Shown: piece by piece, positions 1 to 64,000 of the stretch
Layout: each line of letters starts with the position of its first letter
How positions within the stretch are numbered: the first letter of the stretch is position 1
Virus record (IMG/VR): IMGVR_UViG_3300034095_002552
Coordinates: 16,077 to 80,076 of that record
DNA length: 64,000 bases
Direction: 5' to 3' (one strand)
Source of the DNA: a virus
Notes under the pieces: model-generated
The model's input: the letters and a program-made list of their open reading frames with translations, nothing else
Told to the model about the DNA's origin: nothing
Database searches by the model: none
Made by a program: the position numbers and the translations under genes

Positions 1-1
1 T

Positions 2-400
2 AGAGATACAATTTTTGGATTTGCAAGAGGGATACCAGTAGATATATCTTACACCTTGAATGTTTGGACATTGTATCAAGAAGATATGAATCAAATTTTA
101 GAACAAATCTTGTTAAAATTTAGTCAAACTGCATATATAAAAGTGACAGGTGTGCCTTATGAGGTAATTGTAAAATTAGAATCTATTGCAAATAACTTGG
201 ACTACGAGCCAGGAGATCAAGCAATTAGAGTCATAAAATATCAGTTTAATATGACAACTGAGACATTTATACCTCAACCTATAAGCAGAAAGAAAGCAGT
301 CCTCAAAACCAAATTTGATTTTGTAGATGGGCTTAATGAAAATGAGATTAGTGAGGTTATGGCGAGATTGGAAGAGAATGTAAAGGAACTTAAATGTTAG
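2..400 (+). CDS. 15: Tail sheath stabiliser/completion protein, gp15-like (5' partial)
   Basis: Partial gene: the reading frame is open from the left edge of the window, so only the C-terminal 132 or so residues are present. The visible part contains a segment reading VWTLYQEDMNQILEQILLKF, close in pattern to the T4 gp15 stretch in which an aromatic-rich strand is followed by an EDM-x-QI-x-EQIL helix. Gp15 caps the sheath and tube at the head-proximal end of contractile tails. The position, two genes before the sheath gene, agrees with tail-gene order in T4-like phages. The next gene starts inside its last codons, suggesting translational coupling. Family assignment is by recalled motif, not by a search. 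Confidence 0.6.
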   Translation, partial: RDTIFGFARGIPVDISYTLNVWTLYQEDMNQILEQILLKFSQTAYIKVTGVPYEVIVKLESIANNLDYEPGDQAIRVIKYQFNMTTETFIPQPISRKKAVLKTKFDFVDGLNENEISEVMARLEENVKELKC

Positions 401-621
401 AGATAAAAAACACGCAAAGATTTCCAGTCCAACTTATCATACGATCAAGAAAGGCACCACGCTCTTTCACGGTTTTAAATATTCCCGGCATTGGAGGCGG
501 AAAAAATATTTTTTTGCTAGAAGATGAAAGGGCAACTGAGTATATAGACAGAGCAGTTAATGACGGATTGATTTCTGTCAGGCAAATATCAAACAATATT
601 ATGTTAACAAAGGGAGAATAA
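394..621 (+). CDS. Small conserved-looking tail-region protein, unknown
   Basis: A 75-residue protein whose ATG overlaps the end of the gp15-like gene and whose stop lies 4 bp before the sheath start, so it belongs to the tail operon. It is basic at the N-terminus, has a glycine-rich turn (GIGGGKN, about residues 31-37) and no membrane segment, cysteine or signal peptide. No family was recognised. Its place between sheath stabiliser and sheath suggests a small virion or assembly component, but that is inference from context only. Confidence 0.7.
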   Translation: MLEIKNTQRFPVQLIIRSRKAPRSFTVLNIPGIGGGKNIFLLEDERATEYIDRAVNDGLISVRQISNNIMLTKGE

Positions 622-625
622 GACT

Positions 626-3001
626 ATGGCAATATTAAGAGGGTTTCCTCCATCGAACACAATCAGTCCTAGCGTTAGAATTGCTGAAAAAGATTTAAGC
701 TATGTAGCACCAGAACAAACACTTCATCGTGCCGCACTTATTGGTTTTGCTAGCAAAGGCCCAGTAAATATTCCTACGATTATTTCTAATAGTCGTGCGT
801 TAAGAACCATATTTGGAAATCCTCATCCTCAAAGCGGAGATCCATATTTGATCTACGCAGCAGAACAATACCTCTTGGTAGCAAATGAACTTTATATTGT
901 TCGTGTTGCTGATACCGATCCAGTAAGTGATGAATGTGCAACAATAGCAGAAGTTGATGTTCCTGCTGCTGGTACAATCATTAATGTCATCTCTGATACC
1001 GCTGGACCTTATGTTTTCGATCAAGACTCCTTCTTCCGATGGAGATTAAATGGTGTTCTCAGCAATAAAACCTTAGTAGTGTTGGAAAATCACCCTGTCT
1101 ATGGTGTTAACTATTCTGTTGAAGAATTAGTGACTACCCTTAATGATCAACTTGATATTGACAATGATGGTATTGAATTTTACAAAAGTGCTACAGACAC
1201 AATTGCAGTGAGAACAGTTTGGGCATATGGCCCAGAAGCCGAATTTGAATTGGTCTCAGTACAAAATGCTATCTATGGTGGTGCAGTAATTGATGGCAAT
1301 CCAACTGGTCTTGGAACCGGAATGACTCAAGCAACCACAACTGGATCTATGGAAATGTATCCTGATGTTGCTTATCAAACCCCAGGCGATTATGATTTCA
1401 CTGGTCTTACTGGACTTAATATTCAGTTGGTTTTAGACGGAACAGACAATGTTTTAATTGATAATGTTGTTCAAGTAATTAGTTTGGAAGACTTTGAAGG
1501 TGGCGTAGCTGATATTGATAATATTATAACCAACATTAACAATCAACGAGTTTCTGGTGGCGGTACACTTCCGGGCGGTTGGATTGTAGAAAAAGTTGGA
1601 GATGGTAATTTAAAGATTTCTACATTACATCATGGTCGTGATGCTCGTTTTCGCATTAAGCCAGATAGCACAGCAGCAGGAATATTCGGACTATCTACCT
1701 TAACAAAATCTGGAGATAGCCCTAGTGGTGTAACTGGTAATACTGCTAGTGAAAGTTATGGCAGAATTAATGGTGGTGTTAACGATGGCACAATGACCTT
1801 TACCATTACCGCAGAAACTGTTGGTATAGATGGCGATTATACTCAAGTTGTAGTCAAGACTAATACTCGTGATTCTAATTGGATATTTGAAGTTTATAAT
1901 AATGGCGCACAAGTTGAATCTTGGGGTCAGCTTACAAAAAATGACACTAGCACATTCTATGTCGGAAGCTATCTCTCTCTTGTTTCTGACTATATTCGTG
2001 TAATTGATAATACTGCGACTACTGCTGGTCCTGCTGATGGTACTTATGACCTTACAGGTGGTTCAGATGGTATTCCTTCTGATCCAGATAAACAAGACTC
2101 TTTGTTGATCGGTAGTTCTGTTGGATATAATGGGATCTATGCAGTAAGTGAATCAGAACAAATTGATATCGATCTTATCGCAGTTCCGGGTCATAGTAGC
2201 ACAAGCGTTGTGACCGAACTTTTATATATGTGTCAAAACTTCCGTCAAGATTGTATGGCTATTATCGATAGTCCATTTGGTCTAACTGTAAGTGAAATCG
2301 TGTCATGGCAGAATGGAACTCATCCTTTGAACTCCACACGATTTGATAGTGATTTTGGTGCCTTGTACTGGCCTTGGGTTAAAATTCGTGACAATTACAA
2401 TCGTGTAGATGTATGGTGTCCACCTAGTGGATCTGTAATGGCAGTATATGCTAGAAGTGATAGTTTAGCTCGCCCTTGGTTTGCTCCAGCAGGTTTACTC
2501 AGAGGTTTGGTTCCAAACATTACTGATGTATACGCTAGACCAACTCAGGAAGAAAGAGACTTAATGTATGGTTATAGAAACTGTATTAATCCTATTATTA
2601 CATTTGCCGATACAGATGGTTTCGTTGTTTGGGGCCAAAAAACTATGCAACGAAGACCTACTGCTCTTGATAGGGTAAATGTTCGCAGAATGATGTTTTA
2701 TATTGAAAAGCAAATTAAAACTAGAAGCAAGGGATTGTTGTTTGATCCACATGATGATGTGTTCACAAGCAACTTTATCAGTCTTGCCACTAAAGTTCTT
2801 CAAGAAGTTCAAACGGCTAGAGGCATAACGGCATTTATCGTGAAAGCTGATGCTGAACTTAATACTTCTGATGTAATAGATAGAAATGAATTTAGGGCTA
2901 GAATTGGTGTTCAGCCTACAAGAGCAGTTGAATTTATGTTCCTTGAATTTAGTATTCATCGAACTGGTAGTAACTTTAGTGAAACTACTGACGCATTCTA
3001 A
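626..3001 (+). CDS. 18: Contractile tail sheath protein (gp18-like)
   Basis: At 791 residues this is a large sheath subunit. The N-terminus (ILRGFPPSNTISPSVRIAEKD, then a hydrophobic ALIGFASKGPVN strand) is the conserved sheath/tube-contact domain. The C-terminal third carries the conserved sheath core: the run around GLLRGLV, NPIITFADTDGFVVWGQKT, ALDRVNVRRMMFYIEKQI, and an end with an EF-R-A-IGVQPTRAVEFMFLEF strand. The middle 400 residues are a Gly/Thr/Asp-rich insertion, probably surface-exposed protrusion domains, which explains the length beyond the T4 protein (about 660 residues). It is preceded by a clear ribosome site (AAGGGAGAATAAG) and followed by the tail tube gene. Confidence 0.95.
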   Translation: MAILRGFPPSNTISPSVRIAEKDLSYVAPEQTLHRAALIGFASKGPVNIPTIISNSRALRTIFGNPHPQSGDPYLIYAAEQYLLVANELYIVRVADTDPVSDECATIAEVDVPAAGTIINVISDTAGPYVFDQDSFFRWRLNGVLSNKTLVVLENHPVYGVNYSVEELVTTLNDQLDIDNDGIEFYKSATDTIAVRTVWAYGPEAEFELVSVQNAIYGGAVIDGNPTGLGTGMTQATTTGSMEMYPDVAYQTPGDYDFTGLTGLNIQLVLDGTDNVLIDNVVQVISLEDFEGGVADIDNIITNINNQRVSGGGTLPGGWIVEKVGDGNLKISTLHHGRDARFRIKPDSTAAGIFGLSTLTKSGDSPSGVTGNTASESYGRINGGVNDGTMTFTITAETVGIDGDYTQVVVKTNTRDSNWIFEVYNNGAQVESWGQLTKNDTSTFYVGSYLSLVSDYIRVIDNTATTAGPADGTYDLTGGSDGIPSDPDKQDSLLIGSSVGYNGIYAVSESEQIDIDLIAVPGHSSTSVVTELLYMCQNFRQDCMAIIDSPFGLTVSEIVSWQNGTHPLNSTRFDSDFGALYWPWVKIRDNYNRVDVWCPPSGSVMAVYARSDSLARPWFAPAGLLRGLVPNITDVYARPTQEERDLMYGYRNCINPIITFADTDGFVVWGQKTMQRRPTALDRVNVRRMMFYIEKQIKTRSKGLLFDPHDDVFTSNFISLATKVLQEVQTARGITAFIVKADAELNTSDVIDRNEFRARIGVQPTRAVEFMFLEFSIHRTGSNFSETTDAF

Positions 3002-3023
3002 TTTTTAAAAGGAGAATTTTAAA

Positions 3024-3662
3024 ATGGCAAATATGGATTTGGGAATTTTAGCTTCCGACCCACAACTAGTTTTTAAAAGAAAATATAGATGGACTTTTGC
3101 ACTAAGGTGGAACGGTCAAGACATCCCAGAAAACTTTGTTAAATTGGCAAGTCGTCCCAACTTGACAATCGAAGAAACGGAAATCAATTACCTTCATGGT
3201 AAAATGTGGATTCCTGGTAAAGCAACTTGGGAAAGCATTACTGTAACATTCTATGATGTTGCAAGTAATAGCACTAACAGCATTACCCCTCTTTATTCGT
3301 GGCTTGCATCAATCTACAATTTTCAATCTCAGAGTCCTTCCGATTCCATGAAACAGACTACCATTCAAGGTAGTTCTGAGACTGGTGGCTGGTCTGGTTC
3401 TGGTAAGTTGACAATGTATGATGGTTGTGGCAACCCTATGGAAACATGGCATTTAGATGGTGTATGGCCATCTGCTATCAACTTTGGTGATCTCGACTAT
3501 AGCTCTTCAGAAGAAGCAACTGTAGAATGCACCTTGCGTTACTATAAAGCTCGTTACGAAGCTAGAGGCTGTACTCGTCCTCCTCAACCAGTTTGTATTG
3601 GTTGCGGCCCTGGTGGTGCTGCTGGTAGTCCTTTTGCAAATGGTGCTGGCCCAATAATCTAA
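3024..3662 (+). CDS. 19: Tail tube protein (gp19-like)
   Basis: A 212-residue tube subunit. It shows the family layout: an N-terminal KRKYRWTF strand, a central L-R-ETEINYLHGKMWIPGKATWESITVTFYD block, and a C-terminal KLTMYDGCGNPMETWHLDGVWP...NFGDLDYSSSEEATVECTLRY block. These strands build the beta-barrel ring of the contractile tail tube. It directly follows the sheath gene with an AAAAGGAG ribosome site. The last 30 residues are a Cys/Pro/Gly-rich tail (CTRPPQPVCIGCGPGGAAG), which is an addition to the compact T4 tube protein. A strong hairpin follows the gene. Confidence 0.93.
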   Translation: MANMDLGILASDPQLVFKRKYRWTFALRWNGQDIPENFVKLASRPNLTIEETEINYLHGKMWIPGKATWESITVTFYDVASNSTNSITPLYSWLASIYNFQSQSPSDSMKQTTIQGSSETGGWSGSGKLTMYDGCGNPMETWHLDGVWPSAINFGDLDYSSSEEATVECTLRYYKARYEARGCTRPPQPVCIGCGPGGAAGSPFANGAGPII

Positions 3663-3703
3663 TCAAACTTTTTATAAATTTTATAAAATCCTTTTAAAAA
3701 TTT

Positions 3704-3738
3704 ATAAGCTCCATATCTTTTATAGATATGGAGCTTAT
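3704..3738 (+). terminator. Rho-independent-type terminator after the tail tube gene
   Basis: A perfect 15-bp inverted repeat (ATAAGCTCCATATCT paired with AGATATGGAGCTTAT) with a 5-nt TTTAT loop, followed by TTTTAC. It sits 42 bp after the tube stop codon and just upstream of the second tube-like gene, so it would separate strong sheath/tube expression from the downstream paralogue. Confidence 0.85.
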
Positions 3739-3759
3739 TTTACATAAGGCGGAATAATT

Positions 3760-4260
3760 ATGGCTCAAATCATGGGATTTGATTTTGGACTTGAAAAAAC
3801 AGACACATGCTTCAAAAGAAAAAATAGATGGTTATTAAAAATACCAGATGTTTCTGCTACTGGTGTCGATACATTGCCTCCGACTAAATCTGCAAGACCT
3901 AGTTTGACCTATAAAACTATAGAAGCACAGCACATGCAAGAAACAATTTACTTTCCAGCAAAGCCAGAATGGAAGCCAATAACTTTAACTCTATTTGATC
4001 TTAAGAAAAATGAAAATCCTATTATAACATGGATCAAACTTATTTATCCAGCAGAAGCAACCAAAGGTAGAGGAGAAGGTTATAAAAAAGATGCAACTCT
4101 TGAACTTTATGATGGGTGTGGAGAAGTAATTGAAAAATGGGTATTTGAAAATACATTTATTGAAAATGTAGAATTTGGAGAATTAGATCATAGCGATGCA
4201 GGTGTTATCTATATAGACCTTACGCTAAGATATGACAGAGCTTATTACGAGCCAGTCTAA
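3760..4260 (+). CDS. Second tail-tube-like protein (paralogue)
   Basis: A 166-residue protein that repeats the landmarks of the preceding tube gene: an N-terminal FKRKNRWLLKIPD strand, a central KTIEAQHMQETIYFPAKPEWKPITLTLFD block, and a C-terminal ATLELYDGCGEVIEKWVFENTFIENVEFGELDHSDAGVIYIDLTLRYD block. The shared YDGCG, FGELD/FGDLD and TLRY motifs make paralogy plain. It lacks the insertion and the Cys-rich tail of the larger copy. A second tube-fold protein may be a tail-tip or tube-initiator ring, or a minor tube subunit. It is transcribed separately, being behind a terminator, and its stop overlaps the opposing gene's stop by 4 bp. Confidence 0.88.
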   Translation: MAQIMGFDFGLEKTDTCFKRKNRWLLKIPDVSATGVDTLPPTKSARPSLTYKTIEAQHMQETIYFPAKPEWKPITLTLFDLKKNENPIITWIKLIYPAEATKGRGEGYKKDATLELYDGCGEVIEKWVFENTFIENVEFGELDHSDAGVIYIDLTLRYDRAYYEPV

Positions 4261-4514
4261 TCATCTTCTTCATCTTCGGAACTAGAAAAATAAAGATCAT
4301 TTTTTAGAATATCTTTACAAGCTTCTAAGGCCTGTTCTAATTCTTTAGGCTTCCAGCCAAGAACTCTACAAGCTCCACTTTTGTTAAGTCTTCCCTTTTT
4401 GGTATACACATCTTTTTCATTACTAAGCAAAGCATCTATTAAAGGTGCGTATCCTTTGCCTATAAGTTTGTCAATTAACTCTTGCTTTTCCAACTGTTCA
4501 ATTAAATTGCTCAT
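4257..4514 (-). CDS. Small acidic-tailed protein downstream of the late sigma gene
   Basis: An 85-residue, mostly helical protein with a basic middle (VYTKKGRLNKSGACRVLGWKPKELEQAL, helix-turn-helix-like in appearance) and a strongly acidic C-terminus (SSSEDEEDD). It is not recognised with certainty. It is the next gene after a gp55-like sigma factor and small, so a late-transcription partner such as a gp33-type co-activator can be considered, but no gp33 signature is visible. A perfect hairpin containing TATAAATA lies 8 nt upstream of its ATG. Confidence 0.75.
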   Translation of the reverse strand: MSNLIEQLEKQELIDKLIGKGYAPLIDALLSNEKDVYTKKGRLNKSGACRVLGWKPKELEQALEACKDILKNDLYFSSSEDEEDD

Positions 4515-4522
4515 TTAGTGAC

Positions 4523-4558
4523 CTATAAATAGTGGCGTACAATATCCACTATTTATAG
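4523..4558 (-). promoter_or_regulatory. 13-bp perfect inverted repeat carrying TATAAATA on both strands
   Basis: CTATAAATAGTGG and its exact reverse complement flank a 10-nt loop. Each arm holds TATAAATA, the T4 late-promoter consensus. On the minus strand the motif (4557 to 4550) is 36 nt before the ATG at 4514, so a late transcript would start within the loop and lack the 5' arm. Transcripts reading through from the sigma gene would carry the full hairpin, whose 3' arm abuts the only SD-like bases (AGGT). It may therefore be promoter, translational switch, terminator or all three. Confidence 0.6.
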
Positions 4559-4588
4559 TATATGTACTATAAAAATAATTTTCAATAT

Positions 4589-5131
4589 TTACCTATCAGA
4601 ATAATTGTTTTTATAATTTCCTTTGTTTTGCTTATTAGACACATGAACTTGTTCTACGCTAATGCTCAAATGCTCATGATACTTTCTTTTAAGCTCATTG
4701 TAATTCCTAGCTGTTCTATACAATTGTCTAAAATGATTTATTATACATGTTGTCATATAGTTAAATGCTTTTCCTTTACTTGGGTCAAAGCGATCAACTT
4801 TTTCAAAACATATCATAACACCTTCTTGGATAGCATCATCTGCATCAATAAGATTGAATTTTCTATATCTAACAATATTTTCAGATAGCAAGTAAAAAGC
4901 TATTGTTAGATCTACTTGCAAATCATTATATTTTTTTAAATATTCATTAAATCCTTTTTCAATAGAATCCCATGCTTCTGGTTTTTCGAATGTGGTTCTT
5001 TTTGAAGTTCTTTTTTCAGTTTCTTTTATTTCTTCAAGAAGTGTTTCAAATTTAACTTTATTTCTTTTAATTGTTATAAACTTTGATATTAAAGACTCAA
5101 AATTTTTATTGTTAAGATATTCATTGGCCAT
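4589..5131 (-). CDS. 55: gp55-like late-transcription sigma factor
   Basis: A 180-residue protein. The start is set by AAGGAGCTTA before ATG, 45 nt inside the longest frame. The core (about residues 80-150) matches sigma region 2 of phage late sigma factors: a helix with NIVRYRKF, then DADDAIQEGVMICFEKVDRFDPSKGKAFNYMTTCIINHFRQLYR. This corresponds to region 2.1-2.4, which binds the polymerase clamp helices and reads the late promoter -10 element. There is no region 4, as expected for gp55-type factors that depend on the sliding clamp. It implies TATAAATA-type late promoters in this genome. Confidence 0.82.
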   Translation of the reverse strand: MANEYLNNKNFESLISKFITIKRNKVKFETLLEEIKETEKRTSKRTTFEKPEAWDSIEKGFNEYLKKYNDLQVDLTIAFYLLSENIVRYRKFNLIDADDAIQEGVMICFEKVDRFDPSKGKAFNYMTTCIINHFRQLYRTARNYNELKRKYHEHLSISVEQVHVSNKQNKGNYKNNYSDR

Positions 5132-5165
5132 TAAGCTCCTTATATTTTTTTTATTTTTACATTCA

Positions 5166-6053
5166 TTAATTTCCACTCTTCCATTCTTCTATTCTTTCTA
5201 ACGCCTCAGTTCTGGCTTTGTCATACCATTTGTTTGCTAAACTAAAATAGGAATCACTGTATAATTTTCCAGATGTAAAACTTCTAAAATGATCAATATT
5301 TTCGTCATTCGTTCTTTTAAAGTTTTTTTCACTACCAACTAAGTGTGGTTTTATATCGTTTTGCTTAAGTATATAATTGCCAAGTAATTCTGTATCTGGC
5401 CAACATGGACGATTTGGATTTGGCTTGCTATCTTTAATTCCAAATATGTTACAAAGCCTCCTTAAAGACCATCCGAATCCAATTTTATCCATAGTTGACA
5501 TATGATACATGGTTGCGGTATGAGAAACCATTCCCTTCCAATCATTGTGCGCACGAGGAGATATTTCATACCCAACAACTGGTGATTCTTTTTTGCAAAG
5601 TTCAATAAAATTTTCCAGTAAGTTTTTTCTTTTAATAAACACATCTGCATGTGTTGCAAACAAAAAATTATTTCTGCACATAGAAAATGCAAGGTCCATG
5701 GCAATGGCTGGGAAGTCGCTTGGGTGACATACTCCGTTGAATCTTAAGGAATGTACCTCCAAATCATCGCTACGAAGACTGGTGATTTTGTTAAGCTCTT
5801 GATCTGTACTTCCAGTATCGATTACTATTATAAATGGAGATACTGTTTGTCTCCTTAGTAATTCCACACATATGTTTAATTGTTCGTATGTGTCAAGGAC
5901 TGGTATTACAGCACACACTTGATAATCCCATGGTTTTTTCGGACAATTGCCTTCCCATGGAGCTTCAAAACTTGGTTTATTTCTTACAGGTGCATAATCA
6001 AAATTCATGAAATTACTCGATATATTTTTAGGAATTATTGAAAATCCACACAT
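5166..6053 (-). CDS. GT2-type glycosyltransferase
   Basis: A 295-residue protein with a GT-A fold signature. From about residue 47 it has VCAVIPVLDTYEQLNICVELL, then FIIVIDTGSTDQ (nucleotide-sugar binding strand) and FLFATHADVFIKR with a DxD-like metal site. A C-terminal acceptor domain contains WPDTELLGNYI. The family transfers a sugar from a nucleotide-sugar donor. The acceptor cannot be predicted. It runs into the late sigma gene and is divergent from a second glycosyltransferase, with an 95-bp promoter-bearing gap between them. Confidence 0.82.
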   Translation of the reverse strand: MCGFSIIPKNISSNFMNFDYAPVRNKPSFEAPWEGNCPKKPWDYQVCAVIPVLDTYEQLNICVELLRRQTVSPFIIVIDTGSTDQELNKITSLRSDDLEVHSLRFNGVCHPSDFPAIAMDLAFSMCRNNFLFATHADVFIKRKNLLENFIELCKKESPVVGYEISPRAHNDWKGMVSHTATMYHMSTMDKIGFGWSLRRLCNIFGIKDSKPNPNRPCWPDTELLGNYILKQNDIKPHLVGSEKNFKRTNDENIDHFRSFTSGKLYSDSYFSLANKWYDKARTEALERIEEWKSGN

Positions 6054-6148
6054 TCCTAGATTTTACAATGAACTTCACATGCATTATAATAAAAATAACT
6101 TACAAAATGAAGCCGAAGCGTTAAGATTACTTTTAAAGACAAAATTTC

Positions 6149-7105
6149 ATGAAAAACTTGACAATAGTGGTAACAGTACATAATGATATTGAAAATCTCG
6201 AAGCATGTCTGAATTCTTGCAACAATATTGAATGTGACATATTGGTTGGGATAACATCAAATAACAGTAAAGCGTTTGATATTGCTGATAATTTCACTAA
6301 ATCCATAAGTTATATTGGATTTGATAATGATTTCAGCAAGGCTAAAAATGATCTTTTAAATATTGTAAAAAGTAATTGGGTTTTATTTTTAGAATCACAT
6401 GAAATAATAGTCAGAGGACATGAAGAGATATCAGATATTTGCAATGGAGAAGGATGTTACAGAATAAATTTAATACAAGATCAAATCATTACAAAACCAA
6501 TAAGACTTTGGAGTATAAATAAAAATTTACATTTTAAAAATCCAGTTTATGAAAATATAAAATATAATGCTAGTTTTTCAAATATTTATATAAAGTCAAG
6601 CCCTTACAATGATCTAGAATTAAATTTAAAAATTTTACAAAAGTGGCAGGAAAGATTGCCATTAGCATTAGAGCCAATTTATTACAAAAGTTGTATTTTT
6701 CTTTCTCAAAATAAATGGGATGATTATATCAATACTGCAAATCATTTTTTATTCAAAGAAACAAACCATTCAATTTCTCATGTAATGACAAAATATTATT
6801 TAGGCATAGTTTATTGTTATGTCAAAAAAGATTATCAAAATTCTATAAAATGTGCATTAGAATGCTTGATTGAAAAACCATTAATGGCAGAATTTTGGTG
6901 TTTATTGGGAGATATTTATTATTCGTTAGATAGATACGAAAAGGCATATCACTTTTATGAAAATGCAAAAATATTAGGATCTAGAAGATTAAAAAATGAC
7001 GAGTGGCCATTTCAATTAGATAAATATAAAGCAACACCAGAAAAAATGATGTTAAGTTGCCAAAAAATGATTAATGATTCTAAAAATTATATGATCAATA
7101 AATGA
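6149..7105 (+). CDS. Glycosyltransferase-like protein with C-terminal TPR-like repeats
   Basis: 318 residues in two parts. Residues 1-100 form a reduced GT2/GT-A domain (LTIVVTVHNDIENLEACLNSC, WVLFLESHEIIV in place of the DxD strand). Residues 180-290 are helical repeats with TPR character (YYLGIVYCYVKKDYQNSIKCALECL, EFWCLLGDIYYSLDRYEKAYHFYENAK). GT2-TPR fusions of this sort are known in bacterial surface-polysaccharide loci and in phages. The DxD is replaced by ESHE, so catalysis is uncertain. No strong ribosome site is visible before the ATG. Its stop overlaps a convergent gene. Confidence 0.75.
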   Translation: MKNLTIVVTVHNDIENLEACLNSCNNIECDILVGITSNNSKAFDIADNFTKSISYIGFDNDFSKAKNDLLNIVKSNWVLFLESHEIIVRGHEEISDICNGEGCYRINLIQDQIITKPIRLWSINKNLHFKNPVYENIKYNASFSNIYIKSSPYNDLELNLKILQKWQERLPLALEPIYYKSCIFLSQNKWDDYINTANHFLFKETNHSISHVMTKYYLGIVYCYVKKDYQNSIKCALECLIEKPLMAEFWCLLGDIYYSLDRYEKAYHFYENAKILGSRRLKNDEWPFQLDKYKATPEKMMLSCQKMINDSKNYMINK

Positions 7106-7481
7106 TATCCAAATCATTAACAATTACAGTCACTTGATCTTCATATCTTGTTATAGCTATTTGTTTTCTACCAGTGCTTAATTTTTTTAATTTAGATTCC
7201 AATTCATCAATAGAACAATTTATTACAGACCAATTATTATCGGCAAGTTTATTTATTTCTTCTGTTATATTTGAAATTTCTTTATTAGGGAAATAGTTTT
7301 TTACTTGATCTCTACATTCTGTAATTATTTTTTTATACAAAGGAAGATTACAAGCACATCCAGGGTTCCTTGTGTATTTTTGCACATCTTCATTTAAAGA
7401 AGAAGGCAGGGATTCTCTAAATCTAGAATCTTTAAGGGCTTGCTTTATATCAATTAATGTCACTGTCTTGATTTGGCTCAT
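7095..7481 (-). CDS. Unknown protein, 128 aa
   Basis: A helical, lysine-rich protein with a pair of close cysteines (NPGCACNLPLY, about residues 39-49). No family was recognised. Its N-terminus overlaps the end of the zinc-ribbon gene by 32 bp, so both are likely co-translated as part of a minus-strand cluster of four small genes. Confidence 0.7.
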   Translation of the reverse strand: MSQIKTVTLIDIKQALKDSRFRESLPSSLNEDVQKYTRNPGCACNLPLYKKIITECRDQVKNYFPNKEISNITEEINKLADNNWSVINCSIDELESKLKKLSTGRKQIAITRYEDQVTVIVNDLDIIY

Positions 7482-7704
7482 TGTATCTCGTTATAAAAAT
7501 TATTCTTCCGCATTTCGGGCATTTTATTTTACTTTTACCCTTTTTTTCAGGAGAAGGCTCAGTTTTTTTTGTTAATGGATTATACTTTGGAATGTTGGAT
7601 TGAAAATCAACACTTTTCATTATTGAAAGTTCATGAATGTTTTCGTCATTTATAAGTTTTTTATAATGACACATCTGACAATAAGCTTGATATTGATATT
7701 TCAT
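7450..7704 (-). CDS. Small zinc-ribbon-like protein
   Basis: 84 residues with two CxxC knuckles, CQMCHYKK (about residues 9-16) and CPKCGRIIFI (about 61-70), separated by a flexible charged stretch rich in Pro and Lys. This spacing is typical of a treble-clef or zinc-ribbon metal site. It probably binds zinc and perhaps nucleic acid or protein; no specific family was identified. Confidence 0.72.
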   Translation of the reverse strand: MKYQYQAYCQMCHYKKLINDENIHELSIMKSVDFQSNIPKYNPLTKKTEPSPEKKGKSKIKCPKCGRIIFITRYNEPNQDSDIN

Positions 7705-7706
7705 TT

Positions 7707-8042
7707 TTAATTACTATCTGGCATGTTTACGATGGTTGCTGCTTCAATCCAATTCAAAATCATGGCTGCAAAATTAGAAATAAAACCACCAGCACAACCA
7801 CTTGCAAAAATTTTCAAAAAGAAATCCAAATCATAAGTCTTATCCATCCAGATAAAACCCATAAAAAAACCACACCAAGTGCCACAACACATATAGCACT
7901 CGACAATTTCGCCAATTTTAGGCAATTTCATCATATCGCAATATTTTTTAAAACTTTCTCTAAATCCAGAAAGTAAAGAACTATCAACAATAATGTGGCA
8001 CATGCCAATTGTTGAAATTAAAAACATAAAAAATTCTTGCAT
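7707..8042 (-). CDS. Small membrane protein with C-x-x-C-C-G-x-W-x-G motif
   Basis: About 111 residues. The chosen ATG lies 6 nt after GGAG; an earlier ATG directly abuts the SD and is less likely. Hydrophobic segments occur near the N-terminus (FFMFLISTIGMCHIIV), in the middle (TWCGFFMGFIW) and near the end (FASGCAGGFISNFAAMIL). The CYMCCGTWCGFFMG stretch resembles the C-x-x-C-x-G-x-W-x-G signature of DUF1360-type bacterial membrane proteins; this is a resemblance only. The function may be inner-membrane modification or superinfection exclusion, unproven. Confidence 0.68.
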   Translation of the reverse strand: MQEFFMFLISTIGMCHIIVDSSLLSGFRESFKKYCDMMKLPKIGEIVECYMCCGTWCGFFMGFIWMDKTYDLDFFLKIFASGCAGGFISNFAAMILNWIEAATIVNMPDSN

Positions 8043-8044
8043 TT

Positions 8045-8407
8045 TCATCTCCAAAAACAAATAGAAACTTGATTTTTGTTTCTTGTAATAAAGAAATCTT
8101 TGTAATTATCATACTTACAAAGAGTTTGTTCAATAGCACTTTTGTCTAATGATACACAAATTAAAATATTATGATCTATTTTATCAATTAATATTGTTTC
8201 TCCAAAATATTTTTCCAATTTGCTTATATGATTGTCATTTAATTGCTCCATGAAATTGATTACTGCTCTTTTTCCAATATCTCTCATGCCCAATGCCTTT
8301 TGAGACAAGCACCATTGATTGTAAAAATTTTTTAACTCTGGGATGTGTTCCCAAATCTTTTTGTCGTAAAAAATAATTTTTTCAATATTTTGAATATTTA
8401 TTTCCAT
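8045..8407 (-). CDS. Unknown protein, 120 aa
   Basis: A soluble-looking protein with alternating helices and two beta strands near the C-terminus (HNILICVSLDKS, NQVSICFW). Its stop (TGA) overlaps the start region of the membrane-protein gene, implying coupled translation. No ribosome site stands out upstream and no family was recognised. Confidence 0.68.
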   Translation of the reverse strand: MEINIQNIEKIIFYDKKIWEHIPELKNFYNQWCLSQKALGMRDIGKRAVINFMEQLNDNHISKLEKYFGETILIDKIDHNILICVSLDKSAIEQTLCKYDNYKDFFITRNKNQVSICFWR

Positions 8408-8459
8408 GATACTATTTTAAGACAATAAGGTTATATTTAGCAATATTTAGGAGATTAAA

Positions 8460-9497
8460 ATGGCGGACGATACATTTAGACCACAACGAGCAGAAGGTGC
8501 TACACCACCACCAGTAAACATTACTGGCAATGTTCCCCAAGAGTTTATTCAAGCTATAAACCAACAAGCAGAAAAACAGCAAACCCCAGAATCTTCTTTG
8601 CAAAAGCCAAATCAAAATTTTAGTTCTATAAGAGATAGAGAAAATGCGAACGCAAATGCACCGCAACGACCTACACAAGTGTCACAAGGTCAATCTGGTC
8701 ATCTTAAAGAACTTCTTGAAGGATTGAAGGGTTCCACCTCTCAATACGAAGAAATCTTATTGCCGTCTAAGGGCAAATTTTATGACGGCACAAATGGTCC
8801 TTCCGATGGTATTATCAATTTGCGACCAATGACTGGAGAAGAGGAACAAATTTTAGCCACTCCAAGATTTGTCCGCAAAGGACAAGCCATTAATATGATT
8901 TTCCAAAAATGTATTAAAGAAAACTTTAAGGTAGAAAACTTTTTGACTGTTGATCGAACTTATATGCTTTTGTATCTTCGTGGTATTTCATATTCGACAA
9001 GTTACGACATTGAAGTTAAATGCCCTGAGTGTTCATCAAAATTTGGCACAAACATCGATTTAAGTTCTTTGTATGTGAATCATTGTCCTGTAGAGTATGG
9101 CCCAATTCTTGAAGATGTACTTCCAAACACCAAGTTGAAGTTCCATTATAAATTGTCAACTGGTAGAGATGAGCAGGAAATCAATGAGTATCGTGAACGC
9201 AGGATGAAGCAATTTGGAGATAGTGCATCAGATGATACTTTAACTCATCGAACCGCACAATTGCTAGAAGACATTGATGGAATCAATGACAAATCAGAAT
9301 TGCAAATACTTTTAAAGAATTTGCCAATTAGCGATGTATCCTATATTCGCAGTGTAATCAATGAGCCTCCTTTTGGCGTGGATACAAACATTGAAATCAA
9401 TTGCCCAAGTTGCACCGCTGAATTCTCTATTGATCTGCCACTTGAATCAAATTTTTTCTTCCCCCGGAGGAAGAGGGAAAAGAACACCCTAGCCTAA
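8460..9497 (+). CDS. 26: Baseplate hub / tail assembly protein of the T4 gp26-like baseplate family (zero-frame product)
   Basis: 345 residues. The first 95 are disordered (Pro/Gln/Asn-rich). From about residue 98 the T4 baseplate-family core appears: LPSKGKFYDG, INLRPMTGEEEQILATPRF, MIFQKCIKENF, YMLLYLRGISYSTSYDIEVKCPECSSKF with a CxxC, and a second zinc knuckle near the end (INCPSCTAEF). In T4 this family forms the baseplate hub; in other phages it sits where tail-assembly chaperones lie. The AGGAG ribosome site is strong. A slippery sequence near the 3' end and an open -1 frame point to a second, longer product. Confidence 0.8.
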   Translation: MADDTFRPQRAEGATPPPVNITGNVPQEFIQAINQQAEKQQTPESSLQKPNQNFSSIRDRENANANAPQRPTQVSQGQSGHLKELLEGLKGSTSQYEEILLPSKGKFYDGTNGPSDGIINLRPMTGEEEQILATPRFVRKGQAINMIFQKCIKENFKVENFLTVDRTYMLLYLRGISYSTSYDIEVKCPECSSKFGTNIDLSSLYVNHCPVEYGPILEDVLPNTKLKFHYKLSTGRDEQEINEYRERRMKQFGDSASDDTLTHRTAQLLEDIDGINDKSELQILLKNLPISDVSYIRSVINEPPFGVDTNIEINCPSCTAEFSIDLPLESNFFFPRRKREKNTLA

Positions 9498-9685
9498 CTC
9501 TGGGGAAAAATTTACTAGAGGAAATTTTCTTCTTTATGTATCACATGCATATGGACATGCAAAAAACATTATCGATACCGATAAATGTAAGACAATGGCT
9601 TGTTACCAGATACATTGAGCAAAAAGAGAAAGAAAATGAATCTATGGAAGCAGAGAAGCGAAGATCATCATCTAAGAGAAGATAA
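9449..9685 (+). other. Predicted -1 frameshift site and 76-codon extension of the baseplate-hub gene
   Basis: In the zero frame the bases A AAT TTT (9449-9455) form a canonical X-XXY-YYZ heptamer, overlapping T TTT TTC. A short hairpin (CTTCC/GGAAG, 9458-9473) follows at once. The -1 frame is open from there to TAA at 9683 and encodes an extension with LLEEIFFFMYHMHMD and WLVTRYIEQKEKENES. This is a helical, hydrophobic-then-charged segment like those found fused to tail-assembly chaperones. No ATG, GTG or TTG with a ribosome site precedes the helix; the first ATG (9536) would cut it. The fusion would be about 408 residues. Confidence 0.6.
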
Positions 9686-9688
9686 AAA

Positions 9689-10432
9689 ATGGCAACAAAA
9701 GAAAGACTTCAAAATCCAAATTGTGGCGATACGATTAAATTAAGATTATTTTCTTACAATAGCAATAATCGAGCGAATTTAACATCAGTCAACAGTATTA
9801 ACATTTATTTATTAGATGCTAGTCAAATAACATCTTCCAATCTCGATGGAAGAATGTTAATTCAAACCATCAATTCAGAAGATGTAATATTAGAATCTAC
9901 TGGTTCGTATCTTGTTGAAGTCAATGCTGCCGAGCCTTTATACACAATTGGTAACTACATTGATGTTTGGTCAGTTACAGTCAAGGACAATGAGTGTGGA
10001 ACTACAGATATAACGAATAAGTTCAACATATATCCAGATCTTTGGTTTACATCCCCAGTTCCTCCAGTTTATGATTTTTCTTTTGGCTTTAGGCCAAACC
10101 GTCTTGTCATGGGATCTAAGCGTTATTTGGTCATACAAATAACGCCTAATGTTCCACGAGGTGCCGATTTATTATCATACTACGAAAATCTCGCCATAGT
10201 CTCAGATTTACGAGTATCCATCGAAAAATCTTGTGGTGATTGTGTCCCTCAAGAAAAAGATTTACGATTGGTAATAGATCGGCAACTTGTGGATTATCGT
10301 GAAAAAATGTATGCATATTATTTTATAGATACAACCCAATATGATGTTGGCATCTACAATATTTGGTTTGAATTGCAATACGCAGAAAACACATTTGTTT
10401 CTGAAAAAAATCAATTACAAATTTTCGAATAA
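9689..10432 (+). CDS. Probable virion structural protein with beta-sandwich character
   Basis: 247 residues, beta-rich, no signal peptide or membrane segment. The segments SVTVKDNECGTTDITNKFNIYPDLWFTSPVPPVYDFSFGFRPNRLVMGSKRYL and the paired strands near both ends look like two Ig-like or jelly-roll modules joined by a Pro-rich hinge. There are four cysteines, two as CGDC. It starts 3 bp after the end of the frameshift extension, so it probably belongs to the tail/baseplate operon. No named family was recognised. Confidence 0.75.
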   Translation: MATKERLQNPNCGDTIKLRLFSYNSNNRANLTSVNSINIYLLDASQITSSNLDGRMLIQTINSEDVILESTGSYLVEVNAAEPLYTIGNYIDVWSVTVKDNECGTTDITNKFNIYPDLWFTSPVPPVYDFSFGFRPNRLVMGSKRYLVIQITPNVPRGADLLSYYENLAIVSDLRVSIEKSCGDCVPQEKDLRLVIDRQLVDYREKMYAYYFIDTTQYDVGIYNIWFELQYAENTFVSEKNQLQIFE

Positions 10433-10464
10433 ATCGATTTATAAATTTAAAAAATCATGGTAAC

Positions 10465-10488
10465 ATACTCCAAAATCAACTGGAGTAT
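10465..10488 (+). promoter_or_regulatory. Hairpin sequestering the ribosome site of the MoxR gene
   Basis: ATACTCCA and TGGAGTAT form an 8-bp perfect stem with an 8-nt loop, ending 3 nt before the ATG at 10492. The only SD (GGAG, 10482-10485, 6 nt from the start codon) lies inside the 3' arm, so folding would hide it from ribosomes. A near-late-promoter TATAAATT precedes it. Confidence 0.6.
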
Positions 10489-10491
10489 ATT

Positions 10492-11532
10492 ATGTCATTT
10501 GATGATAAATGCGATTTCTGGATAAAAACCAATCAAAATGTTTTATTGGTTGGAAAACATGGCGTTGGAAAAACCGCAATAATAAAAAATTCCTTCGAAA
10601 GAAATAACTTAAAGTGGAAATACTTTAGTGCTTCTACCATGGACCCATGGACTGACTTTGTTGGAATTCCCAAAGAAACATCATCAATAATAGATGGAAG
10701 GCAAGTAAGTCACTTGCAATTCATAAGGCCACTAGAATTTGCCACTGGGGAAATTGAAGCTTTATTTTTTGATGAATTTAATAGGAGTCCGAAAAAAGTA
10801 AGAAACGCTGTTATGGAGCTTTTACAATTCAAATCAATAAATGGAGAAAAATTTCCAAATTTAAAAATCATTTGGGCAGCGATAAATCCAGATGATGATG
10901 AAAATGCATATGATGTAGAAAAATTAGATAAGGCACAACTTGATAGATTTGAAGTTCAACGCAATATTGAATATAGGCCAGACGCTGAATTTTTTAGAAA
11001 CAAATTTGGGCAGTCATTAGCCGATAGCTCTATAAGCTGGTGGAATGAGTTAGATGAAGATTGTAAAAATTTAGTTTCTCCAAGAAGACTTGAATACGCT
11101 TTGAATTTCTTTTCTATGAGAGGCGACCTAAGAGATATATTGCCTAAAGAAACAAATGTATCTAAATTGTTGCAATTACTAAAAGAAGGTCCGACTAGTG
11201 ATAAACTTGCAAACTTTTTAAAAGATCAAAATAAGGAAGAAGCAAAATTATGGCTTCAAAATGAAAACAACTATTCGTCTGCCGTAAGATATATTGTTGG
11301 AAGTAAAACTCTTACAGATTGGTTTGTTCCGTTGATGAATAAAGAGAAGATAATTTCTCTTATGAGTCAAAATGAAAAAATAACAAAATATATTTTTAAC
11401 AATATAAATTGTCCAATATTTTCTGAGATATGCAAAGATATTTTAGATGCAAAAGCAGACACGAAAATGATAACAAAAATAAGAAAATATCTTACTCAAA
11501 ATCCAGAAATGTCTAAAATCCTATATAAATGA
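10492..11532 (+). CDS. MoxR-type AAA+ ATPase
   Basis: 346 residues. Walker A GKHGVGKT is at 22-28 with the preceding hydrophobic strand; Walker B ALFFDEFNR is at about 90-98. Sensor 1 is IIWAAINPDD, and an arginine-bearing QLDRFEV motif is typical of MoxR/RavA proteins. The C-terminal 150 residues are helical and less conserved. MoxR ATPases work with VWA partners to remodel or mature other proteins, and the partner gene follows after 6 bp. Such pairs occur in large phages, where their target is unknown. Translation is probably controlled by the hairpin over its ribosome site. Confidence 0.85.
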   Translation: MSFDDKCDFWIKTNQNVLLVGKHGVGKTAIIKNSFERNNLKWKYFSASTMDPWTDFVGIPKETSSIIDGRQVSHLQFIRPLEFATGEIEALFFDEFNRSPKKVRNAVMELLQFKSINGEKFPNLKIIWAAINPDDDENAYDVEKLDKAQLDRFEVQRNIEYRPDAEFFRNKFGQSLADSSISWWNELDEDCKNLVSPRRLEYALNFFSMRGDLRDILPKETNVSKLLQLLKEGPTSDKLANFLKDQNKEEAKLWLQNENNYSSAVRYIVGSKTLTDWFVPLMNKEKIISLMSQNEKITKYIFNNINCPIFSEICKDILDAKADTKMITKIRKYLTQNPEMSKILYK

Positions 11533-11538
11533 GTTGCG

Positions 11539-12870
11539 ATGAAAGTCGATCATAACGAATGGTTAGAAATAGCAAATAGACTTGAGTGTCATCATGCTAT
11601 ATTCTATAAACTTTGGTCTATAGGAAAACCAGTTCTAAACAATTCAATTGATACTGCTGCTGTATCTTTTGACAAACTTGGTAATTTTATTTTATTTCAG
11701 TTCAACGAAAACTTCTGGTCTAATTTAGACATGGATGGTAAACTATTTGTCATTTGTCATGAAATGCTTCACATAATATTAAATCATGGAAAAAGATCAA
11801 AAAACACATTGTCTGAAAATAAAATAGCTGCGAATATGGCATTGGATATAGTTGTAAATCACAGTTTAATAAATTCATTTGGATTTGACAGAAAAAACAT
11901 AAGTAAATCTTTAAACACTGCGTTTAATGAAATGGGCATTGATGGAACCAAAGAATCCGATTGCTTATGTTGGGTAGATAATATATTTCCAGATAAAAAA
12001 TTAGATGACAATCAATATTTTGAATTTTATTTCAATCAATTTAAAAAACAATATGGTGATGGTTTACCAAACATGGCATTAAAAGCAAACAATGGATGTC
12101 TAGATGATCATAGTAAAATTGAAGAGAATGAATGGAGAGAAGTGTTTGAAAAGCTTTCTTCAGACCTTTCAAATGGAGAAACAGAATCCATAAAAGATTT
12201 TGTAAACAAAAACTTTTTATCGGAAAATCAATCAAAAATATATCAGATGTTTGATAAAGGAAGTTCAAAAAGTGACAATTGGGTTTTCTGGAAAGATACC
12301 AAAATAAAAAAAAGAAAGAAGTGGGAGTCTGTAATAAAAAATTGGGAAATGAAGCTTTTGAATGAAGTTTATTCAGATCACGAACAATGGGCAAGAATAG
12401 CAAGAAGATACCAAGCTATCTCCAGTGATTTCTTTATTCCTAGCGAAATAGAAATGTATCATCATGGTTTAGAAGAAAAAAAAATAGAAGTATTTTTCTT
12501 CTTAGATACTTCTGGTAGTTGTTGGAATCTTAAAGATAGATTCTTTAATGCAGCATCTTCTTTATGTAAGAGAAAGTTTAAAATACGATTATTTTGCTTT
12601 GATACTGTTGTCAAAGAGACAACTCTTGAATCAAAAAAAATATATGGTGGTGGCGGAACAAGTTTCAATATATTAGAAGAATTTGTATACAATCAAATAA
12701 ACGAAAAAAGAATAAATCATCCAACTATATTTGTTTTAACCGATGGATTTGGAGATAATATATTCACAAAAAATCCAAACAAATGGCATTGGTTTTTGAC
12801 AGAAAATGGAACAATAAATTGGATTGATAAAAATTGTAAAAAAATATACAGTTTAAAGGATTACGATTAA
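11539..12870 (+). CDS. VWA-domain protein with N-terminal putative metallopeptidase domain
   Basis: 443 residues. The N-terminal half contains an HExxH motif (HEMLH, residues 74-78) followed by NHGKR, as in the putative metallopeptidase domain of DUF2201-type proteins. The C-terminal third is a VWA-like domain with a MIDAS-type FFLDTSGSC at about 317-325, a GGGGTSF loop and FVLTDGFGD. This is the standard partner of the MoxR ATPase upstream, so the pair probably acts as a metal-dependent chaperone or protease complex. Its stop codon shares the tetranucleotide TTAA with the opposing STAS gene. Confidence 0.83.
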   Translation: MKVDHNEWLEIANRLECHHAIFYKLWSIGKPVLNNSIDTAAVSFDKLGNFILFQFNENFWSNLDMDGKLFVICHEMLHIILNHGKRSKNTLSENKIAANMALDIVVNHSLINSFGFDRKNISKSLNTAFNEMGIDGTKESDCLCWVDNIFPDKKLDDNQYFEFYFNQFKKQYGDGLPNMALKANNGCLDDHSKIEENEWREVFEKLSSDLSNGETESIKDFVNKNFLSENQSKIYQMFDKGSSKSDNWVFWKDTKIKKRKKWESVIKNWEMKLLNEVYSDHEQWARIARRYQAISSDFFIPSEIEMYHHGLEEKKIEVFFFLDTSGSCWNLKDRFFNAASSLCKRKFKIRLFCFDTVVKETTLESKKIYGGGGTSFNILEEFVYNQINEKRINHPTIFVLTDGFGDNIFTKNPNKWHWFLTENGTINWIDKNCKKIYSLKDYD

Positions 12871-13184
12871 GATTCAAATTGAAAAAATTTGTCTAATCTT
12901 GTTATGTGAAAAATCTCCATGATGTCTGGCTTCACTTTACAAAGAATTAGCTTTGCCTTTTTTTCTTTTATTTTCTTATTTAGAGTTATAAGCTTTCCAA
13001 GCATAGAACTTGAAAAATATTTCACATTTGAAAAATCAATTTTATATTCAGAGTAATTATTGGTTTCGGCTAGATATAAAAGTTCTTCTCCAATTCTAAT
13101 AACAATTGAATCATCGTAAATTTTTTCATCTTTAAATGATATTATCAATTTTTTTTCGTTTATTATTGAATTTAAAAAGCTCAT
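12867..13184 (-). CDS. STAS-domain protein (anti-sigma-factor antagonist-like)
   Basis: 105 residues, a single STAS domain. It has the N-terminal strand pair, the core YKIDFSNVKYFSSSMLGKLITLNKKIKEKKAKLILC (about 47-82), and the closing helix DIMEIFHITRLDKFF. Serines 58-60 sit where SpoIIAA-like proteins are phosphorylated (D-S-S/T position). Bacterial STAS proteins release sigma factors from anti-sigma kinases or tune stressosomes. In a phage with its own sigma factors it might interfere with host partner switching. The ribosome site AGGTGAAAA is good. Confidence 0.82.
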   Translation of the reverse strand: MSFLNSIINEKKLIISFKDEKIYDDSIVIRIGEELLYLAETNNYSEYKIDFSNVKYFSSSMLGKLITLNKKIKEKKAKLILCKVKPDIMEIFHITRLDKFFQFES

Positions 13185-13191
13185 TTTTCAC

Positions 13192-13734
13192 CTAGATAAA
13201 AAAAGAATCATCAAGCTCCAATAAGTTATCTAGTGCTATGCCAATCCAATCTTGATAGTGTAAAGTATATTTAAAATTAAAATCTATAACATCTGTGGCT
13301 TTTACAAATACAAGCCATGGTTTTCTTGTCCTTTTCCAGCACAACATTGGCTTTCTATTGCATCTTTGTGCGTCTTTTGTAACTTGATCAAGAAATTCAT
13401 CAAGTTCGCTATTGCCACGAATAAAAACGGAATTAAGGTCAATTCCATCATATCCGCCTTTTGATTCTAAACAAAATTTGAAATTTTCTGGTACAATTAG
13501 ATCTCCAGAAAATACATCTCTGGCATGTTTTGGAAGGTGATTTACTTGGCCCCATCTATTTCCAGAACCAATAGATCTTGAGAAATCTTCACAATTAAAT
13601 CTCTTATTTAAGATCTTACTGAGTTCTCTCTCTACCCTACTTCCCTTCGTCTTTCCATTAACTTTTTTTTTAGGTTTATTTTTTTTATTTCCAATAATAT
13701 CATCAACAATAAAATCATCTTCAGAATCAGGCAT
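13192..13734 (-). CDS. Holliday-junction-resolvase-like PD-(D/E)XK nuclease
   Basis: 180 residues. After a basic, disordered 25-residue lead it shows the archaeal Hjc-like pattern: KGSRVERELSKILNKRF (basic residues and catalytic Glu), then SGDLIVPENFKFCLESKGG (the D...ExK site), then a helix with QVTKDAQRCNRKPMLCWKRTRKPWLVFV. Such enzymes resolve branched DNA during replication and packaging, the role of endonuclease VII in T4. It lies next to nucleotide and recombination genes. The specific substrate is inferred from the family. Confidence 0.75.
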   Translation of the reverse strand: MPDSEDDFIVDDIIGNKKNKPKKKVNGKTKGSRVERELSKILNKRFNCEDFSRSIGSGNRWGQVNHLPKHARDVFSGDLIVPENFKFCLESKGGYDGIDLNSVFIRGNSELDEFLDQVTKDAQRCNRKPMLCWKRTRKPWLVFVKATDVIDFNFKYTLHYQDWIGIALDNLLELDDSFFI

Positions 13735-13742
13735 ATTGCTCC

Positions 13743-14885
13743 TTAACTAAGTATATTATCAATCAATTTAATTGATTTGTTTTGCTCCTCTAATAGAGAA
13801 AGAATCTGTTCAGCTTCTGACAATGATAATGTATTATTTCTAATTAAATTTTGAGATGTAACACAAATAGAATTGCAAATATCTTGTATTTTTTTAGTTT
13901 CTTTTTCTATTTTATATAGATAATCTTCCTCGTAAGTATTCACTTCTTCATCTTCGTCTTCATCTTTTATGGTCGTTATGACATTCAATTTAATTTCTTC
14001 ATCATCGACAAATTCAGCAGATTCTTCAATTTTCCAAAGTTTTGGATTTGATTTCGCTATCATATATTTCACAGGAACATTTGCATGTTTATTGTTATTA
14101 TTTGTGTGAAAAAACCACAATTCTTCATGTGGAATTTCACAGATTTTAGCCGATTTTATAATGGTTTTAAAGTTTTTAACCTCTTCCATTGCTTCATGCC
14201 ATATACTTGGTTCAGAAACAAAAAATATCTGTCCTAGTTGAATTCTTAAATCTATAACCCATAAAGGTCTATGTTTGTTTCTAAATAACCACAAACACCT
14301 ATTATTACTTTCATCATATTCACCTATAGAAACAGCCATGTGTCCTGTGTTTATCACTGAAAAAATGTCTTTGATCCCAGCCATTCGATGAGCATATGGC
14401 AAATCACCAACATAGTTTTCTAAGTTATTTTTACTATATCTTGCTTTTGCGTATTCAAAAATTCGTAAAAGAATTTCAGAATCACAATCTGTTTTGACTT
14501 TATATTTTTCTATTAAAGAATTATATTCTAAGTCGTCTATTTTTCCATTATGAACTAATGCAATATTTTTGTTTTTGTTTACAAAAGGATGATTGTTACG
14601 ATTTAAATTTGGATCTCCGTAACCTCTACTGGCACCTCTTGCATGAACTATGGCCAAATTCAAATTATATTTTGAATTATTTTTCCACAATTCACTTCTC
14701 ACTAAATCACTGCTTTTCCCTGGCTGCTTGTGATAAAGAACGCTACCAGAATCTCCAGATTCCGCCATCCAATAACCAGCAGCATCTAGCCCTCTAGACT
14801 CTAATTTTTCAAATAACTTTGAAAGAAAAATAAAAGATGCTTCGACATTTTTTGATTCGCCAATATAACCAGAAATTCCGCACAA
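13743..14885 (-). CDS. Class II glutamine amidotransferase
   Basis: 380 residues. It begins M-C-G-I-S-G-Y, where Cys2 is the N-terminal nucleophile of class II (Ntn) amidotransferases. RGLDAAG (about 32-38), VHARGASRG, and VHNGKIDD followed by DCDSEILLRIFE are the usual glutamine-binding elements. The start is a TTG fixed by the need to expose Cys2, with AGGGG 8 nt upstream. The glutaminase half covers residues 1-235; the rest is acidic, low-complexity and helical rather than an isomerase or synthetase domain. It would therefore supply ammonia to a separate acceptor enzyme, possibly the amidoligase further along, or modify nucleotides or proteins. Confidence 0.87.
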   Translation of the reverse strand: MCGISGYIGESKNVEASFIFLSKLFEKLESRGLDAAGYWMAESGDSGSVLYHKQPGKSSDLVRSELWKNNSKYNLNLAIVHARGASRGYGDPNLNRNNHPFVNKNKNIALVHNGKIDDLEYNSLIEKYKVKTDCDSEILLRIFEYAKARYSKNNLENYVGDLPYAHRMAGIKDIFSVINTGHMAVSIGEYDESNNRCLWLFRNKHRPLWVIDLRIQLGQIFFVSEPSIWHEAMEEVKNFKTIIKSAKICEIPHEELWFFHTNNNNKHANVPVKYMIAKSNPKLWKIEESAEFVDDEEIKLNVITTIKDEDEDEEVNTYEEDYLYKIEKETKKIQDICNSICVTSQNLIRNNTLSLSEAEQILSLLEEQNKSIKLIDNILS

Positions 14886-14896
14886 ATTAATTACCC

Positions 14897-15415
14897 CTAA
14901 AGATTTGTCAAAGGCCCAGTACTTCCGCCTAATGGTATTTCTGGTTCTGGAGGTGGGCCACCAGGCGAAACTGGATTGGTTAATTTTACAGATTGCGGAA
15001 TTACCGCTTTTATATCTGCTTTTTGCGGAGAATCAATTCCTTTTTCTTCTGGCTGTTTAGATGGTGAAGTTCCAATATCTGTTATTGGAGTTCCTAATCC
15101 CTCTGCAATTTTCTTCAATCCATTTTGAAATACCTTAATTGCTTCTGGTAATGGCATTTTATTAGAACCATCTAATGATTTGCATATTACCAAGACGGCA
15201 TTTCTTATTTGGACTAAATATTGCTTTAGATCCCTTGGCCAGTCTGCTCGTATTATCGCTTGTATTCTTGCAACTATATCTTCTGCAAAGACAGTGAGGC
15301 TTTTTCCCTTTTTGTCAATCTCTTGAGATAAATCTTCTAAAGAATTAAGAATATCACCTATTCTAATTCCTAGATCGGTTTTGTTTTCTGTAAGTAAAAA
15401 TTGTTTGAAATTCAT
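14897..15415 (-). CDS. Unknown protein with capsid-targeting-like N-terminus and Pro-rich tail
   Basis: 172 residues. The N-terminus MNFKQFLLTE resembles the T4 capsid-targeting sequence (consensus like MKTYQEFIAE, cleaved after an L/I-x-E). The middle is helical (residues 15-115), and the last 55 residues are Pro/Gly-rich (VSPGGPPPEPEIPLGG). Its ATG overlaps the CTP synthase stop (ATGA). It may be an internal head protein, which is inference from the N-terminus only. Confidence 0.68.
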   Translation of the reverse strand: MNFKQFLLTENKTDLGIRIGDILNSLEDLSQEIDKKGKSLTVFAEDIVARIQAIIRADWPRDLKQYLVQIRNAVLVICKSLDGSNKMPLPEAIKVFQNGLKKIAEGLGTPITDIGTSPSKQPEEKGIDSPQKADIKAVIPQSVKLTNPVSPGGPPPEPEIPLGGSTGPLTNL

Positions 15416-17052
15416 ACCTTATTTATGGCTTCACCAGTTGCTTTTTTATGTATTATTGCAGCAGCAATCAATCCTACGAACAAAGGTGCTGCGGCTGTTA
15501 GTTTGCTTTTAAATTCTGGGTGGGCTTGCGTTCCTACAAAATAAGGATGAATATCCCTATTTAATTCCATAATTTCTACAAGATTAGTTTGAGGGTTTCT
15601 GCCACTCACAATAAAACCTTTAGTTTCAAGCTGAGAAACATATTCCTCATTAACCTCATAGCGATGCCTATGTCTTTCTTGAATTATTTTTTGACCATAT
15701 AATTCATAAACAATTGAATCTTTTTTCAATTCACAATCATATGAACCAAGCCTCATACTTGCAGCTTTTTTAACAATAGCCTCTTGTCCTTGAACGAACT
15801 TAACAACAGGATATTTCGTTTCTTTGTCAAATTCCATACTATTTGCATCATCTAATTTACAAACATTTCTGGAATATTCGATGACGGCACACTGCAATCC
15901 TAAACATATTCCTAAAAATGGAACTTTCTTTTCACGAACATATTGAATGGCTTTTATTTTCCCCTCAATGCCACGATTGTCAAAACCTCCAGGGATAATA
16001 ATACCATCCAACTCATCAAAAATTTTGTGCAAACCTCTATTGTCTTTGTATTTTTCCAATTCTTCGCTTTTATACCATTTAATTAGAACTTTAGAATCAT
16101 TAGCAATTCCAGCATGCAATAACGCTTCTTTTAGAGACATGTACGCTTCATCGCAATTATCGTACTTTCCAAAAATTCCAATAGTCACAGGCTGAAGATT
16201 ATTGTTGATGTATTTTTCAACAACATCTCGATACTTGTGTATTCTGCATGAACTTCTGTTTAAATGTAACAAATCAACAAATAAATCATCTACATGACGA
16301 TCATAAAATGAAAGAGGAACTTGATAAATTGATTCAAAGTCGGGAGCATCAAAAACACATTCTCTAGTGACATTAGAAAGTTGAGAAACTTTTTTCATGA
16401 CTTTGTCTGGTACGGAGCTTTCTGTTCTGCAAAAAAGAACATCTGGCTGAAGTCCGTGTCTTTGCAATTCTTTTACAGCATTTTGCAAAGGCTTAGTCTT
16501 GAATTCTTTGATTGTTTTAACCCAAAGAATTGGAGCGACCATAACAATCAAAACATTAGCACGATGAATTTGTTTGAATAATCGAATAGATTCAAAAAAA
16601 GCAAAGCTTTCTGAATCTCCGACTGTACCACCAACTTCCGCAATAACAATATCGTGACTTTTCCCTAAATCAACTAATCTTTTTTCAATTTTATCGGTTA
16701 GATGGGGGTTAACCTGAATAGTTTCACCAAGATATTTACCATGCTCTTGTTCTTCGATTAATTCTTTTTGAAGAATTCCATGTGTGCAAATATTGTTTTT
16801 ACTAACTGTTATTCCAGCAATTCTTTCGTAATGACCAAGATCCAAATCTGTTTCAGTTCCATCATCACAAAGGAAACACTCGCCATGTTCTCCTGGCCCA
16901 AGAATACCAGCGTTGATATTGTAATATGGGTCAAATTTAACTAGCGTAATATTATGACCACGAAGCCTTAGTAGAAGGCCTATACTAGCAGCAGCCACAC
17001 CTTTTCCTGTTCCAGAAATAACACCACCAACTACAAAAATGTATTTAGCCAT
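15412..17052 (-). CDS. pyrG: CTP synthase
   Basis: Full length at 546 residues. The synthetase domain begins KYIFVVGGVISGTGKGVAAASIG, with a modified P-loop, and continues FDPYYNINAG, GEHGECFLCDDGTETDLDLGHYER. The glutaminase domain (from about 290) has the oxyanion/nucleophile motif GICLGLQ near 383 and the His-Glu pair in GTQAHPEF. All catalytic elements look intact, so it should convert UTP, ATP and glutamine to CTP. A phage-borne copy is unusual and would enlarge the CTP/dCTP pool alongside the adjacent ribonucleotide reductase. Ribosome site GAGG is present. Confidence 0.96.
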   Translation of the reverse strand: MAKYIFVVGGVISGTGKGVAAASIGLLLRLRGHNITLVKFDPYYNINAGILGPGEHGECFLCDDGTETDLDLGHYERIAGITVSKNNICTHGILQKELIEEQEHGKYLGETIQVNPHLTDKIEKRLVDLGKSHDIVIAEVGGTVGDSESFAFFESIRLFKQIHRANVLIVMVAPILWVKTIKEFKTKPLQNAVKELQRHGLQPDVLFCRTESSVPDKVMKKVSQLSNVTRECVFDAPDFESIYQVPLSFYDRHVDDLFVDLLHLNRSSCRIHKYRDVVEKYINNNLQPVTIGIFGKYDNCDEAYMSLKEALLHAGIANDSKVLIKWYKSEELEKYKDNRGLHKIFDELDGIIIPGGFDNRGIEGKIKAIQYVREKKVPFLGICLGLQCAVIEYSRNVCKLDDANSMEFDKETKYPVVKFVQGQEAIVKKAASMRLGSYDCELKKDSIVYELYGQKIIQERHRHRYEVNEEYVSQLETKGFIVSGRNPQTNLVEIMELNRDIHPYFVGTQAHPEFKSKLTAAAPLFVGLIAAAIIHKKATGEAINKV

Positions 17053-17111
17053 TCTAAAGCCTCATTAATTCTATTATTTTCTATTAGAGTAAGCTTAAAA
17101 AAAATGCCAAA

Positions 17112-19355
17112 TTAAAATAATTGACACGCACCTCCAGCACAAGCAACATTTTCCATAAGCTTAGTGTTATCTTCTTCTTCGTACATGGCAGTATAATCTA
17201 CATCCTTGTAAACTCTACTCAAATCTTCCCATAATTTATTGTTGTTTATGTCTTTCAAAAGATAAGTAAGTTCTTTGACATTATTCTGTAAATGTCTTTC
17301 GGCAAATTGTTTGGCTCTTCGAACCCAATCTTTTTGCAAGTTGTAATGAACCCATTCGGACTGCAATTTTTGCATTATTTCATCATTTAATTTTTCTGGT
17401 ACTTTTGGCTCTTGTACCTCAAAAACGCCCAAAGCAGCATCACAAGCTCGCCACAAATTGTTGTGAAATGCATGAAGTGCATCAACAATTAATCCAGAGG
17501 CAAAAATACAACCTTTTCCATATTTATCAACTATTTCATCAACCGTAAGAACTTTAGTGAAAGGAGCTTGTGGATAATCCAAATCTCCAGTAGAACCAAG
17601 CAAAGATATACCAGCAAAACTTTCACGATTTTCATAAATAAAATTTTCTACATCTTTCCATTCACTATCTTTAACATTAATCGTATTGCTAACATTATGA
17701 GACATCCAAGGATGCACACATTTTTCTGGCCTTTTACCAGCTTCAACCCAATTTTCTTGAACCAATTTGACTGTTTCAAGAAGCCGAACGGCAGAAATAT
17801 TATCTTTTGTGATTACATGTTCTGGCATTTCAATTAAAAAACTTATTACTTCATCAGTACCATTTGCACTCCATACTGAATTTTCAATAGCAGTAGGATT
17901 GTGATTTTTAAAATTCTGGATTGGAGTTTCATTAGCATTACTTTGAACTCTACGAATATATCTTCGTGCATGTGCAGGATGAATGCCACTGGATGTTCCA
18001 AGCAAACAACTTGCTGTTCCTTCTGGCTTTACACAGGTAGCTCTTGCTGCGATATTGATTCCAATTTTATTTGCTACCTCTTCATTGGTTTGAAGAACTA
18101 TACCAGCCATTTCACGAAGATTATTTTTATCCAAAGTTACGCTTGGATAATCCATGATTCCAGTTATGCTAACACCAAGAAGTGCTTCTCTTTTTATAAT
18201 AGATTCACTAACCTTTCCAAGATAATCAAAATCGGTATAACCAGCTTGTAAAGTTCCGATGATAGAAGCAACTTTGGCAGCTAAAGCAAAGTTCTCTTTA
18301 GTTTGTAATTTTGCACCATTTATAGTGCAAAGATTACAAGCTTGCCATCCAGAATTGCCTTGCTCATCATAACCGTATAAATTAATTTCAACACAAGGAT
18401 TAAATAAAGATTCAGTACTATGACTCCAAATAATACCAGGCTCACCAAATTGCCTAGTAGATTCAAACAAACGATGATAATCTTCTCTTCCTGTACTGTT
18501 TTTCAACAATAAAGCACTATTGTTAGATCTTGCTCTTTGTGGGTTTTCGTAATACCAATTTCCAATTTTAGCATTAAGCATTAATTCATCATCGACACTA
18601 AACATGGCCAAAGTTGCGCTGCGCCTAACGCCACCGCTAAGTACAGCATCAGAAGCATGCATCACTATGTCATATGCATCAATCGTTCTTAGTTTTTTAT
18701 TACCAGAATCAACAGAATTATTTAGGACTCCACGAATTTTTTCTAATGCTTTTTTAAGTGGCTCATGTCCTGGTGCTTTGCCTACACCATACGACAAAGA
18801 AGATCCTTTTGGTCTAATAGCAGAATAATCAAAAGTTACTTTTTTACCACGAAAATCAGAAAATTCTGAATGTGGAATATAGCTTGCAGTTAATACTCCA
18901 AGGGCATCTGACCATCCTTCTATACTATCATCAATTTTATAAATTTTTTCTTCTGACAAATCAGTTGATTTGGTAATGTAAAACTCTGGTAATTTATCAA
19001 CATGATGTCGTTGAACAGAAAATCCTGTTCCACAACCATTAAGTAAAAGCCAAGTGCATTCCTGAAAAAATCTAGGTCTATCACAGTAAGAACTAATGCA
19101 ATTATAAATTTTTGCATTACGCTTTAAAATTGGATCTCCACCAAACTGTAATGCTCTTTGACTACCAAGTGCTATTTTATCATGAACATGTTCAAATGCC
19201 CAATTAATATCATCTGCTGCCATTGGATATTTTGTAAGATGCATATTCTTGACACGATCAATAGCTTCATGCCAAGTTTCTCTTCTTCCTAATTCTTTGT
19301 TGTAACGAGCATAACGAGAAACAAATGTATAATCCGACAATGCTTTAGTTGACAT
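17112..19355 (-). CDS. nrdJ: Adenosylcobalamin-dependent (class II) ribonucleotide reductase
   Basis: 747 residues, the size of the monomeric Lactobacillus-type ribonucleoside-triphosphate reductase. Visible marks are NCISSYC (about 85-91), LLNGCGTGFSVQ, the SGGVRRSATLAMF loop, the radical-site motif FNPCVEINLYG followed by ACNLCTING, and a C-terminal redox pair CAGGACQLF. No radical-bearing small subunit is needed. It makes deoxyribonucleotides in the host cytoplasm but depends on host B12, which hints that the host makes or imports cobalamin. It lies upstream of pyrG, with a strong AGAGG ribosome site. Confidence 0.94.
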   Translation of the reverse strand: MSTKALSDYTFVSRYARYNKELGRRETWHEAIDRVKNMHLTKYPMAADDINWAFEHVHDKIALGSQRALQFGGDPILKRNAKIYNCISSYCDRPRFFQECTWLLLNGCGTGFSVQRHHVDKLPEFYITKSTDLSEEKIYKIDDSIEGWSDALGVLTASYIPHSEFSDFRGKKVTFDYSAIRPKGSSLSYGVGKAPGHEPLKKALEKIRGVLNNSVDSGNKKLRTIDAYDIVMHASDAVLSGGVRRSATLAMFSVDDELMLNAKIGNWYYENPQRARSNNSALLLKNSTGREDYHRLFESTRQFGEPGIIWSHSTESLFNPCVEINLYGYDEQGNSGWQACNLCTINGAKLQTKENFALAAKVASIIGTLQAGYTDFDYLGKVSESIIKREALLGVSITGIMDYPSVTLDKNNLREMAGIVLQTNEEVANKIGINIAARATCVKPEGTASCLLGTSSGIHPAHARRYIRRVQSNANETPIQNFKNHNPTAIENSVWSANGTDEVISFLIEMPEHVITKDNISAVRLLETVKLVQENWVEAGKRPEKCVHPWMSHNVSNTINVKDSEWKDVENFIYENRESFAGISLLGSTGDLDYPQAPFTKVLTVDEIVDKYGKGCIFASGLIVDALHAFHNNLWRACDAALGVFEVQEPKVPEKLNDEIMQKLQSEWVHYNLQKDWVRRAKQFAERHLQNNVKELTYLLKDINNNKLWEDLSRVYKDVDYTAMYEEEDNTKLMENVACAGGACQLF

Positions 19356-19428
19356 TTAACGCCTCTTTAGTTTAATCATGTTGGGAATATATCTAAGATA
19401 CAAACATCATTTTTTTTATATAAAACTT

Positions 19429-21453
19429 TTATTTTTTTAATTTAGTGAAACCATTTTGATGAATAAGATTTATAGTTTGAACTGTTTCTAGCATTTTTAT
19501 AAGATCTTTGTCATGTGTGGTTATAAAAACTTGTTTATCAGAAGACAATTCTTGAATCATGTTATAAATTCCCTGAACACCAAGAGGGTCAATATTTGTT
19601 GTGACTTCATCTAAAAAAACTAACGATGGAATAGTTCCAGAACTAATCATCATGACATCAGCAAACGCCTGAGATACCGCTAAATTCAATCTTCTTCTTT
19701 GTCCAGCAGACATGGCATGATAAACATAAGGATCGCCATCAACAGGGCTTCTTTCAATTATTTCATTAAATTCATTATCAAATCTTAAAGAAATTTTATT
19801 ATCAATTAAAAATTGCAACCAATAAGCAATTCTATTGTTTAGTTCTGGGATAATTCCATCAACAACTGTTTTTCTAATACCTTTTTCGCCAAATCCAAAT
19901 TGCCAATATTGATAATACTTAAGATTATCTTCTGCATCTTTGATGCTATCTTGTTTTTCTTTACACGATACTTTAGATTTTTCACAACTATCTTCATAAC
20001 TCGAAATTAAATCTTCATATGGTGACTTGCTTTTGTATTCGTTTATTTTTTCTCGTAATGAAACTTCCAATTGTTCAATTTGTTGGTTTAAAAGCAATTC
20101 ATAGCTATCTGCTTTCGGCTCCTTGATTTTTAGTAAATCAGAAACTAAACTTCTTAAACTTCTTATTTGAGTATTATTTGCTTCTACAATTTTTTCTTTC
20201 ATCGAGATGAAATCTTTTATTTTAACTTGTTTTTCATAAACATCTTTGGCTTCATTTGTTATTTTTTCTGCTTCAGAAACACAAATTTGCAATTCTTGAT
20301 TGTAAGAAGAAATTTCTTTCTCTTCTGAATTTATAACATGAAGTATATTTTTTTCATCTATAACACCATAACAATGATCGCATGTTGTTCCATGTTCATG
20401 ATTTTGCAAAGATTGAATGTGATTTTTCTTATTTTTAATCTTTTGTTGTCTATTGGAAATTTCTAATTTAATTACATCGCTTTTATTTCTAACATCTTGT
20501 GCCAATTCTTTTACTTTATCTTCTTTTGATTTTGCAACAATTATTTTACTTTTTTCATCTTCTATAATTTTTTCTAATTCATTTATATTTTCATTATGAG
20601 AAATTATTTCATTTTGAGCCTCACGATAAGCAAGCAATTCATCTCCATGAGTTGAATTTCCCAACTTTTCTTTTTTTGCATCAATTTGAACTTTTAAATT
20701 TTTAATTTCATTTTCTTTTTCTAATTTCCAACTACTGTCTTTATTTTTTGTTTGCTCCAATCTTTGATTGGCATCTTGTTCGTTGTTTTTAAAAATGTCA
20801 TATTCTTTACACATCATTTTAATTGATGCAGATGTCTCAGATGTTAGTTTTTTGGCTTTTTCTTGCTTTTCTCTATAAGAACAAAGAGATAGAAGGTTTT
20901 CAACTATTTCTCTTTTTACAGGCGTACTTGCCTCTAAAAAAGATATGCTTTGATCATCGCTAAAAATACAAATATTTACAAAAGCTTCATAAGTCAAACC
21001 AATAGCATCTTCAATTATCTTTTGTGTCTCATCCATAGAACCAGTTGTTAGTTCAGAAGCTTCATCGAATGTTAGACTTTCGTTTTCCCAAAATCTAAGA
21101 CTATTTTTCTTTCTTGTTCTTACAAGCTTGTATTTATCCCATTGTAATTCGATTTTACAGTCTTTTCCAATTAGGTTGTTTATTACAGCATCTTTGCTAA
21201 TGGCACTTGGTTTTTTTACTGTTTTGCCATACAAACCATATGAAATAATTTCTTGAAGAGAACTTTTTCCACTTCCATTTGAAGATATTTTAACTTCATC
21301 AGAAGACAAGTCATCTTCTGTCTCTTTGACATCTCTGTTTTCACCTCTAATAAAAACAATTTGCCCATAGTCCTCGAATTTTATTTCGATTCCTTCTGGG
21401 CCGAAACAAAGAAAGTTATATGCAGAAATTTTGTTGAATTTAAGTTTTTTCAT
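19429..21453 (-). CDS. 46: Recombination nuclease ATPase subunit, SbcC/Rad50-like (gp46)
   Basis: 674 residues in standard Rad50 order. Walker A GSGKSS is at 60-65, followed by long coiled coils (about 190-340 and 390-520). A zinc hook TTCDHCYG (CxxC) sits in the middle. Then come the ABC signature SAGQRRRLNLAV, Walker B SLVFLDE and a D-loop with TNIDPLG. With gp47 it resects DNA ends for recombination-dependent replication and helps degrade host DNA. It is the last gene of a four-gene unit; two GT-A-like genes separate it from gp47. Confidence 0.93.
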   Translation of the reverse strand: MKKLKFNKISAYNFLCFGPEGIEIKFEDYGQIVFIRGENRDVKETEDDLSSDEVKISSNGSGKSSLQEIISYGLYGKTVKKPSAISKDAVINNLIGKDCKIELQWDKYKLVRTRKKNSLRFWENESLTFDEASELTTGSMDETQKIIEDAIGLTYEAFVNICIFSDDQSISFLEASTPVKREIVENLLSLCSYREKQEKAKKLTSETSASIKMMCKEYDIFKNNEQDANQRLEQTKNKDSSWKLEKENEIKNLKVQIDAKKEKLGNSTHGDELLAYREAQNEIISHNENINELEKIIEDEKSKIIVAKSKEDKVKELAQDVRNKSDVIKLEISNRQQKIKNKKNHIQSLQNHEHGTTCDHCYGVIDEKNILHVINSEEKEISSYNQELQICVSEAEKITNEAKDVYEKQVKIKDFISMKEKIVEANNTQIRSLRSLVSDLLKIKEPKADSYELLLNQQIEQLEVSLREKINEYKSKSPYEDLISSYEDSCEKSKVSCKEKQDSIKDAEDNLKYYQYWQFGFGEKGIRKTVVDGIIPELNNRIAYWLQFLIDNKISLRFDNEFNEIIERSPVDGDPYVYHAMSAGQRRRLNLAVSQAFADVMMISSGTIPSLVFLDEVTTNIDPLGVQGIYNMIQELSSDKQVFITTHDKDLIKMLETVQTINLIHQNGFTKLKK

Positions 21454-21467
21454 TTTTGAAATGTAAT

Positions 21468-22259
21468 TTATTTTATAACCATTTGCAATATTGATTCAGC
21501 GAATTTTGTTCGATTCCATTGATGAAAAATACAAAACGGATAATTTTCATTTGACATTACTTTATTGTTTTCAATAGTAGGTTCAAAAATAAGAAATTTC
21601 TCTTTTAAAACCTCACCAGTTAAACAAAAAGAATCATGGTTTGGATTTGTAATGTGATACCTTGGATCTTCTTTAATCTTAGAAATTAAGAAATTTAACA
21701 CCGCTTGATCTGTACATTTATTATGAGAAAAACAATTGCTCCACATTAAAAAACAAAAATCAAAAATCAATGGATATTTACCACAACAAACTCCTGCATT
21801 AACAACTGGCCAATCTGTATAATTCTCAAGGGTTTCTCCAAAATCTACCTGCAAATTAAGTTGATCTTTCATGTTGAAAGGGGATTCTTTATGTAAAAAA
21901 CCCTCTTTGGTTAAGACCAACTGAATTTTTTCAGATTTTAAAATATCAAATGGATACTCTTGAATAAAAACATCTTTTGAATCAGAAATAAAAACCTTTT
22001 CATATGTTTTATTTTTTAAAAAATTCCAATAGGCCAACCATCGCTCGGTAAAAATCTTTTTTGTTTTTGTTTTGACAAATTCGATTCGACAATCATAATT
22101 TATAACAATTTTGTCTATGTATTTTTCTTCTAAAGAATCAGTTAAACAGACGAAATCATCACCTTTTTTGATTCGAGACACAGAATCAAAATAAACTTGA
22201 TAATACGGCCAAGTACTTTCATTTATTTTACTTGCCCATGTGAGAAATAAATTTTTCAT
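21468..22259 (-). CDS. GT-A-like glycosyltransferase family protein
   Basis: 263 residues. It begins with a Rossmann-like strand (KNLFLTWASK), then DDFVCLTDS and EKVFISDSKDVFIQEYP, where DSKD is a DxD-type metal site. NAGVCCGKYP follows, resembling the N-A-G acceptor-side motif of glycosyltransferase families such as GT8 or GT77. The C-terminus has FHQWNRT. Its ATG overlaps the preceding gene's stop (ATGA), so it is co-translated with gp47. Donor and acceptor are unknown. Confidence 0.7.
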   Translation of the reverse strand: MKNLFLTWASKINESTWPYYQVYFDSVSRIKKGDDFVCLTDSLEEKYIDKIVINYDCRIEFVKTKTKKIFTERWLAYWNFLKNKTYEKVFISDSKDVFIQEYPFDILKSEKIQLVLTKEGFLHKESPFNMKDQLNLQVDFGETLENYTDWPVVNAGVCCGKYPLIFDFCFLMWSNCFSHNKCTDQAVLNFLISKIKEDPRYHITNPNHDSFCLTGEVLKEKFLIFEPTIENNKVMSNENYPFCIFHQWNRTKFAESILQMVIK

Positions 22260-22978
22260 AAACTATCAGTAATCTCATGTTTATCTTTAGTGATCATTTT
22301 TAGCGACATCGATTGATACTTTTTTTCAAATTCTTTTTGCCACTTGCAATTTATTTCATGATATTTTTTTTGAAATGAAAAATCATGATTCTGGACACTA
22401 CTCATTGAAGATTTGATGTCTCCATGATAATGTAAAAACCCAACATCACTATCCGAGTTAATCCTAGCTGGTTCGGTGTAATTCCATTTGTTGGGAATAA
22501 ATTTAATGTCGTTTTCAGCAAGTCTGAAATATTCGATTGATGGATCAAATCCACAAAATCTTTCTAAGCTTTGAAATTTAGCAAATTTATCCCAAGCTTT
22601 GTTATCACCACACACAAATCCATCATTATTATTTTCTGTCCTCAAAAAGATAGAATCTTCCATTAATTCAAAAATTGGATTTATGTCGCAATTAAAATAT
22701 CCATCAAAATCAAAATACGCATATTGCCCTAAATTTTGATTTTGTATTTCAGAAATTTTTTCATATACGAAAGATCTTTTCTTTAAGATATTTTGTGTAT
22801 GAATTATGTTTATGTTATTATTTTCTAATTTATCAATAATTACTTTATTTTTAAATCCGAAAGCAATAAGAATTACCGTTCCTTTGAAATTACTTATTTC
22901 AAGCATAGACGAAATCCAAGGTACTCCAAACATATCGAAATAAGTTTCATCACACGCAGTAACAAGATATTGCTTCAT
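22256..22978 (-). CDS. Second GT-A-like glycosyltransferase family protein
   Basis: 240 residues from the ATG preceded by AGGAG; an in-frame TTG upstream is less likely. The opening MKQYLVTACDETYFDMFGVPWISSM is typical of GT8-like enzymes. QYAYFDFDGYFNCDI carries a DxD site at about residue 95. VCGDNKAWDKF and VGFLHYHGD supply further conserved-looking loops. It is translationally coupled to gp47 (ATGA) and to the next GT-like gene, so two sugar-transfer genes lie inside the recombination operon. The acceptor is unknown. Confidence 0.7.
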   Translation of the reverse strand: MKQYLVTACDETYFDMFGVPWISSMLEISNFKGTVILIAFGFKNKVIIDKLENNNINIIHTQNILKKRSFVYEKISEIQNQNLGQYAYFDFDGYFNCDINPIFELMEDSIFLRTENNNDGFVCGDNKAWDKFAKFQSLERFCGFDPSIEYFRLAENDIKFIPNKWNYTEPARINSDSDVGFLHYHGDIKSSMSSVQNHDFSFQKKYHEINCKWQKEFEKKYQSMSLKMITKDKHEITDSL

Positions 22979-24033
22979 TTGATCTCCTGTTCGCAAATTA
23001 ATTTCCCAATTTTCACAAGCTTTTCCTTATCCAAACCATTAGTACCAACTAAATCAACATATTGCTCAATCATTTCTTCTTCTTTGAACAAAATAGACTT
23101 AGCATCATCGATCAATTGTTTTTCTATGTTTCTTTTTTGCTGTCTAATTTCCAAAGATCCCAAATCTTTATCCTTAGATATTTCTTTCCTCATATCAATT
23201 AGATCGGCACCAGATAAGCTTTCTACAATAACTCTAACAAAATTTTTAGACAAATCATATTTATCAATTTCATCTGCTCTTAAAACAAGATGTTTTGGAG
23301 AAAAGTTATTTGTTATATATTTTATTTTAGCGTTATCACAATCAAACGCAATGATGTGTTTATCTTGAAATGCTTCTCCAAATGATAATTGTAACGGAGA
23401 TCCAATATATTCAATGTTTGGTTCTAAGATTTGCTGACAGTGATAATGCCCCAAGAAAACCTTTTGGTAATTAGAAAATATATTTGCTCCTATTTTCACC
23501 ATCTCTCCATCATGCTCTATCGCAACATCTGCCACTGAACTTCCATGCAAAATAGCACCATCAACAGCCAAATGACCAAGAGCGTATTGGAAACTTCCAT
23601 CTTCTTTTTTAAGACTTTCAATCGCTTTAATTGGATCATGAGTAAATGGAATCAAATCCCAATATGAATTTTCTATTTTCATTCTGGTTGGTTGATCTAT
23701 GATCGTAATATTTGGCAAAGAAGAAAATGGCATTACACTACTGATAGATGTCTGTTCGTTAAACCACAAATCATGATTTCCCAAAACAAGATACAAATGA
23801 AATTGATTGGTTGGCAACCATTTCATCAATATCTCAAAAGTTTTCTGATATGTGTATACATCTATTTTTTGACGATCATGAAAAAGATCGCCACCAAATA
23901 ATATTGTTTTTATTTTTTCATTTTTTGCTGTTTCGAAAACCCAGTCTAAAACTTGCAAACAATCCTTAAGTCTTTCTTGTGATCTTTTGTGCGGATTGAT
24001 ATGAATGTCTGTAAATATAAGAACTGTTGACAT
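22975..24033 (-). CDS. 47: Recombination nuclease catalytic subunit, SbcD/Mre11-like (gp47)
   Basis: 352 residues. The start is set by GGAGGAGATC before ATG. All phosphoesterase motifs are in order: TDIHIN (8-13), GGDLFHDR (about 48), VLGNHDLW (about 83), a GHLAVDG motif, and FLGHYHCQ (about 197). These residues hold the two manganese ions of the Mre11 active site. It works with the gp46-like ATPase in DNA end resection. It heads a compact four-gene unit joined by start-stop overlaps. Confidence 0.93.
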   Translation of the reverse strand: MSTVLIFTDIHINPHKRSQERLKDCLQVLDWVFETAKNEKIKTILFGGDLFHDRQKIDVYTYQKTFEILMKWLPTNQFHLYLVLGNHDLWFNEQTSISSVMPFSSLPNITIIDQPTRMKIENSYWDLIPFTHDPIKAIESLKKEDGSFQYALGHLAVDGAILHGSSVADVAIEHDGEMVKIGANIFSNYQKVFLGHYHCQQILEPNIEYIGSPLQLSFGEAFQDKHIIAFDCDNAKIKYITNNFSPKHLVLRADEIDKYDLSKNFVRVIVESLSGADLIDMRKEISKDKDLGSLEIRQQKRNIEKQLIDDAKSILFKEEEMIEQYVDLVGTNGLDKEKLVKIGKLICEQEIK

Positions 24034-24095
24034 GATCTCCTCCAAAAAATATAAATTAAACTATATTTGAAGAATTATCAAGCCTTATGACTGTA

Positions 24096-24383
24096 TTATT
24101 TTTTGCTTTCTTTAGGATTAAATAATTTTTTAAGTGCGTCCCAGACATTACTAGATTTAATTTTAGTTGCTGGTGGAGTTTGTGTTCCTCCAGCACCACC
24201 ACCCATCGGAGGCCCACCCATTGGAGGTCCGCCCATTGGAGGAGGCCCACCCATTGGAGGTCCGCCCATTGGAGGAGGCCCACCCATTGGAGGAGATCCG
24301 CCAGCAGGAGGCCCACCAGCAGGTGGAGGTGCTGGTGCATCTTCATTTAATTTGAATTTAACATAATTAACAAATGTTCTCAT
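24096..24383 (-). CDS. Gly/Pro/Met repeat protein with capsid-targeting-like N-terminus
   Basis: 95 residues. The N-terminus MRTFVNYVKFKLNE ends in L-N-E, the kind of site cleaved by T4-type prohead proteases after capsid-targeting sequences. Residues 18-66 are repeats of G-P-P-M-G-G units, and a short basic helix (VWDALKKLFNP) closes the protein. The DNA repeat is G/C-rich and unlike its AT-rich surroundings. It may be an internal head protein or a flexible linker protein. A TATAAATA motif stands 26 nt upstream. Confidence 0.68.
   Translation of the reverse strand: MRTFVNYVKFKLNEDAPAPPPAGGPPAGGSPPMGGPPPMGGPPMGGPPPMGGPPMGGPPMGGGAGGTQTPPATKIKSSNVWDALKKLFNPKESKK
24180..24320. repeat. G/C-rich tandem repeat encoding GGPPMGG units
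   Basis: About eight imperfect 15-18 bp units of the type CCCATTGGAGG(A/T)... lie within the minus-strand Gly/Pro/Met gene. Units are nearly identical at the DNA level, so length variation by slippage or recombination is expected. Confidence 0.85.
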
Positions 24384-24397
24384 GCTAATATGTATGA

Positions 24398-24649
24398 TTA
24401 AAGCTTACTATTTATAACCTCTAAATATTGCATCAATTTACTTTCTTCTTTTATTGGTTTTATGCCTCTTTCGTCACAAAATTCTAACAAATGAGAAAAA
24501 GACTTTCTATCGATTTTAGGACCACCTTCTATGATGCCTTTTCTTTTAAGTTTTTCGGCATAAAGAAAAGCGTTTACAACATTGGCAAATATTTGCAAAT
24601 CCTCATCTGAATAATTTTCATAATTATTTAAGTTTAAATTTGTTAACAT
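24398..24649 (-). CDS. Unknown small helical protein, 83 aa
   Basis: Start chosen at the ATG after AAGGAAATTT rather than an upstream TTG. The protein is helical with a conserved-looking basic stretch (KLKRKGIIEGGPKIDRKSFSHLLEF). No family was recognised. It is divergent from the next plus-strand gene with a 75-bp AT-rich gap. Confidence 0.68.
   Translation of the reverse strand: MLTNLNLNNYENYSDEDLQIFANVVNAFLYAEKLKRKGIIEGGPKIDRKSFSHLLEFCDERGIKPIKEESKLMQYLEVINSKL
24409..24416 (-). promoter_or_regulatory. TATAAATA, candidate T4-type late promoter
   Basis: The octamer on the minus strand is followed by AGTAAGC and lies 26 nt before the ATG of the Gly/Pro/Met gene. The gp55-like sigma factor makes late promoters of this kind likely, but the octamer is expected to occur by chance in DNA this AT-rich. 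Confidence 0.4.
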
Positions 24650-24724
24650 AAATTTCCTTATCAAAAAATTAGTGTAATTAAAAATTAACAGAATTTTTTG
24701 AAAATGTAAACAACTAAATAACTT

Positions 24725-25393
24725 ATGATAAAAAACGAATCATTTGGATTTGCTCCATATATTGGCCCTTGCAAAGACACCGATAACTATCAAATTGTCG
24801 GTGCTTGTAGCGATCAGCTTTCATCAAAGCAAATTAAAAAAGCAAGAAATGGCGAGAGATCCATCAAAAAAACAAAATACAAAAAATCAGGCATTCCAAA
24901 TGAATCGTTTTTAAATTATTGCAAATTAAGAGATTTTCAAGAACAAGAACAACAGCAGCAACCGCAACCGCAACCGCAGCAAGTAACATCCCCAGAAGAA
25001 ATAAAACAAGGCCAAGAAGAAATTCCTACAGAAGAAAAACCAAAAATGTGGAGTGGTAAAAAAAAAGAAGTATTGAACTATTGGAAAAATCTATCAAAAG
25101 AAGTCGATAATAAAGAAAGTCCAATTTTGGCCAATCCAATACCATATAAATATAAAGGATCTACATATAACAAAGACGGAGTAAGATTAACTGGTAGTTC
25201 CACATTTATAAATTCAGTTCTTCCAAAATTAAAAGATATGATTTCCTACGAAGGTAAAAACTCCAAGCTTTCTTTAATTTACAAAGAAATAACACCAGAA
25301 GAAGATTTAAAAATCGGAAATCGTTCTTTCGCTTTATATATAAAAACAAAAGAACGAGGCCCAAAAGCAAAGGAAAGATATGGCAAAGCCTAA
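24725..25393 (+). CDS. Unknown protein with Gln/Pro linker, 222 aa
   Basis: Two regions are joined by a low-complexity linker of Q, P and E (about residues 75-105). The N-terminal part is basic (QIKKARNGERSIKKTKYKKS) and has two cysteines; the C-terminal part is a mixed alpha/beta domain with SFALYIKTKERGP. No family was recognised. A CTAAATA motif lies just upstream in place of a ribosome site. The following gene begins inside its last codons. Confidence 0.68.
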   Translation: MIKNESFGFAPYIGPCKDTDNYQIVGACSDQLSSKQIKKARNGERSIKKTKYKKSGIPNESFLNYCKLRDFQEQEQQQQPQPQPQQVTSPEEIKQGQEEIPTEEKPKMWSGKKKEVLNYWKNLSKEVDNKESPILANPIPYKYKGSTYNKDGVRLTGSSTFINSVLPKLKDMISYEGKNSKLSLIYKEITPEEDLKIGNRSFALYIKTKERGPKAKERYGKA

Positions 25394-25634
25394 AGAAACT
25401 AAGAAATCATCAAGTAAAGTTGACACTAACTTACAAAAAGCAATTATCGATATCGCTTCTGGCTTAGAAAAATCATTCAAGAAGTTTTCACGCAATACCA
25501 GAGAAAAGGCATGGAAGAGAATCACAAGTGCCGATGGAGAAAAAGAAGTTAAAAAAATATTACAAGATCCAGAAAGACAACTTAGCATTTTTGCAAAATT
25601 AACTTTCAAAGAGTGGATTTCCCTAAACGCCTAA
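25380..25634 (+). CDS. Small basic helical protein ending in LTFKEWISLNA
   Basis: 84 residues, lysine-rich and helical; it starts 14 bp before the previous stop. The C-terminal TFKEWISL echoes the FKEW/FKQF motif at the N-termini of three other proteins in this window. The function is unknown; DNA binding is possible from the charge. Confidence 0.68.
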   Translation: MAKPKETKKSSSKVDTNLQKAIIDIASGLEKSFKKFSRNTREKAWKRITSADGEKEVKKILQDPERQLSIFAKLTFKEWISLNA

Positions 25635-25720
25635 ATTGACCAATTTGTTAACTTTTAAATTATAATTCACATATTGTTTAGTATAATCCTTTATGCTATA
25701 TTGCTACTGTATTATCGCAT

Positions 25721-26797
25721 TTGGCGATATTTTCTCGCATAAAGGATATTCTTATGTTTTCGTTAATTGCAGGATGTATTTTGGCATTTTCACAACAAGA
25801 TTCATATAAATTATTGTCTCAAGAAAAACATGATATTCTTGCCTCTCATATTCCTGATAGCAAAGATCTTATTTTGAATAAGATAAAAAATAATTCAAAG
25901 TTATTGATATACACCGACAAAGAAATTCCATCTGCATATCAAGATTGGACCAGTCAATTGTCAGGAATTCATTCCCCAACATACAATATTTCCGCAGCAA
26001 AACCCCAAGAAAAATTCGGAAATCCAAATGTTGAATTTCCATGGGGAAAACCTGCTGGAACAGAAAATGTCTCAGAATCTAATTTCACTTCATTTAAATT
26101 CATTTTGCTTCCACCAGATCGACAAATTGAAATAACTAGAAAATATTTGTCTGGTGATAGGAGACCTTCTTATATTTGGTCGTTTCCAACTAATACAATT
26201 GTTGGAGAAGTTCTACAAATGTACTATAAAGAAAAGTATTATACATTTGAAGTTCGTCTAAGAACTAAAGAAAATAGTGATTGGAGAATTAGCGTTTATC
26301 GTCCATTCTCAACACTTAAAGAATTTGCGAATTTCTGTAGGGCTGATGGCATTCAAGTTTATTATCACGATCAAAGAATCGTGCAATCACATCAAATATT
26401 CCAAGGTGATGTTATGGCAACTTCTTTGGATTCAATACCAGAAGCCCTAGTCAAAAAGGCTTTACGAGAAAAATTTGTCAATGTTTTAGGACAAGAGTGG
26501 CACAATGATTCCCACGCTCCAACAACTGATAGTGAATTCCATATTATTCCAAAGAATTATCGTGCAGCAACCATTGCGATAAACAGCAAATCATGCATTC
26601 GATGCCATGAATCGATATTGAAACATGCCAATGATTTTGACTTTGCCCGTGATTGGTACGGAAGAGTAAGAGGAAGTGATGGAATATTTTCATTTCATCC
26701 ATTCGAACCAAGCTCCATATCATATGGTGGCTTTTATCAAGGCGAAAAAATACGAGAAGATTTTTTGAAAAATAAAATTGTAAAATTTTTAGATTAA
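25721..26797 (+). CDS. Exported lipoprotein-like protein with a CXXCH haem-binding motif
   Basis: 358 residues from a TTG start; an ATG 33 nt downstream has the better ribosome site (AAAGGA), but the TTG gives a proper signal with Arg and Lys, a hydrophobic core and a lipobox L-I-A-G-C at 15-19. The mature part has no other membrane segment. Near residue 292 it has SCIRCHES, a c-type haem attachment site, followed by DFARDWYGRVRGSDGIFSFHPFEP. Extracytoplasmic proteins with this ending are, as I recall, common in Planctomycetes-like bacteria. It looks like host-derived cargo, and a terminator follows. A redox role is inferred. Confidence 0.75.
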   Translation: MAIFSRIKDILMFSLIAGCILAFSQQDSYKLLSQEKHDILASHIPDSKDLILNKIKNNSKLLIYTDKEIPSAYQDWTSQLSGIHSPTYNISAAKPQEKFGNPNVEFPWGKPAGTENVSESNFTSFKFILLPPDRQIEITRKYLSGDRRPSYIWSFPTNTIVGEVLQMYYKEKYYTFEVRLRTKENSDWRISVYRPFSTLKEFANFCRADGIQVYYHDQRIVQSHQIFQGDVMATSLDSIPEALVKKALREKFVNVLGQEWHNDSHAPTTDSEFHIIPKNYRAATIAINSKSCIRCHESILKHANDFDFARDWYGRVRGSDGIFSFHPFEPSSISYGGFYQGEKIREDFLKNKIVKFLD

Positions 26798-26810
26798 TGA
26801 TTAAATTTAA

Positions 26811-26843
26811 AACGCCTAACAAAAACATGTTGGGCGTTTTTTT
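26811..26843 (+). terminator. Rho-independent terminator after the CXXCH gene
   Basis: AACGCCTAAC pairs with GTTGGGCGTT (10 bp, one G-U) around an 8-nt A-rich loop and is followed by a seven-T run. The classical form isolates the CXXCH gene as its own transcription unit. Confidence 0.88.
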
Positions 26844-26898
26844 GTTTGCGTAAATTGTATTTTTAAAATATAATCAATTTTTATTTTAAGGACTTCAA

Positions 26899-27174
26899 AT
26901 GACAAAAACTGATTTTAATTACATACATTGCCATTTGCTTAAAATTGTGAATAAAAAAGACGAAGACTTTTCTCCTTTTGGAAATAAAGAAAAAAATCAA
27001 TTTGGAGATTGCTCTCAAGAATGTAGTCATTTTTTAAAGTTGAGTGGAGAAATTGGCAATGATTGGGGTGTTTGTACAAATGAAAAAAGTCATCGTTGTG
27101 GCCTTTTAACAAATGAACATCAAGGTTGTGAATTCCACGCTACAAATGAAATAATTGGAAAAAGTGGCCAATGA
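26899..27174 (+). CDS. Cys-rich small protein with DWGVC...SHRCGLLT...HQGC motif
   Basis: 91 residues. The second half is highly patterned: FGDCSQECSHFLKLSGEIGNDWGVCTN, SHRCGLLTNEHQGCEF. There are seven cysteines, five of them within 45 residues, and histidines that suggest a zinc or iron site. I recall small bacterial proteins of unknown function with the same DWGVC/GLLT/HQGC order, but no name. It is preceded by an AAGGAC ribosome site and overlaps the next gene (ATGA). Confidence 0.72.
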   Translation: MTKTDFNYIHCHLLKIVNKKDEDFSPFGNKEKNQFGDCSQECSHFLKLSGEIGNDWGVCTNEKSHRCGLLTNEHQGCEFHATNEIIGKSGQ

Positions 27175-27521
27175 TTGCAATCATTTATACAGACGGTGTG
27201 ATCAAATGTGATGATCTGAAAAATGAATGCCAACAACAAAAATGGATACCCATTACAGTTTACAAAGATAAAAATGATAACATCACTGTTATTTGTTTCG
27301 AAGATGCAAAAATTGCAAAACAATTTGCAAAAAGAAATTTCCCAAAGGAATGGATAAAAGGAGCAATATCACTTTCTGATGACGATATTGAATATATTAA
27401 AAATAAAAACTGGAAAATTGAAATTATGACCTATCCTCGATTGCTTAATTCCCATAATGAATATAAACTAGGTTTTGAAATAATTGATTTTGCAGATGAA
27501 CCCAAAATGCTGTACGCATAA
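27171..27521 (+). CDS. Unknown protein, 116 aa
   Basis: A mixed alpha/beta soluble protein with strands IAIIYTDGVIKC and ITVICFEDAKIAKQFAKRNF. Its ATG overlaps the stop of the Cys-rich gene, so they are co-translated. No family was recognised. Confidence 0.68.
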   Translation: MIAIIYTDGVIKCDDLKNECQQQKWIPITVYKDKNDNITVICFEDAKIAKQFAKRNFPKEWIKGAISLSDDDIEYIKNKNWKIEIMTYPRLLNSHNEYKLGFEIIDFADEPKMLYA

Positions 27522-27534
27522 AAAAGGAGACGAC

Positions 27535-27747
27535 ATGCCTGAAAACTTTTTAATTGGTGCTTTAGGATCTTTAATGTTTGGATTTATTGGAATGGTTCTA
27601 TTGTTTGTTTCTTATTTCTCTTTTGATTTTTTTCTTAAAAAAGTCGATATTTCAGAAGAATTAAACAAAGGAAATATTTCTGTGGCCATTGTAGTTGCAT
27701 CATTGTTGATATCCATAGCCTTGATAATATCGTCTGTCGTTCATTAG
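27535..27747 (+). CDS. DUF350-like small membrane protein
   Basis: 70 residues from the ATG preceded by AAAGGAGACGAC; upstream starts are ignored. There are two transmembrane helices (about 5-27 and 48-68). The link DISEELNKGNISVAIVVASLLISIALII matches the DUF350 family pattern (E-L-x-K-G-N-x-A-V-A-I). DUF350 proteins are usually found as two to four such helices in bacterial membranes, function unknown. Here it is one half-unit and may form a dimer. Confidence 0.78.
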   Translation: MPENFLIGALGSLMFGFIGMVLLFVSYFSFDFFLKKVDISEELNKGNISVAIVVASLLISIALIISSVVH

Positions 27748-27756
27748 AAAGCCAAA

Positions 27757-28845
27757 ATGCAATTAACTGATGAGCAAAAAAATATCATAAGAAGCATTTT
27801 AAAAGAATTAGATGTAAATCCTTTTATAAGTATGGGTGGCTATGCTGGAACGGGCAAAACAACATGTGTCGCCACAATCCAAGAAGCTTTAAAAGCTAAA
27901 AAGAGAAAATTTTTAGTCTGTGCCTATACTGGAAAGGCTACTAATGTTCTTAGAAATAAGGGCATATCAGCCTCCACTATACACAGCACGATTTATAAAC
28001 CAATTAAAAATTCAAATGATGATACTATTGAATGGGTTTTAAAATCAAATTTTGAATTAGACGATTGTGAAGGATTTATCATAGACGAAGCATCTATGGT
28101 TAGTGAAGAAATACATAAAGATTTACTTACCTACAATCTTCCAATACTCTATGTTGGTGATCATGGCCAGCTTGAACCAATTGGTGGAAAATTTAACTTA
28201 ATGCTAGAGCCACATTTTAAGCTTGAAACTGTTCACAGAAATGCTGGTGAAATTGCTCATTTTGCGGAACATTTAAGAAGTGGACTACCAAGCACTTCGT
28301 TCAAAGGCAGTAATAAAGTTCAAATTGTAAAAGAATCTGCAATTAAAGAAAAGCATTTGGCCCAAGTTGACCAAATCATATGTGCTTTTAATAAAACTAG
28401 AATTTTCATAAATGAAAAAGTAAGAGAATTTAAAAAAATAAATTACACTTATGTTGCGATAGATGAAAAGATTATATGCTTGCGAAACAAAAAAAAAGAA
28501 GGACTATTCAATGGAATGCAAGGAGTTGTAACCAAACTCAATAAAAATGCAGAAAGATTCAATTTTGTCTCACAAGGAATACATTTCAAAAATATTCTTT
28601 ATGATCCAAATCAATGGGGAAAAGAAAAAAGTGATTTTAAATTTTATCAAGAAGAAAATCCTTTTGACTATGCTTATGCAATAACGGCACATAAGTCTCA
28701 AGGAGATGAATTTGACTCTGTAATTGTATATGAAGAAAAATGTAATGAGTGGGATCACAAAAAATGGTGCTATACAGCAGCAAGCAGAGCTAAACATAAC
28801 ATTATTTGGGTAGCAAGATCAAACTATGTTCCAACATATCTTTAA
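27757..28845 (+). CDS. dda: Dda/RecD-like SF1B DNA helicase
   Basis: 362 residues. It starts LTDEQKNIIRSIL with Q-motif character. Walker A GYAGTGKTT is at 28-36, CAYTGKATNVLRNKG is motif Ia, GFIIDEASMVS is motif II, ILYVGDHGQLEPI is motif III, AITAHKSQGDEFD is motif V, and YTAASRAKHNIIWVA is motif VI. These define the T4 Dda group of 5'-3' helicases, which act at replication starts and in strand displacement. Slightly shorter than T4 Dda (439 residues), so the tower or SH3 insertion may be reduced. Confidence 0.92.
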   Translation: MQLTDEQKNIIRSILKELDVNPFISMGGYAGTGKTTCVATIQEALKAKKRKFLVCAYTGKATNVLRNKGISASTIHSTIYKPIKNSNDDTIEWVLKSNFELDDCEGFIIDEASMVSEEIHKDLLTYNLPILYVGDHGQLEPIGGKFNLMLEPHFKLETVHRNAGEIAHFAEHLRSGLPSTSFKGSNKVQIVKESAIKEKHLAQVDQIICAFNKTRIFINEKVREFKKINYTYVAIDEKIICLRNKKKEGLFNGMQGVVTKLNKNAERFNFVSQGIHFKNILYDPNQWGKEKSDFKFYQEENPFDYAYAITAHKSQGDEFDSVIVYEEKCNEWDHKKWCYTAASRAKHNIIWVARSNYVPTYL

Positions 28846-28955
28846 TATTTTATTTGAAATAAAATTGATATGGTGGTAAAGTTTAAAAATAATTTTATAA
28901 TTTTCCATACGAGATTAAGTTTCATCACCTCTATTTTTTAAAGAAAGTTAATTTC

Positions 28956-29540
28956 ATGAAATATGTATCAATAGACATAGAAACAACTGGGATAAACCCT
29001 TTGGTTAATGACATTATTGAATTTGCTGCTGTAATAGATGATACTAATGCAAAAGTTCCGATTGAAAATTTACCTAAGTTTCACAGGTATATTAAAAAAG
29101 AAGGAACATATAATTTTGACGCTCAAGCGGTTGTGATGCACAAAAGAATATTTGAAAAAATATTACAAAATGGAGATGATTGCATTTATATTGATGATTT
29201 AATGTATGCCTTTGGTAATTTTTTACAAGATAATGATATTCCTCCAAATCGTTATGGAAAAATAGCTTTAAATGTAGCTGGTAAAAATTTCGGCAGCTTT
29301 GATTACCAGTTCTTAAAAGAAAAAATAAAACAAGAAAATTGGAACAATATTATTTTTAGAAGTCGATTTATTGATCCTGCAATTTTATATTTTGAAAATG
29401 AAGACTATGCTTTACCAGATTTAGAAACTTGCGTCAAAAGATATCAGAGACAATCAGGGCAAAAATACAATTGGGATAGCCATACAGCTTTAGATGATGC
29501 AATGGAAATTATAAAGTTGGTAAGATACAAAATCATATAG
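28956..29540 (+). CDS. DnaQ-type 3'-5' exonuclease (DEDDh)
   Basis: 194 residues. The DEDDh residues are visible in order: SIDIETTG (D, E), NFGSFDYQFL (D), and HTALDDAMEI (H, D). Single-domain exonucleases of this family proofread or trim RNA/DNA ends. It matters because the phage DNA polymerase here appears to lack a working exonuclease domain, so this could be its trans-acting proofreader. The gene stands alone, with a 110-bp AT-rich upstream region containing a weak hairpin. Confidence 0.88.
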   Translation: MKYVSIDIETTGINPLVNDIIEFAAVIDDTNAKVPIENLPKFHRYIKKEGTYNFDAQAVVMHKRIFEKILQNGDDCIYIDDLMYAFGNFLQDNDIPPNRYGKIALNVAGKNFGSFDYQFLKEKIKQENWNNIIFRSRFIDPAILYFENEDYALPDLETCVKRYQRQSGQKYNWDSHTALDDAMEIIKLVRYKII

Positions 29541-29874
29541 AATTTCCAATACAATTAGTAATTGATTTACCAAACATATCTTTTTGTTTATCAATATAAT
29601 CTTGTGCATAATTTCTAGCTTCTAATTCACTAATAAGTTCAGATTCATTATATAATGAATTTAATGAATCTTGATAAATTGGAATATATTTATTATTCTT
29701 GTTATTTAATATGACTTTTTTAACAGCTATCTTTTCTAATATTCCTTTTATTGCCTTTGGCTTTATGTAAACAACGGATCTTTCTCCCCATTTATAGAAA
29801 ATATAAATATTTTTTTCCATTCTTGAACAGCCACTAATATTTACTGTTCCACTACAATCGTAATAAAAAATCAT
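29533..29874 (-). CDS. Unknown protein, 113 aa
   Basis: A mixed protein with an N-terminal strand pair (IFYYDCSGTVNISGC, NIYIFYKWGERSVVYI) and a helical C-terminal half. No family was recognised. It is co-directional with the next minus gene, which ends 1 bp upstream of it, and its 3' end overlaps the exonuclease gene by 8 bp. Confidence 0.66.
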   Translation of the reverse strand: MIFYYDCSGTVNISGCSRMEKNIYIFYKWGERSVVYIKPKAIKGILEKIAVKKVILNNKNNKYIPIYQDSLNSLYNESELISELEARNYAQDYIDKQKDMFGKSITNCIGNSI

Positions 29875-29875
29875 T

Positions 29876-30265
29876 TTAAACCTTTATAATTTTTTTGCCT
29901 TGATATGTTGGTAAGTTTTCAATTGGTCTATCTAAGCATTTTTGCAAAGAACATAAACAATCTGCACAATCATTTTTAATTTCTTTTCTATTTACAAAAA
30001 TTTTGCTATTTTTAAAACTGCTGTTTATTTTTCCAGTTTTTGCAAAATAAGTAATCTCATCGTTAGAAGATACATGAACCCCAGTTATTGTCCAAGGATA
30101 TCCATTTAAGTCGTATCCAGTTGATCCTATATTAAATTTAACCAATTTGCTAAATTTATATTCAGTAAATGATTCGATTGAATCGCCATAAATAATTACA
30201 CCACCAGAACCTTGAATAATATATTTTTTACTCAAGTTCTGCATAATCCATTGAATCAACGGCAT
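29876..30265 (-). CDS. Unknown protein with CADCLCSLQKC cluster, 129 aa
   Basis: A beta-rich N-terminal two thirds (GGVIIYGDSIESF, YDLNGYPWTITGVHVSS) and a short cysteine cluster NDCADCLCSLQKC near residue 100. The start is supported by GAGGTGAAATT. It has no recognised family. It may bind a metal through the four clustered cysteines. Confidence 0.7.
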   Translation of the reverse strand: MPLIQWIMQNLSKKYIIQGSGGVIIYGDSIESFTEYKFSKLVKFNIGSTGYDLNGYPWTITGVHVSSNDEITYFAKTGKINSSFKNSKIFVNRKEIKNDCADCLCSLQKCLDRPIENLPTYQGKKIIKV

Positions 30266-30363
30266 AATTTCACCTCAAAAATATATAATCTTTTCAAAAA
30301 AATAATTATTAGATAGTTGGAAACAAATTGACCAAAAATACTATAAAAATAAATATATAACAT

Positions 30364-30729
30364 ATGAATTTCAAAGAATGGTTAAAAAAAGAAATGGCAT
30401 CCTTTATGGTTCCTGATAGTTTACACCTAACAGTTCCAATTGGAGATAATTTAGAAAAAGTTATTGGCGTTGATATGTTTTTTGAAAAAAATCCAAAAAC
30501 AATCGATAAGTTTAGCAATACTGTAATGAATCAAGGTTCAAAGTTTATTGCAAAAGTTCCTCACGGAAATAAGTATTTTGTCTACAACGGACTTGATGGA
30601 ATATCAGATAGTTTAATATCAAAAGAAGAAGCAGAAGAATTGGAAGAAGGAGAATATAACCTTCTTGATGATAATTGGTGGAAAAAAGCCATGGTAATTG
30701 GGTCTGATATGCAACCATTAGATGTCTAA
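30364..30729 (+). CDS. Unknown protein starting MNFKEWLKKE, 121 aa
   Basis: It begins with an amphipathic MNFKEWLKKEMASFMVP, similar to the lead of the protein after CTP synthase, then a mixed domain (KFIAKVPHGNKYFVYNGLDG) and an acidic EEAEELEEGEY stretch. It may be a head-targeted internal protein. No function was recognised. Upstream is AT-rich with a TATAAAAATA-like stretch and no clear ribosome site. Confidence 0.66.
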   Translation: MNFKEWLKKEMASFMVPDSLHLTVPIGDNLEKVIGVDMFFEKNPKTIDKFSNTVMNQGSKFIAKVPHGNKYFVYNGLDGISDSLISKEEAEELEEGEYNLLDDNWWKKAMVIGSDMQPLDV

Positions 30730-30777
30730 ATTCATAATCATAGCATATATATAAAAGAATCAATCAAGGAGAACAAC

Positions 30778-31362
30778 ATGGCAGACTCTATGTATCATCA
30801 AAGAATAGGACTTACCTTTAAAAACAGGTATCCAGAGATATTTGATTATTGTTCCAAAATGAAGAACGGTAATGTAAAAATAATGTCTTTTGGCTGCTCT
30901 ATCGGAACCGAATGCTCGGATCTCAGAAGTTATTTCCCAGATGCCACCATAGTTGGTGTTGACATCAACGAAAAACTATTGGAAATAGCAAAAAAAAGAA
31001 ACCCAAACGAAAAAACAATCTATGACACGAGTACTGAAGCCCATAGCGGTTTCGACTTCATATTCTGCATGACTGTCCTTTGCAGCTACCCAAAAACAAG
31101 AAACCTGAAAAACTGCGGAGAAGTATATCCTTTCTCGAAATTCGAGGAAACAGTTCTTTCTCTGGTTGGTAAGTTGAATGACGAAGGAAGTATCGTTATA
31201 TGCAATTCGAACTTTAGATTCGCAGATGTCAGTTGTGCCTCTTCATTCGAGGCGATATCTATTGAAAACAAGAAACCAATCATAAATGTTCCTAAATTCG
31301 ACAATCAAAACAACATATGTGAAGAAGACTATCCGTTCTGTATTTTCAAAAAAACTAAGTAG
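30778..31362 (+). CDS. Class I SAM-dependent methyltransferase
   Basis: 194 residues. Motif I is MSFGCSIGTECSDLRSYFP, a G-x-S-x-G-x-E variant like that of CheR-type enzymes. The acidic end of strand 2 is IVGVDINEKLLEIAKK. FDFIFCMTVLCSYP and GSIVICNSNFRF follow. The substrate is unknown. It is the first gene of a pair with the RCC1 protein 8 bp downstream (ribosome site AGGAG), and third positions here are visibly richer in G and C than in the neighbours, suggesting recent acquisition with that gene. Confidence 0.8.
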   Translation: MADSMYHQRIGLTFKNRYPEIFDYCSKMKNGNVKIMSFGCSIGTECSDLRSYFPDATIVGVDINEKLLEIAKKRNPNEKTIYDTSTEAHSGFDFIFCMTVLCSYPKTRNLKNCGEVYPFSKFEETVLSLVGKLNDEGSIVICNSNFRFADVSCASSFEAISIENKKPIINVPKFDNQNNICEEDYPFCIFKKTK

Positions 31363-31370
31363 GAGTTAAA

Positions 31371-32861
31371 ATGGCAGATAATCAACTTTGGGCATGGGGA
31401 GAGGGAAGTGCAGGACAATTAGGAGATGGAACGGAAGTAAACAAATCGTCTCCTGTTCAAGTCTCTGGTTCCAACTCCAACTGGAGAAGCGTTTTTAGTG
31501 GTCTTTTTCATACTGTTGGCATCAAAAAAGACAACACCCTATGGACTTGGGGTGTCAATTATGCAGGACAATTAGGAAATGGAACCATCGACAATAGCTC
31601 GTTACCGATACAAATTGGAGAATCTAATTGGAGCCAGTCTTCATGTGGTGGTTTCCATACAATAGCAATAAAGACTGATGGAACGCTATGGTCTTGGGGC
31701 GAAGGTTCGTTTGGCGAACTCGGAGACGAAACAACAACAGGTAGATCTTCACCAGTACAAGTCGGCAACCAAACGACTTGGAAGCAAGTTTCGAGTGGTG
31801 TTTTTACCGTTTCAGCAATAAAGACCGATGGAACGCTTTGGTCTTGGGGCGAAGGTCTTTCTGGACAAGTAGGGAACGGAGAAACAGGAGTATGGAGTTC
31901 GCCAGTACAAGTCGGCAACCAAACGACTTGGAAGCAGGTTGCTAATGGCTATAATCACACCGCAGCAATAAAGACCGATGGCTCGTTATGGGCTTGGGGA
32001 GAGAATTACTTGGGTCGATTGGGAGATGGAACGACAGATGATAGATCATCTCCAGTACAGATTGGGAACGAAACAAACTGGAAGCAAGTAGATTGCGGAG
32101 GCACACATACGGCTGCGATAAAAACGAACGGAACACTTTGGGCTTGGGGCGAAGGTTCAGATGGACAATTAGGAAATGGACAGACAAATTCTTTTTCTTC
32201 CCCGATACAGGTAGGAAACGGAAGCAATTGGTCGAAGGTTTCCTGCGGATCAGACTTTACCTGTGCTGTTAAGACCGACAAGACCATGTGGACTTGGGGA
32301 GAGAATTATAATGGTAAATTGGGAGATGGAACGACAGAAGACAAATCATCACCAGTCCAGATAAGTGGCGAAAAATATTGGGGAGATGTGGATTGTGGCT
32401 CTTACCACGCCATGGCTATAACTAGTAATCCTCCAGCAAGGTTCAATTTTGTACATCCGACTTATAAATTCGAAGTGGTTACATATACACCAGAAAGCCT
32501 AATAGCTCTGGCTCCTTATCCAGACTCATTAGAGCATCTGATTTTGAACCTACAGGCTCAGGAAGTAGTAATCAACAACAAAAGTTACAGGCATGGAGAT
32601 CAGTTCACGGAATTTGGTTCAAGAGCCATACGACTCAAACAATTGTATGTTGATTCCAGCAATCCCGTACTGAAAATAGTTTGTGACGCTGGTTACAGAT
32701 TTGAGAATAACAGATGCGTTCTTGATTGCCTTGAAAGCGAAACGGCATGCAGTGGCGTTTGTTCCGATCTGCTTACTGATAATGACAATTGCGGAGAGTG
32801 TGGTAATGTTTGTCCAGATGGATTTGCATGCACAAATGGAGTTTGTGCAACACCATCATAA
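31371..32861 (+). CDS. RCC1-type seven-bladed beta-propeller protein with Cys-rich C-terminus
   Basis: 496 residues. Seven copies of the RCC1 repeat (LWxWGEGxxGQLGDGT...SSPVQV...W..V.CG..H..AIKTDG) span residues 1-350, the number that closes a propeller. A 90-residue linking domain follows. The C-terminus has ten cysteines in the pattern C-S-x-V-C, NCGECGNVC, ACTNGVC, as in secreted proteins of Myxococcota-like bacteria. There is no signal peptide, so it is probably carried on the virion, perhaps as a receptor-binding or glycan-binding part. Repeats share long identical DNA stretches. Higher G/C third positions suggest transfer. Confidence 0.88.
   Translation: MADNQLWAWGEGSAGQLGDGTEVNKSSPVQVSGSNSNWRSVFSGLFHTVGIKKDNTLWTWGVNYAGQLGNGTIDNSSLPIQIGESNWSQSSCGGFHTIAIKTDGTLWSWGEGSFGELGDETTTGRSSPVQVGNQTTWKQVSSGVFTVSAIKTDGTLWSWGEGLSGQVGNGETGVWSSPVQVGNQTTWKQVANGYNHTAAIKTDGSLWAWGENYLGRLGDGTTDDRSSPVQIGNETNWKQVDCGGTHTAAIKTNGTLWAWGEGSDGQLGNGQTNSFSSPIQVGNGSNWSKVSCGSDFTCAVKTDKTMWTWGENYNGKLGDGTTEDKSSPVQISGEKYWGDVDCGSYHAMAITSNPPARFNFVHPTYKFEVVTYTPESLIALAPYPDSLEHLILNLQAQEVVINNKSYRHGDQFTEFGSRAIRLKQLYVDSSNPVLKIVCDAGYRFENNRCVLDCLESETACSGVCSDLLTDNDNCGECGNVCPDGFACTNGVCATPS
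31752..31936 (+). repeat. Near-identical repeat units within the RCC1 gene
   Basis: A 35-nt stretch at 31752-31786 recurs without change at 31902-31936, a 150-bp offset equal to one propeller blade, and flanking blade sequence is also nearly the same. This points to recent blade duplication or gene conversion. Confidence 0.85.
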
Positions 32862-32865
32862 CATT

Positions 32866-33534
32866 ATGACATTACCATTTCAAAAAAATGATTTAAAAAG
32901 AAACTATCAATGTTTCGTATGCGGAAAAAGATTTGATATTTATGATGAATATTCAAATCACATAATTACATCTCATGAAGAGGGCAGAGAATTTGTAGTC
33001 TGCCCTCTCAGTCGTTGTAAAGCTCCTGTAAGGGATATCAGAACTCACTTTGCATCAAAACACAAAGATGAAAAAATTCCAAAAAATGGCCAAATGAAAG
33101 CTACTATTTGGAAAGACATTAACAATAAAACTGGTAAAGTTACGCAAAGAAAACCAAAATTTAGAGAGGGATATTTTATATCGGGAAAAAATCAAAAAGA
33201 AATGCATTATCGTAGTGGGTATGAATGTGAAGTGTATGAATGTCTTGAATCTATTTTAGAAGTTATAAAATATGATGTCGAACCATTCAAAGTTGATTAT
33301 ATTTTTGAAGGAGATAGACATGAATACAATCCAGATCTAAGTATTTTTTTTAGTGACGGAAGAGTTGAAATTTGGGAAATAAAACCAGCAAACCAAACAC
33401 AACTTCCAAAAAATCATGCCAAATGGGCAGCTTGCCAATCATATTGTGAAGCCAGAGGATGGTCATTTATGGTAATGACTGAAGTAGGGATAGGAAAATT
33501 AAAAAAAGCTGCGAGAGATTCTAATCGCCTTTAA
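32866..33534 (+). CDS. Zinc-finger protein with TnsA-like PD-(D/E)XK nuclease domain
   Basis: 222 residues, starting at the ATG 5 bp after the RCC1 stop. The N-terminal part has a C2H2 finger (YQCFVCGKRFDIYDEYSNHIITSH, about 15-38) and a second Cys/His motif (CPLSRCKAPVRDIRTHFASKH). The C-terminal domain (from about 100) reads HYRSGYECEVYECLE, YNPDLSIFF and EIWEIKPA, the E...D...ExK arrangement of TnsA-like and T4 gp4-type head-completion nucleases. It may be a head-completion, homing or DNA-processing enzyme. Confidence 0.76.
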   Translation: MTLPFQKNDLKRNYQCFVCGKRFDIYDEYSNHIITSHEEGREFVVCPLSRCKAPVRDIRTHFASKHKDEKIPKNGQMKATIWKDINNKTGKVTQRKPKFREGYFISGKNQKEMHYRSGYECEVYECLESILEVIKYDVEPFKVDYIFEGDRHEYNPDLSIFFSDGRVEIWEIKPANQTQLPKNHAKWAACQSYCEARGWSFMVMTEVGIGKLKKAARDSNRL

Positions 33535-33889
33535 TTATTCTTATACTATCACTATCTTCATGATGCGTAGAAAATTCTATAATTTTAGCTCCATTTTTTC
33601 CAGCAATCATTTGATGTCTCAAGCCAGTAGGAACATGAAAAGACATTCCTTCTTTTAAAATAATTGACTTTAATTCTTCTCCGCCCCATCCATATAACAT
33701 TTCTATATCATTTTCCAAAATAAATAAAACCTCATCCTTTATAGCGTGATAATGGACAGAGCATTTCTTTTTTGGATTAAAAAAAAGAATTTTACCACAA
33801 TATTTTTCATTATTACATATCCATTGTTCATGCCCCCAACCCTTTGCCACAATAATATTTGGATGTAATGTGTAATTAGTTACTGACAT
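33521..33889 (-). CDS. Cupin-domain protein
   Basis: 122 residues, a single cupin of the mannose-6-phosphate isomerase type II C-terminal kind: KGWGHEQWICNN, KKCSVHYHAIKDEVLFILE (metal-binding HxH...E) and the second motif PTGLRHQMIAG. It may be a sugar isomerase/epimerase or a sugar-binding protein, fitting the many glycosyltransferase genes. It overlaps the kinase gene by 10 bp. Confidence 0.85.
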   Translation of the reverse strand: MSVTNYTLHPNIIVAKGWGHEQWICNNEKYCGKILFFNPKKKCSVHYHAIKDEVLFILENDIEMLYGWGGEELKSIILKEGMSFHVPTGLRHQMIAGKNGAKIIEFSTHHEDSDSIRIIKGD

Positions 33890-34509
33890 TTGTATGTTGT
33901 CTCAATAAAAGGAATCAATTGATCTCTAATTTTATAATGAAGATCGACTATTTCTTTATCATTTATAAGAAAATAATCATAATATTTAATTTCTTCTGGT
34001 GCATTTGGGGCATTGCTGTTTATTGGGCCTTCTTTTTGTGTGGCCACACACCATTCAAGCAAAGGCCTTAATTGTGCTTCAGATGGATTTAGATCATTGT
34101 TTAAAAAGTTTGGGCGATACAAAAGAACATTAATTCCTTCTCTCTTCCTAATATTCTTAGCTTCATTGTAATACCTACAATCAGAAATTATCAACTGTTT
34201 AGATGAGTCTCTGAGTGCAATGTCGATCCAAATATCTTCTACTATTTGCCTAAATCCATCACCTACGAATTGTAATCCTTTTCTTATATTCATCAGCATA
34301 TTTGGTGGAGGAGCATCAATTCTTTTCCATTTCTCTAAAAAAGCTCGGTCAACATTAAACGCATTGCAAAAAGTATTTTTTACAGCGTCTGCAAAACCGC
34401 ATCTTTCCCATTGCCCAAGCGTATCCACCCTATTTAGCTCCATTGCCAAATAATCAGCAGCAGTATCCTTGCCCATGGCCAATTGTGAAGCAAATCCTAC
34501 AATTCTCAT
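33880..34509 (-). CDS. 1: Deoxynucleoside monophosphate kinase (T4 gp1-like)
   Basis: 209 residues. The P-loop-like opening is GFASQLAMGKDTAADYLA, and the typical middle holds QFVGDGFRQIVEDIWIDIAL and LIISDCRYYNEAKNIRKREG (lid/substrate region). T4 gp1 phosphorylates dTMP, dGMP and modified dCMP. It works in the same pathway as the ribonucleotide reductase and dCMP deaminase here. A TATAAATA motif stands 23 nt upstream of the start. Confidence 0.86.
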   Translation of the reverse strand: MRIVGFASQLAMGKDTAADYLAMELNRVDTLGQWERCGFADAVKNTFCNAFNVDRAFLEKWKRIDAPPPNMLMNIRKGLQFVGDGFRQIVEDIWIDIALRDSSKQLIISDCRYYNEAKNIRKREGINVLLYRPNFLNNDLNPSEAQLRPLLEWCVATQKEGPINSNAPNAPEEIKYYDYFLINDKEIVDLHYKIRDQLIPFIETTYKCQ

Positions 34510-34531
34510 AATTGCTTACCTTTAAGGAAAT

Positions 34532-34539
34532 TATTTATA
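34532..34539 (-). promoter_or_regulatory. TATAAATA upstream of the dNMP kinase gene
   Basis: The late-promoter octamer on the minus strand, followed by ATTTCCTTAAAGG. A late promoter is not expected for a nucleotide kinase, so chance occurrence in AT-rich DNA is a real alternative. Confidence 0.3.
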
Positions 34540-34620
34540 AATCTATTTGTAACACAAATTGATCTTCCAATCAATCTGTTTTTCCATGATAATTAAACTT
34601 ATAATTTTATAAGAAATACC

Positions 34621-34881
34621 ATGAAGAAAAAAATAGAACCAATTTGTAAAAACTGTCTCCTTTATAATTCTGAAAAAAAGGAATGTAAAGTTGCAATATT
34701 AGCCTCTGGAAAAGAGTATCATATGCCAGTAGAGCTAAATGATCGTTGTCACATGGATGAACTTGGAATTGAAGTGCAACAAGTAAGATGGTGGACAGAA
34801 GACAAAGATGGGAAACCAGTAAATGGCAATGGTGTTGTAAAAATAGAATATCCAGAAAATTTTTTTGGCAAGAAGGATTAG
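34621..34881 (+). CDS. Small protein with four cysteines, 86 aa
   Basis: It starts MKKKIEPICKNCLLYNSEKKECKV, with C-x-x-C and a third Cys, and a later DRCHMDE. This C-x2-C-x(n)-C-x(n)-C-H pattern suggests a metal or iron-sulfur site. The C-terminal half is a beta-rich segment (QQVRWWTEDKDG). No family was recognised. A 7-bp AT hairpin (34598-34613) lies just upstream. It is 5 bp from the next gene. Confidence 0.7.
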   Translation: MKKKIEPICKNCLLYNSEKKECKVAILASGKEYHMPVELNDRCHMDELGIEVQQVRWWTEDKDGKPVNGNGVVKIEYPENFFGKKD

Positions 34882-34886
34882 TCTAG

Positions 34887-35591
34887 ATGGCAAATCCATG
34901 CTGTGGATATTTTGTAAATGGTGTGCCAGGCGATGGGTGCGGATGCCCTTGTTCTAAAATATGTCCGCCTCCAAATTGTCCATCAATAAAATTTTCATTT
35001 GAAATAGGAACAAGTTATTCAGTTCCGGTTCCAGCAGGTTGCAAATGTGAGCCGCCACCATCAGCATTCAAAATTGATGATGCCAATTGGGAGACTGTGA
35101 AGCACGAAAACAATCTTGTTCCATTCCCTTCATTTGATTTCAAATTTAATACCAAAGAAGAAAAAGATAATAATGATGATGAAGAATATGTTTTTTCATT
35201 AGCAGAAAACTGCTCAATACCTTGTAGTAAAATTGATGTCATAATTACAACTACCGCTTGTGGTTTTGAACTCCTCGGTTCGTTTGCAGTTAGGGCGGTT
35301 GGAGGTGGTATAGTTTCAGCGACTTATAGCGGTGGTGGCGATTGTTCTTTTGTAGTTAAAGTAAATGGCGGTGGATCAAGTGCATTTGTGGAAGATGGTG
35401 GTGGAATATCAGTAGAATTAGTTTCAACCAACCCATGTTGCTCTATTTGCCTTATAGATGTCTCATGTCCATCAATACCAGCTTCTATGCGAAGTCTTCT
35501 CTATAGAGCAAATCACATTTTAAAGGGAACAAAAACATATTTAAATAAATTTAAACTTAAAGAAAAGATTCGAAGATTAAAGAGAAGATAA
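34887..35591 (+). CDS. Cysteine/glycine-rich protein, possible virion component
   Basis: 234 residues. The first 60 have over ten cysteines in pairs (PCCG, CGCPCSKIC) with prolines. A beta-rich middle follows (CGFELLGSFAVRAVGGGIVSATYSGGGDCSFVVKVNGGG), then an NPCCSICLIDVSCPSIP motif and a basic C-terminal tail (LKEKIRRLKRR). The repeated CC pairs and Gly strands resemble surface or fibre-decorating proteins. Not recognised. It converges with the Hel308-like gene, overlapping 15 bp. Confidence 0.72.
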   Translation: MANPCCGYFVNGVPGDGCGCPCSKICPPPNCPSIKFSFEIGTSYSVPVPAGCKCEPPPSAFKIDDANWETVKHENNLVPFPSFDFKFNTKEEKDNNDDEEYVFSLAENCSIPCSKIDVIITTTACGFELLGSFAVRAVGGGIVSATYSGGGDCSFVVKVNGGGSSAFVEDGGGISVELVSTNPCCSICLIDVSCPSIPASMRSLLYRANHILKGTKTYLNKFKLKEKIRRLKRR

Positions 35592-37601
35592 TTTCATTGC
35601 CTGTTTTTTTATTTCCGTAATATACTCTTCCTTCATATTCAAAATTCCCTTAAGCTTTTTGTCATCCATTTCCGCAATAGACTCAATATTTTTAAATCCC
35701 ATGTCAAAAAGTTTCTTAGCTCTCACCTTTCCAATATTTGGAAGCTGACATAATTCAACTAGGTACGCTGGCACCCCATAAGCTATTCTTTTTTGCAAAT
35801 CTTTAAAAAACGACTCTTGTTTCCACTTTCCACTCATTGAGTCTATTACCGACAATATTTGCCCAATCCTTTCGAAATTTAACTGTAGCCCTCTTTGGTA
35901 TCCAGCCAATGCTGTAGAATTGTACCCATTCAATAGATTGTGGTAACAATAAACAGATTTTTTAACACCCTCTGTCAAATACTTGTAATCATCCTTAAGT
36001 TCTCTTTGTAATTTCTGATCAAACATTTGCATTTCTTTTTTTTCAGAAGAATTAACAATGTTGATTCTATTTGAGTCGATCTTAGATAACGCACAAGCCA
36101 AATGAATGTCATTTTCTTGGTTTTTTTTCAGAAAAAGAAAATAAAAGTTTTTTCTTAAATCCGCAACATCAAATGGAGAAAAATAAAATATACTGGATAT
36201 TTTTCCAATGCTTGAGGCAACAAATTTACCATCTTCTTCATATATTATTTCTTTTTTTATAAGTTCTTCTAACAATTCATTTAAATATGTTGAATTTAAA
36301 TTTCTATTTTGAAAATAAGCCAAAGATCTTTCATACCAAATTTTAATTTCTTCGATATTTCCAATATATTCATGATGAATCTCGCTAACCAAGTGAAAGG
36401 CTAGATTTCTTGGATTTTCAATAAGCTTTGAAGTTATTTTTTGAGGAATCCCCAACCTATCTCTATATTTTTTGGCTTCTGAATTTGGCAACAACACATA
36501 GGCATCCCCTCTTGGATCAATTCCCAACCTTCCAGATCTACCAACCATTTGTGTGACATTATATGTTTCCACTTCGTCTTTTCCACGATGCACACCAAGA
36601 ATAATCACCCTTCTTGCTGGGAGATTACAGCCCCAAGCCAATGTTGGAGTTGCAACTATTACTCTTAAATCGTTTCCATTTTTAAATCTTTTTTCGAGAT
36701 CAATTCTACTTTCTTTATTCAGATCGGCATTGTGAAATTCAACACTAATTTTATTCGACTTTAAAACATTTTTCATTTGCTCACCTGTTCTTTTTGTGTG
36801 AGCAAATATAAGAAATTTATCTTCTGGATAATCATTCACAATATCCATGGCTTTTTCTATTTTGTTGTTTTCCACAGAATCGTATGTGTACGCCTCATCA
36901 TCATAATTTTCATAGTGTAGCCCCAAAGGAACAGGCCTATACTCTGAATTTAAAACATAAGTTTCTTTTTTGTTGAGTGAATATGATAGCCATTCTGCTA
37001 TCTGATTAACATTTGGCATAGTGGCAGATAAAAGAATAATTCTACAATTTGGATTTATTTCCGTAAATTTCATCAATCCAACTTCAAGATGCTCTCCCCT
37101 GCCTGGAACAGTCAAAAGATGACATTCGTCAATTACTAAAGTTCCGATATCTTTTAGATAATCACTTTTCTCAGAATTTATATTTCTTGCCCTATGATTG
37201 AGCATTTCTGAAGTCATTATTATCAAATTAGATTCATTTAATTCTTTCTGTCTAGCTGGTGTAATTCGGTAATCGCCTGTGCAAATAGATATGTTTATGT
37301 CGTGAAAATGGTAATTTGGGTCTGTCCATTGATCTATTTTTTCTTGTGCTAATGCTCTAAGAGGAGCAAGAAACATTCCTTTGCCACCTCGTTTTCTAAT
37401 TTCGTGAGCAAGAAACATTTCTGCGACAACGGTTTTTCCCGCACTTGTTTTGGCAGCAATTAAAACATTTATATCTTTATCGTAAATTTCAAATATCCTA
37501 CTTTGAACTGGGTTGAAATTCTCAAATTCCCAAGATGCCAATGAATATTTATTTGTATTTACCAAATCATTTTGATCTAATATTTCGATAATTGGTGGCA
37601 T
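35577..37601 (-). CDS. Hel308/Ski2-like SF2 DNA helicase
   Basis: 674 residues. A Q-motif-like NFNPVQSRIF is followed by Walker A AAKTSAGKT (49-57), LAPLRALAQEK (Ia), VIDECHLL (DExH), LLSATMPN (III), ATPTLAWGCNLPARRVI (V) and QMVGRSGRLGID (VI). A winged-helix and ratchet region leads to a C-terminal helix-hairpin-helix QLPNIGKVRAKKLFDMGFKNI. This is the archaeal Hel308/HelQ layout: 3'-5' unwinding at stalled forks. Uncommon in phages. The start follows directly on the HNH gene with GAGGAATAA. Confidence 0.9.
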   Translation of the reverse strand: MPPIIEILDQNDLVNTNKYSLASWEFENFNPVQSRIFEIYDKDINVLIAAKTSAGKTVVAEMFLAHEIRKRGGKGMFLAPLRALAQEKIDQWTDPNYHFHDINISICTGDYRITPARQKELNESNLIIMTSEMLNHRARNINSEKSDYLKDIGTLVIDECHLLTVPGRGEHLEVGLMKFTEINPNCRIILLSATMPNVNQIAEWLSYSLNKKETYVLNSEYRPVPLGLHYENYDDEAYTYDSVENNKIEKAMDIVNDYPEDKFLIFAHTKRTGEQMKNVLKSNKISVEFHNADLNKESRIDLEKRFKNGNDLRVIVATPTLAWGCNLPARRVIILGVHRGKDEVETYNVTQMVGRSGRLGIDPRGDAYVLLPNSEAKKYRDRLGIPQKITSKLIENPRNLAFHLVSEIHHEYIGNIEEIKIWYERSLAYFQNRNLNSTYLNELLEELIKKEIIYEEDGKFVASSIGKISSIFYFSPFDVADLRKNFYFLFLKKNQENDIHLACALSKIDSNRINIVNSSEKKEMQMFDQKLQRELKDDYKYLTEGVKKSVYCYHNLLNGYNSTALAGYQRGLQLNFERIGQILSVIDSMSGKWKQESFFKDLQKRIAYGVPAYLVELCQLPNIGKVRAKKLFDMGFKNIESIAEMDDKKLKGILNMKEEYITEIKKQAMKLSSL

Positions 37602-38057
37602 TTATTCCTCTAGTCTTTTATTCCAAATGTGATTAATTTCAGTGCCTATAGACTTCATTTCATTTTCAGAAAAGAAATTGCTTTTTATCTTATTGCAAAT
37701 TAAGCAACAAAGAGCAATATTATCTAATGTATAGTCGCCATAATTGTCAATCCTGTCAATGCCTAATGACTCAACACCTAAGCCAATTTGAGATTTTATT
37801 TTGAACTTATGAATTTCTTTTTCTTTAAGTCCACAATAATGGCATTGTCTATCAGAGTTTCTCAACCATATTAAAAATTCTTCTTCTGAAATAAGAATTT
37901 CTGGGTTTCTTTTTCGTTTTCTTTTAAAATTAGAATTGTTTTTTAAATTTTTAAATTTTTGACAATCTTTGCAGACTAGCATTTTCCCAGAAGTGTACCG
38001 CAAATCAATATCTGTAGTATTACATTTTTTGCATGCCCATAAATCACCTTGACTCAT
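37602..38057 (-). CDS. HNH endonuclease
   Basis: 151 residues from the ATG preceded by GGAGGAAA; an upstream TTG is discarded. The N-terminal zinc ribbon is ACKKCNTTDID and CKDC. The C-terminal HNH core is CHYCGLKEKEI, SLGIDRIDNYGDYTLDNIALCCLICNKIKS, with two zinc CxxC pairs and the ID-x-N-x-Y-T-x-x-N motif. It may be a free-standing homing enzyme or part of DNA degradation. It is coupled to the Hel308-like gene downstream. Confidence 0.87.
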   Translation of the reverse strand: MSQGDLWACKKCNTTDIDLRYTSGKMLVCKDCQKFKNLKNNSNFKRKRKRNPEILISEEEFLIWLRNSDRQCHYCGLKEKEIHKFKIKSQIGLGVESLGIDRIDNYGDYTLDNIALCCLICNKIKSNFFSENEMKSIGTEINHIWNKRLEE

Positions 38058-38087
38058 TTTCCTCCACAAAAAATTTAAAATAAATCA

Positions 38088-38131
38088 GTCACGACAATAG
38101 AGGCTATTTTTTCGTCCTCTATTATCGTGAC
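38088..38131 (-). terminator. 16-bp inverted repeat with one mismatch
   Basis: GTCACGACAATAGAGG pairs with CCTCTATTATCGTGAC except at one C-A position, around a 12-nt loop containing a homopolymer run. It lies between two minus genes, 11 bp after the upstream stop, and is followed on that strand by TGATTTATTTT. Terminator or RNA-processing hairpin. Confidence 0.7.
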
Positions 38132-38141
38132 AATAAAATTA

Positions 38142-38396
38142 CTATCTATTTATTTCAAATCTTTTTTTATACTCTTTATTTACATGCTCATGCATAAAAT
38201 CTAACATGTCATATAAATCTTTTGGAGAATTTGCTGTTCCTAGCCAACGATCCATTTCTTTATTATTACAAACATAATTAAGAACTTCTGAAAGATCGCC
38301 AGAATATCTAAAGTTAAGCCTACTATGCAAAACCTTTAAATTCTCATCAGAAAGCCTGTAAAAATACTCTTTTAAAAACTGTTCCTGCTTCTTCAT
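38142..38396 (-). CDS. Unknown helical protein, 84 aa
   Basis: Helical, charged protein (YFYRLSDENLKVLHSRLNFRYSGD, DLYDMLDFMHEHVNKEYKKRF). The start has GAGGTTTATCC. Its ATG overlaps, head to head on the other strand, the ATG of the next plus gene (a shared CATG). No family was recognised. Confidence 0.68.
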   Translation of the reverse strand: MKKQEQFLKEYFYRLSDENLKVLHSRLNFRYSGDLSEVLNYVCNNKEMDRWLGTANSPKDLYDMLDFMHEHVNKEYKKRFEINR

Positions 38397-38754
38397 GGAT
38401 AAACCTCAAATGGAAATTAAAAATATATTTAACAAACAAAAATTTGAAGAACTACTTGTCACAAAATGGACACATTTTTTAGATGGTTCCAATTTAATAA
38501 AAGTAATAAATGATCTTGTGTTACAAAACAAACATAATTTTGAACTTATTCCAAACACAAGTTATAAAAAAAAAGGCACACAAATTATGATCTCAAGATT
38601 CCAAAATACAGAACATGGATTTATAATTTGGATCGACTTTTTAGTTCCTTTGCAAAACGAACAAGTTGCCATAGGAACAACCGAAATGTTCCTACTATCT
38701 AATGGTATTTTAAGTCATTCAAAAACTTTAGGCAATATATATAATTATAATTAA
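38395..38754 (+). CDS. Unknown protein, 119 aa
   Basis: Mixed alpha/beta protein with a hydrophobic C-terminal half (GFIIWIDFLVPLQNEQVAIGTTEMFLLSNG). Start uncertain: the first ATG overlaps the opposite gene's ATG, and a second in-frame ATG lies 15 nt on; neither has a good ribosome site. The stop shares TTAA with the opposing gene. Confidence 0.62.
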   Translation: MDKPQMEIKNIFNKQKFEELLVTKWTHFLDGSNLIKVINDLVLQNKHNFELIPNTSYKKKGTQIMISRFQNTEHGFIIWIDFLVPLQNEQVAIGTTEMFLLSNGILSHSKTLGNIYNYN

Positions 38755-39050
38755 ACTACATCTAATCGCCTAACTTGTTCGCCATCTTGATTTATAAAAC
38801 TATCATCTAAAATTAACGCATTTTTTTCATCTGCAAATCTAAGCCCAAGATTAAAAGAATCTAGACAAGCAGTTCTATCGTCACGAGATGCCATAACCCA
38901 ACAATAATTATCTTTTTTTATAAATTTTCCACTTTGGCTTTCTTGTGTTATCCCAATTTCTAAAGTGACATTATCTGGCAAAAAAATTTCTATTTGCCCA
39001 TGTTTCAATAAATGCTCTACAATTAAACACTGTATTTTGTTTTTACTCAT
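38751..39050 (-). CDS. Unknown protein, 99 aa
   Basis: Start chosen at the ATG after GAGGTTATT; the longer reading adds an unlikely hydrophobic lead. A compact beta-rich protein (IEIFLPDNVTLEIGITQES, NYCWVMASRDDRTACLDSFNLGLRF). No family was recognised. Part of a minus-strand run of small genes. Confidence 0.66.
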   Translation of the reverse strand: MSKNKIQCLIVEHLLKHGQIEIFLPDNVTLEIGITQESQSGKFIKKDNYCWVMASRDDRTACLDSFNLGLRFADEKNALILDDSFINQDGEQVRRLDVV

Positions 39051-39072
39051 AATAACCTCGCATAAAAATATT

Positions 39073-39543
39073 TTAAATAAAAAAAACTTTATTCGGAGGA
39101 ACATAGAAATATTTCATATCATCATAAAACCCATGCTTCCAATCACCTTGATCTTTATATGGATTAGAGATTACGCTTTCTTGTTTGTCTAAATACACAG
39201 TCCAACAGTAAATTTTTCGATTTTCTTTATAAGTCTCTACCAATGATAATTCTTTATTTCCAAGAAATCTTTTTGCAAATTTACAAATTACTGGCAATGG
39301 TAAATATGTACTATAATCACCATAAAGCTGTAATAAATCTAAATAGTATTTACCATAATCACACCTTTGATAATGTGCGATTAAAGAATAACCATCTACA
39401 ATAAAAATTCTTGTTTTAAAAATTAAAAGATCATCATTTTGTAAACTTAAAGTGCAAATCGGATAGTTGTATGGAACTAAAATTTTTGCTAAATTTTTTA
39501 GTTCTTTTATTGACTTATCGATATTTTTACTATGATCTGACAT
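39073..39543 (-). CDS. Unknown protein, 156 aa
   Basis: Soluble alpha/beta protein with an aromatic-rich end (WKHGFYDDMKYFYVPPNKVFFI). The ribosome site AAAAGGTAG precedes the ATG. No motif or family was recognised. Confidence 0.68.
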   Translation of the reverse strand: MSDHSKNIDKSIKELKNLAKILVPYNYPICTLSLQNDDLLIFKTRIFIVDGYSLIAHYQRCDYGKYYLDLLQLYGDYSTYLPLPVICKFAKRFLGNKELSLVETYKENRKIYCWTVYLDKQESVISNPYKDQGDWKHGFYDDMKYFYVPPNKVFFI

Positions 39544-39579
39544 ATTATTCTACCTTTTCTATGTCTACTCTATGTATTG

Positions 39580-40593
39580 TTATTTTTTAAACTTCTCATG
39601 AAAAAAATCACAATTAAAAACATTATGATTTGATGATCTTAATTTATCTAAAGTGTTTTCCATATTGAACTTACATTCACTACCAAAAATTCCACGATCA
39701 GCATTGGAAATATTCTGTTGAAGCCTAATATATAGCCAAAATCTAAGCTCTTTCATGCCTTCAGATAAATTTTTATCATCGTCTAAATGCAAAAATTGTA
39801 AAAACTCCTCAATGGTTAACCAAGAATAACTAGAAAAAGAATCACCATCTTTATAATCACAAGGCAATTTTCTTTCTAGCGAACATTTTATAAAATGTAA
39901 AATCAATAAAATATAGTTTTTAGCATTAAAATAACTAATGCAACATGATGAATCCATAATTCTAAATTCAATTGTATTTCTTTTTCTGTTAACCATGTGG
40001 TAAGTGTTTAAAGTAAAATACTTATGCTTTCCAAGCTGATTAATTAAATATCCACTATCATGCATTTCATTTTTAACACTTTCAACAATCGATGTAAAAG
40101 ACAACATTTGGCAATATTTGCTTTTTCTTCTTTTAATTGGAACTATATCCATAAAAACATTTTCGCATTTAATCCACCACGAAATAATTGCACCTAAATC
40201 ATCTTTTTTCAAATCATTTACATCAACATGAATATGAAAAGAACATCTTGAATCGGCTTGCACAAAATTATCAGTTGAAAATGAATTAACGACAGAGCAA
40301 ACACTTTTGATTCCAGTCATACCTTTTAAAACTGGTGTGCATATTTCTATTCCACAACTACTATCTGGTTTTAATATCCAAGAGTCATTGTGGTGATTAT
40401 TTTGCCATCGATGAATATCAACTTTGTTTTTAACCGTTTTTTGTACTAAATTTGCTATGTATCCTATGCCTTCTGGTAGGTTTCCGAATTCATATCCAGA
40501 AGGTCTATTCCTAAGATCGAAAGCGTTCAATTCAATCTCAACGCCAAATCTTCTTGAACTATCACATGATATTAAATTTCTGTTATTGTCCAC
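39580..40593 (-). CDS. Putative amidoligase (COOH-NH2 ligase, GCS-like fold)
   Basis: 337 residues from a GTG start preceded by GAGGGAACC. The amidoligase_2 pattern is visible: RRFGVEIELNAFD (metal-binding E-x-E), WILKPDSSCGIEICTPVLKG, CSFHIHVDVNDL, and NTYHMVNRKRNTIEFRIMDSS. Enzymes of this glutamine-synthetase/GCS-like group join an amine to a carboxylate with ATP. Phage members are thought to modify peptides or cell-wall components. The genome also has a class II glutamine amidotransferase and an M14 peptidase, which could form a pathway. Confidence 0.82.
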   Translation of the reverse strand: MDNNRNLISCDSSRRFGVEIELNAFDLRNRPSGYEFGNLPEGIGYIANLVQKTVKNKVDIHRWQNNHHNDSWILKPDSSCGIEICTPVLKGMTGIKSVCSVVNSFSTDNFVQADSRCSFHIHVDVNDLKKDDLGAIISWWIKCENVFMDIVPIKRRKSKYCQMLSFTSIVESVKNEMHDSGYLINQLGKHKYFTLNTYHMVNRKRNTIEFRIMDSSCCISYFNAKNYILLILHFIKCSLERKLPCDYKDGDSFSSYSWLTIEEFLQFLHLDDDKNLSEGMKELRFWLYIRLQQNISNADRGIFGSECKFNMENTLDKLRSSNHNVFNCDFFHEKFKK

Positions 40594-40615
40594 GCTTGGT
40601 TCCCTCGTTTATAAT

Positions 40616-40623
40616 TATAAATA
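40616..40623 (+). promoter_or_regulatory. TATAAATA, candidate late promoter
   Basis: The octamer lies 26 nt before the ATG at 40649, with an AAAGGAG ribosome site between. Its position between divergent genes and its correct orientation favour a real promoter, though chance occurrence is possible. Confidence 0.45.
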
Positions 40624-40648
40624 ATATTCTATCCAAAGGAGAATAACG

Positions 40649-41080
40649 ATGAATTGTTTATTAGTAAAATTAAAAGACAAAAGAAAATTCCTTACAAGCA
40701 AAAACAATTTAGATCAACTAATTGAGTTTGCAAATACATTTAAAGCAGAATTATCATTAGTTGAAACCAATTGCAAAAATATAAAATCATTAGAGGAACT
40801 TGCTAATGATATTTGTGATACCAATTGCAAACAAGAAGATTTTGATTATAAAGAAATTGAAAAAATTGCAAAAAAAAAATCAAACAAAATATTTGAACAA
40901 ATGATAAAAGATCTAAAAAGCAAAAAAACAATTGATATTAGCAAAATAAAATGTGAATTTAGCAAACAAGGATTGGAAGAAAAAGAAATATCTGCACAAA
41001 TACAAAAAGCCAAGAATTACATCAAAAAAATTGGGTTTACATTGAATAAAATCGATAAAAATAAGTATAAAATAAATTAA
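40649..41080 (+). CDS. Unknown Lys-rich helical protein, 143 aa
   Basis: It begins MNCLLVKLKDKRKFLTSKNN with an N-terminal strand/turn, then helices rich in Lys and Glu (SLEELANDICDTNCKQEDFD, EKEISAQIQKAKNYIKKIGF). Strong ribosome site and a probable late promoter, so likely late-expressed. I recall similar phage proteins without assigned function. Confidence 0.7.
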   Translation: MNCLLVKLKDKRKFLTSKNNLDQLIEFANTFKAELSLVETNCKNIKSLEELANDICDTNCKQEDFDYKEIEKIAKKKSNKIFEQMIKDLKSKKTIDISKIKCEFSKQGLEEKEISAQIQKAKNYIKKIGFTLNKIDKNKYKIN

Positions 41081-41087
41081 ATAATTC

Positions 41088-42002
41088 TTATTTTAATAGA
41101 AAAACTTTATTTTCATCCATTAAATCTTTTAGCTTTATCAATATAGAAGCTACAATTTGTCTAACTCTTTCTCTTGTTATTCCTAATTTTTTCCCAATAT
41201 GTCTTAACGAATAATATTCTTTTTTACAATTGATTCCAAATTTCATGCAAATAATAAATCTTTGCCTTTTATTGCATCGCTTTAGCAAAGATTCCACACA
41301 ATGATTTATGTGTTCCTTTTCGCAAAAATTACTCAAAGGATCTTCTATTACAGGATTAAGTTGTTCTGTCAATTGAATGCTTCTAAGCATTATGATAATC
41401 ATTTGTAGATTTTTAGGATAAGTTCCAAAATCATTAATGTTTTCAATTTCTAATTCTTTTTCAATATTTTTCACATCATTAAAAGCAAGAGTTTGAAAAA
41501 TTACAGTTGATATTTTTTGCAATTTTGAATAAACATTTGTCGGAACTTTAACAAAATATCTATTGTGAGATATGTATTTATAAATTCTTTTATAAATATG
41601 AAAAAGTACATAATAACTAAATTTAACATTCTTGCTTGCATCATAACCATTTATTGCCTCATAAATACCCAAAACACCTTCTTGAATGCAATCAGGCATT
41701 AAATCAACAGGGATATTTATTTTTTTTCCCATCCAATAAATCAATTTATAACAAGAAAAAACAAGTTTATCACAAGCCTTTATATCGCCATTTTTGGCAC
41801 TTTTAACAAGATTCATTTGCTCTTGTGTTGTTAATTTTTTTTTAAAATTTTCTTGTTCTATTTTGTCGAATGTGAAGTCACGATAAAATTTAATACCATA
41901 ATTTTTTTTTAAACTAAATTCAAAAAGTCTGTCTAATTTAGTTATTTTAAATTTTTGCCAATTTTTAAACGACTTGGTATTTCCCAATTTAACAGAACTC
42001 AT
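41088..42002 (-). CDS. Sigma-70-family RNA polymerase sigma factor (regions 2-4)
   Basis: 304 residues. Region 2 spans about 75-175 (LTTQEQMNLVKSAKNGDIKACDKLVFSCYKLIYW, PDCIQEGVLGIYEAINGYDASKNVKFSYYVLFHIYKRI). A region-3 segment is FVKVPTNVYSKLQKIS. Region 4 near the end is YYSLRHIGKKLGITRERVRQIVASILIKLK, the -35-reading helix-turn-helix. Unlike the gp55-like factor it has a full region 4, so it may direct middle transcription or replace the host factor. The AAGGAG site is good. The gene is bounded upstream by the uvsX terminator. Confidence 0.9.
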   Translation of the reverse strand: MSSVKLGNTKSFKNWQKFKITKLDRLFEFSLKKNYGIKFYRDFTFDKIEQENFKKKLTTQEQMNLVKSAKNGDIKACDKLVFSCYKLIYWMGKKINIPVDLMPDCIQEGVLGIYEAINGYDASKNVKFSYYVLFHIYKRIYKYISHNRYFVKVPTNVYSKLQKISTVIFQTLAFNDVKNIEKELEIENINDFGTYPKNLQMIIIMLRSIQLTEQLNPVIEDPLSNFCEKEHINHCVESLLKRCNKRQRFIICMKFGINCKKEYYSLRHIGKKLGITRERVRQIVASILIKLKDLMDENKVFLLK

Positions 42003-42068
42003 CAGCTACTCCTTAACTTGTATGACAAATAATATTGATTAATTCATCAAAGTAAAGGCAAAAAAAAA

Positions 42069-42095
42069 GGAATTACCTAAATCAAAGGTAATTCC
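42069..42095 (-). terminator. Bidirectional-looking terminator after uvsX
   Basis: GGAATTACCT/AGGTAATTCC, a 10-bp stem with a 7-nt loop. It is followed on the minus strand by nine Ts and on the plus strand by four Ts, as expected for termination after uvsX. Confidence 0.85.
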
Positions 42096-42116
42096 CTTTT
42101 AAAGTTAAATTTAAAA

Positions 42117-43319
42117 TTATTCTAATTCTTCGTCTATCACATCGTCATCATCTGAACCCAATACATCAGTTTCGATGACATCAGCACCAAGCTTAAAGTT
42201 CATTGCATCCTTAAAAGGCTCAAAATAATCAACCAACTCCTGCTCAGATGTAGCATCCACCAAACTTGGATATTTAAGCAATATTTCAAGTGGCACTTCA
42301 TTTTTATCAAGCGAAGCCTTGAACTTTACTTCTTCTCCATTGGAAAATGCATCTGCGATGACAAAATTACCAGCACTTTTAGCCACAATTCTATTCGCAT
42401 CAAGCAAACAAGACAATAAGCCACTAACAGGATTTATTCCATGTTCAAAAAGCAATTGAATGTTTTCTGTTGAAATAAATGGCGTGTGAGTCTTATTCTT
42501 GACATTTTTAACACGAATGTTAATTCCAAGAATCTTGGTTTTTTTTGCACTGATTTTATATTCTATCTTCTTCATTGTAGATGTTTCTAATCTACATGAA
42601 GCATAGAATGGTAAAGCGTTACCACCGCCAGCAGTTGTGGTTGGATTGCCATAAAGAACACCTATCTTGGATCTTGTCTGATTCAAAATAACAACAGTGG
42701 CATCATTGGTTTCCATAACAGTATTAAGCTTACGGAATTCTCTAGAACAAATCTTAGCCCGTTCACCTGGCTGTTCATTGCCACCCACAATGCGTTTAAA
42801 ATCAGCTTTTGAGGCATTCTCTGGAAGCTTGACCTCTCTAAGCTCTCTAGCTGATGGACTCACGCCAATAGAATCGTAGACGATTGCAATAGGGCAGTCT
42901 TTTCTTTTCGAACGAACAAATTCGATAGATTTATACATCTTCAAAAAAACATCTTCCAAACTCTGAGGAGTATGCCTCACAATTTTAGTAAGATCACAAT
43001 GTGATGCCTTTTGAATAAATTCTTTATTAGCTGAATTTTCACAATCCTCAAGAATTGCAATTCCATCCTGTCTCTGACTTCCAAATAAAATATTTGTTCC
43101 TATCAATGATTTTGATGACGAAGAAGGACCATATATTTCAGTTAGCTTTCCGCCCGGAATACCACCACCCATAAACTTTCCACTACAAATATAATTTATC
43201 GCAAGATTCCCAGTATCAACAAAATACTTCACACTATCAATCTTGGCAACAATATCGCCACCAGTTTGATTTGCTAAATCTTGAAAAAATGAATCATCAT
43301 CGACCTTTCTTTTGGCCAT
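42117..43319 (-). CDS. uvsX: RecA/UvsX recombinase
   Basis: 400 residues from the ATG after GAGGTGTTTAAC; an upstream GTG is ignored. Walker A GPSSSSKS (64-71) is the RecA form, with the preceding IPGGKLTEIY strand. IAILEDCENS, IAIVYDSIGV (Walker B) and VVILNQTRSKIGVLYGNPTTTAGGGNALPFYAS (loop L2 region) follow. The C-terminus is acidic (GSDDDDVIDEELE), as in UvsX, and modulates DNA binding. It catalyses strand exchange with gp32 (next gene upstream) and gp46/47. Terminators flank it. Confidence 0.94.
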   Translation of the reverse strand: MAKRKVDDDSFFQDLANQTGGDIVAKIDSVKYFVDTGNLAINYICSGKFMGGGIPGGKLTEIYGPSSSSKSLIGTNILFGSQRQDGIAILEDCENSANKEFIQKASHCDLTKIVRHTPQSLEDVFLKMYKSIEFVRSKRKDCPIAIVYDSIGVSPSARELREVKLPENASKADFKRIVGGNEQPGERAKICSREFRKLNTVMETNDATVVILNQTRSKIGVLYGNPTTTAGGGNALPFYASCRLETSTMKKIEYKISAKKTKILGINIRVKNVKNKTHTPFISTENIQLLFEHGINPVSGLLSCLLDANRIVAKSAGNFVIADAFSNGEEVKFKASLDKNEVPLEILLKYPSLVDATSEQELVDYFEPFKDAMNFKLGADVIETDVLGSDDDDVIDEELE

Positions 43320-43358
43320 GTTAAACACCTCGGTAAAAATGTAATTATTTTTTTAAAA

Positions 43359-43389
43359 AAATAGGTGGAATCACTGACTCCACCTATTT
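43359..43389 (-). terminator. Rho-independent terminator after the gp32-like gene
   Basis: AAATAGGTGGA/TCCACCTATTT, an 11-bp stem with a 9-nt loop, followed on the minus strand by a seven-T run. It uncouples gp32 from uvsX transcription. Confidence 0.88.
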
Positions 43390-43401
43390 GAAGACAGGGA
43401 A

Positions 43402-44415
43402 TTAAATACCTTCTAATTCTTTCAAAAAGTCATCATCAGCAAGAGATGCAGAATCATCCGTTTTGGAAACTACCTTTGCAGTTTTCTTGACAGATAAAAT
43501 TTCTTCATCAATAGTATCTGAACCAGAAATTACATTTGAAGAACTTAAGTTAGATCTAGAAGAAGATCCCGATGAATTACGAAATTCATCTAAAGAATCA
43601 TCTTGTTGGCCTTCTACTATCATTCCGCAATGAACTCTCAAGGCATGCTTAATATCATCGCCAGATTTGATAATACGAAGAGACTGAAGGTCTTGTAAAC
43701 TTGTTAGCCATTTTTCAAGCTCTTCTGAGGTGCCTGAAGAAGAAACTTCTTCAAACTTTGAAAAGTCATAGTTTGGATATTCTCTATTGCCACTCTTAAC
43801 AACTTTTTTAACAAGTCTAAAATCACGACCAGTTGTTGGATGTGTAATATCCCCTAATTCCTTTTCTCCAGCAGCCTCATCACCAAGAATTGCTCTCAAA
43901 ATCTTAGCATGAACTTGTTTGCCACATGAATAAATTTTTGGCCCTACATTTGTTCCTACTATAGACTTATTTTTAGGATCTACTTCCGATCTAACGATAA
44001 CATTGTAATAATATCGTTCAACTGGCTTTAACTCCCTAGCACTGTTACGCATATCTTCTTGATCTTTGCCAGACAGTCCTTCAGATTTTTGCCATAAATC
44101 ACTATAGTACTTACAAATAATGCAATCTCCACGCCATTGTGGACCCCTATCAGTATCGGTAAGAGTTTTAGGACAATGGAATATTCTTTTCTGATTCGTA
44201 GTTGGATTATTTAAAGTGTGAATTCTTGTCGCACAATACAACTTTTGGCCTTTTCTCTTAGGCAAAAAACGCATCAAAACAAATCCATCACGGTCAGGAA
44301 GTCGTACATATTTTGCAAAGTACTCTTCGTTTTGACCCGTGTTGCTTTCTGAATTTACTCGTTTGGATTCTTTTTTTAACTCGTTAAGATCGAGTGGTTC
44401 GTAATCGATACCCAT
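43402..44415 (-). CDS. 32: Single-stranded DNA-binding protein (gp32-like)
   Basis: 337 residues. The ATG is chosen after AAAGGCAGGTGCTATC; a longer frame would run back into the leader hairpins. Residues 1-25 form a basic N-terminal cooperativity segment (NELKKESKR). The OB-fold core has FVLMRFLPKRKG, and a zinc site occurs as RIFHCPK...GDCIICKYYSDLW (H, C, C, C). The C-terminus is Ser-rich then acidic (ADDDFLKELEGI), the part that contacts partner proteins in T4. It is preceded by a structured leader and promoter. Confidence 0.9.
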   Translation of the reverse strand: MGIDYEPLDLNELKKESKRVNSESNTGQNEEYFAKYVRLPDRDGFVLMRFLPKRKGQKLYCATRIHTLNNPTTNQKRIFHCPKTLTDTDRGPQWRGDCIICKYYSDLWQKSEGLSGKDQEDMRNSARELKPVERYYYNVIVRSEVDPKNKSIVGTNVGPKIYSCGKQVHAKILRAILGDEAAGEKELGDITHPTTGRDFRLVKKVVKSGNREYPNYDFSKFEEVSSSGTSEELEKWLTSLQDLQSLRIIKSGDDIKHALRVHCGMIVEGQQDDSLDEFRNSSGSSSRSNLSSSNVISGSDTIDEEILSVKKTAKVVSKTDDSASLADDDFLKELEGI

Positions 44416-44436
44416 GATAGCACCTGCCTTTAAATG

Positions 44437-44552
44437 ATGGTTCGAGTAATGAATAATCACTACTCAATTAGTTAATGGTTCGAGCAATAAAACATTTATT
44501 GCCCAGTTAGTCAATGATTCGAGAAACAAACGATATGCTTCTCAGTTAGTCA
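44437..44552 (-). ncRNA. Leader of the gp32 mRNA: three tandem covarying hairpins
   Basis: Three 38-39 bp units lie between the gp32 start and its promoter. Conserved linkers (TGACTAACT before, CGAACCAT after, on the minus strand) alternate with hairpins of different sequence. In minus-strand RNA the stems are 9, 10 and 8 bp (GAGUAGUGA/UCAUUACUC; GGGCAAUAAA/UUUAUUGCUC with one G-U; GAGAAGCA/UGUUUCUC). Positions that mismatch on the plus strand become G-U on the minus strand, so the RNA is read in the gp32 direction. It may be a binding site for autoregulation by gp32. Confidence 0.78.
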
Positions 44553-44581
44553 TTTATAATCGTATCTATCATGTTGTGCAA
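44553..44581 (-). promoter_or_regulatory. Sigma-70-type promoter for the gp32 leader
   Basis: TTGCAC and TATAAA on the minus strand are separated by exactly 17 nt. Transcription would start within the first leader repeat, giving an mRNA leader of about 130 nt. Confidence 0.7.
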
Positions 44582-44597
44582 GATTAATTTTATAAAT

Positions 44598-45029
44598 TTA
44601 TTTATTTTCGTAATCGATTACTATTTGTGCATCAGGATCTTGAAATTTTTCCTGTGAATCGATGACACTTTTGTGCATGGCAGATAATTTATCCTGCAAG
44701 CTCATATTGCCTTCAGATTCCAAATTCTCATTAATTTGTTTTCTTATGTCTTGCTCTTGATTGTATTGTTCTTCAAGAGCTTTTAAAATCTCTTGATTTT
44801 TCAATAATTGTTCTTTTATTTTTTCTGTTTTTTTTGCTTCTTGATCCAATTGCAACTCTCTATTGTTAACTATGGGTGTTTTTTTAGGACTAAGTGATTT
44901 TTCCAAAAGGTTTTGACGAACAATTTCCCTTCGTTCTTTTCTTATAGCTTCCCTTCTAAGCAAAACCTTTGTATGTGATTTTTTTTCTCGTTCTTTTCTT
45001 TTCTTTGCAATTTTTTCATTTTTTTTCAT
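44598..45029 (-). CDS. Coiled-coil protein, 143 aa
   Basis: Strongly basic N-terminal third (KKNEKIAKKRKEREKKSHTKVLL, RREAIRKERREIVRQ), then a long coiled coil (about 65-120, EKIKEQLLKNQEILKALEEQY). The C-terminus is acidic. No enzyme motif. It is 2 bp after the next upstream gene and precedes the gp32 promoter; a scaffolding or DNA-associated role is possible. Confidence 0.72.
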   Translation of the reverse strand: MKKNEKIAKKRKEREKKSHTKVLLRREAIRKERREIVRQNLLEKSLSPKKTPIVNNRELQLDQEAKKTEKIKEQLLKNQEILKALEEQYNQEQDIRKQINENLESEGNMSLQDKLSAMHKSVIDSQEKFQDPDAQIVIDYENK

Positions 45030-45031
45030 AA

Positions 45032-45784
45032 CTATCTCCTAATGTTTGGCATGTTTTCTTGTGATGCGTTTCCCCAAAAAAGCTTTCCACCTTCTCTATC
45101 TTTTTGTGTCTCTGAAAAATTAACTTCATTGTCACCAATGAGGCCAACTGGGGCTTGAATAAAATATTTGTCGCTAATTTTTATTTCCTTAGACATATCA
45201 TCTATAATTGTATAAATCTCACCTTGAATAGAGCCAGATTTAGCATAAACTGGGTATTTTTTATCAACTGTTAGTTTATATCCTTTTGTCTTTACTTCAT
45301 GTAGCATTGGCAATTCTGGGGAAAAAACAACTGTTGTGATTGGCTTTTTTGACCTTACCACAGTTTGCTTTTGAATTGCCAATTGCTCATGAGGATAAAT
45401 TTCTCTTTTCTCTATTTGTTCATGAGGATAAAGTTCTATTTTCTCCACTTGTTCATGAGGATAAGTCGAATTTCCTACGCATGCTACAGACAAATCTTGA
45501 ACCGAAAAACCCACAGAGTGATCAAATGTGAACTTTTTGTTTTTTATCACAACGCCACCATCAGATTCTCTAAAGCTAATTGGTTTTTTGCTAAGTTCAA
45601 ATACTTCTACACTAGCGACAAATATATCTCTTCGAGCAAGTTGCCCCATTACAACGGATGCAAGCTTTTCCAAAGGTACATCCTCGAATGGATCTCCAAC
45701 CTTTTTTTTGATTGTTTTAACTTCATCTTTATTGTAATTCCCATCAACTTTTTCGTGATAAGAATAAATTACTTCGTAGCCCAT
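45032..45784 (-). CDS. Unknown protein with three YPHEQ repeats, 250 aa
   Basis: The N-terminal domain (1-100) reads MGYEVIYSYHEKVDGNY, VGDPFEDVPLEKLASVVMGQLARRDIFVASVEVFELSKKPISF, a well-packed alpha/beta unit that I recall from other phages without a function. Residues 109-141 are three 11-residue repeats starting YPHEQ. The C-terminal part is beta-rich (KYPVYAKSGSIQGEIYTIIDD). Strong GAGG ribosome site; it heads the transcription unit that leads to gp32. Confidence 0.76.
   Translation of the reverse strand: MGYEVIYSYHEKVDGNYNKDEVKTIKKKVGDPFEDVPLEKLASVVMGQLARRDIFVASVEVFELSKKPISFRESDGGVVIKNKKFTFDHSVGFSVQDLSVACVGNSTYPHEQVEKIELYPHEQIEKREIYPHEQLAIQKQTVVRSKKPITTVVFSPELPMLHEVKTKGYKLTVDKKYPVYAKSGSIQGEIYTIIDDMSKEIKISDKYFIQAPVGLIGDNEVNFSETQKDREGGKLFWGNASQENMPNIRR
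45383..45471. repeat. 33-bp tandem repeat within a coding region
   Basis: TTG(C/T)TCATGAGGATAA recurs at 45383, 45416 and 45449 with a strict 33-bp period, giving 11-residue YPHEQ units in frame on the minus strand. Confidence 0.88.
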
Positions 45785-45814
45785 AAATTCCTCATAATTT
45801 ATTCTAATATAGTA

Positions 45815-46441
45815 TTATTTTTGTAAAATACCTGTGCCATATCTAGTATTGTAAATAATTGGTTCTTTTTCTACACTTTCTGCAAAAGCATAAAAGGCAT
45901 TTTTCATTTTTTTCAAATCTTTTATATACTCAACAACAATGATCCCGCCATCAGCCATATTCTTCCAAGAAATATCTAAATAATAAAGCAAATCATCATA
46001 AGAATTTTCATCAGTAATAAAAAAACAATCCCACTTTTGGCTTGTTATCTTATCGTTTATTTCATCATCATGAATCGAACCATGATAAAAATCAAATTCT
46101 TTCTTGAAAGACTTTTTTACATTATAAGAACCCATCCTTGGAGAAAAATATAGATTTTCATCTTTTTTTCTAAATGAAAAAAATATTTCTGTTTCTTTGC
46201 ATGACATGAAAAAACATTTTTCCAAAAAACCAAGAGTAAAATTCCATGAAAAAACATTTTTTGGTTTTACAAATTTACCAAGATGATAATAAAACGGAGC
46301 ATACATATAATCTCCATATGCTGGCGTTTTTCTTGAGTTTTCATCTATAAATTTACAATTTTGTAATAAGACCTTACCGTTTATAATCTTTTTATTTAAA
46401 AGAATTGATAATTCTTTTTGTATTGTTTCTATTCTAACCAT
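45815..46441 (-). CDS. Methyltransferase-like protein
   Basis: 208 residues from ATG (MVRIETIQKE). The C-terminal part has the late Rossmann strands of class I methyltransferases: KEFDFYHGSIHDDEI, KWDCFFITDENSYDDLLYYLDISWKNMADGGIIVVEYI, where D-x-FFI-D and GGIIVVE correspond to strands 4 and 5. The glycine-rich motif I is weak (FSWNFTLGFLEKCFF), so the SAM site may be degenerate. It is divergent from the UDP-galactopyranose mutase gene, with 29 bp between starts. Confidence 0.62.
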   Translation of the reverse strand: MVRIETIQKELSILLNKKIINGKVLLQNCKFIDENSRKTPAYGDYMYAPFYYHLGKFVKPKNVFSWNFTLGFLEKCFFMSCKETEIFFSFRKKDENLYFSPRMGSYNVKKSFKKEFDFYHGSIHDDEINDKITSQKWDCFFITDENSYDDLLYYLDISWKNMADGGIIVVEYIKDLKKMKNAFYAFAESVEKEPIIYNTRYGTGILQK

Positions 46442-46470
46442 AAAATAATATAGAAACAAAGGGCAACAAT

Positions 46471-47589
46471 ATGTATGACTTTCTTATAGTTGGATCAGGT
46501 TTTTTTGGATCTACCTTCGCAAGAAGAGCTACCGATCATGGCAAAAAATGTTTAGTAATTGAAAAGAAAGATCATATCGCTGGTGCTGCCCATGATGTGC
46601 CATTTCAAGACTATTATGTTTCCTCTTATGGCGCACATATTTTTCACACTCATAGCTCTGAGATATGGAATTTTGTAAATCAATTTGAAGAATTTATTCC
46701 ATTTATCAATAGGCCAAAAGTATTATCTGGTGGAACAATATATTCATTTCCAATCAATCTAATGACCATGCATCAGTTGTGGGGCGTAAAAAAACCATCT
46801 GAAGCAATTGAGAAATTAGAAAATGTGAAAATTAAATTTGAAAATCCCAAAAACTTTGAAGAATGGGCTTTATCAATGGTCGGAGAAGAAATATACAAAA
46901 AGTTTTTTTATGGATATACAAAAAAACAATGGCTAAAAGAACCAAAAGAATTACCAACATCGATAATTCAAAGACTTCCAATCAGACTGACATATGATGA
47001 AAATTATTTCACCACAAAATATCAGGGTATTCCCAAAAATGGGTATACAAATTTTGTCAAAAAGTTACTTGATGGAATTGATGTGGATACGAATGTTGAT
47101 TTTATAAAAAATAAAGATAAATTATCATCTATGGCAAAAACCATAATCTATACTGGCCCAATAGATGAATACTACGATTATGAATTTGGTAACCTTGATT
47201 ACAACACATTAAGATTTACGAAAGAAGAATACAAAGGCGACTTTCAAGGTAATGCCGTTATAAATTATGCCGATGAAGATGTTCCATACATAAGATCAAT
47301 AGAACACAAACATTTTTATAAACATGGCGAATTAACAAAGCATTATACAAAAAAAAATGAATCAGAAATTAGCATAATAACTTATGATCATCCAGTTTCA
47401 TTTAAAGAAAACCCAGATCCTTTTTATCCTATTAGAAATGAAAAAAATTCAGATATTTATAAAAAATACAATTCAATAAAATCATCAAATATAGTATTTG
47501 GTGGAAGACTTGGTGAATATAAGTACCTAGATCTAGATGCGACTATGGCATCTGCAATAAGCAAATGTAATAAATTTTTGGAGATTTAA
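46471..47589 (+). CDS. glf: UDP-galactopyranose mutase
   Basis: 372 residues, the usual length. The FAD motif is IVGSGFFGSTFARRA (6-20), then KKDHIAGAAHD, SSYGAHIFHTHSSEIWNFV, the mobile-loop region KQWLKEPKELP, and a C-terminal FAD-contacting GGRLGEYKYLDLDATMASA. It converts UDP-galactopyranose to UDP-galactofuranose. It is followed 1 bp later by a glycosyltransferase, which suggests the phage adds galactofuranose to some acceptor. Good AAAGGG ribosome site. Confidence 0.95.
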   Translation: MYDFLIVGSGFFGSTFARRATDHGKKCLVIEKKDHIAGAAHDVPFQDYYVSSYGAHIFHTHSSEIWNFVNQFEEFIPFINRPKVLSGGTIYSFPINLMTMHQLWGVKKPSEAIEKLENVKIKFENPKNFEEWALSMVGEEIYKKFFYGYTKKQWLKEPKELPTSIIQRLPIRLTYDENYFTTKYQGIPKNGYTNFVKKLLDGIDVDTNVDFIKNKDKLSSMAKTIIYTGPIDEYYDYEFGNLDYNTLRFTKEEYKGDFQGNAVINYADEDVPYIRSIEHKHFYKHGELTKHYTKKNESEISIITYDHPVSFKENPDPFYPIRNEKNSDIYKKYNSIKSSNIVFGGRLGEYKYLDLDATMASAISKCNKFLEI

Positions 47590-47590
47590 A

Positions 47591-48595
47591 ATGAATGATG
47601 CTAAATTTGTTGTCTTGGCAACAGAAAAAGGTAAAAAAAGATTAGAAAATTTTTTAGAATATTGCTTAGAAAATAAATCTAAAAAAATAGAATGTGTATT
47701 CTTACTTGGTCCAAAAAACGAAAATAGCTTTGCTGAAGATATCATAGAAAAATATCAAACTGAAAACACAAAAATATCTATAGTTCGTTATGAAAATGAT
47801 CAACCATCATTTAAAAGAAATGGTTATTTTAGAGATTTAGATCAAGATACTGTTGATAATTTCAAATGGTTAATATCAATTGATGAAGACTCAGTAACAA
47901 ATGTTGATGGTCTTATAGATTCATTGAATGATGACTTCAATGAAGAATTTCCAACATATGCTTGCGGGGAAATACAAGATCATTTTCAAAAAGAAGAATT
48001 TTTAGTTGCTGAATATATTGGAAAAAATTGTTGGTATAAAAGAGGTTTAGGACCATTACACGAATGGGAAATATCTTGTTTAAATAATAAAACAATGCAA
48101 ATGATGATAAATTCAAATATAGTTAAAAAAGTTTTTAATTATAGAACAAAATTACTTTCTGGTTGGGGTGATCATTGCCTTGGATTGGCCCTAAGATTAT
48201 TGAAAATACACCCAGTTAAAACATCTTACATGACTGGTGACAATAGAATTTATGATCATAGCCTATTAGGACAAAGATTTCATCACACTCATCACATTTA
48301 TTACAACATTGGAATAGAAAATATTTTAAATGTTTTTAAATTTCCAAATTTACCAACAACAAAAAAAGCTTGGCTAAAACTTAAGGAAGGAAATGCAATA
48401 AAAGATATAGGTGTTGTTTTTTTAAATCAAAACAAAACCATTACAGCATTCGGAGAAGAAAATTTTTTCTATGGTCTTTGGAATATTAAAAACGATCAAA
48501 TTTACATATATCAAAAAGAAATTGAAGAAGGTTTATTATTGGAAAAAGGAAAAGATAGTGAAAACAAAATAAGTGTTTGGGAGCTAATAGATTAA
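47591..48595 (+). CDS. Glycosyltransferase (GT-A-like), possibly galactofuranosyl
   Basis: 334 residues. AKFVVLATEKGKKRLENFLEYCL opens the fold, WLISIDEDSVTNVDGLIDSL carries a DED metal site at about residues 97-99, and GWGDHCLGLALRLL resembles the catalytic Asp/His region of fringe-like (GT31-type) enzymes. The direct link to the mutase suggests UDP-galactofuranose as donor; acceptor unknown. Its stop shares TTAA with the opposing dCMP deaminase gene. Confidence 0.75.
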   Translation: MNDAKFVVLATEKGKKRLENFLEYCLENKSKKIECVFLLGPKNENSFAEDIIEKYQTENTKISIVRYENDQPSFKRNGYFRDLDQDTVDNFKWLISIDEDSVTNVDGLIDSLNDDFNEEFPTYACGEIQDHFQKEEFLVAEYIGKNCWYKRGLGPLHEWEISCLNNKTMQMMINSNIVKKVFNYRTKLLSGWGDHCLGLALRLLKIHPVKTSYMTGDNRIYDHSLLGQRFHHTHHIYYNIGIENILNVFKFPNLPTTKKAWLKLKEGNAIKDIGVVFLNQNKTITAFGEENFFYGLWNIKNDQIYIYQKEIEEGLLLEKGKDSENKISVWELID

Positions 48596-49029
48596 TCAAA
48601 ATCGTATAAAATCAAATCAACTCCAGCTTCACTAAACATATTAGATGCAAGCTCACATGATTCGCTCCATCTTTCTGCCAATTGGCCTTTAATTTTTGGA
48701 GCAATACAATTGCTAATTCCAGATTGAATTATCACACTTGCACAATTAGAACATGGCATAAAAGGGTAAGTTGCTATGGAACATCCAGACACATCTCTTT
48801 GTGCAAATAAAATTGCATTTATTTCAGCGTGTACAACCATTTTGTATTTTATATTTCTATCAGCGTATTTATTTGGATCATCGGCTACGCTCTTTGGAAA
48901 ACCATTATAACCAATTGATACTATTCTGTTTTTATCGTCAAAAATAACAGCACCAACTTGTGTGGATGGATCTTTGCTCCACTCAGAAACATGTTTTGCT
49001 AAATTTAAAAATCTTAAATTCCAATTCAT
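48592..49029 (-). CDS. dCMP deaminase
   Basis: 145 residues from the ATG after AAAAAGG. Zinc-site motifs are VVHAEINAIL (H, E) and PFMPCSNCASVII (C, C). STQVGAVIFDD and GYNGFP are the conserved early motifs of the family. It makes dUMP for thymidylate synthesis and balances dCTP. It ends a unit with an acetyltransferase upstream. No allosteric insertion was noticed. Confidence 0.93.
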   Translation of the reverse strand: MNWNLRFLNLAKHVSEWSKDPSTQVGAVIFDDKNRIVSIGYNGFPKSVADDPNKYADRNIKYKMVVHAEINAILFAQRDVSGCSIATYPFMPCSNCASVIIQSGISNCIAPKIKGQLAERWSESCELASNMFSEAGVDLILYDFD

Positions 49030-49031
49030 AA

Positions 49032-49532
49032 TCATCCTTTTTCGTTCTGTTCCAAAATGCATCTTTCTTTTTGAATTATTTCTTTTTTTGTTGTATAGTT
49101 AAAAAAATAAGCGTCATTTTTTTCGTTATTTTCTGAGAAGAAATCTTTTTCAATCCATAGGGCTTTAAATCCTAATTTTTTGAAAAACAAATGACCTTCT
49201 AAATATTTATCGCAAATTAAAACATCTATTTCTGTTCTATGTCCATTTTGCAATTTATCGGTTAATTGAGAAACCAGTACTTTTCCATAGCCTTTTTTTT
49301 GAAGTTCTGGCTTTATTCCGATATTTAAAATTTCGAATTTTTTGTTTTTTAATTCGTATACCATAAAACCAATAACTTTACTTTCTTCTTCTATAACTTT
49401 ACATATCCTATTTTTATCACTTAAACATTCTATAAAATCTTTTTCATTCCAAGGGTGAGAAAAACAATTTTTTTCTATCTCCGCAATTTCTTTAATATCA
49501 TCCTTAACAACCCATCTAATATTTTTTTTCAT
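49032..49532 (-). CDS. GNAT acetyltransferase (RimI-like)
   Basis: 166 residues. RWVVKDDIKEIAEIEKNCFSHPW is typical of RimI. FEILNIGIKPELQKKGYGKVLVSQL holds the acetyl-CoA motif (Q-x-x-G-x-G), and LEGHLFFKKLGFKAL ends the fold. It acetylates an unknown protein N-terminus or lysine. The gene is embedded in the replication unit and overlaps the dCMP deaminase lead. Confidence 0.88.
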   Translation of the reverse strand: MKKNIRWVVKDDIKEIAEIEKNCFSHPWNEKDFIECLSDKNRICKVIEEESKVIGFMVYELKNKKFEILNIGIKPELQKKGYGKVLVSQLTDKLQNGHRTEIDVLICDKYLEGHLFFKKLGFKALWIEKDFFSENNEKNDAYFFNYTTKKEIIQKERCILEQNEKG

Positions 49533-49546
49533 TTTTTCTCCGCTTT

Positions 49547-50029
49547 TTACTTTAATAAATCTTCGGCATTACAAAGACCATCATCTTTCTTTTCGTATAT
49601 ATCTCTATTCAATTTATCTAATTCTTTTCTAAGAGTATGGCCACGATTTTGAGCATTGTCATGATTTTTATCCCACGCCTTTAAATGCGATTTTATGAGA
49701 CCTACCGTGGTTTTTCTGTCGATAGTGTACTCGTAAAGCTTAACGCATTCAGAATTTGATTGAGCTTTAGCTTTGCAATAACCATCAGATCCGCCCTCGT
49801 CTTTAAATGATATGTAAAGCTCGTTAAATTTTGTTTCATAAGCAAGCTCTGCCATAGAAAGCTCTTTGTTAGATATTTCTAATTGCTTTCCATAATAGTC
49901 AATCCAAGCGTACTCTCTATCCATATAATTGCTTAAAGTAAATTCATTAAAAATCATATTGTCTGGATCTAGAACTAGATCTTTATTATTTACTTTTACA
50001 ACAATCTTTTCATTTGGTGCTTCTGCCAT
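49547..50029 (-). CDS. Unknown helical protein next to the replicative helicase, 160 aa
   Basis: Start at the ATG after GAGGAATAAC. Acidic N-terminus, then helices (EYAWIDYYGKQLEISNKELSMAELAYETKFNELY) and a basic C-terminal coiled coil (RGHTLRKELDKLNRDIYEKK). No family was recognised. It starts 1 bp after the helicase stop, suggesting a partner of replication, possibly an annealing or loading protein. Confidence 0.7.
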   Translation of the reverse strand: MAEAPNEKIVVKVNNKDLVLDPDNMIFNEFTLSNYMDREYAWIDYYGKQLEISNKELSMAELAYETKFNELYISFKDEGGSDGYCKAKAQSNSECVKLYEYTIDRKTTVGLIKSHLKAWDKNHDNAQNRGHTLRKELDKLNRDIYEKKDDGLCNAEDLLK

Positions 50030-50030
50030 G

Positions 50031-51557
50031 TTATTCCTCATCTGCTTCTATTACACTATTGTTTTCATTTTTCTTAAAAGGTTTCTTTTTTTTATCTACT
50101 GAGTATGTGTCAAATTCAATGTCCTCAGATCTTTTTTGCTGCACAGAACTCAAAAGTTGTTTATATCTATCCTTCGATATTTCAAATATATCCAAAGTTC
50201 CCATGCTATAATCAAAACCCATTTTAAACGGGAATCTGGATCTTCCATCTCGATGCTTTATCACAAATCCACGACCAACCTCTGCATCTTTTTCTATCGT
50301 TTGCTGATTAATAGACCAAAATGCATCTAATGGCTTAAACTGATCAAAAGATGTTCCTATGTTTGATTCATCAATATACTGAGAAATTTCAAGCTTTGCG
50401 GCAGTCTGATTTGGTTGCACACAAGTCAAAGTACAATGCTGCTTTTCGACACCAAATCCTCTAAGATCTCTCAATATTTTGTACGCACTCTCGTATTTCT
50501 TAACATTAGGATCATCTTTCATTTCACCTACATAATCTATTATTATAAGCCCTGGCTTCCAACCCCTAACTTCAAGTTGTGAGCAAAATGCCCTAACACC
50601 ATTCACATCTATCGAGCCACCAGCAAATTGCTTAACAATTAATAGATTTTTCTCCTCTTTATCTTGAGAAAATTCAGCGAGTGTTCTTTTTACCTCTTCT
50701 TTGGATGTTCGCAAAAGATTTATATCTATTTTGGCGAATTGCGAAGTAAACCTTTGGGCAATTCCAACCTCATCCATTTCCATCGTTAAGTACAAAACTT
50801 TATGACCCAATAAAACATTTGCGACAGCAGCCTTTACCAATGCCAAGCTTTTGCCAGTTCCAGGCAAACCAATCCATGATCCAATCTGACCATGAAATAA
50901 ACCACCACCAGTTAAAGCATTGTCTATGGACTCAAAAGATGATGTATATCTTTCCTTTCCTTCAAACCGATTTTCCATTCTTTTAAACATCTCTTCGATA
51001 TTTAAAAAATATTCAAGACCAGGCTCATAGTTGCGATCTATACTCATCGCCTCACGCATTTTTTCGTAAACATAACTCCATGTCTTTTCGTCTTCTGGAG
51101 CTTCTGACATTTTTTGCAAACAATCATGAAATGCAACTTTGATTGCTTGAACTTTTGCAAAATAAGTAACTTTATCTAAGAGGTATTCTCTTGTTTCAAT
51201 CCCAGCAACATAATAGTCATATATCGCTTCCAATTCAGCTATATGATAGAGTTGAATCGATCTATCACGATCTTTTAGCTGATCACTTAAAGATTGTCTA
51301 ATAATATCTATGTCTGGACATTCTCTGTATTTCTCAAAGAAAGAAAAAAGCAATTTGCAAATTATAACATGTGCTTCATTACTGAAATAGGTAGGCTTTA
51401 ACTTGTCGATGCTTTGAACTAGCATGTGCTTATCCACAAGCAACATGCTAAGAAGCTTTCTTTGAAATGTATCATCCCATGAAAATTTTGACTTTATTAC
51501 ATCTGGGTCTGTGAGCGATTCTAACTTGTCTTGCTCTTCTGGTGTTAACTCTCGCAT
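50031..51557 (-). CDS. 41: Replicative DNA helicase, DnaB/gp41-like
   Basis: 508 residues. The helical N-terminal domain (1-170) is followed by a RecA-like motor. FESIDNALTGGGLFHGQIGSWIGLPGTGKS holds Walker A at about 235, VLYLTMEMDEVGIAQRF (H1a), LIIIDYVGEMKDD (Walker B), LTCVQPNQ (H3) and RDGRSRFPF near the arginine-finger region. It unwinds ahead of the fork and would work with the PolA-type polymerase upstream. The Lys-rich then acidic C-terminus is unstructured. Confidence 0.93.
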   Translation of the reverse strand: MRELTPEEQDKLESLTDPDVIKSKFSWDDTFQRKLLSMLLVDKHMLVQSIDKLKPTYFSNEAHVIICKLLFSFFEKYRECPDIDIIRQSLSDQLKDRDRSIQLYHIAELEAIYDYYVAGIETREYLLDKVTYFAKVQAIKVAFHDCLQKMSEAPEDEKTWSYVYEKMREAMSIDRNYEPGLEYFLNIEEMFKRMENRFEGKERYTSSFESIDNALTGGGLFHGQIGSWIGLPGTGKSLALVKAAVANVLLGHKVLYLTMEMDEVGIAQRFTSQFAKIDINLLRTSKEEVKRTLAEFSQDKEEKNLLIVKQFAGGSIDVNGVRAFCSQLEVRGWKPGLIIIDYVGEMKDDPNVKKYESAYKILRDLRGFGVEKQHCTLTCVQPNQTAAKLEISQYIDESNIGTSFDQFKPLDAFWSINQQTIEKDAEVGRGFVIKHRDGRSRFPFKMGFDYSMGTLDIFEISKDRYKQLLSSVQQKRSEDIEFDTYSVDKKKKPFKKNENNSVIEADEE

Positions 51558-51587
51558 TTTGTTTATCTCCTGTTTAGGAAACTAACA

Positions 51588-51617
51588 AAAAACCCACACC
51601 GAGTAAATAGGGCTTTT
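51588..51617 (-). terminator. Weak terminator-like hairpin upstream of the helicase gene
   Basis: On the minus strand AAAAGCCC pairs with GGGTTTTT (one G-U) around a 14-nt loop and runs on into Ts. It could end transcripts from the polymerase/sigma-like pair. Confidence 0.45.
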
Positions 51618-51625
51618 AAAAATAA

Positions 51626-51701
51626 AGAGTGGAGGATTGTAATACTAGGATTTGAAATTATCTATAATGTATAAGTTCCCGACAATCTATTACCCCACTC
51701 T
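51626..51701 (-). ncRNA. Structured intergenic RNA element before the helicase leader
   Basis: Outer arms AGAGTGG/CCACTCT and inner arms GATTGT/ACAATC enclose a 41-nt apical region. The whole lies between the sigma-like stop and the helicase start. It is 76 nt long, tRNA-like in size, but lacks D- and T-arm geometry. It may be a leader element or part of the transcript end. Confidence 0.45.
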
Positions 51702-51714
51702 CCATTGACTGTAT

Positions 51715-52272
51715 TTATTCGCCATTAAGATAATCAAATTCAGATAGAGAAACTTGGCCAGATCGAATGGCCTTTTCTCTGGTTATTTTTTTGCCCATAC
51801 TTTTTTGACCATTCCAAACAATAGCCTTACAGTATGTGGCAAATTTCGTATCTATTTCAAGTTCAGCATTTCTATTTGGTCTTTTACTTTTTGAAATAAA
51901 TTTTTCAATAATTTTATCTAGAATGATTTCTTGCTTCATTCCAAACTTTTGTCTATTAGCACCATGGCGAGTTCTATTTTGCCACAAGTCTTTTAATTTG
52001 TTTATAATTTTTTCTATAAATAAATCGAATTTTTTATCAGAAACGCTATCAAAACACTTCTCAATATAAATTTGTCTTTTGTAATAAGATCCAGCCCTAA
52101 TAATTGAAAGTTGCAATTCTTGATTTATATCATCAAAATCATCAGTGTAATTATTTTTGCAATTCTTTTTTTGAAGTTGATGAGCAGCATAATAACAAAG
52201 CTTTCCAAAACTTTTATTTAATTCGTCAAATTCTTTAGATGTGATCGGAAATGACTGACAAATACTTTTCAT
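51715..52272 (-). CDS. Possible divergent sigma-like protein, 185 aa
   Basis: Helical protein starting SICQSFPITSKEFDELNKSFGKLCYYAAHQL, with DDFDDINQELQLSIIRAGSYYKRQIYIEKCF, a stretch resembling sigma region 2.1-2.2 of gp55-type factors. The end, KFATYCKAIVWNGQKSMGKKITREKAIRSG, may act like region 2.3-2.4. I recall similar phage proteins of unknown name. The gene follows the DNA polymerase by 1 bp. The sigma call is tentative. Confidence 0.5.
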   Translation of the reverse strand: MKSICQSFPITSKEFDELNKSFGKLCYYAAHQLQKKNCKNNYTDDFDDINQELQLSIIRAGSYYKRQIYIEKCFDSVSDKKFDLFIEKIINKLKDLWQNRTRHGANRQKFGMKQEIILDKIIEKFISKSKRPNRNAELEIDTKFATYCKAIVWNGQKSMGKKITREKAIRSGQVSLSEFDYLNGE

Positions 52273-52273
52273 T

Positions 52274-53608
52274 TTATTCTCTTTTGTTAATGTTAATTTT
52301 CTTTAGCTCTGATAATTTTCTTCCCGCATAACACGAAATATTTAAATTCATATCTGGGAACAAATGACTTTTAGAAAGCAAAACGGATTGTGATTCTAAA
52401 ATTACATCCTTTAAATTATCTCTTGTGCTATAAAGCATATAACCATCATGTACATTATAAGCGATTTTAGCTTTACCATTCAAGCTTTTGTATAATTGTA
52501 TAAGTTTTTCTAAACAAAATATTGCTGCTGGAGATTGAACTACGAAGTTTCTAGCCTTATATTCTTTTTCTAAAAATATTCTTTTTTTACCAAAAATATC
52601 ACAAACAGCATGTTCTTCTTTTGCCTTATTCTGAAATGATTCAATCCATGAGTATGCCACAGAAAATGTACTCTTTACCCTTTCTACTATTGATTCTGCT
52701 GCCTTTACTGGGAGTCCTAAATTTTCAGATATGGCATTTACGCCCATCCCATAAAAAATTGGTAAAAAGAATCGTTTACAAAGATTTCTTTTATCTTCCG
52801 AATCGCAAGATGTTTTTGTTATAAGTTCATATACAGAACTGTACACATCAGAACTTTCACAGACTTTTTGTAGTTCTGGATCTTTAGACAACCATTGAAG
52901 TACTTTTACTTCCATGCTCTTAAAATCAAAGTATAAAAATACTTGATCAAAATCTAATGGCTTAAATTCGAGCTTCTGATCTGGTGTTATGACATGAGGA
53001 ACATATCCCTTTGTGTATGCATTAAAACACAACAAACGACCATTTTCTTGACCATTTATCTCATAATACGCATGTAACCTATCTTGATCTAATATCCCAA
53101 CACATTCCAATGCTGGTATAACATCTAACATTAGCGGTAAATAAACACTTTTGTAAATGGATTGTAATTGTGGCCATTTCCCAGAATCCAAAACAAATTT
53201 AAGCCTTCTTAAACATTCGCTAAAATTTTCTGGCTTTTTTTGTCGTAAACCAAAAAATGATTCAATAATCTTCAAATCGATAATTGAACAAAAAAATTCA
53301 AATTTTATTTTGAATCTTCCAAAACAAAAAGAAACAAAATTTTTCCAATTCCAAGTCAATATCTTCTTGTTGCCTGAAAATATAGTTTTTGATGCAGCCC
53401 TGTTAAAAAGATTCATCATCCATGGATTGGACATAGGAATCTCATAAATGCCCTTTTTAGACGATATTACCAACCTATAGGCATCTTGCTTGCTTTTGTC
53501 GGTAAAGTCCAAAATATCATCATTGTAGGAGATGTATAATGTGCTTTCGGATTCTAGATCAGAAAACATTTCCATAAGCTGCATATAATTTGAAATAGTT
53601 TTAGACAT
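52274..53608 (-). CDS. Family A DNA polymerase with degenerate exonuclease region
   Basis: 444 residues from ATG (MSKTISNYMQ, weak GAG site). Motif A is YFDFKSMEVKVLQWLS (about 225), motif B is RNLCKRFFLPIFYGMGVNAIS, and motif C is AYNVHDGYML, with VHDG in place of VHDE. The first 190 residues occupy the place of the 3'-5' exonuclease, but the DED residues are not recognisable (for example TWNWKNFVSF where N-x-x-x-D is expected). The protein is about 150 residues shorter than T7 or Pol I equivalents. Proofreading may come from the separate DnaQ-type enzyme. Confidence 0.85.
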   Translation of the reverse strand: MSKTISNYMQLMEMFSDLESESTLYISYNDDILDFTDKSKQDAYRLVISSKKGIYEIPMSNPWMMNLFNRAASKTIFSGNKKILTWNWKNFVSFCFGRFKIKFEFFCSIIDLKIIESFFGLRQKKPENFSECLRRLKFVLDSGKWPQLQSIYKSVYLPLMLDVIPALECVGILDQDRLHAYYEINGQENGRLLCFNAYTKGYVPHVITPDQKLEFKPLDFDQVFLYFDFKSMEVKVLQWLSKDPELQKVCESSDVYSSVYELITKTSCDSEDKRNLCKRFFLPIFYGMGVNAISENLGLPVKAAESIVERVKSTFSVAYSWIESFQNKAKEEHAVCDIFGKKRIFLEKEYKARNFVVQSPAAIFCLEKLIQLYKSLNGKAKIAYNVHDGYMLYSTRDNLKDVILESQSVLLSKSHLFPDMNLNISCYAGRKLSELKKININKRE

Positions 53609-53615
53609 AAGCTCA

Positions 53616-53644
53616 AATATACAAAATCCAATAGCAAATTGCAA
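53616..53644 (-). promoter_or_regulatory. Possible sigma-70-type promoter for the polymerase gene
   Basis: TTGCAA and TATATT on the minus strand with a 17-nt spacer. The start point would fall at the polymerase ATG, so the mRNA would be nearly leaderless; treat as tentative. Confidence 0.35.
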
Positions 53645-53654
53645 CAAATATAAT

Positions 53655-53683
53655 TTGAGACAAATTTTATCTTAAATTACATT
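53655..53683 (+). promoter_or_regulatory. Possible promoter of the structured intergenic RNA
   Basis: TTGAGA and TACATT separated by 17 nt, with a start predicted near 53690, just where the structured region begins. The -10 is poor. Confidence 0.35.
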
Positions 53684-53687
53684 AAAC

Positions 53688-54125
53688 CGAGTGCCGACTT
53701 AGCTTTGTTTATTGTTATATATAAAGATTATTGTGTAATAAGCTTATTATATATAATTGAATAAGATATTCTGTGTTTAAACATAACTTCCCTCATTCAA
53801 TCCAATAAAAAAGTAAGTTAAACCCTTAAACTACAATGTTTAAAGATTCAATTTACAAAATCAATTAGTATCAATTTATGTTTTAAAACTCTTAGTTAGT
53901 CTATTCCCTTGTCTGCAAGAATAGAAGTCGGCTATTTATTTCTAATCTAAGGCTTACTTAACATTCGGGTGTAACAATGGTTCTCGTTGCACCATTCGTG
54001 ATTTTTCACTACAAAGACTTACCCGCTATGGGCCACCCAAGTTTTTTTTCCAATATCTCTTAGTTGGGATACTTTCATACTAAGATTTAGAGGGGAAGAG
54101 AAAGCTTCCATCTTCGTTTTTTATA
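53688..54125 (+). ncRNA. Candidate structured non-coding RNA (or origin) in the only long gene-free region
   Basis: About 440 bp with no open frame, richer in G and C than its surroundings. A long-range 8-bp pairing (GCCGACTT at 53693 with AAGTCGGC at 53926) closes a first domain. It is followed by an 8-bp hairpin (GGTGTAAC/GTTGCACC, one G-U) at 53968-53993, a short GTGA/TCAC stem, a CTTAGT/ACTAAG stem and a GGAAG/CTTCC stem. TCTATT...AATAGA with an inner CTTG/CAAG forms another. On the plus strand, T8 (54042) and T6 (54117) runs follow stems, as at transcript ends. An AT-rich palindrome (TAATAAGCTTATTA) lies near its 5' side. No RNA family was recognised. Confidence 0.55.
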
Positions 54126-54230
54126 GTTCTGTAACAAGTTGTAGATAATATAACATGAATTGATTAAAAAAACAAATATATTATGTTTAAATAACATGAT
54201 CTCTTGTGAATAAAAGGAAAATAAGCTAAA

Positions 54231-54932
54231 ATGATCAATCATGAGGATGTTGAAAAAATGATTGAAAAATACAAAATGGACAACTTAGAATCATTGGCAT
54301 TTAAGGTCTGTTTGATATGGATTGAAAAAAGTAGAAAAATATTTCCAAATTATAATCACATAAATCTTCGAAAAGGAGATCCTAGAAAATCTTTAATATT
54401 TAAGGTTTGTTATAAGCTTGTAAGAGAGACACAAGGACTTTTGGATGAATTTAATCATGGTTTGTATGTTCAGTCTCAATTAGATATTCTCAGACACATA
54501 AATATGGGAAAAGGACATCCTCTCGTAGATGTCAATTGTCTTGTTGGTGATAAAGCTTGGAAACGATGGAAATTATGGAAGAAAAAATATGACACCGTAT
54601 CTCAACTCAAAACAAAAATGCCTGAAGTTAAAATTTATAACGCCAAAATCTATGAAGCTATTAAAAAAACTAAAGAATTCATTGATAAGTCCATCGGAGT
54701 ATGCCCAACAATTGAGCAGTACAGAGCCTACGAATCAAGCAAACAGTTATACAGATGGATTAACTTTGGAAAAATATCACCCTATTATCTTATCTTGTCT
54801 CCATATATTGAAAAAATTATAAACAAAGATGATTTGAAAAAGTTAAACTTCGATCTGAACATTTACAAACAAGGTATTGATGAGGATGTGGTGGAATTTT
54901 TTAAAAAACAATTTGAATACGAATTCAAGTGA
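54231..54932 (+). CDS. Unknown protein, 233 aa
   Basis: A helical, Lys- and Trp-rich protein: FKVCLIWIEKSRKIFPNYNHINLRKGDPRKSLIFKVCYKLVRETQGLL, then CLVGDKAWKRWKLWKKKYD. The basic aromatic helices and placement opposite the DNA polymerase suggest DNA contact, but no family was recognised. Ribosome site AAAAGGAAAATAAGCTAAA is present. The next gene starts 1 bp after its stop. Confidence 0.72.
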   Translation: MINHEDVEKMIEKYKMDNLESLAFKVCLIWIEKSRKIFPNYNHINLRKGDPRKSLIFKVCYKLVRETQGLLDEFNHGLYVQSQLDILRHINMGKGHPLVDVNCLVGDKAWKRWKLWKKKYDTVSQLKTKMPEVKIYNAKIYEAIKKTKEFIDKSIGVCPTIEQYRAYESSKQLYRWINFGKISPYYLILSPYIEKIINKDDLKKLNFDLNIYKQGIDEDVVEFFKKQFEYEFK

Positions 54933-54933
54933 A

Positions 54934-55623
54934 ATGCTACACTCAAAAAGTAAAAAACAATTAGTAGTTTCCAGATATGGAGAATCCATAGATTGGATTA
55001 AAAAAATTGAACATTTATTTCAAGATATAGTTATTTATGAAAAAAACAATTCGTCTAATTCGTATCATAAATACAAAACCATAGAATTAAAAAATGTTGG
55101 TAGAGAATCACACACTTATTTACATCATATTATTGCCAATTATGAAGAGATATCTACATATGACAATATACTTTTCTGTCAGGCAAATCCATTTGATCAC
55201 TGTAGTGAATTTTTAGACAAATTAAAGATATCGGATAATTATACGAATGATCCATTTTACTTTAAAAAAGTTGGCTCGCATGAAATTACTTTTTATTATG
55301 AGCCAATCGAAAAGGTCCACCCCATAGGATTACCAGTATTCAATTTTTATTATCATCTTTTTTTTGATTCATATATGAAGAATTTGGAACAAACAAGAAA
55401 TTCTTTAATGGTAATTCCAACAAATAATATAAAATTTAGATCAAAAGTTTTTTATGAATATCTTATAAAATATTTGAGCAATCGAAAAAATCCATTAGAA
55501 GGATACATCATAGAAAGACTTTGGGTTCCTATATTTGATGGAAAAACCAAAGATTGGATTAGTCATTATTTTTCTGGTAGAGATAAATTCTTAGGCATGT
55601 GGAATAATCAAAAAATCGAATGA
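54934..55623 (+). CDS. DUF3431-family protein
   Basis: 229 residues from the ATG just after the previous stop. It shows QLVVSRYGESIDWIKKIEH, DIVIYEKN, KNVGRESHTYLHHIIANYEEI and DNILFCQANPFDH. This is the DUF3431 pattern (V-S-R-Y-x-E...D-W, N-V-G-R-E-x-x-T-Y-L-x-H-I, Q-x-x-P-x-D-H), thought to be glycosyltransferase-like. It converges on the TAGT-type gene 2 bp away, so it may be part of a sugar-transfer cluster. Confidence 0.78.
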   Translation: MLHSKSKKQLVVSRYGESIDWIKKIEHLFQDIVIYEKNNSSNSYHKYKTIELKNVGRESHTYLHHIIANYEEISTYDNILFCQANPFDHCSEFLDKLKISDNYTNDPFYFKKVGSHEITFYYEPIEKVHPIGLPVFNFYYHLFFDSYMKNLEQTRNSLMVIPTNNIKFRSKVFYEYLIKYLSNRKNPLEGYIIERLWVPIFDGKTKDWISHYFSGRDKFLGMWNNQKIE

Positions 55624-55625
55624 TT

Positions 55626-56456
55626 TTATTTTTTTTCGTTAATCAATATCATTCCATAATTATTTATTCCATCTGGTATTATCAAACCTTCTTTTTTTAT
55701 TAGTTTATTATTTTTAAAAGGCTTGTAATTAACTTGATGGTGCCATCTGCCAAATTTCCAAGTTACCTTTGCAACATCTGGATGCTGATCTACTAACGAT
55801 TGTGCAAATTCTTTTCTGTTATCTGTTTCTTTATAAATTTCATTTGTATTTCCTCCTTTCATTCTCATTGTTGTAACTTTTCCTGCGAGAAAAGCATTAA
55901 ACAATATCGTACAATAGCCATCTTTTAAAGCCCTTAAACTTAAATCTGTGTCCTCGTTATATCTACCTCTCCACCTATAAGGCAAATCATTTTTAAGCAG
56001 TATACAAGAGTAAATTCTTGTGTTTAGATAGTATGGTGGCACTTTGTCTGTGGTTTTACAAAATGAATAATAGTTAAATCCACTTATCGCCACATTCTCA
56101 TATCTGTCTGTAAAATCTTCCGCACATTTAAAAACTGTTCCCGATGAAACTACTGGCTTTGCATTTCTATTTAATCTGTGAAAACCTTCTATATTATCAT
56201 CTAAAATCCAATGTCTTTCATGTCCTTCCGCAATAGAATGTTCCCATACCCAATTTCTTGCAGGTATAGATCCTTGACCCAAATTACTAAATGGAAGTAA
56301 AAGGATGTTTTTTGTAATGTGTTTATAATCATTTATTTCTTGTGGCTCAATCACTAATTGAAAAGGAACATTAATCTTCAAAAGCTCTCTTGCCGTTAAA
56401 CAAGATTTACCTCTACCTTTTGATATAATGTAAAATGGATATTTGGGATTATTCAT
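55626..56456 (-). CDS. TAGT/GREB1-like glycosyltransferase
   Basis: 276 residues. PFYIISKGRGKSCLTARELLKINVPFQLVIEPQE, LLPFSNLGQGSIPARNWVWEH, ERHWILDDNIEGFHRLNRN, YLNTRIYSCILLKNDLPYRWRGRYNEDTDLSLRALKDG and MRMKGGNTNE match, as I recall it, the TET-associated glycosyltransferase family of phages. Those enzymes glycosylate hydroxymethylated pyrimidines in phage DNA. No TET/JBP oxygenase lies in this window, so the acceptor is uncertain. It overlaps the methyltransferase gene upstream and has a GGGAGA ribosome site. Confidence 0.78.
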   Translation of the reverse strand: MNNPKYPFYIISKGRGKSCLTARELLKINVPFQLVIEPQEINDYKHITKNILLLPFSNLGQGSIPARNWVWEHSIAEGHERHWILDDNIEGFHRLNRNAKPVVSSGTVFKCAEDFTDRYENVAISGFNYYSFCKTTDKVPPYYLNTRIYSCILLKNDLPYRWRGRYNEDTDLSLRALKDGYCTILFNAFLAGKVTTMRMKGGNTNEIYKETDNRKEFAQSLVDQHPDVAKVTWKFGRWHHQVNYKPFKNNKLIKKEGLIIPDGINNYGMILINEKK

Positions 56457-57249
56457 TGTTTATTTTCTCCCAGTATGTTGGTCTTGCGTTCCATAATTTT
56501 GTATTTATTTTTTCATATCCATGAAGTCGCATTGCGGAACCAAAAACTCTACCTAACTTTTTATTCTCAATAAGTTCATCTGCAACAATATAGAATGGAA
56601 AGTGACCTATAGCTTTAGTATTGAACGAATTTGCAGCATATAAATTTTTCGGAGACATATGTTCAACCACATCGAATAAATGTTTTATTGGATTATTTAT
56701 ATGTTCAAAATATTCACTTGCAAAAACAATATCTACATTTTTTGGAATATCTAAAATAGATTCAACAATTTTAAAATCATTTTTTTCAGCTATGCTATTA
56801 CAAATAGAAAATTGCATAGTATTTTTTAAGTTTGTTCCAAATACTTCTGCATTAGGAAACAATTGTTTTAATGCTAAGGTTGAAAATCCTATTCCACATC
56901 CTAAGTCAACAATCACTTTTGGACTATCAGGGAACAATCCAAGCTTATTTATATTTCTAATATATTCTTTGGAATAGATCGACCAACACGCAACTAGTTC
57001 TGATAGATAATACGGATGGTCATAAACTCCATAGTCGGGATTACCATTTTCAACAGATTTATACCATCTTGATTCTAATTCTTGCCCTTCCCTTAATTCT
57101 TCTCTTAAATTTTTATCACCTTTTAAATATTTTATGGTTTGAATAATTATATCTTTGATTTTTAAATCGTTAATATTTAAAACATCATTAACAACTTTCA
57201 TGAAAACTTCTATTGTATCTTTCGTATTGTGCTGCAAAATATTATTCAT
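56449..57249 (-). CDS. SAM-dependent methyltransferase
   Basis: 266 residues from ATG (MNNILQHNTKD), which overlaps the previous stop. An N-terminal helical domain (1-120) precedes the Rossmann core: KVIVDLGCGIGFSTLALKQLFP (motif I), AEVFGTNLKNTMQ, KNVDIVFASEYFEHINNP (post-I and the FEH motif of small-molecule or lipid/sugar methyltransferases). It is not a DNA C5 or N6 enzyme by motif. It is in an operon with the TAGT-type glycosyltransferase. Confidence 0.82.
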   Translation of the reverse strand: MNNILQHNTKDTIEVFMKVVNDVLNINDLKIKDIIIQTIKYLKGDKNLREELREGQELESRWYKSVENGNPDYGVYDHPYYLSELVACWSIYSKEYIRNINKLGLFPDSPKVIVDLGCGIGFSTLALKQLFPNAEVFGTNLKNTMQFSICNSIAEKNDFKIVESILDIPKNVDIVFASEYFEHINNPIKHLFDVVEHMSPKNLYAANSFNTKAIGHFPFYIVADELIENKKLGRVFGSAMRLHGYEKINTKLWNARPTYWEKINNE

Positions 57250-57553
57250 TTTCTTTACTTTCTTTTTCAATTTCTGGTTTGAAATCAAACTCAAGCTGAT
57301 TTGAGTCAACCCATTTCATTTTTGTTTTTTGAAAATGAGACTTGAATGGGAACCAAGCACTTTTAGTTTTGTTTGTTAGTTTCTGCCCTATAAGTTTTGC
57401 GAAATCTTGTAAAGATTCTTCGTTGTCAAAACGGAAGATAATTTTTGCATATGGTTCTTGTTTATTTTGAACAAATTCTGGCATGTCCTTCCATTCATCA
57501 CGCCAGTCATCTGTTTTGCCCACTTGATTTTCTTCAAAAATATTATCTTCCAT
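57242..57553 (-). CDS. Unknown acidic protein, 103 aa
   Basis: A compact KIIFRFDNEESLQDFAKLIGQKLTNKTKSAWFP core between acidic ends (EDNIFEENQ at the start, EIEKESKENE at the end). I recall the core from other phages next to DNA-modification genes, without a name. AAAGGAATTG ribosome site; first gene of the methyltransferase/TAGT unit. Confidence 0.72.
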   Translation of the reverse strand: MEDNIFEENQVGKTDDWRDEWKDMPEFVQNKQEPYAKIIFRFDNEESLQDFAKLIGQKLTNKTKSAWFPFKSHFQKTKMKWVDSNQLEFDFKPEIEKESKENE

Positions 57554-57712
57554 TTTTCAATTCCTTTATTGGCAATTTTTCATTTTTTGCTTCTTAAATA
57601 TAACATGGTTTTGACTTAAAATTAAGTAATTTTAAACCATTTTTTTATATTTTTAAAAGTGTTTTACGACTGAATGTGTTTGTTGATCAAAAGATGAAAA
57701 ATTAATTTGAAT

Positions 57713-58165
57713 TTAATCCAGCCAATTATTGAATTCTCTAGAACTTTTAAATCCTTCATCTTTTTTTACAATATTTTCTTTTTTGTCTATGATTACATAA
57801 AAAGGTATTGCTTTAACATTGTATTTTGAAACTATTTCTTTGTTTTTATCAAGATCAATGTCTATGGTGAGATACAATAATTCTTTTTGTTTAATTTTAT
57901 TTTTAATTTTTGAAGTGCTGAATACTTCATGTTCCATTTTTTGACAAGGAATACACCATTTTGAAAAGAATACAAGTAATATTTTTTGATTAGAATTGTT
58001 AGCAGCAGAAATAATCTCTTTGTAATCATTTATTTGTTCTGCTGTATATAATTTTTCTTTATTGTAATTTTCTTTTGTGATCAATACATTTTCATTTTTT
58101 TTGTTTGTCAAAAAAATTAAAAGTAAACAAATTGAAGCCAAGGATATGTTTATAATGTTTTTCAT
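57713..58165 (-). CDS. Membrane-anchored or exported thioredoxin-like protein
   Basis: 150 residues. An N-terminal hydrophobic helix with a basic end (KNIINISLASICLLLIFLTNKK) is an uncleaved anchor or signal. The thioredoxin fold follows, with FFSKWCIPCQKMEHEVF (CxxC at about 67-70) and the cis-Pro loop KYNVKAIPFYVIID. It resembles periplasmic reductases such as DsbD-gamma or ResA-like proteins. It may act with the CXXCH lipoprotein or on host envelope thiols. The 150-bp gap upstream shows no clear element. Confidence 0.85.
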   Translation of the reverse strand: MKNIINISLASICLLLIFLTNKKNENVLITKENYNKEKLYTAEQINDYKEIISAANNSNQKILLVFFSKWCIPCQKMEHEVFSTSKIKNKIKQKELLYLTIDIDLDKNKEIVSKYNVKAIPFYVIIDKKENIVKKDEGFKSSREFNNWLD

Positions 58166-58170
58166 ATTTT

Positions 58171-58980
58171 TTAATAGGTCATAAATATTTTTACGACTGC
58201 GTCAATAATTTCCTTTGGTTCTTGAGTAGGGGCAAAATTTTCATCCCATTCTGAAGGTTGAACTTTCCAAGAATGCTGTCTAGTTGTTGAATCTATATTA
58301 TATCCCCAACATCTCAACAATCCTTTTTTAGCATCCCAATAAAGATCTATATTGAATTGTTCTGCTCTCCCAGAGGTTGGAGATTCGACTCCATGACCAC
58401 GAAATTCAAATATGTATTTGTGATAGTGTTCGTTTTTTTTCAGCATACCAATTGGAAACATACAATATGATGGATAAGTGTTTCTTACAGCCCCAAACAA
58501 TTTCAAAGACAATTTGTTGAATCCATTGAAATCTGTTTTTGCTTTATCAATCATGGTTTCATTGAGTGATGTTAAATAATCATGAATTTCAGAAGCATAT
58601 ACTTCTTCTCTGGTGTTATGATAGCCTTCTTCAAGTGGAAATATTCTTTTGCAAATCCAATCAATATGGCCAGTAGCATCTGCGATTTTTCTTCTGGTAA
58701 TTATTTTGTAAGATCCAAGTGGAGTTAATTGCAATTGCAATGCCCCAACCTCTGAACCCCATTCAATTAAGTTTTGAAATTTTTGATTTAATCTAAGATT
58801 ACCAATTGCAGGAGAATCTAAAATCTCAGATATAATCTTACTCGAATGAATTATATCAATCGGTCCATAACCAGTAATTTTTTTGGTTCCACCTTCTGGG
58901 TCATGCAATTTTTTTTCACCAAAACCAAATGATGCCCATTCTTTAAAATTCAAATGTTTGTTATAACTATAATTACTCAT
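58171..58980 (-). CDS. Unknown protein starting with HLNFKEWASFGFGEKK, 269 aa
   Basis: An alpha/beta protein with conserved-looking stretches ITGYGPIDIIHSSKIISEILDSPAIGNL, EWGSEVGALQLQLTPLGSYKI and RKIADATGHIDWICKRIFP. The N-terminal LNFKEW motif recalls the capsid-targeting-like leads of other proteins here. I recall phage proteins with the EWGxEVGALQLQLTPLGSYK stretch, of unknown function. May be an internal virion protein. Confidence 0.74.
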   Translation of the reverse strand: MSNYSYNKHLNFKEWASFGFGEKKLHDPEGGTKKITGYGPIDIIHSSKIISEILDSPAIGNLRLNQKFQNLIEWGSEVGALQLQLTPLGSYKIITRRKIADATGHIDWICKRIFPLEEGYHNTREEVYASEIHDYLTSLNETMIDKAKTDFNGFNKLSLKLFGAVRNTYPSYCMFPIGMLKKNEHYHKYIFEFRGHGVESPTSGRAEQFNIDLYWDAKKGLLRCWGYNIDSTTRQHSWKVQPSEWDENFAPTQEPKEIIDAVVKIFMTY

Positions 58981-59020
58981 GATAATATATAGAATAGAAA
59001 ATTAATATTAGGATAAAAAA

Positions 59021-59287
59021 ATGATATCGTATAAAATTTGGACTGAAACAAAACAAAGAAAATTTGAAGACTTCAAAAATGTTATTTTACCAGCATTGAA
59101 TCTTGATTCCGAAAAGGGAATTTCAACCACTATCGATTCGTTGAGTATAGACAATTTGAAAAGCAAATTGCAAAGTTTGGAGATTTTTAAATTGTTACCA
59201 ACTAAAAAGCAACAAGAAATAATGAAAAAAATAGAAGGTGAAAAAAGTGGAACTATACTTGATTTGATCAACAATATGATCAATTAG
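59021..59287 (+). CDS. Unknown small helical protein, 88 aa
   Basis: A helical protein (WTETKQRKFEDFKNVILPAL, TKKQQEIMKKIEGEKSGTILDLINNM) with AGGATAAAAAA before its ATG. No family was recognised. Its stop (TAG) shares TTAG with the opposing gene's stop. Confidence 0.68.
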   Translation: MISYKIWTETKQRKFEDFKNVILPALNLDSEKGISTTIDSLSIDNLKSKLQSLEIFKLLPTKKQQEIMKKIEGEKSGTILDLINNMIN

Positions 59288-60057
59288 GCGTAATTTTTAA
59301 ATAGAAATTCTAACATTTTTCTATTACATAAGGTTCTCTTTGCTAGACTAGCATTGCAAGGGGTTTCGGTTGTTAAATAGTTTATCCCCATGTTGTGAAA
59401 TTTGTTTTCAATCGAACACTTGTGCTTTGGATGCATAGAGATTTTATCTTCAGATGGATGAGAAATCAAACCATTGTCGCATTCATCTCCATGTATTTTT
59501 TTGTTTCTTATGGGAAAATAATTGCTTGCAAAATCAACAATTTTTTTCCATAAATGTATTTTTTCTTCATTTGAATAATATAAGTAAAAATCGTCACATG
59601 ATGCATCTTCGTGAAGAGTCCATAATAATTCTGGCTTATCATTCTTCAATAAATTCATAATCGCTGCGGTTTCTGGCTGAAGAGTCGGCTTGCAAAAATC
59701 CCGATTAATATCAGTGTCATTTGAATTGTTTCTTGTGTTTTTTATAAAACCAGATGTATTAAGAAGTGGAATTATTTCTAATCTTATGCTTTTTGGCATA
59801 TTTGATTTTTGCATAAAATTTAAAATACCAGTAGTTCCAGCGGTTTCATTTCCGTGAATACAACCTATGATGTAAATGCTTCTATCTATGTTTGGATTGA
59901 TTGTAGCACGATATATTGGGGTTTCTGAATCTCCAATATTTGAAATAATTGCTTTTTTGCAGTTTTTTAACTGTTTTTCAAATTCTGAATACCTTGACAA
60001 ACCAGAGTCTATAAAATTATGAAAATTCATATTTGTATCTATGAAATTTAACTCCAT
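59284..60057 (-). CDS. M14-type zinc carboxypeptidase-like protein
   Basis: 257 residues. Zinc ligands fit M14: IGCIHGNETAGT (HxxE at about residues 69-72) and LLWTLHEDASCD (His at about 147). TRNNSNDTDINRDF carries the N-x-x-D-x-N-R-D substrate-binding segment. A catalytic Glu is offered by LTTETPCNA. It may trim peptidoglycan peptides, a virion or lysis role, or process peptides made by the amidoligase. No signal peptide, so cytoplasmic unless carried by the virion. Confidence 0.82.
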   Translation of the reverse strand: MELNFIDTNMNFHNFIDSGLSRYSEFEKQLKNCKKAIISNIGDSETPIYRATINPNIDRSIYIIGCIHGNETAGTTGILNFMQKSNMPKSIRLEIIPLLNTSGFIKNTRNNSNDTDINRDFCKPTLQPETAAIMNLLKNDKPELLWTLHEDASCDDFYLYYSNEEKIHLWKKIVDFASNYFPIRNKKIHGDECDNGLISHPSEDKISMHPKHKCSIENKFHNMGINYLTTETPCNASLAKRTLCNRKMLEFLFKNYA

Positions 60058-60074
60058 AAAACTTACAATATTAT

Positions 60075-60350
60075 GTGAGCAAAAAATACAGTAAAAAACA
60101 GATTAAAAAATTAGTTGATAAAAAATGTTATTTTTGTCAACAGAATGACTATTCATTGCTTGATGTCCATAGAATAATTGAAGGAAAAGATGGTGGCGAA
60201 TACCACGAAATGAACACGATAACAGTTTGTGTTCTTTGTCACAGAAAGATTCACTCAGGAAGAATGAAAGTTTTTCGTAAATATACAACAACTTTGGGAA
60301 GAATTGTTTTACATTTTGTTGATGAAAATGGTGAGGAAAAATTCGAATAG
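60075..60350 (+). CDS. HNH endonuclease-like protein
   Basis: 91 residues from a GTG start. KKCYFCQQND (zinc CxxC), LLDVHRIIEGKDGG, NTITVCVLCHRKIHSG (second CxxC and H) make a compact HNH. Small enough to be a homing fragment or a partner in packaging/nicking. The 3' end abuts the next opposite gene. Confidence 0.82.
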   Translation: MSKKYSKKQIKKLVDKKCYFCQQNDYSLLDVHRIIEGKDGGEYHEMNTITVCVLCHRKIHSGRMKVFRKYTTTLGRIVLHFVDENGEEKFE

Positions 60351-60833
60351 TTACTCGAACGGATTTAAATCAGATATCTTAACATTATAACAATCAGACT
60401 TTACAATGAAATTGTTGTCTGGATCAAAATCACCCTGTTTTAAAAATTTAGCCTTTTTGAAATAATCTTCTTTCTCAAGCCAACCTAAAATATAAGCTTT
60501 TTTCCACTGGTCATTTCTTAATTCAAGTCTTACAAATGCGTAATTGGTACATTTTTGATGAATGTTAAATGCAGCCACAGAGCATTCGTAATGAGGTTTT
60601 GGTCTTGATGTACATCTTTTTGTCTTGACATCCCAAAGTATATTGTCTTGAATAATATCGTAATCATAAGTATTGCCAACAATCCCTTTGATTATTTCAT
60701 TTGCTGCTTGCTCTCCAATAAAACCAGCCATATTCCCTAATCCGCTAGTAATTGAATTTTTTATTCTTCCCATTTCAATTGATTTTCTATTTGCCCGAAC
60801 AATCATATCATTTGTTATGCCGACTTCTAACAT
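60351..60833 (-). CDS. PD-(D/E)XK nuclease-like protein
   Basis: 160 residues. GNMAGFIGEQAANEIIKG (a helix with conserved Glu), TYDYDIIQDNILWDVKTKRC (D...DVKTK, the D-x(n)-(D/E)-x-K site) and YECSVAAFNIHQKC form the restriction-type core. It may recycle host DNA or process ends. Ribosome site AGGTG is present. Confidence 0.75.
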   Translation of the reverse strand: MLEVGITNDMIVRANRKSIEMGRIKNSITSGLGNMAGFIGEQAANEIIKGIVGNTYDYDIIQDNILWDVKTKRCTSRPKPHYECSVAAFNIHQKCTNYAFVRLELRNDQWKKAYILGWLEKEDYFKKAKFLKQGDFDPDNNFIVKSDCYNVKISDLNPFE

Positions 60834-60840
60834 GATACAC

Positions 60841-61152
60841 CTATATGTTTTTTAGAAAGAATTTTATCTTTTCATCATCCTTTATTATTTGATAAATTCT
60901 TTTTTTGGAATTTTCCTGTAAGAAATCCAATTTTTCTTTTTTGCTTGGTTTAAAATTACAACTTTTAATTATTGGTTCCAAACCAAACAGGAATATCCAT
61001 ATTCTATAAGTGCTATTGTTTAATTTGGAAGAAACAAAATTGTAAAATTTTATCCAATTCAATTTCCAAATCTTAAATATTTTTTCATATCTTGTACACA
61101 TTTGCTCGACTTGCGTTGTGTAAAATTCTTTGTCAAACTCAGGAATTATCAT
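60841..61152 (-). CDS. Unknown basic protein downstream of uvsW, 103 aa
   Basis: A basic, aromatic-rich helical protein (YEKIFKIWKLNWIKFYNFVSSKL). Its ATG overlaps the UvsW stop (ATGA), so both are made together. In T4, uvsW is likewise followed by a small gene (uvsW.1/uvsY-type neighbours), but no sequence match was recognised. Confidence 0.68.
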   Translation of the reverse strand: MIIPEFDKEFYTTQVEQMCTRYEKIFKIWKLNWIKFYNFVSSKLNNSTYRIWIFLFGLEPIIKSCNFKPSKKEKLDFLQENSKKRIYQIIKDDEKIKFFLKNI

Positions 61153-62585
61153 ATATCCACCGTATCTTTGATTTCTATTTCGTGACCTTGATCTTTTAGT
61201 ATTTTTACTCTTCTTTTGCTATGAGTCAAAAGATATGGATTTATATTGAAAATAAAATCGTAATAATTTAATTCATTTTTATCTTTAGCCGTTCTTAGAC
61301 CACGACCCATCCTTTGAATTATTTGATGATCTGCCTGACCACCAGCAGCATTGATAAGATTATGTACCTTCACATTAATCCCTGTGTTGAAAATTTGCTG
61401 AGTAGCAATTGCAACCACAGTCTCTTTTGACTGCTGTAATTGCAATACAACTTCTTTTCTTGTTTCTGTATTATCTTTTCCTTGAACCCAAAGTGAATTT
61501 TTAAGCATTTGACTCAACTTGTCTCCATGAGCAACACGATCAACCAATATAAGTGTTCTTCCAGTACATCCTTTCGCTAATCTTGTCACAATATCATTGA
61601 AATATGTGTTTTCTGCAACTCCTCTTGTTACAGCATCAAGATAAATATCATAAGGAATGGCAGGTTCGTTAATTGGATAAAATGTACACTTGCTAGAAGA
61701 AAGAATGCCTCTTTCTTGAAGCTGTGCCGTTGTTAATACTCCACCATCTGAAGACTTTATTTTAAGAACAGGTCCAAAATATCCTTTTACTTGATGTTTT
61801 TGTACTTTATCTCTTTCTCCAAATTTGAATGGAGTTGCACTAATCGCAATTCTAATATCAGCACCTTTAAGCTTCTTGTAGACCGCCATTGGAGTTTTAC
61901 TCATCATGTCATGGATTTCATCAACGATAAGACATTTTATTTTTGGAAGAACCTTTTCCATTTTCATTACCGATTGAATGCTTGCCACAGTTATGATATT
62001 TGGCTCAACGCATTTTCCCCAAAGTCTACCAAGATTGCTAAAATTCCATTTTTTTAATTCAGAATAGTTTTGTTCTGCTAGACCAATACGATTCTGCAAA
62101 ACAAGTGTCGGTGTTCTTGGTGGAAGTGATTTCAAAATCCCTAAAAGAACATTGGTCTTTCCAGCACTTGTTGGGGCAAATATAATGCCTCTTTTTTGTT
62201 TGATTGATGTGTTTATCAAATCAACCTGATAATCATAAAGCGTTACTTTTTCGGAATTTTCAGGCAACCATTGATTTAAAAAATTTTCATTTATATTTTC
62301 AATTTCAAATTTCGTATTCGTTCTTTTGTCTTGAATTTCATATTCCATTCCAAAATGCTTCAAAGCAGCAGATATTTCAGGAATTAATCCTGTAAGAAAT
62401 CTCCCAGTCTCTTTTTTAAAAAATTCAGTGTAACCATCCCAAATCCTTTGTTTATACAATCTGCTTCTGAAATAATTTTTTTCACGAAATCTTAAGGCAT
62501 CCCAAAGAGTAGCTTTTATATTTTGGTCGGTTGTTATCAATTGCGAATAATCGTTTTCAATGACCAAAAGTGTGTTTTTTTCCAT
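61149..62585 (-). CDS. uvsW: UvsW-like SF2 DNA/RNA helicase
   Basis: 478 residues. N-terminal UvsW domain (1-100) with an ALRFREKNYFRSRLYKQRIWDG stretch. The motor carries APTSAGKTN (Walker A, about 138-146), CLIVDEIHD (DExH), AISATPF (motif III), and IQRMGRGLRT (motif VI). T4 UvsW (503 residues) removes R-loops and remodels forks to switch origin use to recombination-dependent replication. Ribosome site AGGAAAAG. An inverted repeat lies 20 bp upstream of the start. Confidence 0.92.
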   Translation of the reverse strand: MEKNTLLVIENDYSQLITTDQNIKATLWDALRFREKNYFRSRLYKQRIWDGYTEFFKKETGRFLTGLIPEISAALKHFGMEYEIQDKRTNTKFEIENINENFLNQWLPENSEKVTLYDYQVDLINTSIKQKRGIIFAPTSAGKTNVLLGILKSLPPRTPTLVLQNRIGLAEQNYSELKKWNFSNLGRLWGKCVEPNIITVASIQSVMKMEKVLPKIKCLIVDEIHDMMSKTPMAVYKKLKGADIRIAISATPFKFGERDKVQKHQVKGYFGPVLKIKSSDGGVLTTAQLQERGILSSSKCTFYPINEPAIPYDIYLDAVTRGVAENTYFNDIVTRLAKGCTGRTLILVDRVAHGDKLSQMLKNSLWVQGKDNTETRKEVVLQLQQSKETVVAIATQQIFNTGINVKVHNLINAAGGQADHQIIQRMGRGLRTAKDKNELNYYDFIFNINPYLLTHSKRRVKILKDQGHEIEIKDTVDI

Positions 62586-62605
62586 ATTCTTTTCCTAAAA
62601 ATTCA

Positions 62606-62627
62606 TTTTCATCTAGATAGATGAAAA
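62606..62627 (-). promoter_or_regulatory. Perfect 9-bp inverted repeat in the uvsW leader
   Basis: TTTTCATCT and AGATGAAAA flank AGAT. The repeat lies 20 bp upstream of the uvsW start. It may be an mRNA hairpin controlling translation or a protein operator. Confidence 0.5.
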
Positions 62628-62696
62628 GATCAATGTCTTATTTGAAAAATAATTTTTATTATGTGATTTATTTTTCTAAATACAACAGGAGGAATT

Positions 62697-64000
<1,304 letters not shown>

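Follow-up and report, generated by a model that had tools for sequence, protein, structure and literature searches.

The gene at 8460-9497 of the window, the 64-kb stretch of an 80-kb virus record that was analysed here, very probably encodes a tail-assembly chaperone pair similar to lambda G/GT, with a G protein of 345 residues and a GT protein of about 408 residues produced by a -1 frameshift. Several observations underlie this assignment, 1) the genes themselves, 2) a slippery heptamer that is invariant and in phase, 3) selection on the domain encoded in the -1 frame, 4) the lack of a start codon for that domain in the window and 5) parallels with T4 and with phages in which the pair lies beside the tape measure gene. 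From these we infer that slippage occurs, at some rate, and that the products have the binding partners proposed below. A preliminary description of this DNA had regarded the gp26-like gene as a G/GT-type pair, and that view is strengthened by membership of PF12322, by the invariant heptamer and by the purifying selection on the -1 domain. The features are collected in Table 1.

Table 1. Positions of the chaperone locus features and of the tail genes in the window
Feature	Position	Strand	Basis or remark
Tail sheath gene	626-3001		Contractile-tail set, upstream of 8460-9497
Tail-tube paralogue 1	3024-3662	+	Contractile-tail set
Tail-tube paralogue 2	3760-4260	+	Contractile-tail set
G (short form), PF12322 T4_baseplate / gp26-like, 345 aa	8460..9497	+	Pfam, PHROG
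A AAT TTT, overlapping T TTT TTC and less conserved	9449..9455	+	27/37 relatives
Conserved slippery heptamer T TTT TTC, proposed -1 slip site	9452..9458	+	78/78 distinct relatives
T domain, -1 frame ORF, 77 codons and TAA (9683-9685)	9452..9685	+	Alignments, dN/dS, AF2
G/C-rich hairpin CTTCCCCCGGAGGAAG of the preliminary description, not conserved	9458..9473	+	5-bp stem in 12/37
Alternative, more stable stem 3' of the slip site, unconserved, possible stimulator	9462..9505	+
G (zero-frame) stop codon TAA	9495..9497	+
First ATG of the -1 frame	9536..9538	+	Residue 29, misses most of helix 1

The G protein

The zero-frame product is a member of Pfam family PF12322 (E 9.9e-20; 71.6 bits against a curated cut-off of 24.5), in agreement with the gp26-like family originally assigned to it, and also matched PHROG 150, 'baseplate hub', with an E-value of 3.5e-22. 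It carries two zinc-ribbon-like CPxC motifs. In the phage collection its nearest match was LR756511, a 595-kb uncultured phage, at 41% identity, and a single protein query found no bacterial homologues. The AF2 model of G was poor, with a mean pLDDT of 54.8, and the structure search returned no solved relative.

The slippery heptamer

The zero-frame codons at the site are TCA AAT TTT TTC TTC CCC, so that two canonical heptamers, A AAT TTT and T TTT TTC, overlap in the phase required. The preliminary description had read the codons correctly and had placed A AAT TTT in the zero-frame phase. As a conserved slip site, however, that heptamer was abandoned, since AAATTTT was present in only 27 of 37 relatives while the heptamer three bases downstream was invariant.

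The first set consisted of 60 loci, the window's own and 59 relatives from viral_contigs. The gene end was present in 56 of them (L040, L054, L057 and L059 end earlier), and these gave 36 distinct -1 ORFs, or 37 with LR756511 added, that form 15 clusters below 70% nucleotide identity. In-phase TTTTTTC was found in 37/37. Because the first site finder itself sought TTTTTTCTT, the survey was redone with the T domain alone as the query. Its core patterns lie away from the site, and the query contains the two Phe residues, though not their codons. This search recovered 80 loci, 66 of them distinct and 41 new, with TTTTTTC in 66/66. In the 41 new loci, G ended 28-55 bases past the start of the heptamer and none had T fused in frame to G. 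When both surveys were pooled, all 78 distinct variants had in-phase TTTTTTC, which is the conservation among relatives that had been suggested as a check, and the codon preceding it ended in T in every one.

The heptamer is rare elsewhere. No other in-phase copy occurred within 13,422 codons of the 37 genes, and there were three, the slip site included, in the 21,045 codons of window ORFs of at least 100 codons. In the same 37 genes, AAT makes up 0.62 of the Asn codons and TTT and TTC account for 0.60 and 0.40 of synonymous use, so that the product of the three background frequencies is about 0.15. The chance agreement of all 15 clusters is then roughly 1e-12, a figure that rests on the rough assumption of independent clusters.

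A homopolymer of six Ts in 37/37 genes could also allow RNA polymerase to slip, in which case the GT message would arise by transcription rather than on the ribosome. Polymerase slippage usually needs longer homopolymer runs. The run was exactly six in all 37 genes, never longer, and always ended in TTC, which is the phase for tandem tRNA slippage. Transcriptional slippage is, on these grounds, a very improbable source of GT.

The open -1 frame

The -1 frame contained no stop in 2,808 codons when the 37 relatives were combined, while the other two frames had 166 and 137 stops in 2,771 codons each. Most of the substitutions, counted in the -1 frame, fell in third positions, and the median dN/dS of the T domain was 0.24 (43 pairs with usable dS, of 666). 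As judged from these alignments, purifying selection acts on the -1 domain. Thirteen positions were invariant among 18 aligned sequences. The AF2 model (mean pLDDT 85.4) consists of three helices, the second short and the third long. The open -1 frame and the helical protein noted at the outset both stand. No significant fold match was obtained with the T model; of the first 14 viral matches, two were named tail assembly chaperones (E 0.97 and 3.9). Assignment of T to DUF6760 (PF20546) was rejected at 14.1 bits against a cut-off of 27 (E 0.003), though the match lay exactly on the -1 ORF. Membership of phrog_634 was likewise discarded, with no profile match for G000 or LR756511.

Relatives with a T-like frame

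Of the 49 phage records matched by the window G protein, 16 were examined. Ten combine a T-like -1 ORF with T TTT TTY in phase. The heptamer is T TTT TTC in LR756511, Sf-FS3 and the isolated phages Atu_ph07, XaC1, 121Q, MIJ3, RaK2 and Vibrio 2.275.O; the isolated phages XacN1 and RAS14 have T TTT TTT. In the other six, SP15, LIS04, Strep GXN1, Mel-JY01, LR756508 and Slickus01, the T-like ORF was in +1 (loci L062, L063, L064, L065, L067 and perhaps L066); that of Slickus01 was recognised by eye only. The first five of these had no T TTT TTC listed in phase, and their +1 ORFs were mostly unannotated or annotated in truncated form. In SP15 and LIS04 the G/T pair lies directly between the tail tube and the tape measure, which is the classical place for G and T and agrees with the G/GT reading that had been put forward for the window gene.

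The cyanophage-type phages resemble the window in having an in-phase TTTTTTC and a -1 ORF. Among 80 loci (L075-L154), of which two were truncated and 56 were distinct, the heptamer was found in 56/56, ten bases 5' of the gp26 stop. Unlike that of the window, the downstream ORF has its own ATG in all 56, located at +5 from the gp26 stop. Upstream of the heptamer, 51 of the 56 carry GGAGGG or GAGGG, which stops 9 nt short of it, although GAG is elsewhere the minority Glu codon in these genes (361/1,367). The element is too distant from the ATG to serve as its ribosome-binding site. The stimulator of the dnaX frameshift has a similar upstream placing, which the cyanophage element resembles. In the window clade, by contrast, an upstream Shine-Dalgarno-like stimulator was absent from 30 of 37 members.

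Possible starts of the T domain

The T domain might instead be a separate small protein, made by internal initiation or by coupling to the G stop, as cyanophage gp51 is annotated. The cyanophage-type ATG would suit such a mechanism, as would the TAATG in LR756511 and 121Q, the ATGA in Atu_ph07 and the ATG, GTG or TTG that precedes the FFF of helix 1 in the T frame of 49 of the 78 clade variants. In the window, however, no ATG, GTG or TTG occurs between the slip site and this FFF, and 28 further variants are also without one (29/78). The stretch has one CTG and one ATT, neither with a Shine-Dalgarno-like word. Helix 1 is predicted at T residues 13-31, so that the first ATG falls near its end; the preliminary description was correct that no start codon covers this helix. 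Moreover, candidate T starts with a Shine-Dalgarno-like word of at least 5 were found in 0 of 78 variants, and the -1 ORF of MIJ3 is entirely without ATG, GTG or TTG. Finally, the heptamer is invariant even where an ATG is at hand, as in the 56 cyanophage-type loci. The starts in 49 of the 78 variants mean that internal initiation could still take place outside the window's own subgroup, and as a general explanation a separately initiated T is very improbable.

Relatives that carry the downstream protein as a separate gene with its own start had been named in advance as evidence against a frameshift. Such an arrangement was found only in distant relatives. The cyanophage-type phages do have a separate ATG, yet keep the in-phase heptamer, and in T4 the downstream domain is part of a second gene.

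An assembly or sequencing indel that split one continuous gene, conceivable at a homopolymer, is already refuted, since the run of six Ts in 37/37 comes from many assemblies, the heptamer and both frames are kept in 78 distinct variants and in isolated phages, and 100%-identical contigs were obtained from other metagenomes.

RNA structure at the proposed slip site

The small G/C-rich hairpin that had been offered as a possible stimulator did not hold up as a conserved element, and was rejected as one common to the relatives, its 5-bp stem being present in the 12 members given in Table 1. The alternative stem of the window has a minimum free energy of -21.1 kcal/mol (z -2.7). Folding at the site in 27 relatives was no stronger than in control stretches (mean z -0.49 versus -0.29, P 0.23), and folding of the alignment gave a single stem, of 6 bp, in which no pair had changed on both sides. 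A conserved downstream structure was rejected on these two results, and no conserved stimulator was found in the relatives.

Relation to T4 gp26 and gp51

Both gp26 and gp51 of T4 matched PF12322. Among the 12 records searched, T4 had two matches over the cut-off and each other record one; G002 had a second match below it. The PF12322 gene was single in the 595-kb LR756511 and in six other full records. T4 gp26 ends where PF12322 ends and has no extra domain, while gp51 continues into a fused segment that matches phrog_634, and in T4, therefore, duplication seems to have taken the place of frameshifting. The T4 proteins thus differ from the window pair in being encoded by two separate genes for which no frameshift is needed, and the extra C-terminal part of gp51 resembles the T ORF of the cyanophage-type phages.

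The profile phrog_634 matched the Sf-FS3 -1 ORF with an E-value of 4e-28. In profile comparisons, the cyanophage T ORF matched the gp51 tails (probability 96.7%, E 3.7e-10), as did the 121Q-type T ORFs (E 2.7e-5). The window T domain matched the 121Q-type ORFs weakly (E 4.6e-4), a score equalled by 0 of 200 column-shuffled controls, and extension of the set by the +1 group gave 90% and E 1.7e-6. Direct comparison of the window T domain with the gp51 tails or with the cyanophage ORF gave no match, and the match of the extended set to the cyanophage ORF was equalled by 9 of 200 shuffles. The link between the window T domain and gp51 is indirect and would run through these intermediates.

A broader reading, which we judge about equally likely to be right or wrong, is that the whole T4 gp26/gp51 family descends from an ancestor in which frameshifting joined a small T domain to a PF12322 G domain. 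The frameshift would have been kept, as T TTT TTY and -1, in the huge phages, in cyanophages and in several jumbo phages, and re-set to +1 in phages of Gram-positive hosts and others (SP15, LIS04, Strep GXN1, Mel-JY01, LR756508 and perhaps Slickus01). In T4 it would have given way to duplication with in-frame fusion, gp26 corresponding to G and gp51 to GT. If so, cyanophage 'gp51' would be mostly the tail of a gp26-gp51 fusion, the synthesis of which would be stimulated by the dnaX-like upstream Shine-Dalgarno-like element.

Proposed mechanism

Translation of the zero frame would give G, the short form of the tail-assembly chaperone. A fraction of the ribosomes that reach T TTT TTC would slip by one base towards the 5' end, together with both Phe-tRNAs, and read the -1 frame to its stop. 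The predicted GT consists of 333 G residues and 75 T-frame residues, the helical T domain replacing the last 12 residues of G. By analogy with lambda G/GT, many copies of G may coat the tape measure protein while a few copies of GT may recruit tail-tube subunits. The likeness to the lambda proteins (TAC-N/TAC-NC) lies in the short and long forms with a common N-terminal part, the slip near the 3' end and a C-terminal domain that is small, helical and encoded in -1; the window G differs in belonging to PF12322, in its zinc-ribbon-like motifs and in its slip site, T TTT TTC.

Relation to earlier work

Vladimirov and colleagues are said to have already named T4-like chaperone genes and poly-T signals in 2022. 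Frameshifted G/GT chaperones are described as well known in excerpts of PMC5009743, and poly-T -1 signals in the TAC-N genes of T4-like phages are mentioned in those of PMC12846349, citing Vladimirov et al. 2022. The latter excerpts also report that the TAC locus of the Vandenendeviridae (phage Adele) has a poly-T motif at which -1 frameshifting is conserved, and a T ORF formerly annotated as hypothetical; Adele belongs to a different phage group from the window and its motif is GTTTTT. PMC3004832 counts gp26 and gp51 among the hub-assembly chaperones and calls gp51 essential, with a function that is unknown. A literature search on PF12322, DUF6760 and frameshifting in phage chaperone or hub genes found no paper on this clade. 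In view of the prior poly-T and T4-like chaperone work, the novelty is modest. The kind of mechanism is known and the window clade adds a strongly supported case, while the family-wide evolutionary picture may be found in part in Vladimirov et al. 2022. The single-gene relatives, which seem to make both forms, suggest testable G and GT roles for gp26 and gp51, and the T domain has been missed or misannotated in many large-phage genomes.

Gene neighbourhood

The sheath and tube genes lie 5' of the PF12322 gene in the window, and the two tail-tube paralogues adjoin each other. A tape measure gene was not found among those of the larger ORFs of the 80-kb record that were scanned. Shortly 3' of the chaperone region, 10492-12870 (+ strand) encodes an AAA ATPase and, after it, a metallopeptidase-like protein of the DUF2201 type, which together resemble a MoxR/VWA pair. 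At 15412-17052 on the - strand the phage carries a CTP synthase gene of full length (PF06418, E 9e-92), and the product of 31371-32861 (+ strand) resembles phage families of the RCC1 type ('regulator of chromosome condensation').

Follow-up and report, generated by a model that had tools for sequence, protein, structure and literature searches.

Can a single-stranded DNA-binding protein of the gp32 family be controlled through a leader made of simple tandem hairpins? In phage T4, gp32 acts as a repressor of its own mRNA: it binds a pseudoknot at the 5' end and then, cooperatively, a less structured stretch with UUAAA repeats that extends to the ribosome-binding site (PMC535899). How the protein, which has little sequence preference on single strands, recognises its own message is called unclear in the same work, which also does not decide whether autoregulation occurs in T4-like phages that lack the pseudoknot. 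The question is raised here by a gp32 locus in the window, i.e. the whole stretch of 64,000 nucleotides analysed, which is part of a virus record of 80 kb.

The gp32 locus and its predicted promoter

On the minus strand, the intergenic interval between the stop codon of an upstream open reading frame without known function (44598) and the gp32 ATG (44415) holds three repeated hairpin units (Table 1). Four further contigs carry the same leader and array with zero differences across 7 kb, and an assembly error in the array is therefore disfavoured. Beyond gp32 and its terminator-like hairpin lies a UvsX/RecA-like gene, which is adjoined by a gene for a phage sigma factor with Sigma70 regions 2 and 4 (41088-42002, minus strand). 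Two genes upstream of gp32, a 33-bp repeat (45379-45464) encodes YPHEQ three times within a 250-aa protein of no assigned function.

Taken as a hexamer match, TTGCAC-17-TATAAA is ordinary, and it is absent from the list produced by a general promoter scan. Transcription would start near 44546, so that hairpin 1 would begin 2-3 nt downstream. The block TATAAATTAATCTTGYA upstream of gp32 is common to six relatives of the same clade, its counterpart in the window being AAATTAATCTTGCA, and in the clade leaders a -10-like element follows, usually 17 nt on. No second exact copy of AATTAATCTTGCA occurs elsewhere in the window. We discarded the block as a general phage promoter, given this single copy and matches outside gp32 leaders that look like chance.

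Table 1. Elements of the gp32 leader and its surroundings, in window coordinates.
Feature	Position	Strand	Basis
Putative -35 element, TTGCAC	44576..44581	-	Sequence and spacing
Putative -10 element, TATAAA, after a 17-bp spacer	44553..44558	-	Sequence; predicted start near 44546
AATTAATCTTGCA, part of the clade-conserved block (T)ATAAATTAATCTTGYA upstream of gp32; holds the -35 element	44577..44589	-	Alignment of seven leaders
Hairpin 1, 9 bp	44520..44544	-	Fold; R1 41.0 bits; 2-3 nt from the predicted 5' end
Single-stranded linker 1, AAUCAUUGACUAAC, 14 nt	44506..44519	-	Mostly unpaired in the ensemble
Hairpin 2, 11 bp	44481..44505	-	Fold; R1 36.2 bits
Single-stranded linker 2, AACCAUUAACUAA, 13 nt	44468..44480	-	Mostly unpaired in the ensemble
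Hairpin 3, 11 bp	44442..44467	-	Fold; R1 37.4 bits
Terminal weakly structured stretch, 26 nt, with one UUUAAA and the ribosome-binding site AAAGGCAGGUG (44431-44421)	44416..44441	-	Sequence and fold
gp32-family single-stranded DNA-binding protein, 337 aa	43402..44415	-	PF08804 above cut-off; PHROG 224 and 1192
Terminator-like hairpin with U tail, 3' of gp32	43355..43389	-	Fold, -18.2 kcal/mol

Several other features of the window were recorded. A very stable leader hairpin (38026-38170, minus strand; z -7.8) lies ahead of the gene for a 155-aa protein with HNH-like cysteine/histidine spacing and no Pfam match. Near the end of the window, a long 18-bp tandem repeat of about 34 copies (63292-63998) encodes a collagen-like Gly-x-Thr pattern up to the last positions. 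Repeats of 150 bp with WSWGEGSFGQLGN-like motifs occupy 31664-31999 and presumably resemble RCC1 repeats. Finally, a 33-bp tandem repeat at 24199-24317 is G+C-rich (66%) in an A+T-rich genome.

Three hairpins with different stems on the mRNA strand

The initial annotation had described three units of 38-39 bp between a promoter with a 17-bp spacer and gp32; we find the same arrangement, with three direct copies 38 and 39 nt apart between this promoter and the gp32 ATG. The units share their flanks, RACUAAYUG on the 5' side of the hairpin and CUCGAAYCAU on the 3' side. Their stems of 9-11 bp differ in sequence, and all of them pair, only on the mRNA (minus) strand, where the RNA folds into three clean hairpins. 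That all three stems pair had been claimed from the start and stands; the lengths first given (9, 10 and 8 bp) become 9, 11 and 11 bp with U-G/U-A closing pairs counted. Over positions 44437-44560, the fold z-score is -6.25 for the minus strand and -1.42 for the plus strand, and the structure is therefore strand-specific, belonging to the mRNA. The window holds terminators and other hairpins with better energies than the 145-nt leader, which stands out through its repeated units, whose stems differ yet pair, and not through fold energy.

No pseudoknot between loops and linkers is predicted: pairing of a loop with single-stranded sequence extends over 3 nt at most, which bears out the difference from the T4 pseudoknot originally put forward. 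We also considered, and rejected, an outer helix between promoter region and start codon (p 0.49 against other stretches of the locus); it is doubtful as well because its 5' arm would lie outside the mRNA, given the predicted start.

Covariation and transfer of the model between phages

Covariation was measured on seven hand-defined tandem units from the window, L027 and L078. In these, 96.8% of stem cells are paired, compared with 78.7% in shuffles, and 0 of 500 shuffles reach the observed value. Six of the nine stem pairs have changed on both sides, one of them taking six forms across the units (GU, AU, CG, GC, UA and UG), and the observed covariation values are reached by 0-2 of 500 shuffles. 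Sliding the register lowers pairing to 59% or less in every case. Of 5040 ways of assigning 3' to 5' arms, the real one scores best, by a count in which one base pair was entered too favourably. On the mRNA strand the seven units hold 14 G-U cells and 0 A-C cells; therefore selection acts on that strand, in keeping with the earlier remark that mismatches of the plus strand become G-U only in minus-strand RNA. The count pooled over all clades, 45 G-U against 37 A-C, is uninformative because the hairpin caller runs past the stem ends, and only the hand-defined tandem units were used.

As the structure was defined partly from the same seven units, the out-of-sample test of the model carries more weight. 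Run against 241 kb from 37 relative loci, the covariance model of the three window units gave four matches; the top three fall in the gp32 leaders of L027, L078 and L008, each of them weak when taken singly (E 0.036 to 1.1). Conversely, the L027/L078 model finds all three window units, at ranks 1, 2 and 5 over 294 kb. Between near neighbours, a stem double change from A-U to G-C separates L006 and L008, and one from C-G to A-U separates L026 and L030. Relatives show stem-preserving changes at the equivalent place, the point on which the initial annotation had made its reading depend.

Altogether, a selected RNA structure in the gp32 leader is well supported. The deciding evidence is cross-phage, not within-leader. 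Compensatory change within this one leader had been taken as strong evidence of selected structure: the structure holds across phages, and the within-leader evidence is moderate, because stem arms swapped among the three window units still give 22-25 of 27 pairs, against 27 of 27 in the real arrangement.

When the window was scanned with R1, the next best match after the three units had an E-value of 0.15. Among eight other records (23-595 kb), matches occurred in that of L078 alone and were its two gp32-leader units. Within the records searched, the units are thus restricted to gp32 leaders. Rfam 15 returned no family for the window leader at E up to 5 and, for 16 relatives, nothing at gathering score. 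In IMG/VR, the exact linker pattern recovered the same phage only, plus two apparent chance matches in unrelated sequence.

Hairpin number and leader motifs among relatives

The comparison drew on 68 viral loci encoding a gp32 relative and on two added loci close to L027. In the gp32 tree, the window (as L002) belongs to a supported clade (100/99) with L005, L006, L008, L023, L027 and L078. Downstream of the conserved block, the leader holds one hairpin in L005, L006, L008 and L023, two in L027 and L078, and three in the window. The window array is an amplified form of hairpins kept at the equivalent site in relatives, and it probably arose when a module that sister phages have once or twice was duplicated in tandem.

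As a group, gp32 leaders fall below a z-score of -2 in 47.5% of cases, against 11% for random windows of the same loci. The lone hairpins of L005, L006 and L008 are each non-significant against shuffles, and the most distant relatives, L065-L067, have no strong leader structure; we count both results against an operator. Comparable hairpins were not found in the cultured T4-like phages S-N03, P-SSM4, F86 and EC-F1.

Next to the ribosome-binding site, the wider family shares a short motif. ACUUU precedes this site in 28 of 40 gp32 leaders against 5 of 186 other genes, a contrast for which kinship makes p-values too small; counted by lineage, which is the fairer figure, it is found in 18 of 25 gp32 lineages against a shuffle mean of 1.9. 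It is often repeated in gp32 leaders, as in AACUUUUUAACUUUUAC of L005. The window's own leader lacks ACUUU, which also counts against an operator, and has one UUUAAA.

Other leader designs were encountered in the same set of loci. The 595-kb phage record LR756511.1 (L070), whose gp32 relative is 36% identical, has a pair of tandem hairpins upstream of gp32, 8 and 7 bp long and different in sequence, followed by a U-rich stretch (z -2.34). A different conserved block, TAAAG-N(14-18)-CCGATA or similar, is located about 70-150 nt upstream of gp32 in L016-L019, L020, L024, L025, L038, L039, L046, L063 and L081; it has sigma-28-like spacing in some loci and an overlapping TTG-N17-TATAAC in others. 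In L016 and L017, TAAAGUY is complementary to a downstream RACUUUA, with one double change. In L042 and L044, 72 nt upstream of gp32, the pairing GGGCCUCAU...AUGAGGC would cover the ribosome-binding site and beats all of about 200 control stretches; this leader may be of a sequestering type. The L046 leader forms a GACAGCACUU/AAGUGCUGUC hairpin (about -75 to -30) whose loop GUGGACACCA can pair downstream with UGGUGUCAC, possibly making an H-type pseudoknot nearer to the T4 form.

A candidate translational operator and its alternatives

We propose, with about even confidence, a translational operator in two halves through which gp32 would lower its own synthesis, the three hairpins being the structured half at the 5' end. 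Autoregulation is the leading interpretation because the leader is arranged like the T4 operator, with structure first and then a weakly structured, A/U-rich region that spans the ribosome-binding site. It is favoured as well by the strand-specific fold, the covariation and the two-way transfer of the models; by a supported gp32 clade whose members have one to three hairpins at a shared position; by the restriction of the units to gp32 leaders in the records searched; by ACUUU before the ribosome-binding site in the wider family, which parallels the UUAAA repeats of T4; and by the precedent of T4 and RB69, in which gp32 is known to repress its own synthesis and the leader is structured at its 5' end.

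That gp32 binds this structure and represses its own translation is what we infer, and the events could run as follows. The mRNA would start a few nucleotides before hairpin 1. When gp32 is in excess over single-stranded DNA, it would load preferentially at the hairpins and their 13-14 nt linkers, which, held open between the hairpins, would act as loading sites. Cooperative binding would then spread into the unstructured stretch past hairpin 3 and cover the ribosome-binding site, and less gp32 would be made. The single-stranded part of the operator would be spread over the two 13-14 nt linkers and the terminal 26 nt.

The main rival, which may coexist with a gp32 operator, is that the hairpins stabilise an abundant gp32 mRNA and that gp32 is not their ligand. 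A stem placed 2-3 nt from the 5' end would keep pyrophosphate from being removed and would shield the message from 5'-end-dependent attack by RNase E, as in ompA, with further hairpins adding protection. Hairpin 1 indeed sits at the predicted 5' end, stem sequence is free while pairing is kept, as expected if the helix alone matters, and structured leaders recur across the family with different hairpins. Stabilisation nevertheless leaves unexplained the conservation of the linker and the helix base (AAYUG on the 5' side, CGAA on the 3' side), the repeated units and ACUUU near the ribosome-binding site; moreover, in the records searched the units are found at gp32 only, though they would be useful for other abundant mRNAs. 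We regard it as rather unlikely. The conserved CGAA and AAYUG beside each helix could also be specific contacts for another ligand, either a different RNA-binding protein of phage or host, or the ribosome, for which the leader would be a standby platform raising gp32 synthesis. Many phage genes in the window are without known function and leave room for such a protein, but throughout the family the position is at gp32 only, and gp32 has a known precedent for acting on its own leader, which makes this improbable; a search for a RegA homologue gave no match, which weighs little as its control gave none either.

That the element acts as DNA is suggested by its overlap with the start-site region: it could be an operator around the start site, or its hairpins could be extruded in single-stranded DNA, as in N4 promoters and in the proposal for STAXI, which is likewise repeated and near SSB genes. 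This appears highly improbable in view of the 14 G-U and no A-C on the mRNA strand, an opposite-strand z-score of merely -1.42, stem sequences that vary between units, unlike those of repeated operators, and the lack of a STAXI match. To chance hairpins in AT-rich DNA, or an assembly artefact, we give next to no credence: judged by energy only, good folds are common in the window, but the covariation statistics and the transfer of models across phages refute chance, and the identical arrays of the four further contigs speak against an artefact.

Returning to the operator, a broader proposal is more tentative. In a large group of uncultured phages, some of them huge, gp32 might be controlled by a variable number of 5' hairpins together with a single-stranded motif. 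These leaders would make up a class of operators without pseudoknots: gp32 would recognise the repeated hairpin-linker modules, and the number of copies would adjust the threshold for repression. The window leader and its one- and two-hairpin relatives form a natural dosage series, with one protein family, one site and one to three modules.

Comparison with known systems

Autoregulation of gp32 by leader RNA is already known; an array of one to three covarying hairpins that lacks a pseudoknot is apparently new, as neither Rfam nor the open-licence papers searched contained one. The STAXI motif (RF01728), often located near SSB genes in two to three copies, has a pseudoknot fold and frequently UUCG tetraloops (PMC2864571). 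Repetition and neighbourhood are similar in the window, but its units are simple hairpins directly in the gp32 leader, and the STAXI covariance model, run on the window's record with E up to 10, matched nothing.

A close counterpart is the gene 32 translational operator of T4, T2 and RB69, composed of a pseudoknot and UUAAA repeats (PMC535899, PMC3014915). The gene family is the same, and both leaders begin with a structure and continue with a weakly structured, A/U-rich region that spans the ribosome-binding site. The T4 pseudoknot has no predicted counterpart in the window, where three tandem hairpins share their linkers; the sisters have two hairpins (L027, L078) or one (the others). The window has one UUUAAA in its terminal stretch, and its relatives have ACUUU-type instead of UUAAA-type repeats. 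The gene 43 (DNA polymerase) operator of T4 and RB69 (PMC3014915) is comparable in that a replication gene controls its own translation through a simple hairpin ahead of its ribosome-binding site; there is one such hairpin, and its loop is conserved. In the window, by contrast, stems and loops vary, while the helix base and the linker are conserved.
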